Part shown: positions 1-64,000 of the stretch, piece by piece | How the letters are laid out: each line of letters opens with the position of its first letter | Numbering within the stretch: the first letter of the stretch is position 1 | Origin: Mugil cephalus | Lineage: Eukaryota > Chordata > Actinopteri > Mugiliformes > Mugilidae | Assembly: GCF_022458985.1 (NCBI RefSeq) | Contig: NC_061779.1 | Span: 15,359,001-15,423,000 of the forward strand | Direction of reading: 5' to 3' | Length of the DNA stretch: 64,000 nucleotides | Position numbers and translations under genes: made by a program | Notes under the pieces: model-generated | The model's input: only the letters and a program-made list of their open reading frames with translations | What the model was told of the DNA's origin: nothing | The model's database searches: none

Positions 1-35
1 ACGTGTCAAACTTTTATACTGTACACTAACAATGA

Positions 36-5932
<5,897 letters not shown>

Positions 5933-6815
5933 GAGCAACATCAAGCTTGTCACTCGACTGGTGTTACAGCTGCGGGACGGTGACTCTGCAGCTGTTACAT
6001 GTAACAAAGATCCTCTACAGCATCTATTTGAGCGGTGGCTGTAAAGGCAACTTCACCCACAAAGCCAGCGAATCCTCTGCTGTATGTTAAATAGTGTTCT
6101 TCCATTAATAAATGTGAGCAGTGTTTTCTGATGTGAGAAGATATAAGTAGGCCGTTGCCGACAGGAACTGTGTGTGTGGTAGCGTGCACACAAGAATGTA
6201 GACAGCTTCCTCTAATAAATGCAGTCTTAAAACGTCATCAGCTGTTGCTTGACGTCCGAGTGTTGGCACAGAGTTAGGCTCTGCCCCTTTTTCGTTTTTG
6301 CCGGCTCCACGCAGGTATTTGCAGAAGTGTCATTGTCCAAAGTATTGACATACATCTTCACAACCAAACGTTTACATGGTGTCTGCGCAGACACACTGTT
6401 TACCGTTAACCTCTTCACTTGCCACCCTGAGAATAATGAACTTAAGCCTGTGTGCACTGTACAGAGCTATGTGTTTACGGTTTGTGACATAGGATATTCT
6501 TAATGACTGTACAGTGCTCTCATACATTAATAACTGCATTTCATCTTACGTGTACATAAAGTCAGTATATAAATACTTTCTATACATACGTGAAACTAAT
6601 TTTTGCAACTGAATTTTTAATGCAACCGTTAGGTCTTTAATGTATTTATGGTGTAAATAGACGCGAGCCAGTGCGACGTCTTAAGTCCACCTGTGCTTGT
6701 ATCTTATGTCATTAAGTGGAGCTTTCTTTTTGTTTCTGTTCACACTGTTTCTGCATGCCTGTATGAACTGTAAATTGAGAATGTGTTTAATAAATTAATG
6801 AATGTGATCCGCTGG
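5933..6815 (+). terminator. dapk2: dapk2 3' UTR with three AATAAA signals
   Basis: Non-coding sequence follows the dapk2 stop codon. AATAAA hexamers occur at 6107-6112, 6214-6219 and 6789-6794. The last one is followed by a T/G-rich stretch typical of a cleavage region, so the longest 3' UTR would be about 0.88 kb. The ORFs in this stretch are short and show no family resemblance. Confidence 0.6.
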
Positions 6816-8203
6816 GTTTTTGGTCCGTTTTAATGAGACGAGCCCTTCATTTCGTTTATTCCTTCACTGTCAAGATGGGATCCCATGCAGATGACCAAAC
6901 ATGTCAACCCCAAATATGCAATGAAATGTGATAAGTCACTATCCCTGCTGAATCATAATATGAAATACGTAAACAAATGCCAGTGCATCCTGACAATAAA
7001 TCAATCTCTGGGCATCAACAGACAGTGCGATAACGCACGTTCCATGGTGGCTACCGTTTTTTCTTTCAGCCGCTTTTCAGTTGATTATTCTCACAACAGT
7101 AATGCTGTTTGGGCTCAGTTGAGCTGAAGGAGATTGAGGGGATCATTCGACCTGAACCAAATACACTTTGGCAGTGGCCCGACGTAGGCCAGGGGAAAGG
7201 AGTCGTAATCAACAAGTGGGTCAGTCTGGAATCCGCCTGTTTGTGCTTCATTGTCTTATCACAGAATTACTAAATGTTTAGCATGCGCGCTCAATGTGTG
7301 AGCTCGCATGGAAATAAGTGGGACATAAGAGAGCGCTGGCAGCAAGATACGTGCAAACGTTGGCGCTGTCAGGGTGAATATTAGACTATAAATGACTCTT
7401 CTCTCTGATGACTGCATCAGAGGGAAGGTTTTCTGTGTTAACTGCTCGACATATAGTTTAATGACAGCCTCTGAGTTACTGGCATAGGATGAAATAAGAG
7501 AAAACATTTAGTAGAGTCTCCGGGCACCCGTCTCTGTCAGGCTACGGGGCGGGCTGGTGACTGTAAATATTTCAGCCATGTCTCACTGAAATCTGAGATG
7601 ATTCCTTTGTCGCCTTGTCATTGGTAGAGAGCGTGAAATGACATGCCTTCCAGTCAGGCGTTACAGTTAGCGCTAAGGCCTCTCGTGTAGCAGGGTCACA
7701 GCTGGTATGATGGGATCAATAGCGAGGGATCATGGGATTCCAGCAGACTTACGGCGGGATGATCTGATGGATGATCTGTGCACACAGACAAATAAGGAGT
7801 GCTGTCAGAAATTGTATGCTGGTCTCAATATATGTAACAAAAGCCGTGTCCTCGTCTTTGAAGCGGCGTTTGACTCAGCGATGTGTCATGATTCCAAACT
7901 GTGATATGTCATGTACATGTCTTGTACAACTGAGTCATTCGTAAAAAGAGGAAGACCACTGCAACTCACTTGCAGGTAAATCTATGAAGTAAGGTACAAT
8001 AGCCATGCTTAAAGATGTAATTTAAGGAGAAAATCTCACTCAGAGATCATTTCAACATTACTGACGCAAATGCTGAACCAAAATATTTACAGTCCCAGCC
8101 CTTTCAGATGTTGAGGTCACTGTATACAGTGCATGTTGGAGGGGGGAAAAAGTATTGACAGAAATGAAGCTTTGCGTTGACATACATGTGTTTTCTTTTA
8201 CAA

Positions 8204-8219
8204 TGGCGCCCCCTCGTGG
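8204..8219 (-). promoter_or_regulatory. CTCF-like binding site
   Basis: Read on the - strand, the site is CCACGAGGGGGCGCCA. This fits the vertebrate CTCF core (CCASYAGRKGGCRS) at all but one variable position. It lies between the convergent genes dapk2 and ciart. Occupancy is not known. Confidence 0.6.
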
Positions 8220-8619
8220 TTGCAACAAGAAACATCTGATACAAGCTGAGCGGTTGCCTGATAATTCACTTCAAGAAAAAAAAATTTACTGGTAAATGTA
8301 TATTTATATTGTATTTATATTTATGAAAAAAAGAATACCTAATCATCCATGAACTGTTTCTTTCAAATGGGACTCACATTTACATCGACAGTATAAAAAT
8401 ACACGAGTACACAGGTGAAAACCAATGCATTCTAATGTATCAGTCCTGAACTAAATCCCCCTTCAATACTTTTAGCCTCAGAAAGTTTGTAATTCAACTG
8501 TATGATGATGATGAGTTACTCTTGCCAACATCTTTTGTGAATTTGTTCATAATGCTAATTCTATACATTATCCTGTTTTAGATTTTATTTTACTGGATAA
8601 TACTTTTTTTTTTTTTTTT

Positions 8620-8745
8620 AAATATAATCTTACTTTTTGCTTGTGCTTTTGTAAGGGCGTTTCAGTTATGTGCAACTAAGCTACTGTGACCAAGTAACTT
8701 CCCTCGTGGATCATTAAAGTCTATCTAAGTCTAAGTCCAGCCCAC
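8620..8745 (+). mobile_element. Probable retroposon 3' end
   Basis: The segment ends with CTTCCCTCGTGGATCATTAA followed by AGTCTATCTAAGTCTAAG. It resembles the tails of fish non-LTR retroposons, which end in GGATCAATAAAG plus a short TCTA-type repeat. The 5' boundary is not visible and no ORF remains. Confidence 0.4.
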
Positions 8746-11700
8746 TGAGTAAGATGGACCCGTGCTCAGTTATTTTAAACTAAAGCTGAATACCATATCC
8801 TTCATGAAACGAACATTTAGTGCAGCACTGGTACATTATAATGCATTCACGATCACTAGTGTACCTAATAAACTGGGGACAAGAGTGTGAATAACAACAG
8901 GCACGCCACAAGCACACAACACGGCTTAAAATCCTATTCCATTTTGCTTATTTCCTGCCTATTAAACATGAAACAATACAACTTCGGAACTTTGGAAGTG
9001 CTAACAAATGTTAGCGATGCATCTGTCGACTCCAGTGACTCACGGCGTGTCTTATTTTCCTTGATGCAGCTGATGATTCGAAGATCTGACGACAGACGCT
9101 GTGCAGCTCTGGAGACAGACCTGGGGGCATTAATCATGAATGCCAGCCTCTCACTTTATCTGTGTGATCATTAGGCCATGCTTTAGTGTGATGATCGCTC
9201 TTTGGAAATGAGCTCCTGGAGGCTGCTTCCATTATTCATACCTACAAGAGCACAGTCTGCCCCCTATTCTTGGAAATGAGACATAATAAGAGAGGAGCGG
9301 GAGGGGGCGGTGGGGGGTGTCACTTGGGCTGCATGCTCCTGATGTGTCACCACGTGGCGTGTCCGTTCCACTGGTCTCATTCCCCTCCACACCTCAGCCC
9401 CCAGCGATCTGCATCACCGGTACCTGCGCAATTAGACCCACTGGGGGTGACAAGTGCTGATCGGTAGTATGCAGAGGAGGACTGGCCCACCCCTTCAAGG
9501 CAAAGCCTGTAATTTTATCGGATGACCTTTTCATCAAAGTTGTGTTTTGCCGATAGAAGATCAACCGACATAGCTAACTCGTGTCACCATTTTGTTCCTC
9601 GGGGCTTTTGAAAGCAGTTTGGGTATTTTTAATTAATATGACGAATGTTGCATTTCCATACATATTAATAATGATTACATAAACGCCACATCTACAGGCC
9701 AAATCAAGCCTTTGCTCACGAGACAGTAACCGATTGTGTGAATCACTTGTTGACTGCGTCGTGCGGTACCACTCCTGTAAACCTCGTACAGTATGAGCAG
9801 GTGCATGTTTTGAAAAATAGTCAGGTCCGCAGGGGCTGTGCCATACGTCCCAAATTCCCACACGTACCGGACTTAAATGCCTTCTTGTTTGTGCTTTTTA
9901 AACGTCGTTTGAAGATCAGAGGCCCACGAGGATCAGCTCTCTGCTCTTCTGCTAAAAGAGTAAGTGCAGGTAATTAGCCGGCGATATGTAGATGGTGGGG
10001 GTGGTGGTGGTAGTGGTGGTGTTGGGGCTTGATGATGCCTTGCTCACATAATTAGTCTCTGAGGCACCGTGATGGTCCACATCTTGAAAACAGTGCACAC
10101 TATTAACCCATGAAGAGCAGGGCTTACGATATGATGATGCTGGATTAATAACTGTTAACCACAATATGAACTGGCAAGAGGTGGATTTTTGCTTCTAATG
10201 ATTTATTTTAAATAAATGTGCCATGATATTACTGGACCGCCTCCATTCATTCATTAATACACTGAGATTAAATAATAATTTACCTCATTTTGCTTTATGC
10301 TCATGATTTTACCATATGAACAACCATTTCTCTTACAGGCACAGTTCACTGCTTGGCTTTTGCCATGTGAAATATCAAAAACCTGGCATGTGAGGAGAAA
10401 TTCAATATCAACGCTGCTGGTAAAGCCCACGCAGAATCAGCCACGGTGCTCTTTGAAAATTGTTCTTTCTCCTAAAAGGGCCGAGGGTAACCTATTGGAG
10501 AAGGCAAAATCAATCGCCCTGCACTTGCAGAGGCCTTTTACCGTCTCCATCAGTGATCAATGTGCTCTGTGGTCATTTGGCTCAAGAGACCAGAATATTC
10601 CCACTGCAATGTAGCAAGGGGAAACGGGGCCAACCTCAGGAAACACGGATTTAGAGGTGCATATGTCCAAAGCTAATAGCAAGTCACGAAATGCATTTGT
10701 GGCTTCTTCTGTGAAATAAAATAAAACGCCATGCTCCTGCTGCATAGCCGAGCTCACAGTGTTAACAGAAGCCACACGCTAAGTGTTGATTGGCCCAGCC
10801 GCTATGGATCGCTGCAGCTGTTTCATCATTTGTATAACCTGCTCTTCTAATAATTGAGCAGGGGATATTTTGGGTTCACACGTCTCTTAATTAAAGGTGC
10901 TCCGCTCTCTGACAGATGAGACCATTATCTCTGTGGAGTGCGGATGAATCAGCTGCAGTTCATAATAACATAATGACTCCGTTCCTTGCTTTGCAGGGAT
11001 CAGATTAAAACCTGTGACAGTCTCATGGAAAGCAGGATTTTCACCTTTTCACCTTTTTTATTTATTTATTTTTTTTATTTCATTCGATGGTGGTTACAAT
11101 CAGCTGATGGCAAATCCGTTTTGGTCACAACACGTGACAACTTCAGTATTAAAAACCAGAGCTGCCACGAGCAACGGCTGCATCGCAGGAGGTGTGACTT
11201 TGCAGGTTGAGGTTATAAGTCACTACCTGCACGGATGCAATCAGTCCTTTTTAGAGCGGGAAGTGTTACACAATGCACTTCTGATTTAGTTGCGTTTACT
11301 GATTTTCCGACAGGGTTGTCATCTGCAAGACTTTACACGCACCGCATCTGCCTCTTTCTATCCGGGAGGATCCTTAAATACTGTGCATGTATGTAACAAC
11401 GGCAGAGTGAAACCCCACCACCCCGGCTGTGGATACAAGCTCACCTCCTTGTCATTTCACACGCAGCTGGAGCACAAATCACGGCCAATTTACGATAAAA
11501 GAGTAGCTGGAGAGAGTGAAACCCTGTTTATTATTCCTTCCGGCTTGTTGCAACTGGAACCAAGGACCTCTCCTACCCCCCATCCCTCCTCCCCCTCTCC
11601 CTCTCTCTCCCACTCGCCTTTGAATGCTGTCAACAAAAGGCTCCCGTCTCTGGTCGCCCCAGTAATGATTAGTCTTTGTAGTTGTGCCCACATGTACTGT

Positions 11701-12726
11701 ACAGAGGACAAAAAAAAAAAAAAAAACTGACATCAATCAGTTTTGTAAAGCATAACCTCCACCTTCATAATGGAAAGCAATATGATTTTCTTGTCCGTGG
11801 CAATATTGGCCTATTATTTTAGCAGGTAAATCTTAAGTGAACGTATCTGCTTAAATGAGAATCTAATTCATTGACACTTATAGGGCATCTGGTTATTTTT
11901 TTCTGCACTTACCTGTCCTTGCTGACTTCACACATATTCCCTATTGATCTTTAGCGTTTTTGAAACAGACAAAATATGAGAAGCAGTCCATAAAAAGAGA
12001 GCATTTTATTTTTACCATATGTCCTTCACAACCTCGCATTTTTGTTGGGATATCTTAATTATTCAAATCCTATGTGTCTCTCTTTTTTTAAAAAAATTTA
12101 TATTCTTGTCCTTTTGTCCTTTCCCGGCCCATCACATCACATGTCCACTTTTGGCAGCCCTAATGCCAAAGTCAACTCTGTGAGAGTGGTGCCTTTTTGT
12201 TGACGCAGCTCTTCCTATCATTCATAACAACTTCCGCTTTTACCTGCGATCTGTGCCAGCTGCCGTTAGACACGGAGGCTGCCGGGTTGTCTCTGCACGT
12301 GAGGCCCCCGGCCATTAGCCATTGGGATCTGGGGCAGCAGCTCTGAAACAAAGCAGCGTGGGCGGATCGACCAAATTGGCCTTTTTAGTCTGGAAAAAGA
12401 GACATGTGACCGTAGCGTGTCACTCAGGGAAATGGGCTACCATTTTTAACGTCATTGCTTTAATGGGAGAGGTTTTCCAAGCTAAAGCGCGCTTACTAAT
12501 GTCTGTTTTCCCTCTGACACAGTTAGCCGACACCAGATAAAACAGGAACCAACATGAGGCAAAACTGAATCCGAATCCACAGTTGGTGGTTTCACAAAAA
12601 AGGAAAGTTCAGTCAAAAGTAAAAGGTTGGCTTTGACCAATGGAAGGAATGCCTAAGCCGTTTATAGCCGTTTTCAAACACTTTCTGTCTGCATCTACGG
12701 ACAAACTCGTGTTGTTTACCTTTCCA

Positions 12727-12740
12727 CCTACAGGTGGCAG
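12727..12740 (+). promoter_or_regulatory. CTCF-like binding site, forward orientation
   Basis: The bases CCTACAGGTGGCAG fit 12 of 14 positions of the CTCF core, including the AGGTGGCAG half. The orientation is opposite to the site at 8204, so the two form a divergent pair. Confidence 0.45.
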
Positions 12741-12999
12741 TGTTCAGTTTTAGGTGTGTTTGTGTGTGTGTGGTCGCAAATTGTTTCTTGCAGCTGGCAG
12801 ACCAGTGTTTGTCTACTGCCAGCAGTGTAGATACGGTTTCTTAAAAGCCAGGTTCAGATTGCGGCTCCAGGGAACAGGAGCAGAAGAATGCGTCTTGAGT
12901 CACACAAAACTTCAGAAGCGAACATATTTTCTCCAGCATTGCTCAATACCTTTTGAAATAAGATACGTTGCGAACGCAGAGCCGTTCCTTTGGTCATTC

Positions 13000-13034
<35 letters not shown>

Positions 13035-13053
13035 GCAAACAGGTTGGGTATAA

Positions 13054-13256
13054 CCCTCCTATTATCCTTGGGGTCAATTTGACCCCAATCGATGTTCATC
13101 ATTCAAAAAAATAACAGTAGAGGGAAGGTCAACGCGCTGGTAGCAAGGGGTTATTTATGTAGTCAATGCTTGACAAAAAAACTTGGTCAACATGTTTATG
13201 TAAATCATTTTCTTGAGGGTGAAATGTGTTAGTGTTATTTAAGGATAATAGGAGGG
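13054..13256. mobile_element. piggyBac-type MITE, about 200 bp
   Basis: Near-perfect terminal inverted repeats bound the element: CCCTCCTATTATCCTT at the left, and its complement AAGGATAATAGGAGGG at the right. Four-base flanks are ATAA and GTAA, each one change from the TTAA target of piggyBac elements. Just inside the left end is a perfect 17-base palindrome, GGGGTCAATTTGACCCC (13070-13086). There is no ORF. It lies about 0.5 kb beyond the likely ciart poly(A) site. Confidence 0.7.
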
Positions 13257-13771
13257 GTAAATGCGCTTTCAGATGTCTGATTTATCTACAGGCACGTCAA
13301 AGCAGCGCAGTGGAAACACTTTCTGGGAAACGTGAAGCGATACTGGTACAATTCTCCACAGTCCTCTAAAAGCAGAACGTAAGTTACTGAAAATGACACC
13401 CTGCCGTACCAACAATAAATCGTATCATTCCCCCAGGAAGCGAGTTCCCTTCGAGTGTTCTCTGCCGACTCACCCTGTAATTGGTCCGACTGTGATATAA
13501 ATCATATAGCACCCTGTCTCTGGAGTTCTTTGATGCATAATTGGGCTTTTTAAGATCCGCTGCGAGACTTTAAATTGACTCCTTCAAAGCGAACGAAACA
13601 AAGTTCATACACTCTACAACTTCGTGCCAGTCAACAGTGTTTCTAATATTAGGGCCTCTTTTCGGGGAGGCGTTTAATGGCGGGCGTACCGAGAGAAGTT
13701 AAGGTTTGAGCATTCAAAAAAAACACAATACACAATCTGCAGCCGTCTTGCATCAAACAAATATAACCACA
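13257..13771. other. Short gene-free stretch after ciart
   Basis: This stretch lies between the MITE and the ciart poly(A) signal. I see no coding, RNA or repeat feature here. Confidence 0.5.
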
Positions 13772-13777
13772 TTTATT
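13772..13777 (-). terminator. ciart: ciart polyadenylation signal
   Basis: AATAAA on the - strand, about 1.23 kb after the ciart stop codon at 15009. It is the best canonical signal I found downstream, giving a 3' UTR of about 1.25 kb. Choice of site is inferred. Confidence 0.5.
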
Positions 13778-14431
13778 TCGAAAGTATAAAATTTCACACT
13801 ATAAAGGCCACTTTTCAGGGTAAGTTGACAACCTTTCTGTAGGATTTACACAGACAAAATACCTTGTCCCTCTCTGCTGGTCTAGCATACTGTCCAGTTC
13901 TGTGGCAAAATAAAATAGTAATTGTTCTACTCCACCACAGAAAGTAGTTGGCAAGATCTGAATAATTTAATCAATACAGGAAAATGGCAGGAGAGTGAGA
14001 ATTCCTGATTTGTACATCCCACGGAGGAGCAGGTACTCTAAACGGTTCTCTCTCTGTATGAAACCGGCTTACAGGCACAGCTTGACGTTACAGGCACTGT
14101 TTGCCTTCTACTGGGAGACTCAGAAAAGAAATCTGCGGTTGACATTCTTTACAATGGCACCAGTCAGGCCACGAGAGCGTCCCCCATGGAGAGAGCATCC
14201 TCTGTTTGTACAAGCAGGGCGACTTGCACTGCGGACCTCGCTGTAAGAGGCCGTTTGGCTCAGTGCGGATCTGGTGAGGTGTCCAGAGCTTTTGAGCATA
14301 GTGTTCACATTCCTACTCACTAACCGTGACTTGGTGCTCACTGAGGTAGAACAGTTGTACCAAAAAGACTTATTTATAAAGAATACAAATGAGTAACAGT
14401 CACATCGATAAACTTAAAGAGTGGAGTCATC

Positions 14432-14450
14432 GGGTGGGGCGGGGGCGGGG
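14432..14450 (+). other. G-quadruplex-type motif
   Basis: Four G-runs with one-base loops, GGGTGGGGCGGGGGCGGGG. The motif is on the strand opposite the ciart mRNA, within its likely 3' UTR, so the transcript itself carries the C-rich complement. Confidence 0.6.
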
Positions 14451-15008
14451 CGGATCGTGGGGGTAGTCGACGTCACATTTCACCCACATTTTCAGCACAA
14501 TATGTAGACCACTGACATGTCTGGATATCTGGATATACCTCCTTCCAGCACAAGCTTCTCCTGCAGTTCTTTCCCTTTCAGGCATAATGGCAGTTTCACA
14601 GATGCTCAAGCTGCACCGTTACATCTACAAGCCAGTGGGAACCATTCAGGGGTGAAAATACTTGCTCCGGTCGTCTTGGCATGTAAAATCTATCCTTCCA
14701 ACTCTCACACGCGCTACTCAAGAGTGCAAACAAAAAAAAGAAAAAAAAAAAAGAAAGAAAGTCAACAAAAGGGAACTAAAGCAGACACTTGTCATGTCAG
14801 AGAGGGCACATTGCCATACAGAGAGTACAACATGTTCTTCGACACCTCCTCCCACGTCGCAGAGGAATCTGTGACATCCCTTTTGAAGGCTCCCGTCTCC
14901 CCTGAAGGCTGGAATGAGCTGAGCGAGCTGACTGGCTCCCGGCAGGGTGGGCAAGGCGAGGCCGGGCTGCGCGCCGCTTACAGCGGGACGCCCGGCCCTC
15001 TGCGTGGA

Positions 15009-18000
15009 CTAGGACCAGCTGCTGTCCATCAAGCCTCCCGTCCCCTTGCGCGTGATGATGCTGTCCGTTGATTTGAGGAGCCTCTCTAGACAGGGCGCGT
15101 TGATTTTGCCCGGCGGCGGGCCCCTGGGCACCGAGTTCGTCTTAGTGTGGCTGTCCGTGCTGGAGGACACAGCGCTGTCCTGCGTTAGGTCTCTGTCTCT
15201 GGGGGATAGCAGGTGCCTGGGACCAGCCTGGGCCTGCTCTGCTGTGGGGGAGCAGATGGGAGATGTGTGGAGCCACTTCAGGTTATTGGCGGAGTAGGCT
15301 CCGGGAGGAGTGAGGTCTGTGACTCTCAGGGCTTTGGCGCCGGCCGGAGGATCACTGACGGTGACGGGGCTCGCTGCTGCGGTGGGGGCCGCCGGAGAAA
15401 GCTGCCGGGAGAGACAGAAACATGATTTAATCATAGCCGCTCTTACTGTTTACTGTCGAGCGACGACACATTCCCAATGCTATAGCTGCGTTTTGCCTAG
15501 AATACCTATTTCTATCTGTTAATGTGAAGACATTATGATGGAAATGGTACATTAAACTGCACCAATAAGCCCCTACAAATATAATGAAAAGTAATGGCGT
15601 AAACATTCTTGGGTCACTTGGAGGCAATGCCACAAGCTGAAAACATCTATATATTACCACCCTAAAAATAGCTGTGTTACCTGCTTACAAAGTACGTAGT
15701 ATGAATTTCAAAATTGAACTCTGGGCATGTTTTGTCCAATTTAGTTTTCAGTTCAGTTTTGTTTTTCATCCGCTCTTGCGGGTTCTTTGGTTTCCAAATG
15801 CTAACGGTCTGTTTAGAGGCTAGTTGCTAAATTCGTCTGCCATTTGTTGCCATTTTTTGCAGAAAACAGATACGTGCCGTGTCTGAAAAAGAAAATAGGC
15901 CTAAAAAAAACAACAACAAAAAAAACAAAAACAAAAAACAACCAAAACAGTTAGCTGAAAGAAGCTAAAACGCTCTGAGCGGCAGGATTAAGAGCACGTC
16001 CAGTTACAACGTGAAAAAAACAACAACAGCAACGTGTAAACAGTACAGGACATAGAGCTCCTGTTCACAGGAAGGTGTGTCGGGATTAAGTCCTCACTAA
16101 TAAAAAGCAAAGGAATGTTCCAGAGCTTTCTGACCTTTCTTATCCCCTTAGGGACACTCCTCCAAAATTACCTTTTCTCCTCTGTCATTGTTCTTAGCGA
16201 ACCTGAGACTGCAGTAATGCCTCTGTAAAAATAGCTTTTAATCCTCCTTTCCCTGTCCTAGACATGTGATTAAATAATAACAGATATTTCAGTCCCTCTT
16301 TCACTGCGTCGTCACCATATGTTCTTGGCAGCAGGCTTACAGTGACAGTGTTGCCACACACACACACACACACACACCCTCACACACACACCCATACCTT
16401 CGGTTTCTTTGTGGGCACAGGTTCTTCTGTCTGGGCGACGGCGAGTTGATCTTGGAGTTTTACATTAGGAAACCAGCTCTTCAGCATTTCCTCCATTTTA
16501 AGAATGATATTAATATATTTCTCCCTAGAAAAAACAAGAAGGGGAAAGAGAAAGAAGGAAATGTTTACTCAAGCTATCAAGCATGAACGTGAGTAATCTA
16601 CCGAAAAATCTTGCCAACCTCTGCTCTGAAATATTATCTCAACATCAAGCTCACACAGGAAATATGCAATCTTGAACAAGCGAGCGAAACGCGTACGCTC
16701 GTCAGCAAAGCCTGCGCTCCATGTGTGGGGGGAAAATTGTCTTAAGTACATTTCTCACATGTTTTGTTGCTCACACGTGGCTCGATGTGTAATGGTCCCG
16801 CTCGCCTCTAAATATAAAACGGCGAAGCCACAGCGGCCTCCGACAGCGCCATTGTGGAAATAAAAACCAGTCCACGCAGGTTCCGTTGGAGGTGGTCACA
16901 GCCAGAGTCCCATTAACTCCCACACGTCAAAACCAGATGGTGAGTGGGGATTAGCCTGTGTCATATGATCGAGGCCTTCCTGCTATATTCCATTCGGAGC
17001 ATGTTAAATTCATGTGAAAGATTATCCGCAACAGTGACTGCTAAAAAAGTCACTTTGATCCTATCTACTATTGTGTTGCTGCAGGGACTGCCAGCTGGCA
17101 GCGCAGAGCAGGCACGGGGAGCGACCGAGGGTGGGGGGGTAAGTCCACCTTCGAGCCTCCACCCCGGCCCCGGCTGTCCTTGTCTGCAGGGAGGCTGCCA
17201 CGCCCATTCTTTGTCTCCCACATGAAGGCAGCAGCTGGTGTGTGAGGGCTTCAATTAGTCTGTGCCAGACCGAGTAGCACTTTGCACTTTCGTATCCGTA
17301 CACCTTGACTGGCCTCGCAAGACGGAGCTTGCGCCTCATTTCGGAGCCGGATCGCGTCACTTTGCCAGGATCCTGAGACGCTATTGTTTTCCGAGAAATT
17401 TCACTCTAAAACGATGATGTTTACTAATTTGTGGGAACTTTTAACATTCATCTATTATCGCGTTTGAATTCATGCTCATCTTTAACTAAACGATCGCCAT
17501 AAAAATATGACTTATTCGATTTACACGTGTGATACATATATATATTTTTTTTACCGAATTTGCAAGCCTTACCGAGAACGGCGCCGATTACCTGCTTCAT
17601 GCCTGTAAAATATTTTAAAGGGATCGTGTAACAGGAGCCGAGGCTTTCTCCTTTAAAGGGGTGATATCATAATCCATTACACTGTCTGGCCAGTGAAGAG
17701 CTAATCAAGCAGACTCAAGTGTGCTGCTCAAACAGTGGAGCTTGATACATTTTTAACAAGATGCCCAGCTACAGTGAGAGCCAGCCATCTCTGCAGTAAA
17801 TGTATCCTGAATGTGTGGGGGTAGCGAGCGGCCTGCTGTGAGCCATGTGTCAGGAACATAATGTAGACCACTCCGACCCACAGATACAGAACACCTCTTC
17901 TAGCCACGCGTTGGAGGACGTATATTAATTACGGTTGAGGTTTAAAAGCTCAGTTGAAGAGAGCACTTAGGCAGCACATGCATACTAGGCTGGCTCGAGC

Positions 18001-19677
18001 ACACGTATGCCCCCGCTATTATTCACAACAGCATCCATAGGATTGGGAAATATCACTGGAACATTATGTGGGTCACGCCGGGGACACTCACCCCATGCAG
18101 GGGTTTTGCAGGACACCCATAATCCTCTGAATCCTGTCCATGGCCACACTCTCCTGGAAACTGCTGAGTCCTGGAAAAGAAGAAAGTTGTAGCATGAGCC
18201 ACACGAACTGTGCTGACAGCAGGCCTGAGTCTGTGTAGCAGATGGGTTGTGTGAAATGTGTGTGCGTGAGGGAACAGACTCCCTGTTTCTGTGGCCAGGA
18301 AGTGTTGGGTCACACAAGGTTTGGGTTTGACCAAGATCACAAACTAAGCAGTTTCGGAGCTTGTCTGGACATGGCGCTATCTTCCAAAACGGCCCTCATA
18401 ATGCTTATCTGACAACTCAATAACAACAGCTGCTTTACTGGAGACCGTGGGACACTATGTTCCCACTCACCTCTGCCAAGCAGAGCTCGCGAGCAAGTCT
18501 AAAGTGAGACATTTCTTCCTCACAGAAGGGAAAAAAAACAAACATTTAAATTGTTTTTATGTTCCCTTTTTAAAACGGTGACCCTTTACCCAGAGTGAAC
18601 TCCCTAATTAAGTCTTACACACACACACTTAACATTTGCGGTTACTTAATAGCCTTGAAACAATACACGTCTCAGGCATCTCACTTTCAAAATCTCAGGG
18701 ACACATATTGAACAAAGACTGGCACGCTGTCTGTTCCCTCTATTGTTTTTTCCCCGAGACTGAAGAAAGATAGCAGTCAAGAGAGACACAGATAGATGTA
18801 GACTCATGTGCTGGGGTTCAAAACACAAACAGAAGACTGACTTACTTTCTTTGTATCTCCCTGAACGAAGGCCATTCAAGATTGCTGACAGTGGATGAAT
18901 GTAGCATTGTAGCTCCAAGCACTGAAAATGATAACAGATTGATTTGTCGGTAACGCATGTAAAACAAAAAGAAAGAAAAAAAAGGCTTACATAAAACCAA
19001 CTTCCACAAACCGCTACTGATAAGTTATGTAATATAATGCTGGTTTGAGACTACGGTTGATTTACGAGTACAGTTCCTCAGAAATAAGGGAGGGTCATTT
19101 TTACTGGAAACGTTACGCATCTGGCACTGCGTAAAACCAGCAGGGGAGTCAACTCGTGCGACAGGGCATGCTCTGGTTTTGCTGACAACCTCCTCATGTG
19201 GGAAGCAGACGCGAGTCACGGGTTATGGCTCACCTTTCTGCTGAAAATTCGGTCTTTCTCCGACGCGTCGGAGATGAGCTGCCGTTCCTTGCGCTCCTCC
19301 TCTGCGGAGCTGTGAGGTCTCTTCAGTGCCTGTTGAGTGTTTTTGCCAGTCATTTTTTCTCCTTGCTGCGTTTTACACAGCCCGGCGGTGGCGCCTCTGC
19401 CCCATTTCTCCGCGCAGCCGGGAGATCCCAGGCCGGAGACCTCCCTGACCGCGCTCCAGTTACCGCCGCCCTCCCTCATCTCGCTGCTCCGGCGGCGGGT
19501 GCTGCTGCCGCCGCCGCTGCTGCTGTCTGATGGGCCCAGGTGCGGAGGGGCGCCGAGGGATGGAGGGGCCTCCGTCTGGCTGCGCTCTCTGGTACAGTCA
19601 GACTCCGGTTCGCTCTCGTTTTCCTCATTGTCGCTAGCCAGCCAGTCAATGGAGTTGTCCGAATCTGTAGCAGACAT
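15009..19677 (-). CDS. ciart: Circadian-associated transcriptional repressor (CHRONO)
   Basis: CIART is a nuclear repressor in the circadian feedback loop. It binds the CLOCK-BMAL1 complex at E-boxes and recruits histone deacetylase. Coding exons are 19677-19234, 18921-18846, 18170-18092, 16524-16398 and 15401-15009, and all phases close to give 372 aa (human about 385). The start is ATG at 19677, 40 bases after an acceptor at 19718. The N-terminus is acidic and Ser-rich, with a KRPHSS basic patch. The conserved core begins FSRKCLELQCYIHPLSAIL and NGLRSGRYKE, then LSSFQESVAMDRIQRIMGVL, then EKYINIILKMEEMLKSWFP; human CIART has the same blocks in the same order. The last exon has LKWLHTSPICSPT, like the human TWIHTTPICN block. 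It converges with dapk2 and points the same way as fbxl22. Human CIART lies elsewhere (1q21), so orthology versus ohnology is open. Confidence 0.93.
16355..16394. repeat. (CA)n microsatellite
   Basis: An interrupted CA-repeat in ciart intron 4, immediately next to the donor of the exon ending at 16398. Confidence 0.9.
19025..19032. promoter_or_regulatory. Perfect D-box motif in ciart intron
   Basis: TTATGTAA matches the PAR-bZIP/NFIL3 D-box consensus TTAYRTAA. It lies in the intron between the first two coding exons of ciart. D-boxes drive light- and clock-dependent transcription in fish; function here is inferred. Confidence 0.4.
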
Positions 19678-19959
19678 CCTCAGCTGCAGGCTCTAACTAG
19701 CACTGACCATCACTGACCTGACGAGGGAAGGGGAAAAAAAAGGGTCATTGTTACCATGTTGCTTATAACACCAGGAGAAGTCAAAAGGTAGAAGCGACTA
19801 CAATTACATTCAAATGAGAAACAGAAGCCAGACAGCAAATGTGAGCCCCGTAGCCAAAATGACAAACTGGAGTGTCCGCGAGCAAACACCGCGTCGTGTT
19901 CGTCGGGATGAAAGAAGAAAAAACATGTAAAGCGCGGTGCACCTCCAGCCAAGCAGACC

Positions 19960-19970
19960 TGACCTAAAGA
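19960..19970 (-). promoter_or_regulatory. RORE-like element near ciart coding start
   Basis: On the ciart sense strand this reads TCTTTAGGTCA, 10 of 11 bases of the ROR/REV-ERB consensus with an intact AGGTCA half-site. It lies about 280 bases upstream of the ATG, in intron 1. A second 10/11 match in the other orientation is at 21290-21300. Confidence 0.35.
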
Positions 19971-21837
19971 CAGAAAGACATCAGAGCACCCGGAGCAGAT
20001 GGTGGCAGCGAGGCCACAGTTGTTGAGACCACAACGACCTGTTTGTTTTGCAGATGCAACACCTGAGCCAGTAAACACAGGCTAGCCGCCATCAGAAGCG
20101 AACCCCCGCGCCATCCCGTGCCGCTCTCGCATGCGTCAGGGCTTTTTGGGTTTTGGTCTCTGCAGATGACTGTAACCCTCCACGTCACGGTGCCACCCGC
20201 AGACTCATTTCTGCATTTTGCATTCGAGTCTTCGCCTTCCACCCCGGCTCGCCAGCTGCCACCACCACACTCATTCATAAACATTGTTAGCTTGTTTATT
20301 CAGGAGGGGGGGCAGGAGTCTGCCACCATGGCGACCGAAGCACCTCAACAGACTGCGGACCTCCCATCAACGCAACGGACACTTGTGGGCCAAGGAAAGA
20401 ACAAAAACATTTAACAAAATGGAAGACCGGCACCGCTCCTTCTCGACAGAAGGATGTCTCGTGGACAACAAGCTGCAACCAACTGCTCTTCGCTGAGGCT
20501 TAATTGCTTGTGGGATCTTCAACATGTTTCCTCAGTGATTAGTGCTCGGAGGAAGTGAGAACTGCCTTTTCAGAGCATGGATTATTTCGGGCGTTTGTAT
20601 GGTTAGCGCCTGGCATGTCTCTCTCTTCCTGTGAAATCTGAGGGCAGAAGAGTTAATTGCTCCCTTGTTCTTTGTCTCAGGATGACCACCTTCGGATCTT
20701 ATTGTTACAGGGGAGGGTGGGTCAGAGATTTGCAGATTCACTGAACGTGAGGCGACAACAAACGTGATAACAGATTGCAGGTCTATAATGTGACATGCCC
20801 CCCCCCTGGATGAGACGTCCACTTCTGTGGAAACTTTGCGCGTTTTGAATCCGAATGTTTAAAATTCAATTCCAGGCAAGCAGAACGTATGGATAAAAAA
20901 GGTGAGGCACAAAAAGGCTCGTATCTAATTCTGTAGCACAGTCTGTCCTTTATCAAACCTTTGTTATATAACACTACTTTCTATAAGGAGTCAATCTTCT
21001 TGGTCACATTTCTGCCATTAAAAAAAAAAAGAGAGAGAGAAGCCAGTCATTTTTTCCTTATCATCTAATAAAGATTGTAGAATATAGCCCACACAGCTTT
21101 AAATGACATCAAGTGAGAGCCGTGACTTGTTTTACCACCTATTTCATTCGATTCCCACATAAAGCAACATACACATGCGGCCAAGTATCCGCCTGCCCTG
21201 GGCCTTTGAAAGCACCACACGGGCCTCCACTCCTCCTTCTGATAAAGATATAAATCACTGCTGTTAGTGCGACTCTTTTTTTTCCAGGAAAAGTGGGTCG
21301 TATAAAATATATAACAGACAACAGCCCACGTCCCTATCTACCTGTGTAGGTGGTTCTCCTCGACGGAGGCGCTCACTCATACTAATGTCTAAATTCAATG
21401 ACAATAAACACCTCAGAGGTCAAACGTCGTTATCTTCCACGGGAGGGGAGAAGGGGGAAAAAATGTGAATGATCCGATCTATCCGCCTGAACGTAGGCTT
21501 CAGATCAGTTGGGCAACAGACACAATAGACTTCCTCATAGTAAATTTGGCAGCATGTACTCTTAGATTATATAAAAGCAGACGTGCACACTGGGTATATA
21601 CAGAGTATTCCACGCGTAAACTGTGATCAAACACAATCAAACATCCAACACAAATGACTGTTTTCTAGCGAGCGTCACGCCTGTGTCAAATTCCTCTGGA
21701 TGATGTTTTTTTTTTTTTTTTTTTTTTTTTCAAAAATAGGACCATCTCAGGGTTATCGCCATAAACACGCGCAGAATAGAGTCGGACGTGTGTGAGAGGG
21801 GTGGTGTGCCGGTGGCCGAGGCGTGGACGGTGCCTAC

Positions 21838-22152
21838 CTTGCCGGGATCTAGCGGCTGCTCGTACTCTTCCTTTGTTCAGCGGGTAAATCCAGCAGGACC
21901 GTCGGGCGGAGAGCAGCTGATGTGCTGGACGTGCGGCGTGTGAGTGGGGAGGCTGCGAAGCCACTGATCGGCCCGTGTTGCTTCTCCCAAGGCAACGTGT
22001 CTGAGAGGGCGGGACCAGCGGGCCGCCGCTCCCCGATTGGCTCGCCCGGCCAGAGCCACCGACCAACCGGCTGCTCCGCCCGGTGCTCTCGCGGAGCAAT
22101 AGGCGAGGCCGGTTTACATATGCAAATGACATGGAAATGACACAAACACGTG
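21838..22152 (-). promoter_or_regulatory. ciart: ciart non-coding first exon and promoter
   Basis: A GC-rich, CpG-dense stretch holds a good donor at 21837 (CCCGGCAAG|GTAGGC on the - strand). It pairs with the acceptor at 19718 upstream of the ATG, which indicates a non-coding first exon ending at 21838. Upstream in the gene's sense are a CCAAT box (22036-22040 on the - strand), an octamer ATGCAAAT (22120-22127) overlapping a D-box-like ATATGCAA, and a perfect E-box CACGTG at 22147-22152. An E-box here fits clock-driven transcription. The exact start site cannot be read from sequence. Confidence 0.55.
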
Positions 22153-24809
22153 GACACGCGGATCGGTTTCATTTCAGCAGCTGGGCGGAAAAGTCAACCC
22201 AGGGCTAGCTTCGGTCATTCTGCAGGCATTCTCCCTCATTATATCATCTGGATGATGATGCTCCGACTCGAGGCATGTCGGTAAGCTGAGCCGAGGCATG
22301 CTAAAGGCGCAGTCAGCAGTTTCAGGAACAACTGTGTGTAGTCAATGAGATGAGTTTGCTCAAGGACTCTTCAGCAGACTAGACGTAAACGGGGATAAAT
22401 AGGGGCTGTCAGGCCATTTGGTCAGTCGCATTTTTTTTTTAACATTTAGAAAAACTACTAAGCACAACTAAGCAAAAGTAGAAACAACCACACTAAAGAC
22501 ATACTAGATTAGAAGCAAAAGTCAACATATTCTACTATAAAACAAACAGATTTATTCATGGATGGCCCCTTGCCATGAACCATCTCATTTTCAAGGGTGT
22601 TCAACATAGAATAATAATACAACACAACAAAACAACCATGGTGCAAAAGCACACAATCGCATACAGCGTGCATGAGGCTCTCGACCACCAACCCACCTAC
22701 ACATTGTTCCTGCAAACCCACAGTACCCACGCACAATGAATAAGTATAAATACTACAAAGCATATAGTGTAGCACTTGTGATAAATTATCATAATAATAA
22801 TGTGACTTTTGATGTAACAGCAATGACAATCACGGTGATATTAACAATAAAAGTAGCAAATATTGTGTATGTAGTATGATGAAGAGTTGTCTGTTGGGGT
22901 TACTAATTATTAGGTCACTAAATGAAAGAATAGTGATGTCACAGTCCCTCGAGCTGCTTTGGTTTATCCAAAATACAAATCTGAAGCTAAGCCAACCTGG
23001 ATTGTGGGATTTCTTAAAGACGTTTAACCACTCTTCAGTTCCAAATGACTCATAGGGAGTTTAGGTTTATTATTTGTGGAACATCTGTGGGTGGTGCATA
23101 CCTAAAGCTCGCATAGCTGGTGACTGCAACAACTAGACATTCACCCACGGTCCGCAAAAGAAAAAAAGAAAAAGAAAAAACAAGTACAGCTGCCTATGTT
23201 TCATCTTTATTTATTTTTTTGGTTTACACTGCGCGTGGATGACTGAGGACATTCACAGATGTATGCGCTTGTAGTTTAATCGGCGGATCTTAAACCGGTT
23301 GTGTAATTTCACATTTAATCTAGGAAAACAATATAGGCAGAGGGGCATGAAGAGTACTTTTCCTTCTGAAGTGTGTTGAAGTAGAACGCAACAGGAACAT
23401 GTACAAGTACCTCACAGTTGTACCGTCATGTGGAGGTCTCTTGAAATGTCATTAATCAAGTAATACATCAAGCTGAATTATAGCCAAACTGACTATTATT
23501 TATTTCATGCAGTGCCTCTGTAAAAGCCAAACAGCAAAACCTGCATGATTTTTTACAGGCATAGCTGGTTGTTATTGAAGGTCTAATTGACGTGCCTCGA
23601 ATTTTTTTTTGTTGTTTTTTTGTTTTTTTTTTTCAGGCAGTGACGGTAAAGGCATGACTCACAGGACCTCTGTGTGACTGCCTGAGAGGGTGGGATTAGG
23701 AGCACTCTGTCAGAGGCCAGACGAGAATCCTGAGCCTGGAGCCAGTGAGTCACGAACCCTTTCGCAGCTAACAGGGATCACGTGCACTCGGGAGACACCC
23801 ACTCAGAAGGCACAGGCAGCCTCCTCTCCTCATCTTCCCTCGATTGGCAGCGAGGACGAGCAGTATTTTAAACAACACATATTTCCTATTCTGTCTGCGG
23901 CGCTAACAGGTCACACGTGAAAAAAGCTCTGCGCGATGTTTACTGAACCAAAGACGCTGCCCAGACAGTTTTAACAACCGGGTGCAAATCTGTCAGACAT
24001 AAAGCGCAGAAGGACTCCTTGGAGTGTTTCTCTGCTTTCTATAATGAGCGTGTACCATGGTAATTAGATTCTAAGAGCGGCCGTGGTCAAGTGATCATAG
24101 AGGAGTGTATAGTATGTGGCTACTTTTGTTTTATGTGCTGCTGTCAAAATGACGGGCAGACAGGACAAGGGCACCAGCAGCCTTGTGCACAAGCTGTGTG
24201 TTTACTCTATTACTGGGCCTTTAATCACATCCTGCTGTGAAGTATGCTCTCCACAGACACCAGAGCACCCATAAAGCTGATCAGGGTGACGCGACCGCTG
24301 GCGCAGCGAGCCCCTCATGTTAATTTTAATTGTCCTATAAGCTGCGGCAATCTCTTAAACATCTCATAAACAGTCTCCTGTCGTTTGCGCTCCTCAGGCT
24401 CAGATCCTCCGGTGACCCCAGACTCTGTGACGACCATGAGCTTCCTACAGCTTTCCAGCGAACTCTCATTTCCCTTTTTTGTCTTCAAGACTCCCACGTC
24501 GCTGGGGAATACATCACATCCCTTTCAAAGCACAGGAAACAGACATCTACATTTGTTTTCGGATCAAAGAGATATTTTAGGCACATGCGTGCAGCATTTG
24601 AGGCTACACATGCGTCGCGTCGAATGCCAAGATATACAGGGTCTAACCGGCCAGTACTGTGCAACTCCCCCTCGCGTCTTCAGAACAGTTCTGACCTGTC
24701 AAAGGAAGGACTCCACAAGACCTTCAGCGGAAGACCTGTCCCATTAGGCACCACGACACATGCAATAGATCAGATTTAAGACGTTGCAGGGTGCGGCCTC
24801 ACTAGACTG
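22153..24809. other. Gene-free stretch upstream of ciart
   Basis: No coding exon with splice sites or family resemblance was seen. It holds T- and A-runs and a lone CACGTG E-box at about 23779, which could be a distal ciart element. Confidence 0.5.
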
Positions 24810-25612
24810 TACTCGTTTTCCATGCCCATTTCAGATCTGGGGAAGTTTGAGGCCAGGCCAGTGTATTTTTGCATGGTTCTTTGAACTATTCATGAGCATT
24901 TTTTTCAGTGCGGCAGGGCGCTTTGTCCATTTGAAGGTCACCGCTATTGTGGAATACCATTTTTGTTTTGCAAAAGAATGGGTGTACATAGTCGGCAACA
25001 ATGCTTAGGTAGGTGGTATCTCTCAAAGTAAGCCAAGGTTTCCCAGCAAAAAATGCCCAGGTCATCACTCCTCCGACTTGTTTCCGCAGCATTGTGCGTT
25101 CTGCTGCCACCTTCTCCCCAGGAAAACTGCCTCCACACAGCCCCCACCATTCACATAACATAAAAGAAAACCTCAACCGTCTTCCATTGCTTTGTGGTCC
25201 AGTTCTGATCCTCACACTCCCATTGGAGCTGTGTGTTCCGACACCTCACCATCGTTGCTGGCTTTTAGGTTTTCAGTAGTTCGTGCTACAGTAGCTCTTC
25301 TATGGGATCATAGTCAAGCCTTTGCACCTTACGCAAAACGAATTAGCCCTGTTATCAGTTCAGAAGTTGTTCTCCCTTGAACCGCGCCTTTCTTATTCAT
25401 CAAAAATGCCTCACAAGACCGTCCATTTTGATGACCTGTCCAGCCATCGCTCGTCGAAATTGCCTCTGTCCTTATCTATTTTTCTTGCCTCGAACGCATC
25501 ATCTTCAAGAAATGGCTGTCCACTTTCTGCCTAACCTTTCCAGGCATGAATGTAACACGATAATCAGTGTTATTAACTTCACCTGTCAGTGCTTTTATGT
25601 GGTGGTTAGTAA
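24810..25612 (-). mobile_element. Decayed Tc1/mariner transposon with transposase remnant
   Basis: Read on the - strand, it begins with a worn 5' region (CACTGACAGGTGAAGTTAAT, then AACACTGATTATCG) matching the same Tc1-like family as 2183-2476. It then contains broken transposase sequence. Recognisable pieces include YLSIVADYVHPF and the KAPCRTEK block, which corresponds to the DNAPCHT motif holding the second catalytic Asp. In this copy the remaining reading frames are interrupted, and the motif reads MDKAPC with a changed neighbour. It ends near CCTCAAACTTCCCCAGATCT, before the 3' terminus. It cannot encode an active enzyme. Confidence 0.75.
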
Positions 25613-28600
25613 TTGTACGTAGTTGCTCAGCTGAGATGTTAAATGCAGATTTTCCTAAACGTTTCAGGAAATGTTCCGTGTGATCTCCCGCGATGTTTAT
25701 GTATTTCTGATAATTCGGCTCTTCGTAGCTGTCCCGCAATTTCGCAGTGTGTCATTTGCATGAAGAACAACAGCAGCAGCAGCAGCAATTTGCAGGCTCC
25801 TTACAAAAGGGAACTCTTTTATCTGTGCATTCTCCTGTCAGGACTCGAAAAATGAGTCACACCACACAAACTGGCACTGTGATTTTCAATTTGTCAGAGA
25901 GGCTGGATGATTCTGTATCCCACGGAGACTGGATGCCTCCCACTCTCATTCATAAAAAAGTAAAAGCCCAATCAGAGACGCACACCCACTTTATTATGGG
26001 GCATACAGTGAACATCTATCCCTGTCTAACCCTGCCTCTCAGAGAAATGCCGCACGTGTACGTGGGAGAACATCTGTGCTACACGTCACCCTATGGACTA
26101 AAATAAGTATAGAAGCCATGTGTCCTCATGAGGTTTGCGTGTGTGTACACTACTTAACAGTTATCCAAAATCTGCTTCTCATTTCGCAATTGCTCGCCAT
26201 TAAAATGTTTCCTGGCATGCGGAGCACTTATCGGCCTAGACTGACCCTTGTATCACTTGCATATAATGAGAGAACGTGTCCTGAGCTGCAAGTGGATACA
26301 GGTAAACATGTGAGTGTTTGGGTGCTACTGGCAGGGGAACGTGTTTGTGTCTCTCTTGTCTCACTACCATCTATCCCCTAAAATGAACTCTGCATATGAC
26401 TCAGCTCTGTGTACCCTGGCTCTGGTCCATGTGCCGTCCTGAACCCAAATCTGGACCTGTGCTGACGTGTGTGTGTGTATGTTTGTGTGTGCGTGCACTG
26501 TAGATATACACTCTAAATTGGGACACCAATCAGTGGGTTATCCGCAGAATTGTTCACATTATAACTGCTCACCACTAATAGTAGGAGTGTTACCCAGGCG
26601 CAGGTTTTGGTTTGAGCTCGGAGGGAGGAGAAAACCGACTGGAATGTTTGTAACTGTGTTAAACGCATCAAACGCTGCAGCAGGGATCACAGACGTAAAC
26701 ACAGTGCGAGCCGTGCCGGTGTGGAGGAGACCTTTAAAGAGGCTCGCTTGCCTCAAGACGACTGTTGTTGTACAGAATCTTCCGTCCTCGCGGCAGTTCA
26801 TAGCCGTGCGATAACAAGATTACATAATTCATCTCTGTAACGTCAAAGCCCTAAACCGTCTCCTTCTTTCGCGTCCCCTCTCAGCTTTTGAGGCAAACTG
26901 ATCTCGTCCGCATCTACACGGGATTAAAACCTAAACTGACACAGGACTTGCGTGTCATAGTGAAGTGCTTTTGTTGCATAATGGCAAACCAGGAGGAAAA
27001 GCTGACACGGCTGCGGACTGAATCCTCATTTGATCAAAGATTCACCATGTCTGGACCCTGTAACTCTCGAAACTCCTGGTTAGAAAACGTGCCTTCCACT
27101 TCTCACTAGTGTAGCTTACTCCTCCAGATATGTCATCCTGTTACAGTAAATGCTGGTTCCGCGAGTTAACCCCGCCCACACACTAGAAATGTGACTGCAT
27201 GTAGTGTGGGCACGCTGCAGCGGCGTGTGGGGTGGGAGGGAAGGTGGTGGCGGTGGTGGGGGGGGCTGCCAGTTGTGTGCGCAGCCAATCGCATTTTGAG
27301 TTAGTGTGAGAGGTTATGTAGTCAGAGGAAAAGTGATACTGGCTGCATTTTTTTTTTTTTTTTTTGGTGCGTCTTTAAAGGGTTGGACTTCCGTCGCTCC
27401 GTCGCGTACCCGCCCTCTCCCTTTTGCGCCTTCTTCATGGGCCAACTTCAGTCAGTCACATGTGCTTCACCCAGAGAGAAAGCTCCCTGACCATTCTCCA
27501 CACAGACAGTTCACATGCAGGCAGTTGAGAATGTCTGGCAGCGAATCACTGTCAAATCTTTTATGGCTCTGTCTGTGCGTGTGTGTGTGTGTGTGTGTGT
27601 TTGTGTTTATACTCTCTCTAATGTCTGAACGGCTGCCAGAGCGGCTTAGGCGACAGTGGGATATCTATCTGCAGGGCTGAATGTTACATGTGACTGGGGT
27701 ATATTTTAACTAGGTTATGTAAGTGCTCCAGCCTGCGCTCTCCACGCACAGATGAGGAGGGCTACGCATGATGCAGAGGACTGTGAGCTCACCACAAGCG
27801 TTGCCTTTGCAGCACATTGAATAATTCCTACACTGGGCTGGAACTCGGGCCAGTGTGCACTTCACAGAAACTGGCTTTTCGGTATTGCCTTCCACTTCAA
27901 AAAAAAAACAAATAACTAAAAAAAGACCTTTAAAGATAGCCTCATGTGATCTTTGCTATCAGCGAATGTGTTGATGCCCGATGACGTAATGTTGTAGAGT
28001 TAGTAGCAGCAGTATAATATAAGCTTAATGTGAAGGTTAGGGTTATGTAAGAGGATTTCTGAAAGATTAAAAAAAAGCCAGAGTCAAATAAAGTGAACAA
28101 GCACTGACACCTCTCCTCACACTGCTCTCCTGTCGTTAAATAGAGACTTCTTCTGCGGGTTGCAGTCGTGTGGCATGAGATAATAAGCGGGTGATTGGGT
28201 AGTCGTTACGTGCAGAAGCGCTACAGAGGCTTCTTGACCAAGTCTCGATTCGAGGCTCCCCGCGGAGAGCTGACGAGATGGCTGACAACAGGCTAGCCGC
28301 CAAATTTATGTCCAATGCGGAGCTGCCCACGCTCCCTCTGCTACCACTTTTATGGGATCATCGCGTGGGCGTTTTAGTGCGAGATCCTATCTACAAGTGA
28401 TGTGATATGGGCTGATAATTTAGTAGGCAAACGTCCAGCCTCGCTTGGAGGAAGGGCCGACAATCGCAGGCTCTCTCTCGTAGCGGTGAGTTTTTTTTTT
28501 TTTGACCCGAGCTTCAGCGCAGGCCTGAACAGACACCAGTCAGATAAAACCAGCTGGCGTAAGCACTTTGTAAACCTGAGATGCGTTCTTATCAGGGGCA

Positions 28601-31600
28601 AACCTTTTATCGGTCTGCCTAATCGCCTCACTCGATTTCACTCGTTTTATGGTGAGGTCAAGTTGGGGTCTGATGAATGCTTGGTGACGCCTGAACTTTC
28701 AAGGTTTTCAGGGGGGGTAGGTGAAAAATTTAAAAGTTTGTTCCGTCAATATGTTCTGCAAATATTTGTGCACCTAATATGGTTTGGTTAAAAAAAAAAA
28801 AAAAAAGTTGACTTGTTAATAGGGTTGTAGTTATTGTTAATGGGTTCTGGTGATAATGAACATGAAGATTTAACCAGTTAATAATTTAGTCTATAAAACA
28901 GGTCACAGTTCGAAAAACAAAGTTCAGCTTATCAGATGTCAGCTGCTGGAAAAGCTACTGATTATCTAATCATCACAACTCTCCTTGCTCCAGTATATTA
29001 CAATTTACATAATAAGGCATGTAGTCTAACAGCAGCATGTTATTTCATCCCTCCTTCTGCAAAGCAATGTCTCGTTAAATTAGTAGCGTGTCCATTTAAA
29101 ATAAGAAACTACACTCCTCAGGGTTTATTTTGGACTTGACTGCAGGATTTCAGCATCTAATTCAAAGCAAACATACTATTCGGTCGCACTCTTTGCCGGC
29201 GCCGATGAGTTATGCTGAATGTCACCCATAATGTTTGTTCCGTGCGGCGACGTCGAGTCACTGCGCTCCTCATCCAGGAGGCAGAGTGTCAGAGTGCGAT
29301 TTCACCTTGAGATGCCTCACAATCACAACTCCCCGCTGCAGCCGGGTAGCAGACGCCCATTAGTCACCCATTCAGAGTTACTTCACAGTGTTGGTAAAGA
29401 GTCAGACCTCAGAAATTTCCACCCAGAACAAATCTTTAATAGCGGGGGTTGTTTGTGGCTAACACGTGTCCTTGGCCCTGCCCCAGGTGTGAGGTTTCTG
29501 CTTTCCTCACCAATAGGAGCAGAAAAGCTTCAACGTGGGTTTTATGGTTTTTTTTTTGTTTGTTTTTTTTATTTTTTTATTGCGCCTCTGCTGCTGCTGC
29601 TGCTGCCGCTGCCGCACTCAAACACTTGCATAACACTAGGAGGTCCACATTAGGACTACAGCTCTTTTGTTCGGATGTCATCCCAACCTTTTACAGTGAA
29701 AAAGTACCTGGCACCTCTCCAGCGTTCTTCTTTTGAGGAGTAGCCCTGAGAATCAGAGGGCCTTGGAGGAGGAAAAAAAAAAAAGGCGCTTCCCCTCCAT
29801 CACCTCTTTTGAAACAGAAACACCATGACGCCGCATTAACTGATGATTGTACCCTACACTCAGCCCGCGGGGAGCCCACTGGACCTGCTCCCCCTGCGTG
29901 AAATGAGTGTACGCGAAGTGCCTTTCAAATGTCAACAACATACATTTACAGTAAAGCATTCCGCTCCAAGAGCATGTGCAGTAATGTGCGGGGATGAAGT
30001 CATTCAAAATATCCACTGAGCTTAGTGAGGGGAAATATTTATCAGTGGACGGGGAATAAAGCTGAACCGCTGCCACAGGATGGGTCTGAGTTGTGTTAGC
30101 GGTTCGCACGAGGCGGGGAGAAAAGAGAGGGAGAAAAGTCTGAGGAAAGACGGGGTTAGACGAGGCGAGGGGGAGGACAGGTGTCGGAGCGTGGTCTCTG
30201 CCGAAAGTACATGTGGAGGGAGCATGAGGGACCTGAGGGACTGAGGCTCTGACTAGCTGCTTCTTCTTCTTCTTCTTCTTCTGCTGCTGCTGTGTCCAGA
30301 GATTGCCCCGCTGCAGCTACGTGCTTATTCTGGCGTACACGTGACACGCTCTCACTCCCCTGCCCCCAACTCACACATACTGTACCTCCCATCACTCTCC
30401 ATACAGTACACTAATCCTGCCCCCGCGCCCCCCCGCCCCCCCGCCCATTCTCACATTTTTACACTCTCCTAATTCTTTTGGGGATCTTTCAGTCCGCCTT
30501 TTTTTTTTCTTTGTTGTGCCATCCTGCCTGGCTAACCCAGAAGATTACAAATGGGTACAGTAGCATCCTTCCTCCACGTGAACTTTCCTGTCATAAAATA
30601 CAACTGCTGCTCTTTTACCATTATAGTAAACCCAAGGAAAGTTCAGATCCCAAAGATTTTTGGCTGTTGTAAATGTTTTATTTTTTTTTTCTGTACACGC
30701 ACACACATCTTTTCCGTCAAATAAAGACGCCGCAGAGCTAATGAGGAGAACGGATATGATGTGAGCCGCAGATTTTTTTTTTTTTCTCCCTCCCAGTACA
30801 GCTTGTGCTTCAGGAAGCGGTCACACTGAAGAAAGAGAAAGAGCTGGATGATTCATACCCCCAGCTTTGAGCACGGTTTTGGCATCACGGCTACGATGGT
30901 GACGTTATAAATTTTGTTTCACTCCGAGGCAACAGTCGTCACAGCAGGGTGCGGATTTGATTCCGGTCTGAACCCTTTTGCTCTCTATGGCTCTTCGCTG
31001 GCACCTGTCAAACAAAGGAATAAAAGGCCAAAGGAACAAAAGAAAAATACATTCAGTTGTTGCAACATGTGAAGCACAGACATGCTCGTAAACACTCATC
31101 ATAGCTCTGTTTTATTCAAGTGTAAAAGACAACAATTACTAAGAAGGGCGTGCTGAAACGAAAAAGTAGACTCAGTTTGATCGGTGTCTGAGACATTCTC
31201 ACCTATCACAGCAGAAAATAAACAATAAAGTTAATAATTGCCAAGTTTCTTTTAGCTCATCCGCTTTTAGTGTCCTGGCATATCCTGGCTCACCCGTCAC
31301 ACTTATGGCCTGTTATGGTTTTCTTAGTTTGATAAGCCATGGCATCATGCCCTTAACTAAATACAACCATGTTGCCATGCATCCTCTGTTGATTTTTTTT
31401 TTTTTTTTTTGTGGGGGGAGGTGAGATCAGGACTACTAAGGCCTGGGGCTGTAAACAGGGGAAAACATTTAGATCAAGAAGCACAGGTTGGGCAGGTTTA
31501 TTTCATATCTCAACATTTGTACATCTTGATCATTTAAAACCATTTTCCAACGAGAGTTTGAGTTTCAGACGGACGAATTTCCGTATTCATGTGACTTTTC

Positions 31601-34600
31601 GTTCGGTGCGAACCAGAATGTGACTTAAATTCAGTGAAATCTGTCAGCTAGTTGCTAATTGTGAGGGTTTACAAACAGGTTTGTGATGTTAGCTAGAAGA
31701 CCTTGAGGACTGTGATGTTGCAATGCTGAATTCCGAGTAACGCGCATTGTTATGGCATTGTTTGGTTTTCAAAGAAGAGGACACCAGTTAGACTCTGAAA
31801 TGTGACTCACTGCTTATAGGCTCTGGCTGGCTGTTAACTCTCTGATTATCAGATGGGACAGAAACAAGGGCGCCCACCAATGAGTTCTGACTCGGTGGAT
31901 ACGATCCTATTTGACAGACTGACACAACCGTAGGATTTTGCTCGGGTTTGCTGACTGTTTGTCCGGGCAACGCTGCAGTGTTAGCCTTATCAGAACACGT
32001 CCGATCTAGTCAAGGAAAATCGTGTTCACTCATGTACCGATGCGATGGAAAACATAAAGAGAAAGGCTGACTGTGACGTCACCCACGTCTACGCATGAAC
32101 GCACTTCAAAGACTATGGCCAACAACCAGCTAGCAACTACGGTACAAACATCCTTAAAGTCGCTCTATCGGTTGGTCTACTTTTTACTTTTGACGTCTAC
32201 TTTGCTAGTTCAGAGATATCTCTCTTTCCGCCACAGATTCAGCATGCTGAAATGAAGACACCACGTCGGCTGCTGCGTTGCTGCAGTTTGTGCCAACGGT
32301 GCAGAACTCACCTGAAAAACAGGTGTCACAGACTAACGCCAGAAAATGAAAGAGTTTTTGCTCGGTGCGTCACAGCCCTAAGCCCGAGACAGGAAAAATT
32401 ACAGGCGGTCTAGACCTTAGCTGAGGCACTGTTGGCCACGAGGGCGCTCACGCAAAACTGTACCTTCTGTTTTGCGCAGCCGTCAGTGAATTAGTCGCCC
32501 CTGATGCCTTCAGCGTATGAAAAGGAAGACTTGGGGGATGAATGGATGGAACGAGTAAACAGCGTGCACCGAATGCTGAGAATAATTCTGTCACACTGGC
32601 TTAAATGATGATGTAAATATTTGAGCAGATGTTAGGGATTCATGATGAAACCTACAACAGCCACGTGCATAAAGACCACGTCTATGTAAATAATAGAAAG
32701 GACGGCATTAGAACAACAGGGTGAGGTATAGGAAAATGTGAGAGAGACTGAATGTTGAGGGTTTTATTGCATTGGTCATTGTTTAAACAAAAAAAAACTC
32801 AAATTCGTTCTTATACTGTGTTGTTTGTTCGCCTCTGACTGGCTTCAAAACCATATTTTACGACATGTGTACGTGAGAGGCTGGATCAAATGGAAACACG
32901 TGCTCACTTGAAAGCTGTTCAGACCACCGGAGACAAGCCTCAGTCTAATATCAGTACTGTATTATTATTTATTATTTATATTTTCAAGTTGTGTCTCAAC
33001 AGATAGAGGCGACCCCACAACTAGGACTGGTATGATGTTGACATGCCATCAAGCTGGGGGATCCCCCCCCCCCCCCATATTCCAGATTAGATCCCCCAAA
33101 TGTTCCTCACATGGCCCTGCTTACGAACTGGGTGTGTAAAGTATGGAAAATTCCAGGTTTTGCGGAGAGGAGCAGTTGCGTGTGTTTACTTCTCCATTTC
33201 TCCAGAGACATTAACTAGGTCAAGCGCAAATGAATCTGCCAACAGCCTAAAGAGTAGCAGTGACAGGGTGGGGGGTGTGGGGGGGTATTCTGTGGAATTT
33301 GGGCACAAATCTCGGCATCAGGATGAAACGCTGTCTCCTAATTTTAGCCCGAGCCTCCCCCATGGCCCATTAACTTTTCTAGGGCCGAATTTGTGCAGGA
33401 TTGTTCGGAGCTCGGCTCAGCGGGATCTTAGTTTAGCAGTTTAACGGCCGCACGGCTAATTATGCAGCGCCGCAAACTGATCCAGTCAAGGACAGTCCGC
33501 ATTACAGCCAGTTATCCGGCAATAAATCTGCTTTTCCGCGAGACTCAGGAATTTTTAAGTTATTTATTTTCTCTTCCCATAAAGCGCTAAATTTTCCCTG
33601 TGTGTTCTTGTGAATGTGCTTCCACTTATGATTTCATACCGGGTTGGCCCGGCCGGAGTTAAGCCCATCCTCTCTGTGGTATTTTCATTTAGTCAATAAA
33701 ACGTGACCATGCAGTGAGACTGTGGGTTATTTTTCCAGATACACCTTCTCCACTTCCTCTCTGATAAATATCTCTGTCTGCGCTAGTGTTTGTGTTTCCC
33801 CTCTGTAAATATCAAGGCCGTGAACCAGCGGAACACATTTCTGTAACAATACATTATAAATCCCACTGACTTTTAATTTTATCAAAGGACGACAGCAGGG
33901 TGCAGTAAATAATTTTCATGGTGTATAAGGGCCGGGCGAGGGAAACTGCGTAATTACATAAGGAGGATGAATGATGTAATGGAAACAAACATATATTTTG
34001 GGTTTAGCCCTGTGCAGCGTACATCCCAGACACACGTGCATGGTGGTAAAGGGGTGTGAACAGAGGGGAAATGACCTAAAAACACGACTAAGCACACCGA
34101 GTCTGACAACTGATCCCCGGGAGGACAGGTTTCGAGCCTAATTTACGGGGGTCTGCTTTTCCACAAGGTCACTGGGTTCACTAGGTGTCACAGATGGCTG
34201 AGCCCTGAGAAGCTGGTATTTCTCAGCAAAGAGAGGAGGGGGATGGGTTTTCAGCAGGTCAGCGGGTTTGTGTACATTACTGTGTGCTTGTACATGGAAG
34301 GCCGCGGACGTCGTTGCATCAGTATTTTACGCAAACAGTTAGTGAAATGATGTCCTTTTATGATTGGAAATTTGGATTCAAACCTTTCCATTTCCACTCC
34401 GCAAAGACCGCAACGAACATGATGTCATCTCATTTGCAGATTTATGTCATCTGATAGTAGGGAAAGAGAAAGGCGTCGCGTCCCTCAGAAGTCGCCGGCT
34501 GTACGCACAAATGACAACGGACCGCATGCAACTTCTGTCTCGCGTCTGATCCGGAAACACTTGAGAAGTAAGGTGGCAGTGCACTTGCTGGTGCTTAACA

Positions 34601-36476
34601 CAGTGACCTTTCATTGTTCCTGGTCTCAGCGGAGCTTTTCTGTTCATCTCTTATGAAAACATTCGTGCTCATCCAAGCTGCCTGCTGAGTGACTGACATT
34701 TCCTCGTCCTGCACAGAATAAACTCTCACTCAGCACAAGGTTTATGGTCATTTTTTAATCACTGACTCAGTCTTTGACTGTTTTGTGTCTGCAAAATAAA
34801 AGCCACCTAAACTAAAAAACGAAAAGCTGTTGCACATGCAGTGTATTTGCGTGGACTCTGTTTCTTACTCTGCTCAAGGGAGCGCGGTAAAAAAAAAACA
34901 CTCGTATTCATGTCATTATTGGTGTGTGGTTTAAACTTACAAATGCTTGTCAGCACGGCCAGACGTTTGTTTATAGAACTTTTAGTCTTAAATGAACTGC
35001 ATGACTAATAGTCTGCTAAAGAACTCTTGACACAAAAGTTTGAGTCAACCCTCAAGGAAAGTTTAAGTGCCTGAGATCTGGCCATTTTTAAATCGTGTCA
35101 CTTCCTTCCCCATCGCGTTATTGGTGACAAATTACTGAAAGACTATAGGGTGCTAGAGAATTTGGGTCAAACGTCCCTGTTCCCTATGTCCCCATTCACT
35201 CCTCCGAGCTTCTGCAGGAAAGTATTGACAAGAAATAGCTTCCAGCTATTCTTCCCACACATGACCCGACCTTTGGCACCGGCCTTAGAGCAGAATGTAA
35301 CAGGACACAATTTGAAATGCGAGGTCTAGTGTGACCTGCCAGAGAATTCATTTTCTAAAACATTCACAAGGGGGGGTGGGAGGGGGGTAGCTAAAATGTC
35401 ACAGTTGAGCCATAGATCACTCAACAAATCGTTCAAATGAGGTCAGAGGTCTAAGTCTCACCACGAAATACGTGAGGTTATTCTGTTGTAGAGGGTGGGT
35501 GGCTCCTAGTAGCGGCATATCATTTATCATGCAAACTACATGATCGGCCTTTAAGGGAGTGTACAGGCATTGATTGAGCCACGGCAGTTGGAATATTTCA
35601 GATGGTTTTCATTGTTCAACGACACAATTTTTTTTCTAAACCTTCATGGTGTTTGTTGTCTCAGACATTGAGTTGAAAACTTCCTTTGGCATTTAAAAGA
35701 CACCTGGCAATGCTAATGTGTTTATAATAATCCATCAATAATCCATTAAAAAAGTAAAATGGTAGCACATCTCAAATTTCTCAAAGTCCAGGACAAAATA
35801 CTTTCATTTCACAACTGGGTAACATCACAAAACACACTGATGCTTTTGGGCATAAAGCCTTCTTCGGAGCTTTTATAATCAATTTTTGCAATCCTGTTAG
35901 GACGCAAGGTTTTGACTGATTGGGAATGTGACAATATCTCAGCCACTGTAAAATGTATTCACTAAAATTCCGTCATAGATATCAAGTCTGATACACCTAG
36001 TGACTAACCTAGTTAAGCTATTGGTCTGTCCCATTTACAATATGTCTGCCCTGTAGTCTCTGCCTGAGTGCTAGAGACGTCTTTACAGGTGATGATGATT
36101 TCCAATTTTTGATCATTTCCTGCTGAGAGGATTTCCACTAGACATCTGTAAAGGCTTATGAGAAAATCAGAGATGAATCGTCCACCAAATGTTAACCCGA
36201 AAGGCAGCACCTGTTCACCATTTGGGAAAGGCATTTATAACAACAGTTGATTGAAAATAGTGGAACATTTTATCAGTTTGTGTCCATGATTGTTTTCTTC
36301 AACACTTTTCTCGTTTTTCCTCGAGATGTCAGAAACAGCAAAACTCTCCACTCACCAGAAACCTTTATTTATTTCCGTCATGATCTAATTGTGAAAAAAG
36401 TCATCACGTTTAGAAGCTCTGTGACAAAAAAGACAGCTAAAGTAAACGGATACCTTGCAGACCAACCGTCACTGAA

Positions 36477-36700
36477 CATTAACCCCCTGAGCCCTGAGCT
36501 TTTATTTGGTGTGCATTTTTAATTTCTTTGGGATCAGTAGGACCTAAGACGCATAAAAACTAAGCCTCATCTTTCAACAGGAAGTTATAGTTTTTGCAAA
36601 ATAACAATGTCCTCATATGTGGACACTGGGATTATTTCATTATCCATATTATAATAAAGCTACCAATGTGTGACGAAATATAAAACTGTTTATTTAAATA
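36477..36700. mobile_element. Possible piggyBac-like or other DNA-transposon remnant
   Basis: The segment starts with TTAACCCCCTGAGCCCTGAG and continues with TTTCTTTGGGATCAGTAGGA and AATGTCCTCATATGTGGACA, wording I associate with interspersed fish repeats flanked by TTAA. The right end was not found, so extent and class are uncertain. Confidence 0.3.
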
Positions 36701-39700
36701 CCTGTACATGACAAACGAGAACTTGGTAATTAGCATGGATGTAGCTCATTGATAAAATTTGTTAAATTTACAGGTCATGTCAAATCATAAACATTCATCA
36801 GCATAAATAGAGTTACTTAGTTAGCCATAGAATCTTAACCATAGAATTTGATGAAGCGTTGTTCTTTGTCCACTTTTGTCCTGCGATCGTCTGTAGAAGG
36901 AATCCGCAATCACGTTTTTACATGATAGCATGATAACTAATGTTGCCTATTGACCCTTTGCTAAGACTATTGACTAAAGTGTCCACTAAGAACGGGTGTA
37001 AATGAAGCAGAATAAGCTGCGATAAAACCTAAAACACTTTTAAGGTAATGACATGCCGCTTCCTGTTTGTCATGGTGGTAATGTGGATCAAGTTTTAACC
37101 CAGCTGGAATGCAGATATGCTAAATCCTGGCAGCTTCAACAAAGATTTCGATATGATCGGATTCCTGTGACTCAGTTTTCTTGTGTTGCTATTCTGTTAG
37201 GTCCCATTCCCAGTGTAGCAGCTAACGGTTGTAAATGTAGACGTTAGTAAGCGCGTGCAACTCTTTTATTCCAGTGCATAATATGATGCTAACTGGTTCC
37301 ATATGTGTCAGACCAGGCCCTAAATCACTGACTGCTCGCACCTGCAGAGTAGCTCACGTATAAGGGGACTGACGAAGGTCCGACATGGGCTGGAACATAT
37401 GCACATGATTCCACTGTTTGCACAACCCTGTGAAGATGGAGCCATTGTCATAGCATGTTAACGGGTTGATTATATTAAGATAACAACTATTTCACTCTTT
37501 AATTTACAGCCGCTGGAGCCTCAAGAAAGCACACAAATGGAAGAAGAAGACGTGGCACTAGCTAATGCTTGGAAAAATTAATTCATATTTGCGACACTGT
37601 GATAGATACAACCAAAATCGTTCTGTCACAATGAGTGATCAGTCTTAAAACTACAAAAAATACACTGAGAACATTTTGTACATTTTGATAAAGATACTTC
37701 AGTATTTCTACCTAAATAACTTGAACGCACAAAGAACTTGCGATGGTGGCTGTGCAAGGCTGAACCAAAGCCTTGCAGGCCAGCGAAGGTTGCTCATGAA
37801 TGTGGTTAATCATGGTGAGACAGGCAGGTTAATGGCTCATTGATATTCAATTCATACAGATTTGCTGAGATTGCCTTACAAGAACAACGATTTATGAGAA
37901 CAAGCTCACAGCTGCATTCAATTTCATTTGGCTTCATTTAAGGCGGTCCAATAGAGTCAGCTAGCGAGCATACGTTTAGACGTTTCTGTAAGCACGTCAC
38001 CGACCTCCATAAGCACATATAAGAGACAGTGAGCCTAAGAGGCGAATCAGCCTGCACTCTGTTGCTGCTTTCCATTTGTTCGCCAGAACCATTATAGCTC
38101 TCTGTGCTTCTAATCTTTTCCATCCATGTTTCCCCTGCAATTTTGGAGCTAACAACAAAAGAGTGAACGCATTATGAACTCAAGTTGAAAGCCTGTCATT
38201 AAAAGTAGCTCACTCATGTGCCTGCGCTGTGACTCACGAGCGTGCTTCATTCAGCCTCCCACTCCACTTTGCACATGTCATCTGCTAGTCTGTCCTCCGT
38301 CCATGCTAACGTCAGAGGAGGCTGGCTGTCCTCCTACATGTAGAGTGCGACCAGTTGGATAGGCAGCCTGGTCCGAGTATGAAACCTCTTTGTGGAGACT
38401 GTGATCGACAGCAGACGCAGAGGGCCCTCATACTGCCTGTCTAATTATCAGGCCACATGGGAAACAAGCAAACAGCATGCGATGTGCGATATCAGCTCAG
38501 CGTGCTCCTTCGCGTCCTCCGCTGCTTCTCACTCCGTCCTTGGGCAAAGCCCCGGCCGAGCAGCATCATCGGCATCTTCGCCGCCTTCCCCTTTAGTGCT
38601 CCAGTTACTCCCTCACATGCGCTCTGGCCGGAGATCTGCAGCCTTCGTGGATGCTCTGACAGACGGAAACAGAAATAGCTCCACAAATAGACCCATCCTC
38701 TGGCTCACAGGGGAGCGCTAGCCCCACTTCTGTGTGCTCTTGCCTCCTATTTCATGCGTGCCTCAGGCCAAAACAAGTTAGCTGGGAACCACAGGGAAAT
38801 CAAATTTGGAATTATTAGATCATACCGAAAGTATCAAGGGAAGAAAATGTGCGAATAAATACATATTGTTATGAAAATAGGTTGATTTCTGTCAGTCAGT
38901 ATCAGGATATGAACAATCTGGAGCAGCTTAATTTGAAACGGCAGCTGTAAAACTAGTGTTCTGCAAGGGATTTGCCGTCGGCCTCTTTAAATCTGCAGCG
39001 TTGGAAACCAAGAGACAAACTTAGCTCTTAATATAGACAATGGCAAAATGAAAGCAGCCATTTATCTCCTGGATGCCATTAGCGCTGCGATTGGATTACT
39101 CAAGGCGTCCCTTTCGAATCAGACATGTTACATGATGCTTTTATGTGATAAGAAGGAAGCAGCACTCGCACTGCGAGAATATATGGAAGTTGAGTCTGTA
39201 CGACGCGGACACAATGTGGGGGAAGAAAGAGCATTGAGTTTAAATATAGTATCCTCCTGTGTTCTCATATTTAACGTGCATTCAGTCAAGCCGACGACGG
39301 ATTAACGTTCCCTCTGCAAAAGTCCGCATATAAAACTGGGATAAAATCTTGATGAGGTTTCACAGTGTGTGAAAGTGGGAGGTGAGAGACTGCCAACGAC
39401 TGAGTCAAACCTCCATCTGTGTTGCGGCTCCTGCGTTGCTATTTCTTTTCTCTTTCTTCCTTTGGCAGAAATTCTGTGACAGAAGCAAACGCAGTCTTTT
39501 CCCTGGACTGCTCGTGTCCTTGAGTCGGCCCTCTCTGAAAGGATGCTCCTTTGCATCATCCTTTTTTTCTTCTTCTTCTCCTTCTTTCTCTCGCTCTCTG
39601 CTGCGTGACCTATCTCATTTGCACAACACCTTGCACAAGATTAGTCGTGGAGTGGCGTGACAGGGACATTTCTTATCTCTTGGGTAGCCTCGCCAGCTCT

Positions 39701-40504
39701 GCCTCGCATTTTCAGTTCAATTTTCAATTCAGTTTCAAACGTTCACAAAATCCCAAAAATATTATTTGATGTGAAACTGAAAATATTTACGGCGTGGAGG
39801 AGAGAAATATATAGAATAATATACAACTGGAGTGGCGGAGTTATCTAAATAATTAATTCACAGCTGTGTCCTGTACTATAAGGCATCCTCCAGAGAGCTA
39901 CCTAAGGACTGAGGCCTCAGGCTTAAAGCCTTTGAGTTACTCCTGCAGGAAACATGGAGAGAAAAAAAAAAAAGTATCCCGAGACAGGAGAGGGGCTTCA
40001 AAGCCCTGCTGCATTATTAAACCGGTCTCTCCATCTGCAGACTGCGGCCTGAGGACAGACTCACACCTACTGAATGGGGCGAAAGGAAGCACACAGGAGC
40101 ACTGAAGGGCGCAGATGCAGCAAGCGCCAAAATATTGTTCAAAGTGAGACTCACGAAGCAGCAGCGATTCTAGTCGCGGGTTCTGAGATGCGTGCGTTAA
40201 TTACTTCTCTTCACGCCTCTCTGTACCGTGTCCAATCCAGGTCACGTACAGTCGTCTTCACAGATAGAAATGAAGCTACACCGTGATATGCCGAGCTTTT
40301 AAAAGAATCGTAAACAGTTGGTGAAATGGAAGATGGTGAAAGATATATACATAGATCTTTTAAGCGATAATACAACGACGTGAACATACTCCATATTCTT
40401 ACTCACAGCAAAATGTCACTTCAGGTATGAGCAGCATTTAAACATTAGTGGTACGGGTGAATATAGTTTTTAATAACCTCTTTAGCGACAACTCAATAAA
40501 CATT

Positions 40505-40600
40505 CACTAGATCCCAAACTGATCGAGTGTCTGTGGGATGATCCACAGAACAGAGGCAGGTTGGACCTATTTACACAACAGCTGCAACAAATCCAAACAT
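40505..40600 (+). mobile_element. Small Tc1-like fragment
   Basis: CCCAAACTGATCGAGTGTCT followed by GTGGGATGATCC resembles the part of fish Tc1 transposase genes encoding the Pro-Asp-Leu-Asn-Pro-Ile-Glu region with the third catalytic acid. Only about 100 bases are recognisable, and no ends are visible. Confidence 0.4.
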
Positions 40601-42422
40601 GTCCTCTTTACATTTTTCACAACACTGAATCAGAGTAAAATGGTTAAGCGCGTTAAATGCTCAGGCAAATGCTTACACGTGGTAAGAATGCATAACCTAT
40701 TTGCGCCTCGTCTCGTTCAAGAGGAGACAACACATGCTCGGATGACTAATTCCCTGGGAGAGTCGAGGAGCGGGGTTTTTGGTTACAGTTTGTACTTCTG
40801 ACTCTTACGTCAAAGCTCTTAGCTGCAAAAAGTAGCACAGATACTGATTAGTGGCCTCGCACGTGATATCACTCGGAGGCTCAGATGTCCTCCGCGCTGA
40901 AAGAGATGGAAATCACCAGAGCCCCTCCCTGAGTCTAGTTCGGGGGCAAGAGCTCAGTCACACAAAGTGCTCAAAACGCGAGCCCTCCTTCTTTTCCTTT
41001 TCCGTCCTCCTTTCTGCTGTAGTATCTAGAACCCCCCCCCACACACACACACACTTTGTCCTGACCTCGGCGTTGGTGAGTAATGACGGACGAGGAGTGA
41101 GGGGGGGTTAGATACTGGAAATGCCTCCCATGGCTGACCTTATAAGGCCGTCGGGAAACTGCTGATTTCAGGTTTCAGGGGCTCAAATAGCCACCCCGTC
41201 TCTTTTTTTTCACAACCATGGCTTCAGTCGCCCCCTCCCTCTATTACTTCCAGCATCCTGTCCGTATCAGCTCACATTTCACAGAGGGGGAAGGCCCGTG
41301 CCACAAAGGCTTTCTCGCAGCGTGAGTCCTTAAGATAACGTGCTGGAATTTTTGCCTGCTGTCATTCAGGGACAGTTTACATACGGAGAGACAGCTCTGC
41401 TGCTGGACACAGACTAAAAAAAACGTCCCCTCCTTGTATATTAACCAACAATCCGATGTGTGGTTTAAGCTTTAAATCACATTCTTCAGCCTTTTTGGCT
41501 ACATTCACAGAAGAAGGTGCAACGTGAAGTTAATGCAAGCAGAGACAGCGCGGTTTGGGAACGTTTCAGCATGAGGACGTTTAAAGGTTCGCCAGGAAGT
41601 TTAGTGAATTTCCTGTTTTTAAAAGGTCGATTTCTTTTTCATATTAAAAGGTTGTAGCTAACAAGTGACTCACTGGGTGTTTTTCTCTTTAAACCCACAG
41701 AGAGGAACCAGCAGAACATTTCTGAATCCGCAATATTAAATGATGTGAAACTGCATTTTAAAAGAAGGAGACAGCGTCTGAGAGCAGCACAAATCACAGA
41801 CTGCAGGTTTAATGTGAGGGTGACAGGTTTTGATAAGAAAGAGGAATGCGTGGAATTAGAAGAGATCAGTGTTTCTGCTGCATTCTTTAAGGTCATTGTG
41901 AGTCTGATGGTAAAGTGCTACTGTGCAATCTTGAAGTGCTCTGTTAAAGTCCAGAGATGTTGGTAACCACAATCGCTGTGCACGATCTTTTCCACCGTTT
42001 TGGCATTCCGCTCTGGTCTAAAAACGACAGCTTTTAGAAGTTGTTGGGTGAAATCTGAGGATCTTAAAACAAACCGTTTCATGTAACAAAGGGACCCAAG
42101 CCTTCCGCATGGCCACAAAGAACTGCCTCCAATATTTCTGAACATCCGCGCCCTTCATCTGTTGTTTTTCTTCACTGTTGTGTTTTTTTAATATGCTACT
42201 TTCACCTGCCAGGACGGCGCACATAATAAGCGACGAATTATACTACCAAATGAGTTATTAAAACACATAATTGCTTTTTTTAGTTTGTCGGTTCACATTA
42301 AAATGCAACAGGCTTCAAACTAGATGCAAGGAAAACGCCACCGCCATTAACATCGCGGCCTCTCATCTCGCCATGTGAGGCCTCTTGACGAGAGCAACTG
42401 ATTAAAATGATTAGAGGGAAAG

Positions 42423-42442
42423 CCCCCCCCCCCCCCCCCCCC
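42423..42442. repeat. Homopolymer (C)20
   Basis: An uninterrupted run of 20 C in the interval upstream of ciart. Exact length may be affected by sequencing error. Confidence 0.9.
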
Positions 42443-44653
42443 GATTGGAAATTCTTAATGAAATTTGTTATTCTAATTGAGCAACACCAACAAATTCAAT
42501 CAATCCCTTCTAATTTCACTTTTCTCTCTGTGATTTTCTGTCTGGACCACAGAATGGAGACCTTGCCGTTCTCTTCGTTCAGACTCTGAAGACTTTTCTT
42601 GAAGGTGTGTGTGTTTGCCGGGTAGCTGCAACAAAACCTGTCTGGTACTTGTTCCTTACCTTTTTTGTACTTCTACTGCAAATATTTAACATTTTACTCC
42701 CAAATCTAGCTAGCTAAAATTATGTGACTGTTTCAGTTACTTTGCAAACTTCCTGAACATACTCAAATATTTAAAATTTGCTACCTCTCAATTAGCGACT
42801 CAATAATAGTAACCGAGTAGTATGATAATATAATTATCAGAAATAAATATAAATAGGCCACTGTGCTGCTAATTCTTTTTGTGTTATTTCTTTTGGGCCA
42901 TTTTCAGTTGTTTTATTATAATTAAAATATATTTATTTATTATGATTAGCTTTCTAATATTGTTCTGACTCATCAGAGAATGGAGATTGTCCTTCATCTC
43001 AGTGGACACTCAGTCAGTCTCTAGGGTGTTTAATTTTGAGGAAGGATTATTAAAGTATTTGCACGAGAAGCAAATAGACGCAGAATGAAGATATAATTAA
43101 TCTATATCCACTGTCTCAGTTGTAGCAACAAATATTTTCTCCTCATTAGGACAACTCCCCTGAAACAGCGTCTTCAAGATTAAATGTTTCGTCTTGATCT
43201 GCGCTTCAGACAGGAAAACTGCTGGCACAATATTCAAGTGAAGCACTTTGGAACATGAAGCTTTCCAGCAGACCTTTCTCATAAAAGAGGGATATAATTG
43301 CGGAGCGTGGTCTGTTTGAAGACACGGCTATCCCAAACCCCCAGCCTCACTCTGCTCCATCTCACTGCCGCTTAAACAAGCCGGAGTCCTTTGACACTCC
43401 ACAGTGGAGACAGACGCGTGTGTGGGGGCCTCCCATTTATATTTCAACTGGCTCACTCATGAAAAAAAAATGAAAAAAATCTTTTGAACAGGGAAATAAA
43501 GCCAACACAACAATACACTACTAGAGATCCAGTACAAAAAATGTATTTGCATTTAAGGAAATGTTTGAGATTTGAAGATACAGTGGATTACTCTGTCATG
43601 TTTCTGCATCTTAATTTAAAAACCAAACCAGCTCAGACAGTTCTCGCGTCAGTGTCGTTCAACACACAAAACCACCTTTCATCCCCTCGCACAAATCATT
43701 ACTTGGATTCCTCTGGAACGACGGCCCGGGCCTGGATACTCGATTCACAATTCAGACGAGCTGAATGAGGCGCAGACACGAGACGGCGTGCGACGTTACA
43801 GCAGGCGTCGTTAAAAGGCTGCAGCTGCCTCGCTGCTGAATAGCCGGCGGGGGCAAAATGCAGGGGCTTTTAAGGACAACAGGTTCTTCAAGCTTATCTC
43901 CCTTCAAAATCACGCGGCCATAAAAAACGCCGACCCCGGTAGAAACGAGCTTTGATACAGTCGTGTTGTTACACGTCGAGCGCTCGGTCCTGTTATTGTG
44001 TTGGAGTGCTGCTGTCAGCCGGATGTGCCTCAGGAGTCTCCCCACCTGGAACTCATAATTCTTCCCTGTGTGAGCTGCCACACACTCTGCTATTAATTCT
44101 TGATAAAAGAAAATATATATATATATATATATATCTTTTGTTGTCTGGCTTCTGAACAATGAGTCTCTGTGTCAGTGCAAAAGCAGAGTTGTCTTTATGT
44201 GGCTGGTTTCAGGTTTTCTTTGGAGGAACATAATGCACTGCTGTTACTTAGAACAACTACACGGCTAAAAATGATGTAACGTTCGTTAAATACCATGGAA
44301 AGTTTATTAGATCAACGTAGCTGCCTGACACAACAGTCCCAGCTCTGTGGGTTAAGTTGAAACTCTTACAGTATGATCATTTCTGATGTTGGAGTACCAA
44401 TTGAATTGCAGTTTCTAATATTTAGTCTACCCCCCGTAGATAGAAATAAACTAGAACGAAATAGCTATATCATATGTGGTATGCGCAAGAAAAATAAAAT
44501 TATTCTTAAATGTATTCCTAAGAGAAAAACTTTTTAAACTGATCCTGTAGCCTAAAACTAGTCAGACCACATTATTTATCTCAGTTTGTTTCCCCTTCCA
44601 CAGATACATAGTGGAGTGCGGTCATTCACACTTTCCATGAGAATATGTGGCCA

Positions 44654-44683
44654 TTGATTAGAGGTGATTAGAGGTGATTAGAG
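44654..44683. repeat. Tandem 10-mer (TGATTAGAGG)3
   Basis: Three perfect head-to-tail copies of a 10-base unit containing a homeodomain-type TGATTA core, spaced one helical turn apart. Confidence 0.9.
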
Positions 44684-45659
44684 GAGTCGTCACATGGCAT
44701 TTAAAGACAGACACACCTCATCAACCCACTTTCGTATGTGTCACCGTCTTACATAACAAGCTTTCAGGCAGAGCTCAGGCTCCGGGCCACGTTGCCCTGG
44801 GAGAACCCTCCCTCCCCTACCCTTTCTTGTTCTCTCGTACCGTGTAGGTGTGCACAGCCGCTGCCAGAGGTATTTTAATCGAAAAACTATTAAAGGAGTT
44901 GCTTGACATTAAGTGGGAAATGTGCGAATTAAAATTCTTGTGGGATTAGGTGAGGTGAGAATAACACTGTCGTGTCTGTGCGGTAAATAACAGATGATAA
45001 AAGCTGTCATTTGACAAGGCCGCCGTTTCTTGGCTGGGAGGAGGAGGAACTTCCTGGTTGCTGCAGGGGTTGTCTGTTGCACTGTAGTCTCGGCCAACAC
45101 GCAGTCTGGCGCATAAGACCACACCAAATGGAGAACTCTCATTTTGTTGCAGTGTGTTTGTAGAGATTATACAAAAAAAAAATTAAAAAAGAGAGAAATG
45201 CTCTGTAGCAGTGGTGTAAAACGTCCTCACTGGTGCAAGTAATACGTTCTTACCCAGCTTTTTACTTGATTCTGGTTCATTTTTGCCATACAGACATATA
45301 GCATAGTGGTATATTTAAGAACGGAAATATGCAAAATGCAAATAAACATAATTAGTAAGATTTTAAACTGCTCCTTCAGGATTCAAACTACACAATTACA
45401 GCATGTACTGAATGAGAACTACTGATGAGGTCCTGTTTGTGGATAAGACTTTAGATAAGGCCGCTTGGTGTGTTTGAAAGTAAAACTCAACATGATCAAC
45501 ACGTCTTGTATATATTAAAAAAAATGGTATAAAAACAATGCAAAACACTTCTATAAAACACAAATACACACGACAACAAGAGGATCCCAGTCACGTCCTC
45601 ACACGAGGAGCTACAGATATGCTCGTGGGCCCTGCGTATGCGGATGTGAGGCGTGTTCC

Positions 45660-48600
45660 TCAGGAGAACAGCAGAACTTTCTGCAGCGTCCTCCTGAGCG
45701 GCTCCTCCTCGGGCTTGCTGTCAGGGATCATGTCAGCGCTCCTCTCCGCGCTCAGCCAGATGGTCGGCCTCATGGCCGCGCAACCCCGCAGCCCGGCCTG
45801 GGTGATGTTCCTGCAGAAGTCCACCTTGACTTCTTCCAGGCTGTCCCCGTGGGCCGCCACACCCCGCAGGCTGCAGTCAGTGATGCGCACGCAGTTCTCC
45901 AGGTGGAGGCACCGCAGCTTCCTGCAGCGCAGCAGCACAGAGATCACATCCTGGTCGGTGATGTGCCCGCAGCCGGACAGGGTTAGCGAGAGCAGGTTGG
46001 GACACCTGCGGCACAGAGAGGCAGCGAGAGTCAGTGACATGACCCAGACACGTGATGGAGTGCAAAACCAGTTCTGAGTCATCTCTACGCATCCCGCCTT
46101 GGGAAATAATAGTAGAGAGGGATTAGCGTGTTTGAAGAAGGACAAGTCTTAAGTAAACAGCGCTGTTATTGGCGTGTGTGGCTGATGAATGCTGGGGTTG
46201 AGGTTTAAAACGGAATCAGATAACAGAGGGAAGCATATAAAGGGAGGGGGTGGGGGGCTGATCTGAGCCATATGTGAACGCAATGTAAACCACAAAGAGG
46301 CAAGCAACACGATCTGTTCAGCGATAGAGCAGTTCAATGCCTACACCAAGCCCTCTCTTCTTTACACTCTGCCCCACTGGGACGTATGAGTTTCCGTTCT
46401 CTAAAAGGCGTTTGCGAGCACACGGCGCTAACAAACAGAACAATTACAGGATGTTGGATGAAATACAGCATGACAACGACACAATGTCTGAATAGTTCTT
46501 TCAGCAATCACTTTCTAAAAATGAACGCTGAACGTTGCCGCACATTGAGGTCCTGCAGCACAGAGCTGGCAGACAGACACTCGGATGGATCGCGGATGTC
46601 ATTTATGTTCACTGGAGCACATTACATAAAGACTTACATAATCTTACCACTTCACCACATGTGAGACAAACATATTCCAGCCGCTGTCATGTGTGGAGGG
46701 TGCTGCCCCAGTAACCCCTGAACATGCAACAGCACAGGCAATCCATGTGCCCAGTTACGTGTTTTTTTTTTTTTTATCAGGGGACGCGAGTGCACATTGT
46801 TGACATTAACTAAAAATAAAAGAGGAGGTGGACCGGTGTACTTAGAGACGGTGGTATTTGCAGATTCATTTGCTCTCCAGCGACCGTGTGTGTGTGTTTC
46901 ATCAGAGAAGATAAAACACAGGAAAATGAGCGGAAGTAGATGCAAGAGACATTTAAAGAGTGCACAACCTCTGTTACATAATCTGCCCTCCTGTGACTCC
47001 TTCCCTCACTTGGTGCAGATTCTTTGCTGTGTTGTCTCAAAGCTTATCTGCTGTTCAAACCAGCCTGTCGCAATCGGCCCTCATCAAATTCTCCTCTCTT
47101 ACATTCTCACACATTTTAATATTACACATAAATCCAGCCCATAGCGCCTGTTTTCGTGGGTAGTCACGTTTCCCTTCAGACAGGTGCCTGTATTTTTCTC
47201 GTGCATAGATGATTTCTCATGGACAAAGTGAGAGAATGCACCTGCTGAAATATAAAATGAAAATCCCTGATCTTTTCAAAATAGCGTGAATGGGATTTTT
47301 ATCGGCGCTAAGTGCCGACGAGCAGGGAGCCTCATCTGTGCAGCTACTGTGTGTATCCCTCTGCGGTATTTTCTTCTTTCCGTTTCCGTTTAAGACATGA
47401 TGTAGTTCGCGTTCAGACAAACAACAGCCTGGTCTATGCTGAGCACGACTCGCGCTCGGGCGCACCACACCACTGCTAACCCTTAATCATCTCTCTAATG
47501 ACCCGTTTGGTTTCCTAACGGTTACTTTGTCCGGTCAAATTATCCAGTGAACTCTAAAAGGAACTAAGATGTGCATTTACTGCTCATCCCCATTCGGTCT
47601 CTTAAGTGAAAAGGGTTAAATGGGTTTTGGGAGTCTGCCGCTTCCTTGATTCAGTGCCAGTTATTTTCGAAAGCAGCCGTCAGCTAAAGCTCTAAGTACT
47701 CTGTAAGCAGAAATCGTAACCTGTACCTTAAATAGTAACCCAAGATGTGCTCATTCTTGTTTCGCTAAGAGAAGGCATCAGTTTAGCCAAATGGTGCATA
47801 TCAAAGCGTGGAGCGAAATTGCTCTGAAATATTTAATCATGAAAGTCTCATGCCAGAGCTACTTGTGCCACCCACTGTGCAGCCCACGCTACACTGCACG
47901 TTAATTCATGTTGTATAACCCTGATGCTGTGACCTCAAGTTAATCAAAGAAATTCTTGATAGCTGCTTTAGCGTAGTCATCTGGGTTTAGAGAAGCAGTA
48001 TGCTGTGAACTACTCCATAAAGGGGCCCAAAGACATGCTATGTTTTATAGCTTTTTCCATGGAGTTAAAAAAAAAAAAAAAGAGAGAGAAAAAAGGAAAA
48101 GACACAAGCTTGGCGTCAGAGCTTGCGTGGAGACTTATCCAGGAAGAGGCAGCCAGAGACAGACGCACATGTTCATTCCTCTGACAGCAACAAAGAGCCA
48201 ATTGTAGGCTCCACCTGCATGCATAAATCTCCAGTATGCAGCTGACTGGGAGGGTCTGTGGCCAAATCGCTCTTTTTCACCCTCGCAGCGTCTGTGTGTC
48301 CCCTCCCATTCAGTCACGTGCGCTTGCTTTCCCCGTCTCTTAGATAATTTGAGAGGGGTTATTAGTATGCAATGAGATACAAGCCCCAGACAAAGTAGGT
48401 GGTTCTAGTTTTGACTTGTCTCCCAGCTCTCATGCTCTCAAATTTCACAATACAGGAAATCCTCGCTGGGCTGTGCTCTGAGCCTGCCCATTTTCCCTCC
48501 TCTTGTCCCAGCCAGCTGCGGTGGCCAAGCTCCCTCACATCAACGGCTATTACTGGCCGCCTTGAAGAAATTATCCAGAGACCTCATTACGCCTCTCCAG

Positions 48601-49530
48601 GCTGATTCCTGCGTGGAGCCAGCCACGCACACAAGGCCAGCGAACCAAAACAGCTAATTTTCGAGCGATCTATCAAATCCATCTGTCACGTCATTCGATA
48701 AATCTAATTTGATATGTGACCACAGTTATGTTAGTTAATAGAATCAGTCTTATGACCCACAGATGTGTCATTTTTCCTGTCTCTATAGCGAGCTCTGGAT
48801 TGACCATCTGTTTCTAATGAGTTAGTTCCCCGCTGCCTACAGCTAAACATGGCAGTTTGACGAGGCCATGTGCCTCTAAATGAAAACAGTTTTGTTTCTT
48901 TTTGCGGCTGTGAATGACCCCGAAAAACCCCAAAACTGTGTACTCATCCTCATGACGCATCTGACCAAAAGTCACTTTTTTAGACCAACTCAACAGGTCA
49001 TGCCATAGTTATGTTAAACGCTCTGAAGTCAATATATGTATCTACATAGGGTGAAACTAAATACCTAAGGGAACAAGCTCAATGTAAACTACTTTTTTTT
49101 TGCCACTCTCTGCTGATCACCAGTGATCATTAGGAAATAAATATTGGCAGGTGTCTTTCCAAAGCGCAGAAAAACCACACACAAAGACTCACATGAGGCA
49201 GACTTGGGCCAAGAAATTGCTAACCAGGCTTTCATGTTTACTGCAGATGTCCTTCTGGAAAGAGGTCTTCAACCAGTCCTCGATGTTGCACACTTGCAGG
49301 ACCCTGCTGGAGTACCAGCAGATAGTCAAGTGGCGCAGCGAGGGTCCCAACACGAAGTTGTCCCTTCGGAGTTGACACGGGGAGCTGAAGTGCAGTAGAT
49401 TCCAGAGGCGGGGGTCCAGGAATACCTCGCGCAGCTGATGACAGGTAAGGGACAAACTCCTCCGGTTGTCCTTATCCAGGAAGGAGAAAAGGTGAAGGAG
49501 GCACTCCCGGTTGAGCTGAGTGAGATGCAT
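45660..49530 (-). CDS. fbxl22: F-box and leucine-rich repeat protein 22
   Basis: FBXL22 is the substrate-recognition subunit of an SCF ubiquitin ligase, found at the sarcomeric Z-disc of heart and skeletal muscle, where it promotes turnover of alpha-actinin and filamin. Two coding exons, 49530-49193 and 46005-45660, join in phase 2 to give 227 aa. The F-box is at residues 1-45: [20 protein letters not shown], then [12 protein letters not shown]. The segment [20 protein letters not shown] and [20 protein letters not shown] match human FBXL22 closely. Exon 2 holds leucine-rich repeats, [18 protein letters not shown] and [17 protein letters not shown], ending in a charged tail. The frame is open 50 codons above the chosen ATG, but homology starts at MHLTQLNRE. 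It lies upstream of ciart and downstream of usp3, all on the same strand. Confidence 0.95.
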
Positions 49531-49700
49531 GGTGAGCCGTCCCGAGACATAAAGAAAAAGGGCCTCGTCCCCGGGGCAGCGATAGGCCTGCTGGTAGGCA
49601 GCAACAATGAGCCCACAGCCCGTATTGTGTGGCCTAGATACATGATGCCCCCTCAGGCACACGCTTGGAGGCCTGCACATATAAGGCCGTGGAGTGGCGG

Positions 49701-49710
49701 GCTATTTTGG
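49701..49710. promoter_or_regulatory. CArG-like box upstream of fbxl22
   Basis: GCTATTTTGG (CCAAAATAGC on the gene strand) is one base from the SRF consensus CCWWWWWWGG. It lies about 175 bases before the fbxl22 ATG, where a muscle promoter element would be expected. One-mismatch matches are common, so this is only suggestive. Confidence 0.3.
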
Positions 49711-51420
49711 GAAGACAACTGCGGTACGGTCAAAGATGGAAGTGTTTGAGCCGTGCGCTCCCCTTCCATCTGTCATGGCTCTCAACAGGCAGTGAGCGCT
49801 GCGCTGAGCCAGATGTTTACACTTCCCTGGCCTAGTTCTCAGTTACAGACACACACAATAAAAGGGAAACATCTCCACCTTGTACTGCAAAAAAAAAAAA
49901 AAAAAACAACAACAAAAAAAAGACCTTCTGTTTTTTAGGTTTAAAAGAATTATTAATTATTTAAAGAATCAGGTTTAAAAGGCATCCGATCATGTGCAGT
50001 GGTGGATGCACATTCATTAATTTTCAATGAAGGCAGATGTAATTTCAGCTCGGGCACCTTATTGCGTGAACACCATATCAGAAACAAACTATTATTAGAG
50101 GCAAAGTACTTTTAAATGTTTGGCTGCTGTCTTAAATTTGTCTGTGAGGCAACTCTGTGATTTCTCTCCTAAATATAAAGAGGGTGTGAAAACAATTTAA
50201 CCGCATCGTGTAAGGATATGGTCATCAACACACGCGACTGGATTCAGATTACAGAGTATATAGTTAGCCTGTCTGAACAATTAACAGAGGATTTACAGAA
50301 GATATTTTTACAGTTACATACACCTGTTCAATTCAATTAAGGCCTCACGGCAAGCCTCAAGAGCTGACCAAAAAGGGAACTTCCCAGTATCACAGTCAAG
50401 GTAACTAGGGACAAATACTTTCATAACTATAACCCGGAAAGGCCTTCATGTGAGTGAAAGTCACGAGTACAAACAGTGTTACGCAGGACTACGTGTGCCT
50501 AAAGGAACACAGTAAACTATGACTCAGTGTGTGTTTGCTCAACTGGAGCGCACACAGGGTTTTGAAATGGCGGAGAAGGCAAAATACCATTATATTAAGT
50601 CATCACTCCATGCTACCTTCCCAGTTCTGTTCTGCTCCACGTGTTATCATCAATCTCTAAAGCACATTGGACACTGGAAATGCCACTGTTGGGAGGCTGG
50701 CTACACCGTGTACCGTGACTCACTGTGTCATGATGTCCTTAACCAGACCTCTGATCCGACAAACACAATGCAATGTGAGCTTATTATTAGCAGCTGCGCG
50801 CTGGTCTCCGAGAGAAGAAGGGGAAGGGAAAAAAAAAAGGCCACTTGTGTCATTAATGGGGACAGAGTAGAGAGCTCACAGCCACCTGTGAGCAGGCAAT
50901 GAAGAGCAGCTGTTCCTCAGCATACAGGAGTGCTTGTTCCTGCCAGAGAGAGAGAAGGCTCACTGGCTGGCACGTGTCCCGAGGGGAGCTCTATGTGTGT
51001 TTGTGTGGGTGGAGAACTTTACTAAAGGGAAGAGAAGAACAAAAGAAAAGGGCTTGCAAAATTCATTATTACACAGGATAAGACGCCGTGCCAAAATCAC
51101 AGGCAAAACACATTAAGAAGCAGGCTAGCAGTCAGCTACCGGTTAGCAACTAACCAGAAGAAACCAGCTAACTAACCTTGGGCACCTCCCTTCCTTCACC
51201 GATGTTTCGTTAAGTCAGGCCCACGGCACATCAACAAGGTTTAATAGTGAGTTCCAGCGTCCTGGAGTCACCCTGCTCCATGCTGCCACCGCACAACCCA
51301 CGTTTTCCCAGCGTTGCCTGGCTTTCAACCGCTGAGAAATTCACAGAGAAATTAACTTAGCCCCTTTTATTGATATTCAATAAATTATGTCGGTCGGGTG
51401 TCCAAGCGACCTCTCTCCTC

Positions 51421-51439
51421 GGGAGGGGAAGGGAAGGGG
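51421..51439 (+). other. G-quadruplex-type motif
   Basis: GGGAGGGGAAGGGAAGGGG has four G-runs with loops of one or two bases, and more G-runs follow up to 51472. It lies between usp3 and the fbxl22 promoter. Confidence 0.6.
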
Positions 51440-51784
51440 TGGGATGAGGACACAGGGGTAGGGGGTGGGGGAAACGAACACATTTGGTGTAATTTATATA
51501 TTTAAAATTAACTTTTTTATCCAAAGTGTCACACCTGTTAATTTAAGACATTATCCTGAAAATAAATAAATAAAAAATTTACAGCAAAGCGTAGCCGTGT
51601 ATTTTTCATTTAGAGCTGTGACTCAGTTTATCCGATTAATTGATTGTTCTGTAACATGTAAATATGTTCACTATAATAATAATAATAATAATAAAAGTCT
51701 TGACAGATATTTTGGTCTTAGATATGCATTATTATGGCCTTAGTAAATATGAGATTGTGATGCTTAAAAAAAAGAAATAGATAT

Positions 51785-51850
51785 TAGGGCTGTCAATAGA
51801 TTAAAATATTTAATCGAGATTAATCTCAATATCCATAATCTGATTTTTTT
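51785..51850. mobile_element. hAT-like element terminus
   Basis: The stretch TAGGGCTGTCAATAGATTAA with the following TTTAATCGAGATTAATC matches the start of a widespread fish hAT-type element as I recall it. It contains the 17-base palindrome GATTAAAATATTTAATC (51799-51815). The element may extend to about 52130, but the other end is not visible. Confidence 0.5.
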
Positions 51851-53008
51851 TTTTTGGGTAAGTAGTTTTAAACGTACCTCAAGGGAATATTTAATTATTT
51901 AATTATTCTTTGATTTCTGGAGTGAGGCAATATACTTGGCATTAAGCAAATGTGTGTTTTTACTGTTGCAACAAACCAAAACAATGACAGATACTATCCA
52001 GATTATTGTTGTGGGGGCGACTTTGTTGAAATTTATGCAGCTGCTTGATCGAGAGGTAACTTGGATGGCCAACTGTTCTTTTAGGAAACCATCTGGTGGG
52101 ACACTCAGCAGAAATTGTCATTAAAAAGATTTGTTACTTCACTAGTTTCTGTATGTTTGATTATGTTTTGTTCATTCGAAAGAATTGTGATATTAAAAGA
52201 AATGTAACGTGTTAATATGGACAGCTTTGGCAGATATAGACATTCTTGTCTTTATGTCTAGTTTTTAACTGCAGCAGTTTGTCTGAAGCTCAGGGACTGA
52301 TTAAAAACATTACACACGAACATTTGAACAAAATCTTCTCTATTGCATTCTGTCACAGTCACACATTTTTAAAAGACAATTTCTTTAGGTCCCCTGTATA
52401 CCCTTTTCAGATCAACATAAAATGTTCAATGATACTTCAGCACCAATACGGACAAAACTACTTGAGAATGATCACGACTTTCTAAAGCCCTAAGGAGCGC
52501 TTGTCAGACAAATGTGATGCCTTCTAAATCCTAAAATCTCCGTTAATAACTGGAAACCAGAATTACAAGGTTCTTAAGAGGTGGAAAATATAAAACTGGA
52601 AACTTCAAAAACAATAGGAATTCCAAATATTGTTACAAGGACACAGTGTCTTGACACAATGAATCTCCTCAGTCTAGGCTAAACATTGGACCAGCTCAGG
52701 TTTTCCCAGGCTAAAGCTTTACTTCATTACTTTAAACGATCACCTTTGGAATCTATTACATACAGAAAAGTCTACCCCAGTGGAGGAATACACCTTCAAG
52801 AAATAAATGCAAAAAGTCACACTAAAACAAAAAAAATATAAGCAGCAAGTAATACATGATGCTGTCAAGCAGGTCATAAACACAACAGAGAGGCTGATAC
52901 ATTAAATGTGAAAAACGAACTAACATGATCAAGCGCTGTGACAAATGTGATTGAGGTGAAGTCAAAATGGAGTGATGAGCTGGTCTGAGGCAGTGAAATC
53001 TGAGTTAA

Positions 53009-53340
53009 TCATTGTGCAACAGTTTGTATGGCTTGGTGAGCTTCCTCTGCTGCAGCCTTGTCTGAGGTATCCCTATCTGTTGCAGCGTCCCCTGACGACG
53101 TGTCCGCCTCATCTTGTTCAGTCGTGTCTTTGCTCACATCTCCCAGGGTATCTTGGGCTTTCTCGTCCAGGATATTCACGTGTAAGGCTTCCACATCTGT
53201 CAAAACCATGTCTGTGGCTACTGTATCTGCTGCAACCTTGTCCTGAGAGACTGTTTCTGATGAAACTCTGTCCACAGCTGCTGTGTCCACAGCAGGCTTA
53301 TTTGTGGCTGCGCTGTTTGAGGCAGTCTTGTCTGAGGCCC
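53009..53340 (-). other. usp3: Repetitive C-terminal extension of usp3
   Basis: After YILFYVE the frame stays open for about 110 codons. It encodes a tail dominated by Ala, Asp, Thr, Val, Lys and Ser with a degenerate D-(K/T)-x-A pattern, for example QDKVAADTVATDMVLTD and SSGDAATDRDTSDKAAAEEA. It has no aromatic residues and looks disordered. At DNA level, related blocks recur (CTGCTGCAGCCTTGTCTGAG, CTGCTGCAACCTTGTCCTGA on the + strand), suggesting growth by tandem duplication. There is no splice break between catalytic domain and tail. Confidence 0.8.
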
Positions 53341-56300
53341 CCTGACCGGTCTTCTCCACGTAGAAGAGGATGTAGGCCTTGGCCTTCCTGACTGTGTCCT
53401 CATTGGTTAGAGTCACTGTGCTGTCGTTGAAGTGGTACCAGCGGCCCTCGTGGCTGCCATATGCTGTATAATGCCCTGATCCAACCCTGCAAATGCAGAC
53501 ACATATATCACATCCTGCAGCCTGGCTCCTAAGAAGCCTTCCTTTATTGCTGCTAAAGCAAGAGGGATTCACTCAAGTTGACAGCAGCAGTGCAACATTG
53601 CCACTTAGAGGCCAACTGTCACAGCAGCCCTTTGATTAAATTGCACATTCAGAGCCTCAGCTTAATCCCATTTAGCATTTAGTGGCTACATGAATTTTTA
53701 AACTGCAGTGGTCGACAAGGTTTTAGACTAAATTGGATCTAAATTGTTTATGCCCTGACTGACTGACTGACAGCTGCTGCTAAGGAGAGCTGGCTGGCTG
53801 ATGACATACATATGTCTTAATTTTGGTACCATCAGAAAACTGCTGACTTCAAAAGATATTTCAAGATACTGCCACATGAAGTACTTAAATCAGAAGATCG
53901 TAATGAAAGAGAGTAAACTTAAACCTAGAATCTATTAACATTGGTGACATATTTTCCATTCATAATGCATAAACTAAGAAACTTAGGTTAGTATTCTTGA
54001 ATCTATGTAAGCACTGAAATAAAACCACAGATTCAAGCCTGAAAGATACAAAACATCTACTCACCCAGATCCATGATGCACCACGACAGCAGCAAGGTCA
54101 TACAGGCAAGTCCCTGGTAATGAGTTCTCTGGCTGCAAACAAGAAAGAGCCAGATGAGAGGAAAATCTGCACTTTCAGTTCTACCCACACCATTAAACCC
54201 CAAGATTTACAGACAAGAAAGCAAGTCTTACCAAAGACTATACAATTAACACAAAAATACCTGGAGAATATACACAGATACCTATATAGTTTGTTTTTGT
54301 TGGGAAAAAAATAAAATGTACATTTAAAAAAGAGAATTTTTAAATTCAAATTTAAAAATTTAAATTAATTTAAAGAATAACAGCATCCGAAAGATAATTT
54401 GAGATAATAAACGATCATTTTCTATTTCCTCCAATGTTCAGGATTGTGACAGACAAGAGATCTACGGTAGAATAGCGCCCCCTGGAGCTTGTAGGGGGTC
54501 CGATTCATCATAAACCCTTGAAACAGAATGATGTAAGCTTTTACATAAAGATCCAGAGTTCAACATCGAGGAAACAAGTCGACATCGCCTAGTAGAGATC
54601 CATCAATAAGCCACAATTGCAGATTCAACATTCATTTATTGTCATTTTGTGTGTACATAACGAAATTTTAGGATCAATTTCATAATCATTTCCCTTAGTT
54701 CAGGACGTGGCCAACAATGATCCATCAAACTGCCCAGCAGAAAAACATGTTTTTCCCCAGTGTGTGGCTCTGAGTCTATCAGCAGCAGCAGGATGTCCAG
54801 ATGTCCAAAATTCTGTTTGAGCAAATCACCAGTTTGGCAAAGGAGCTATTGTAATTTTGGAATATAAACACAAGTCCTATAATATCATTATTTCAAACAG
54901 ACTATTCTTCACGCTGTCTGCGGCTGCTCTGTTTGTGCTCGACTTACAATGCCGTCATCACAGTTCACGGTCCTAGTTCACATGCGATATTCAGTCAGCT
55001 GTGTGTCATCGCTTCAAATCCATCCATGTTGTGCCTAGTGTCTTCAATGCTTTTTTACGGTTACCAAGCCATAACCCTTCATTACAAAAGGTTTGAATCT
55101 GGCACAAGTGCACATGGCTCTCGTGGCACATTATTTTGTAACTTTTCCAAAATGAGAGCATCCTGACCCTAAATCTTCTCAGCTTTCCTCATTAAACTGC
55201 AGTATTCCTGTTCTCATTAATGTAGTATTTGCCCATTCAACCTGCTTGTGTAAGAGTCAGTGAATTACTACATATCATAAGCTCAAAACCTATATTGTGA
55301 GATTTCTTGATGTGCATTTTTTTTAAGCTCACCTCAAGTAAGTAGCCCCTCATGTCCAAGCCTCTCAGTGGGAATTCCACATAAGTATCCACCTTGTTTC
55401 TCAAAAAGGCGGTCCAGTGGAACCGCTTAAGGTGCAGACACAAAACCTGCAATGGGAAATAAAACCTCCATTTATACCAAAGTCGCAGTGTTTTCCACAG
55501 CTCTTTGTTTCTTAGAGAATATTAAATCAAAGAAGGAAAACGTGTAACATAATTGAGAATTGCTTTCATACTTTTGGCAGCTTCTGGATCCAGAACTTCT
55601 TAGTTGATTTCTGTCGCTTTTTACACTTGTGGCAATAGTACAGCTCTGTTTCGTCAAGTTCTTCCAGGTCAGTGAAGCTTCGCAAGCAGTCTAAAAGTAA
55701 GTCACACAAATGGAAAATGTGCTCATGAGTTTGAGCATCACACACTTCAAACTAAAACAAGAAATACCTAGAAAACCTTAATTTAGTGGAAGCATTACCG
55801 CGTAAGGTGCATGTTGGCCCCGGCTCCTGGTCCTTACTTCTCTTTTGTCTGAACTGACTGGGAATGTCCAATGACAGGTCTAAGACAAAAAAAGATAACT
55901 TAATAAGGAACCACAATCAAAACACTTTCCTTGTCTTGTATACTGAAAACCCACATTATATGTGTGCTATCTTGTATAAACATTCCCGCATTAACTTAAA
56001 TACTAAAAGGAAAGTTTACAATAGAAAGATTTTGATTAGTTCACAAAATTACTGAAAAGAATCAAAAATGAGACAAGTTGTAGAAATGCTCAGCATTCGT
56101 TGTTCTCTTACCAAGAAACGGATCAAACTTCCGAGATTCTGTCCCACATATCAGGCAGTTCACTTCATTCTGAAGTATACCACCAAAAATAGATGTGACA
56201 ACACTGGCAGTCCCATTACTGGAAAAGACCAAAAGGCACAAATCAGTTTTAATCAGTTAAATTTCATATATTAATATGTATTCTTCTTGGGGACCAGCAT

Positions 56301-59300
56301 AGCGGCCGTGCTATTTGAAAAGAATGTCAAGTATAAGAATGTGACAAAAAAAAATATGATGGTGAAATAACATAGAAAAACCAGCTGGTCAAACAAGAAA
56401 GAGAAAACAGAGACTTTCATAAACTACATCGTGGATACAGACAGAATGACTGCTATAGGATTGTTGATTTAAAAGTGAACCAGGTGAAATATAACCACAG
56501 TTCATATCACTGCGAGCTTAGATGAACTCACATGCAGCATTTGCCCTCCGTGGACAGTCTGACTCCATCCTGAGGTGAGGCTGGATGAGAAGCCCCGTTG
56601 CGACTGTACTGCAGCTCCCTGTGGAGGTGGTCTAACAGGTAACGCATGAATTCATGGGCGTCCTGCTGCTGATAGCCCCTGTGTACAAAAACATGGCTTT
56701 AAATTACATCACTGTAATCACTCATAACATGTTCTTCGAGTCTTTGATGTTTAATAAACCTTGTCTACAGAACAGAAAACAGTTTCCTGCTCAGCATTAG
56801 CAGCTTGAGTCTGGTAAACTGTGCTGATGTACCTGAAGCTTGGCATGATCTTCCAGATGGCATAAAATAAGGAGTCTGGACTGAAGGCGGTTTGGCTCCC
56901 TTGCCACAGGGAGCAAAGCGTTTTCCTGAACTCCTCCACCAAAGATCTGTTCAACATAAGGAAACCCTGTTACAAGTCTGCATAGTAAAGACAGTTAATA
57001 TCAAACTCTAATGCATTCAGAAAAAGCAGATTTGTGTCAGACTGCAGTGTAGCAGTATTATTATCCTGCTGCAGATTTAACTGTAAAGATAATTGCTGCT
57101 GCTGTCAAGAGCGCCGTATCACCTCTCAGTACGTCCTCTTATATGAGGTAATCTTGCCAATCTTATACTTGCTGCAATTACTGTCAGAATCATGCCCACA
57201 AATCCTCCCTCCTCCATAAGAGGACCTTACACACTGCTGTCCCCTTGGCTGCGGGTGTGGTACATCCTTCTTCCTGCCGTCTTACCACTGCGGAGAGCTA
57301 CTGCAGGCAGCTCCTTGAAATAGCAGCTGAACTGCTCGATGTTGCTGTCAAAGAAACACATTTTGTAATAGCATGTCTGAATTGTAAAAAATGCCCAAAA
57401 TCACCATTATGGAAATGTATATCAGCCTTAATTGTCTTGAATTATCTCACACTGTAAACTTTTTTTTTATGGTTTCTATACTAGGAGACAGCCAAAAGTT
57501 GTATACAGGAAATTGGTAATACAGATGAATTTAGCCAATTTCTCACACGAAATAAGAATTCTTTGTAAATAACATTATTTCATTTGTTAAGTTGTTTTTA
57601 GTGTTTGGAAATACAAACTTTTGAGCCAAAAGCAGGGGTGCAAAACACAAACTTAAAAACAAATATTGCACTCGACATAATGTTTCAAGCTGCCTTTGAG
57701 TGTAATTACCCTAAACTGATTTTACTCATTGACTTCAAGGGGTCAGGCACCATTTCCAGGTAAAGAAAACTTAATGACTAAAGATCCACCAAAGAATTCA
57801 TCCGAAGACTCTGCCCATTTTGTTAAAAAATTTATCATGAAATTTGTGAAAACAATGGACCCTGCAAAATGAATGAAATATGCATTAAAAAAATACTACG
57901 GTATTCTTTGGTCATAACTGTAAATGTGAAATGACACCAGCTTAATGAGGGAAATGGTGAATTGGCCGGGAAATCAGTCTGTTCATTGAGTCTTGTTTCC
58001 AAGCAGCCTGTGTAATCCCCCTGACTGTGCCCCAGACTGTATTAATAAAGGATGACTGGTCGTGGGGCCCCGGGTCTACATGGGGCAGAGCTACTGAAAT
58101 CTGCTGCATATCCAGTTTATCACCCACATACCTCCTCCTCAGCGCAGAGCCTTACCTGAGGGACTGCAGAATGGCATTCATGAAGCACGTGTTGCCCAAG
58201 TTCCGCAGGCCTGTGGCGCCCAATGCTGCCCCGTCCTGACAGAGACAAGTGGTTACGTAAAGACGCGCGTTTGTGTGTTTATTTTAACGTCTTATAGAAA
58301 ACGTGCATCCAAACAGCACGTTTTAAACGCTTAAAAGTTATTGTGACGGTCGTTTGGTGTGCAGCTCTGTAAAAGGCAGGCTGTGACTCATTTAATTGGA
58401 GCTGTGTGCTACAGCGTGAATACAGACTTGTAAAAAAAGGAAATTTGACCACGTTTTAATGAGCAATACAGGCTTTTGTGCCAGGTCACAATTTTGGAGC
58501 AGCTGTAACTTTGCTTCTCCTTCCATAAGGAAACAATGTTACTTTTAAGGCAGTACTTACATTGTCTTTTAACAGCTTGCTGTCTGGAGCTGGGTTGTCC
58601 TGAAGTTTTCTTTTCCTCTGTCTCTCACCCATCAATGCTGAACTGTAAGATGACATATTTTACTTGGGCACTGATCCTTCATTGTGAAACATTTTCAAAT
58701 TTTTGTTGAGGCATATTTTTTGGCATAGTCCTCACTTGGCTTTTTATGTTGTGCTAAACTCTTGCAAAAGCAGAAATTCTGGATCTATTTAGTATCGATA
58801 TTATTTATTAAGTGTGATGTGTGAAGAAACAAATACCAAGATTTCACAGCTGAAATTTGTACTTACTTTTCCAAACTCTGAAGATGTTCCCTCACCTTTT
58901 GCACCTGTCCAAGTCTGGTGTCATTGACAACAAAGTCATCACATCTGTAACTACAAAGTCCACATTAGTCCAATCATATACATACAAGGGAAAAAAACAA
59001 CAAAATCAAATAACAAGACGTTTCTGATGGACTGTGGACAAAGATAAATTTGTCACGATGGATACTCACCAAAACAGACTGTAGTTGCTGCAGTCCATGC
59101 AGACAGAATGATGAGTTTTCTCTTTTTCCTGTTTCTCACCCTTCCTTTGATTATTGCCAAGGACCTGGCTATCTTCAAAGTGCTTCTTTGCATGACCATT
59201 GACATATCTGCACATAAACAGATAGGTGTTGGTGGAGGGAGTTGGACGGGTCGGGTATGATAACAATACTTAAAAAAATGACCAATCCAGTTGTAGAAAA

Positions 59301-60204
59301 AAATAATATCTAATAAAAATCCTAATGTCTGTTGTGTGTCTGTTGTGTTCATTTTCTTCTATTCTATTTTTTATTTTATTTCCAGACATATACTCACCTG
59401 CCTGAACATTAGATACACTGGTTACTATTCTAATATTCAATTTATGTTGAAATAGCATCAGAAAGATGGTTATTCGTGTGTAAGATCATTCTGAAGGATG
59501 TACTTTGTGGTGGTGTTAAACTGAAAACTTAACTTTCATGAAGATAAGACTGTTGCATTCGTTCTCACTGGAGTTCTTCATAAACTGGTGACAGTATGTG
59601 TGACGCAGGTTTAATGCATCACACTTTTGTGAGCACGTTGCACCAGGATTTCCACACATTACTCTGTTATACTCATTACTAGCATTTGTCCGTATTGATG
59701 TTACTTTTCTCGAATTCAAAAACGTGGCTGTAGACCTGCTGCTAAAGTCAAAACAGCTAAAAGACTGACACTTACCGTCCACAATGGACCATCAGACAGG
59801 TAAGGCAAATCCACGGGCTTTTATTAGACCTGCAAACTGAACACAACAGACAAAGCACCGTGTTGCAGTGAGTGTGAATTGCACCTGAACGGATCATTAA
59901 TTTACGTAATATCGTGAATAGTGATTTGCCCTTGTGATAGCTGCTAGTGTTGACTTGTGGCTACAGAAATCTATCTAGCTGACACAAATATGGCAGCTCC
60001 CGCAGCCGTGTGACCAGAGACTCGTAAAACCAAAACCACTGTGTTGACAATGATCTGAATATCGTTGAGGGAAAAGGGCCAAAAAAAAAATACTTATTTT
60101 ATCTTCTTACCGTTGCAACACCAGGAGGACGGGGTGCCGTTGGGGAACCTGGAGGAGTAATCGATGGTACAGCTAACATTTGAGTTGAGATGAGGGCACT
60201 CCAT
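53009..60204 (-). CDS. usp3: Ubiquitin carboxyl-terminal hydrolase 3
   Basis: USP3 is a nuclear cysteine protease that removes ubiquitin from histones H2A and H2B in chromatin and DNA-damage control. Fifteen coding exons: 60204-60111, 59836-59776, 59207-59070, 58950-58867, 58642-58561, 58235-58156, 57344-57231, 56946-56833, 56678-56532, 56218-56112, 55879-55799, 55690-55572, 55446-55333, 54132-54065 and 53486-53009. Phases close to 626 aa. The ZnF-UBP domain is in exons 1-4, starting MECPHLNSNVSC, with SWCCNVCRSNKSPWICLTC and CMDCSNYSLFCYRCDD. The Cys box GLRNLGNTCFMNAILQSLS carries the nucleophile. RGYQQQDAHEFMRYLLDHL follows, with the CLICGTES and YYCHKCKK zinc pairs. The His box is GVGSGHYTAYGSHEGRWYHF. 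Human USP3 (520 aa) ends soon after YILFYVE, whereas this one continues for about 105 residues. Confidence 0.95.
54473..54488 (-). promoter_or_regulatory. CTCF-like binding site
   Basis: On the - strand the site reads GCTCCAGGGGGCGCTA, with a perfect AGGGGGCGCTA core. It lies in the usp3 intron between exons 13 and 14. Its orientation faces the forward site at 12727. Confidence 0.5.
54620..54690. mobile_element. Possible retroposon fragment
   Basis: ATTCATTTATTGTCATTTTG followed by TGTGTACATAACGAAATTT resembles a short motif repeated in many fish genomes. It lies in a usp3 intron. Class and limits are unclear. Confidence 0.25.
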
Positions 60205-62496
60205 CAGCTTACAATTGTCCAGTCAGCCACCGCTAGTCAACACCACAACACCAACAGCACCAAGGACCCGACAGCTAACAATAGTCAGCCAATTAACCTA
60301 AACTAGCGAGCTAACCTTAGCCAACCAACTACTTCTGATCTCGGACGCACGTTTTCCTGTCTCTGCTAACGCCAAAGACGTGTGGTAGCTGCTATATAGC
60401 CTGCATCGTTTCAGCGTTAAAAGAAACACGTAAAACCCTAAATTCAAAGACTGCTGCTTCCACCGGACACACTGCAAGGTAAAATAGTAGCTTTATCTTT
60501 GGTCTTCAAGGTGTATCTACTGGCGCTCGCCACAAACAAATGGAAATAACTCGAGGAAGTGACGTCGTGTCTGCCGGCTCGGCCATTTGCCAAAAACAAA
60601 GATGAAAACACTTCTGGGAGAAACCTTTGACTACTTCCTGTTTCGCTTATAGTGCTCTGGTCGCTCGGATGTATTTACTTCGTGCACTTCTTATTTTAGT
60701 TAACGTACTGTACCTTTTTTATTCACACTTGTTGACAGCTGGAAGTCCAGTGGTTAACCAAATTAAGCTATGAAGCTTTTTTAGAAGTTCGTCGCCCACA
60801 CGCATGCGTACTAGTTATGTTAGACTATGACATGATCACTTTCCTCGTAAATCTACTACTAGCCAGGTTTCACTCGTTTGGTTTGTCTCAAATCCATTAA
60901 TCCATTAATATAGCATACACAATCCTTGCACATGACATAATGTAACTAACATGTTTTAAAATAGGATTACATATACCCAAACTGCACTGTGTTATTAAGT
61001 GATGTGTTACAGAAACTTTATGCCCACTGAAAATGATCCAGGACCTTTCTCGACTGCTTTAGCCTAATAGGCTTGATAAGAATGGGGAAGTCCTTCATAT
61101 GGCCATATTAACCTGTTTAGGGGTTCTCCATTCAGTCATTTCATATGACAGCCCATCCAGTTAAGACCTAAAACCAGTGGCAATACTAGTTCCTGTTCCT
61201 GAATGGTGAAAATAACGTCTGTCATAATGATCAAAACTGGCTGCAACATGCAACGTACGAAAGAATCGCATTCTGTATTGTTTTATTTTATTTCATTGAA
61301 CAAATTAAAGAAGTTTTCTGTGAAACTTTCACCCTGTAGCAATTCAAACAATATAAGAGCATCTGCAATATATTTTGTTAGAACAACACTGAGAATATCT
61401 TTAGCATTAAAATACAATGTTTTGTTAATATTTATATCTCTTACACGGAATGGTAAAAAAAATGGTGCTCCATCAGTATATTTCTCATCAAACAATGCAT
61501 TATCTAATCAGTGTTGAGCACGATATTATATCCCAAATACAATGACATAAAAAGCAAGATTAAACAAAATTACACATTCTGAGATAAACGTTTGAAAATC
61601 TTAAAGTCTGCTTTCTAAAAATCACAAATACTGAGCAGGAAAACTTAATAACAGAGAGGGCACAAGGCATCAGTGAACAAAAACAGTTCTAAATATATGT
61701 GTTGGGTTTGGAATTGGCACGTACATTCAAAAGACTTCAAGCAGTTTTCAGCGGGTGATGACGACGATGTGATATTTTGAACACTGAAATGATCACGAGA
61801 TCACATTGTTGAAACCATTTCAGGTGGTCATGCACAAGACAATGAGTACCAGAAATGATGTAATTCTGCTCCTGTTTATACTTGAATGTTTGTCTGACTC
61901 GGTGTCCTTGGCGGTTGGTGTTTCCTTTCAGGTTGATGCTAACAATCAAGTATTTTCTCACAAATTGAATGAACTGCTCTTTGAAAGTTCAGATTTTGTG
62001 AGGAAGACTGAGTGTAATTGTTACATCACTTATTTTTGTCTAACCGAAATATTCAGTTCACTTAAGGCACGTGAGACACAAAAGAAAAATACAAGAAAAT
62101 AGTTGAAAGAAAGTTAAAAGAAAACATGATATTGTTTGATATTTTACAGGAAAGAAATTACTTTGATGATCAATTCAACATAGAAATGGTTGATTTTCAT
62201 TTTCCATTAACTAAGTAATTGGCTGCCACCATTTAACTTCTGTCCTTTCTTTGGATTAGACATTGATTCATTTAAGAAAACAGTGCAGCTTTAATGTGAT
62301 TACTTTACATCAATTTTCACTTGTAATAGTGATGAAACAAAATAGAAAACTGAGAAACACACGACAACATAATAAAATCACTGTTGAACTTAAATCTTAG
62401 TGGTAGCAAACATGATATGTTTGATATCAAGAGTAGAAACATTCAGATAAACCGATCTGGTTAAAAACTCTACACGTGTCCAAGCGATGTGATTTT
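60205..62496. other. usp3 promoter side and interval to the Kunitz gene
   Basis: The usp3 5' UTR and promoter lie just above 60204, in DNA with scattered CpGs up to about 60600. The rest is AT-rich and probably includes the Kunitz gene 3' UTR; - strand AATAAA signals near 61280 would give about 1.2 kb of UTR. The frames seen here are short and AT-driven. No other gene is visible. Confidence 0.5.
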
Positions 62497-63086
62497 CTAC
62501 GACATTTCCTGAAGAGGTGTGTCAGTCTGGGGTTCTTTACTTTTCCTCGGAGACTTCTTCGATTTCTGTTTCCTGCAAAGTAAAATAAATATTAATTGCA
62601 GCAACATTCACGGTTAGTCATGATGCTATGTACTAGCTTGTGTCTAGAAAAAAGAAAATGCCTTACTTTGACCTTACAACTAGGAAGACCACGGTTATGA
62701 TCACGGCGAATATGACGACTGCGAGCAAAACTCCAACGATGATTGCTGTAGAAGATTAACAGATTTGGATATGCGTAAATGGATTAGCTATTCAAATATA
62801 TAAGAAACAAAACACTTTTATGGAGATTGTTGTGCTTAGTAAGAACCTGATACAGGTTATTTAAAAGCCTAAGTTAGCTTAAGATAAGGTCTCAAAGAAT
62901 ACTATAAAATCTGGCCCAAGGTTTCAGTTCAGCAGTACAAAGTGTGTATTGTGTGTCGACAGACCGATGGGTGTGTCCGGCTCGTCCTCCTCCGGGTCAT
63001 CACCATCATCTACAAAACAAAAATATACAGTAGTTAATTGGTAAAAAAAAAAAAAAAAAAAAAAATTAGATTAACAATTGTGTTTA

Positions 63087-63118
<32 letters not shown>

Positions 63119-64000
63119 CTGTTAGTTTTAAAACATTAAGTGACGTATTGCCACATTTGAGAGGGGTGTGCTCACCGTGGATGCCATCACAGGTGGCGTT
63201 GCAGCTGCCTTGGTCAAAAAATCTGTTTCCGTTTCCCATGCATCCAGTCCAAAGGAATTTTTTGCACTTGTCGTGAACCGAATCATAGTAGTATCTCAAG
63301 AAACTGCCGCCGCATTGGCCGCTTTCCTTTTTAAAGTGGCAAGCATCGGAAGCTGCGTAGAGAAAACATCGTCCACATTATCATCATTGCTCAAACGCAG
63401 TCAGAGCAGTTGCCGTCAGTTCAGTTTGTTAAAAGTTTTATTTTAGAACCACAACTGAAGGATTATATGTGGAAGACCTGTCTATTATTAACTCTGTATC
63501 AAGTTTTTGACTGTCCAAGTACTCCTTCTCTTTCACCACTTGGTGGCGTATCACTAATACTCAATACTGACATATTTTTTCCTACAGCCTTTGAGGACAT
63601 TAAGTAATTATGAAGAAGTAAACTTTGAAAATAGTTGAGTCTATTGAACTGACACACAAATCAGCGCTGACAGCTTTAATGGTGCTAATTAACATTCTCC
63701 TTTTTCAGATGTGGCACAGTCATTACTGTCTATTGTCAGGTCGAGGCAGATAAGTGAAGAAGCCGTTGCAACGAAGGAGGCTTTATGATTATGCGCTCCT
63801 CTCATGGCCATAAAACTGTACCTCATCAGCCAATTCATGCTCCAAAGTCCTCAGAGAGGACAGGAGACATTTCTTTGGCCTACTTTTAGGCAACATTTCA
63901 TATTGTATCAGGCATAATGCATATTTACATCCTCTTACCGTCCATTGGGTATCTACTCTCAAAATTGGTTGAACAGTTTCTCAGGCACTCTCTTTCGTTA
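62497..64000 (-). CDS. Transmembrane Kunitz-domain protein, 3' part
   Basis: This is the end of a gene that continues beyond base 64000. Exons are 64000-63939 (partial), 63352-63176, 63009-62965, 62745-62667 and 62572-62497 (TAG), all in phase. The first ends a Kunitz domain (ECLRNC). The second encodes a whole Kunitz domain with exact spacing C-x8-C-x15-C-x7-C-x12-C-x3-C. Residue P1, after the second Cys, is Gly (GQCGGSF) rather than Lys or Arg. Next come an acidic linker (DDGDDPEEDEPDTP), one membrane helix (IIVGVLLAVVIFAVIITVVF) and a short basic tail ending PLQEMS. At least two Kunitz domains plus one membrane span recall the HAI/SPINT inhibitors of membrane serine proteases, but the tail does not match those I remember, so no symbol is given. 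Confidence 0.85.
63043..63118. repeat. A-run and (CAT)n repeat in Kunitz-gene intron
   Basis: An A-run of about 23 bases (63043-63065) is followed by about ten ATC units (63088-63118), in the intron between the Kunitz exon and the acidic-linker exon. Confidence 0.9.
63536..63549 (+). promoter_or_regulatory. CTCF-like binding site, forward orientation
   Basis: CCACTTGGTGGCGT fits 12 of 14 positions of the CTCF core. It lies in the Kunitz-gene intron, and its orientation diverges from the site at 54473. Confidence 0.35.

Follow-up and report, generated by a model that had tools for sequence, protein, structure and literature searches.

Vertebrates are usually credited with one CHRONO clock repressor, encoded in mammals by one known gene, CIART. 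The ciart gene lying between DAPK2-type and FBXL22/USP3-type genes in Mugil cephalus raises the question of whether it is a second copy from the early-vertebrate (2R) duplications that was kept in fish, or the one ancestral gene at a changed location. In this work, three ciart copies were found in the M. cephalus genome, and the neighbourhood of the copy in the window (the whole 64,000-nucleotide stretch analysed, on contig C10) suggests that it is an ancient version lost in mammals. Among the papers listed, judged by title and the start of the abstract, no treatment of the origin of ciart duplicates was found; most subscription papers lay outside reach. In the portions of text available, a study of clock-gene duplication in gar covers 11 families and leaves ciart unmentioned (PMC6723592), and the literature listing gives 0 occurrences of ciart for two surveys of clock-gene duplication (PMC7575087, PMC8674837). 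Likewise, the accessible parts of two fish papers use ciart with the copy unspecified (PMC9944912, PMC8614003), and in those of a quail paper CIART and APH1A appear solely as members of interaction networks and not side by side on a map.

Structure and neighbourhood of the window gene

Spliced from the window sequence, the gene gives a single frame of 372 codons in five minus-strand coding exons with GT-AG junctions and a TAG stop at 15009. The 372-aa product matched the Pfam profile PF15673 (Ciart) with 141.2 bits (E=5.4e-41) against a curated cut-off of 27 bits, which confirmed the sequence-only reading of a five-exon gene encoding CIART/CHRONO. Exon 1 (19234..19677, ATG at 19677, donor GTGAGC) encodes an acidic, low-complexity N-terminus and the beginning of the core (DRIFSRK). 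The core continues through exon 2 (18846..18921, 76 nt; CLELQCYIHPLSAILNGLRSGRYKE) and exon 3 (18092..18170, 79 nt), which holds its most conserved part (LSSFQESVAMDRIQRIMGVLQNPCMG), and ends in exon 4 (16398..16524; EKYINIILKMEEMLKSWFPNV) ahead of a basic KKPK stretch. Exon 5 (15009..15401) carries the motif TQDSAVSS, common to all three ciart copies of the genome. A PDB search with the window protein returned 0 matches, and no relatives of CIART were found in scans of viral contigs and genome contigs.

Upstream of the ATG, positions 19678-22152 are presumed from their sequence to be the 5' UTR and promoter. They include a CpG-rich candidate non-coding first exon with promoter (21838..22146, minus strand), with a candidate donor GTAGGC just below 21838. 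A CACGTG E-box (22147..22152), the final base of which is the end of the studied feature, lies within the CpG-rich presumed promoter and may be a BMAL1/CLOCK site, by which expression would be driven by the clock. The single E-box at 22147 is weak on its own because the 64-kb window contains 26 CACGTG sites.

Near the start of the window lies the 3' part of a DAPK2-type kinase gene (36..3468, plus strand), assigned to the DAPK family without separation of the paralog, as DAPK3, DAPK2 and DAPK1 score nearly alike. On the other side of ciart are an FBXL22-type gene with F-box and weak LRR matches in Pfam (45660..49701, minus strand), the F-box exon of which has one match in the whole genome and no second, and the C-terminal exon of a USP3-type ubiquitin hydrolase identified with Pfam (53009..53572, minus strand). 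DAPK2, FBXL22 and USP3 are the probable identities of these neighbours, assigned from domain content and gene order, as the searches leave the paralogs undistinguished. This arrangement fits the proposed usp3-fbxl22-dapk2 neighbourhood. A carbonic anhydrase gene 50 kb from the window ciart had CA12 as best match in both exons tested, and the contig also carries tropomyosin (14.74 Mb), alpha-mannosidase and NEIL1. The proposal of a 15q22-type locus near aph1b and ca12 thus held for CA12 but not for APH1B, which is absent nearby. The genome search gave one Aph-1 locus, on C3, in place of the expected APH1A/APH1B pair, and APH1 motifs searched for by regular expression were absent from the regions examined; APH1 was therefore rejected as a linkage marker. 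TNFAIP8 genes were found in the genome on C3, C11 (1.72 Mb) and C6, and none on C10. In cattle, a GWAS interval contains DAPK2, HERC1, FBXL22 and USP3, without CIART in the part of the article available (PMC10804543). A local rearrangement of this block, the cattle version of which has HERC1, is possible.

Two further ciart loci in 1q21-type neighbourhoods

The M. cephalus genome (634.8 Mb, 24 contigs) contains three ciart loci: the window gene, C11:8.726 Mb and C14:15.819 Mb. At E<=10, nine of the 11 matches were exons of these loci, and the remaining two were weak (C5; C11:23.96 Mb). Each of the three copies has an open frame in five coding exons, two of which measure 76 and 79 nt in every copy. 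Origin as a retrocopy was rejected for all three on their retained introns.

The gene order is RPRD2-PRPF3-CIART-CA14-CRABP2 at C11 and CRABP2-MRPS21-CIART-RPRD2 at C14. At C11, the PDB matches were hPrp3 for PRPF3 (1.5e-20) and CA14 for the carbonic anhydrase (3.8e-22, next CA9 at 8e-15), and CRABP2 scored above CRABP1 (1.3e-18 vs 5.4e-17). At C14, RPRD2 matched its PDB counterpart (2.3e-20), CRABP2 again scored above CRABP1 (4.5e-22 vs 2.3e-18), an MRPS21-type exon, for which the genome search gave no second match, lies 4.7 kb from ciart, and a SCAMP gene is also among the flanks. The large C14 RPRD2 exon matched only itself in the genome search, so the name of the C11 RPRD2 rests on its CID domain and on five exon pairs 54-80% identical to the C14 gene. 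A goat gene list runs CA14, APH1A, CIART, MRPS21, PRPF3, RPRD2 (PMC9902602), and a stickleback QTL interval lists Crabp2a, Ca14, Prpf3 and Rprd2b together (PMC4880927). Since their flanks match the goat list, the C11 and C14 genes look like the two teleost (3R) counterparts of 1q21-type CIART in mammals. As to a further ciart beside aph1a, ca14 and mrps21 in the same species, CA14 is present at C11 and an MRPS21-type gene at C14, but Aph-1 is found only on C3. The window ciart is thus separate from 1q21-type copies within one genome. The alternative of one ancestral fish ciart that was relocated is refuted by the two other open ciart genes in 1q21-type neighbourhoods; nothing was found in its favour, and we rejected it and give it practically no weight.

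Origin of the window gene

We hypothesize that the window gene is a 2R ohnolog of CIART, the 15q22-side partner of the 1q21 gene, lost in mammals, with the 1q21-side gene doubled by 3R into the C11 and C14 copies. This is highly probable in our judgement and well supported by synteny. The 2R duplications would have given a 1q21-side and a 15q22-side CIART, of which the latter would have been kept in M. cephalus beside DAPK2, FBXL22, USP3 and CA12 and lost from the equivalent mammalian locus. The 1q21-side gene would then have been doubled again by the teleost duplication, and the window gene would once have had a 3R partner as well, a fourth copy that has since disappeared. For the contig of that partner, DAPK-like matches on C3 (53%) and C7 (42%) and a weak second USP3-type match, the only one, on C19 are candidate markers, which pin down no single contig. 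CA12 and CA14 are a pair split between the human 15q and 1q sides. The pairing of 1q21 and 15q22 as 2R regions agrees with a published paralogon on human chromosomes 1, 15, 5 and 19, which joins 1q21 and 15q21 and does not name CIART in the text seen (PMC5489176). In the same source, TNFAIP8L3 and TNFAIP8L2 are split between 15q and 1q as we propose for CIART. Mammals keep both partners of these two pairs, whereas CIART seems to be kept on the 1q21 side only; its probable absence from the other side is judged from one cattle gene list (PMC10804543). When the C10 stretch was compared with the C11 and C14 stretches, one pair of paralogous flanking genes was found, CA12/CA14. Tropomyosin matches occur on six contigs, with none on C11, and the C14 match is 15 Mb from ciart. 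The proposal of a second 2R copy kept in fish is supported by the CA12/CA14 flanks, the paralogon, the introns with an open frame, and the lower identity of the window gene to the C11 and C14 copies.

Over the 80-aa core, 55 positions are identical between C11 and C14, 48 between the window gene and C11, and 46 between the window gene and C14; 40 of 80 are identical in all three, and the window core is the most divergent. Likeness to a provisional human core sequence is 66/80 for C11, 55/80 for C14 and 48/80 for the window gene. In a rival reading, which we consider very unlikely, the window gene arose later as a dispersed copy of a teleost 1q21-type ciart, came to lie in a 15q22-type region by chance and evolved fast. 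A test with four sequences (the window, C11 and C14 copies and the provisional human core) leaned towards this rival: the top topology grouped the window and C14 copies (bp-RELL 0.66) and the ohnolog-type grouping received 0.255, with no topology rejected. The longest branch (0.49) is that of the window gene, and rapid change could thus give a false impression of age. On the other hand, only 0.29% of the genome is within 50 kb of any of the 17 carbonic-anhydrase loci, which gives a dispersed duplicate a chance of about 0.3% of landing so near to one. Moreover, the nearby locus is CA12, and the best of 7 other genome matches of its N-terminal exon is the CA14 gene next to ciart on C11 (44.4 bits), 3 bits ahead of a runner-up on C1 (41.3 bits). 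The N-terminal stretch S[DE]SEQ[AT]ED[DE]AD and the exon 4/5 stretch QLHIPVKKR[RK][LM]SW are also closely shared by C11 and C14, and have only loose counterparts in the window gene, which argues against its derivation from a teleost 1q21-type copy.

Proposed function and meaning of a third ciart copy

CHRONO is described as unique to vertebrates, and mammalian constructs retaining residues 108-212 lower BMAL1-CBP binding (PMC3988006). The window core aligned with the counterpart of human 108-212, numbered via the provisional human core. Mammalian CIART/CHRONO (C1orf51, Gm129; 1q21) shares the Pfam Ciart family, conserved core and basic segment with the window gene but differs in neighbourhood from its DAPK2/FBXL22/USP3/CA12 setting, and by synteny the two are not one-to-one orthologs. 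By analogy with the mammalian protein, the window protein would likely act as a repressor: after import into the nucleus, its conserved core would attach to the C-terminus of BMAL1 and hold CBP off BMAL1, which would weaken E-box transcription. A 2R ohnolog could instead have left the clock for another role or be heading to loss, and the most divergent core of the three copies and the loosely matched N-terminal and exon 4/5 stretches would fit such a fate. However, the frame is open across five exons, half of the core is invariant and the C-terminal TQDSxxSS is kept in the window copy, and we regard this outcome as doubtful.

We lean slightly towards the view that vertebrates began with two CHRONO genes and that the second ('CIART2'), more than 450 million years old and lost in mammals, is still a separate BMAL1 repressor of fish with its own specificity. 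The named zebrafish duplicates ciarta and ciartb are listed among circadian genes in print, and ciarta cycles in Astyanax. There are two named copies in zebrafish and three copies in M. cephalus, and the text seen on ciarta and ciartb, either of which may be an ortholog of the window gene, gives no locus. If a second CHRONO lineage kept in fishes was lost in mammals, fish clock studies in which ciarta and ciartb stand for the complete family overlook one repressor in three, and the third copy may buffer knock-outs of one or two. If the fish ohnolog predates the split from mammals, comparisons of mouse and fish CHRONO need the 1q21-type copies. It would also make the mammalian loss an event that can be dated, one that altered the clock's negative limb.

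Three ciart genes in the Mugil cephalus genome

In this work, ciart exons were identified at three loci by a six-frame Pfam search of the whole genome (634.8 Mb, 24 contigs): in the window (C10:15359001–15423000), at 8.726 Mb on C11 and at 15.819 Mb on C14. Nine of the 11 matches at E ≤ 10 were exons of these three genes, and the other two were weak and lay elsewhere. The window gene (15009–19677, minus strand) has a 372-codon reading frame in five exons, with every splice site GT-AG, and its product matches the Pfam Ciart family at E = 5.4e-41; a PDB search with this product gave 0 matches. The two further copies have open frames of 421 and 334 aa, score 169 and 144 bits against Ciart, and share the five-exon plan of the window gene, including its 76- and 79-nt exons. 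The window gene, the third ciart of this fish, probably carries the label "ciart-like" in automatic annotation. A CpG-rich stretch upstream of the window gene (21.75–22.25 kb) contains a CACGTG at 22147–22152, which alone is weak evidence for clock control because the whole window contains 26 such sites.

Passages of two papers name ciarta and ciartb of zebrafish (PMC5397488, PMC11884735), and Astyanax ciarta is described in another as cycling in the cave form as well as the surface form (PMC8297936). Among the papers listed in the literature search, none dealt with how the fish ciart copies arose. The Takifugu "ciart" qPCR reverse primer, as printed in a section of PMC8614003, agrees with the C11 gene in 18 of its 22 bases, where 30 shuffles reached at most 16, and the forward primer from the same section matches at most 12 of 19 bases in any of the three copies. 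The reverse-primer match suggests that Takifugu ciart in print is perhaps of the C11 type, a weak lead from one of two primers.

Gene order around the three copies

The flanking genes on C11 and C14 were named from Pfam and best PDB matches. On C11 the order is RPRD2 (8.696–8.710 Mb), PRPF3 (8.715), CIART (8.725–8.728), CA14 (8.738–8.743) and CRABP2 (8.758–8.761, with a narrow lead over CRABP1), and on C14 it is SCAMP (15.794–15.796 Mb), CRABP2 (15.808–15.810), MRPS21 (15.8136), CIART (15.8185–15.8200) and RPRD2 (15.823–15.832). The large C14 RPRD2 exon matched only itself in the whole genome, so C11 RPRD2 was named from its CID domain (Pfam) and from five exon pairs with C14 RPRD2. A goat gene list runs CA14, APH1A, CIART, MRPS21, PRPF3, RPRD2 (in part of PMC9902602), and a stickleback interval includes Crabp2a, Ca14, Prpf3 and Rprd2b (in part of PMC4880927). 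Thus, the C11 and C14 loci most likely form the pair descended in teleosts from the CIART locus of mammals. CIART, RPRD2 and CRABP2 are retained at both; the sole MRPS21-type match in the genome (C14:15813641–15813751) adjoins the C14 copy, and PRPF3 (sought in the flanking stretches) and CA14 lie next to the C11 copy. Reciprocal loss after the teleost duplication, with MRPS21 left on the C14 side and PRPF3/CA14 on the C11 side, is possible.

The window copy has a DAPK2-type kinase on one side and FBXL22/USP3-type genes on the other. In the relevant part of a cattle GWAS report, the interval is listed as DAPK2, HERC1, FBXL22 and USP3, a list that does not contain CIART (PMC10804543). On the right side, at a distance of 49.6 kb from the start codon of ciart, is a carbonic anhydrase with CA12 as the best match for both tested exons; an alpha-mannosidase and NEIL1 follow it. 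On the left side, 0.63 Mb away, there is a tropomyosin. Between USP3 and CA12 there is a minus-strand gene with two Kunitz-type inhibitor domains (window 63084–64000 and positions 1–167 of L020, the stretch to the right), the first found by Pfam and the second read by eye in an ORF; the mammalian map would not lead one to expect it here. No gene was recognised in the approximately 23 kb between ciart and FBXL22 (22500–45600), a position that the large HERC1 gene occupies in the mammalian order. Close to DAPK2 (about 2206–2474), the translation contains a short conserved stretch that recurs near both RPRD2 genes (L017:4462–4548 on C14 and L007:270–332 on C11) and is probably a dispersed repeat.

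Origin of the window copy

Within the 80-aa core, C11 and C14 share 55 identities, and the window copy shares 48 with C11 and 46 with C14; 15 sites are common to C11 and C14 against the window, and 8 and 6 support the other two pairings. Against a provisional human core sequence, identities numbered 66 (C11), 55 (C14) and 48 (window). With this human row, the likelihoods of the three four-sequence topologies fell within 1.4 units, the best joining window and C14, and none was rejected. Sequence alone does not settle the age of the window gene, and the argument is therefore carried by synteny. The only paralogous flank pair in the fetched stretches is CA12/CA14: outside its own locus, the N-terminal exon of the C10 CA12 best matches the CA14 adjoining C11 ciart, with a narrow lead over the next of the seven matches (44.4 and 41.3 bits). 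The stretches within 50 kb of the 17 carbonic-anhydrase loci make up 0.29% of the genome.

A four-part human 2R paralogon has been described around TNFAIP8L2 (1q21.3), TNFAIP8L3 (15q21.2), TNFAIP8 (5q23.1) and TNFAIP8L1 (19p13.3), in paralogon passages that do not name CIART (PMC5489176). The presence of CIART on both the 1q21 and 15q sides fits this event. Against it, no TNFAIP8 gene was found on C10 and no tropomyosin on C11 in the genome search, and the C14 tropomyosin is far from ciart. Tropomyosin profile matches at C19:953856–955838, in a short stretch full of TAG stops, are probably a tandem repeat mimicking a coiled coil. Also counting against a CIART on both sides, the genome search found a single Aph-1 locus, on C3 (28.13 Mb), and no second one, so the APH1A/APH1B pair, both members of which mammals have, is unusable as the linkage marker proposed in the sequence-only reading. 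A DAPK-like exon lies 2.8 Mb from this locus. The proposal that the window ciart is the second 2R copy is borne out on synteny, and the alternative, a single ancestral copy that had moved, is refuted.

Protein core and place in the family

Mammalian CHRONO binds the BMAL1 C-terminal region and lowers BMAL1-CBP binding, an effect also seen with constructs retaining residues 108–212 (in part of PMC3988006); a second group described HDAC-dependent repression and rhythmic E-box occupancy (in part of PMC3988004). The window protein retains the core corresponding to these residues, in which 40 of 80 positions are identical across the three copies. It also has the TQDSxxSS motif, which is C-terminal, and a basic stretch, KKPK. 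We hypothesize that it likely acts as mammalian CHRONO does, by binding the BMAL1 C-terminus and reducing BMAL1-CBP binding. N-terminal and exon 4/5 stretches common to C11 and C14 are matched only loosely in the window protein, which hints that its partners may differ in set or strength. The window ciart adds a gene to a known family rather than a new kind of system, and the evolutionary claim made for it is clear and open to test.
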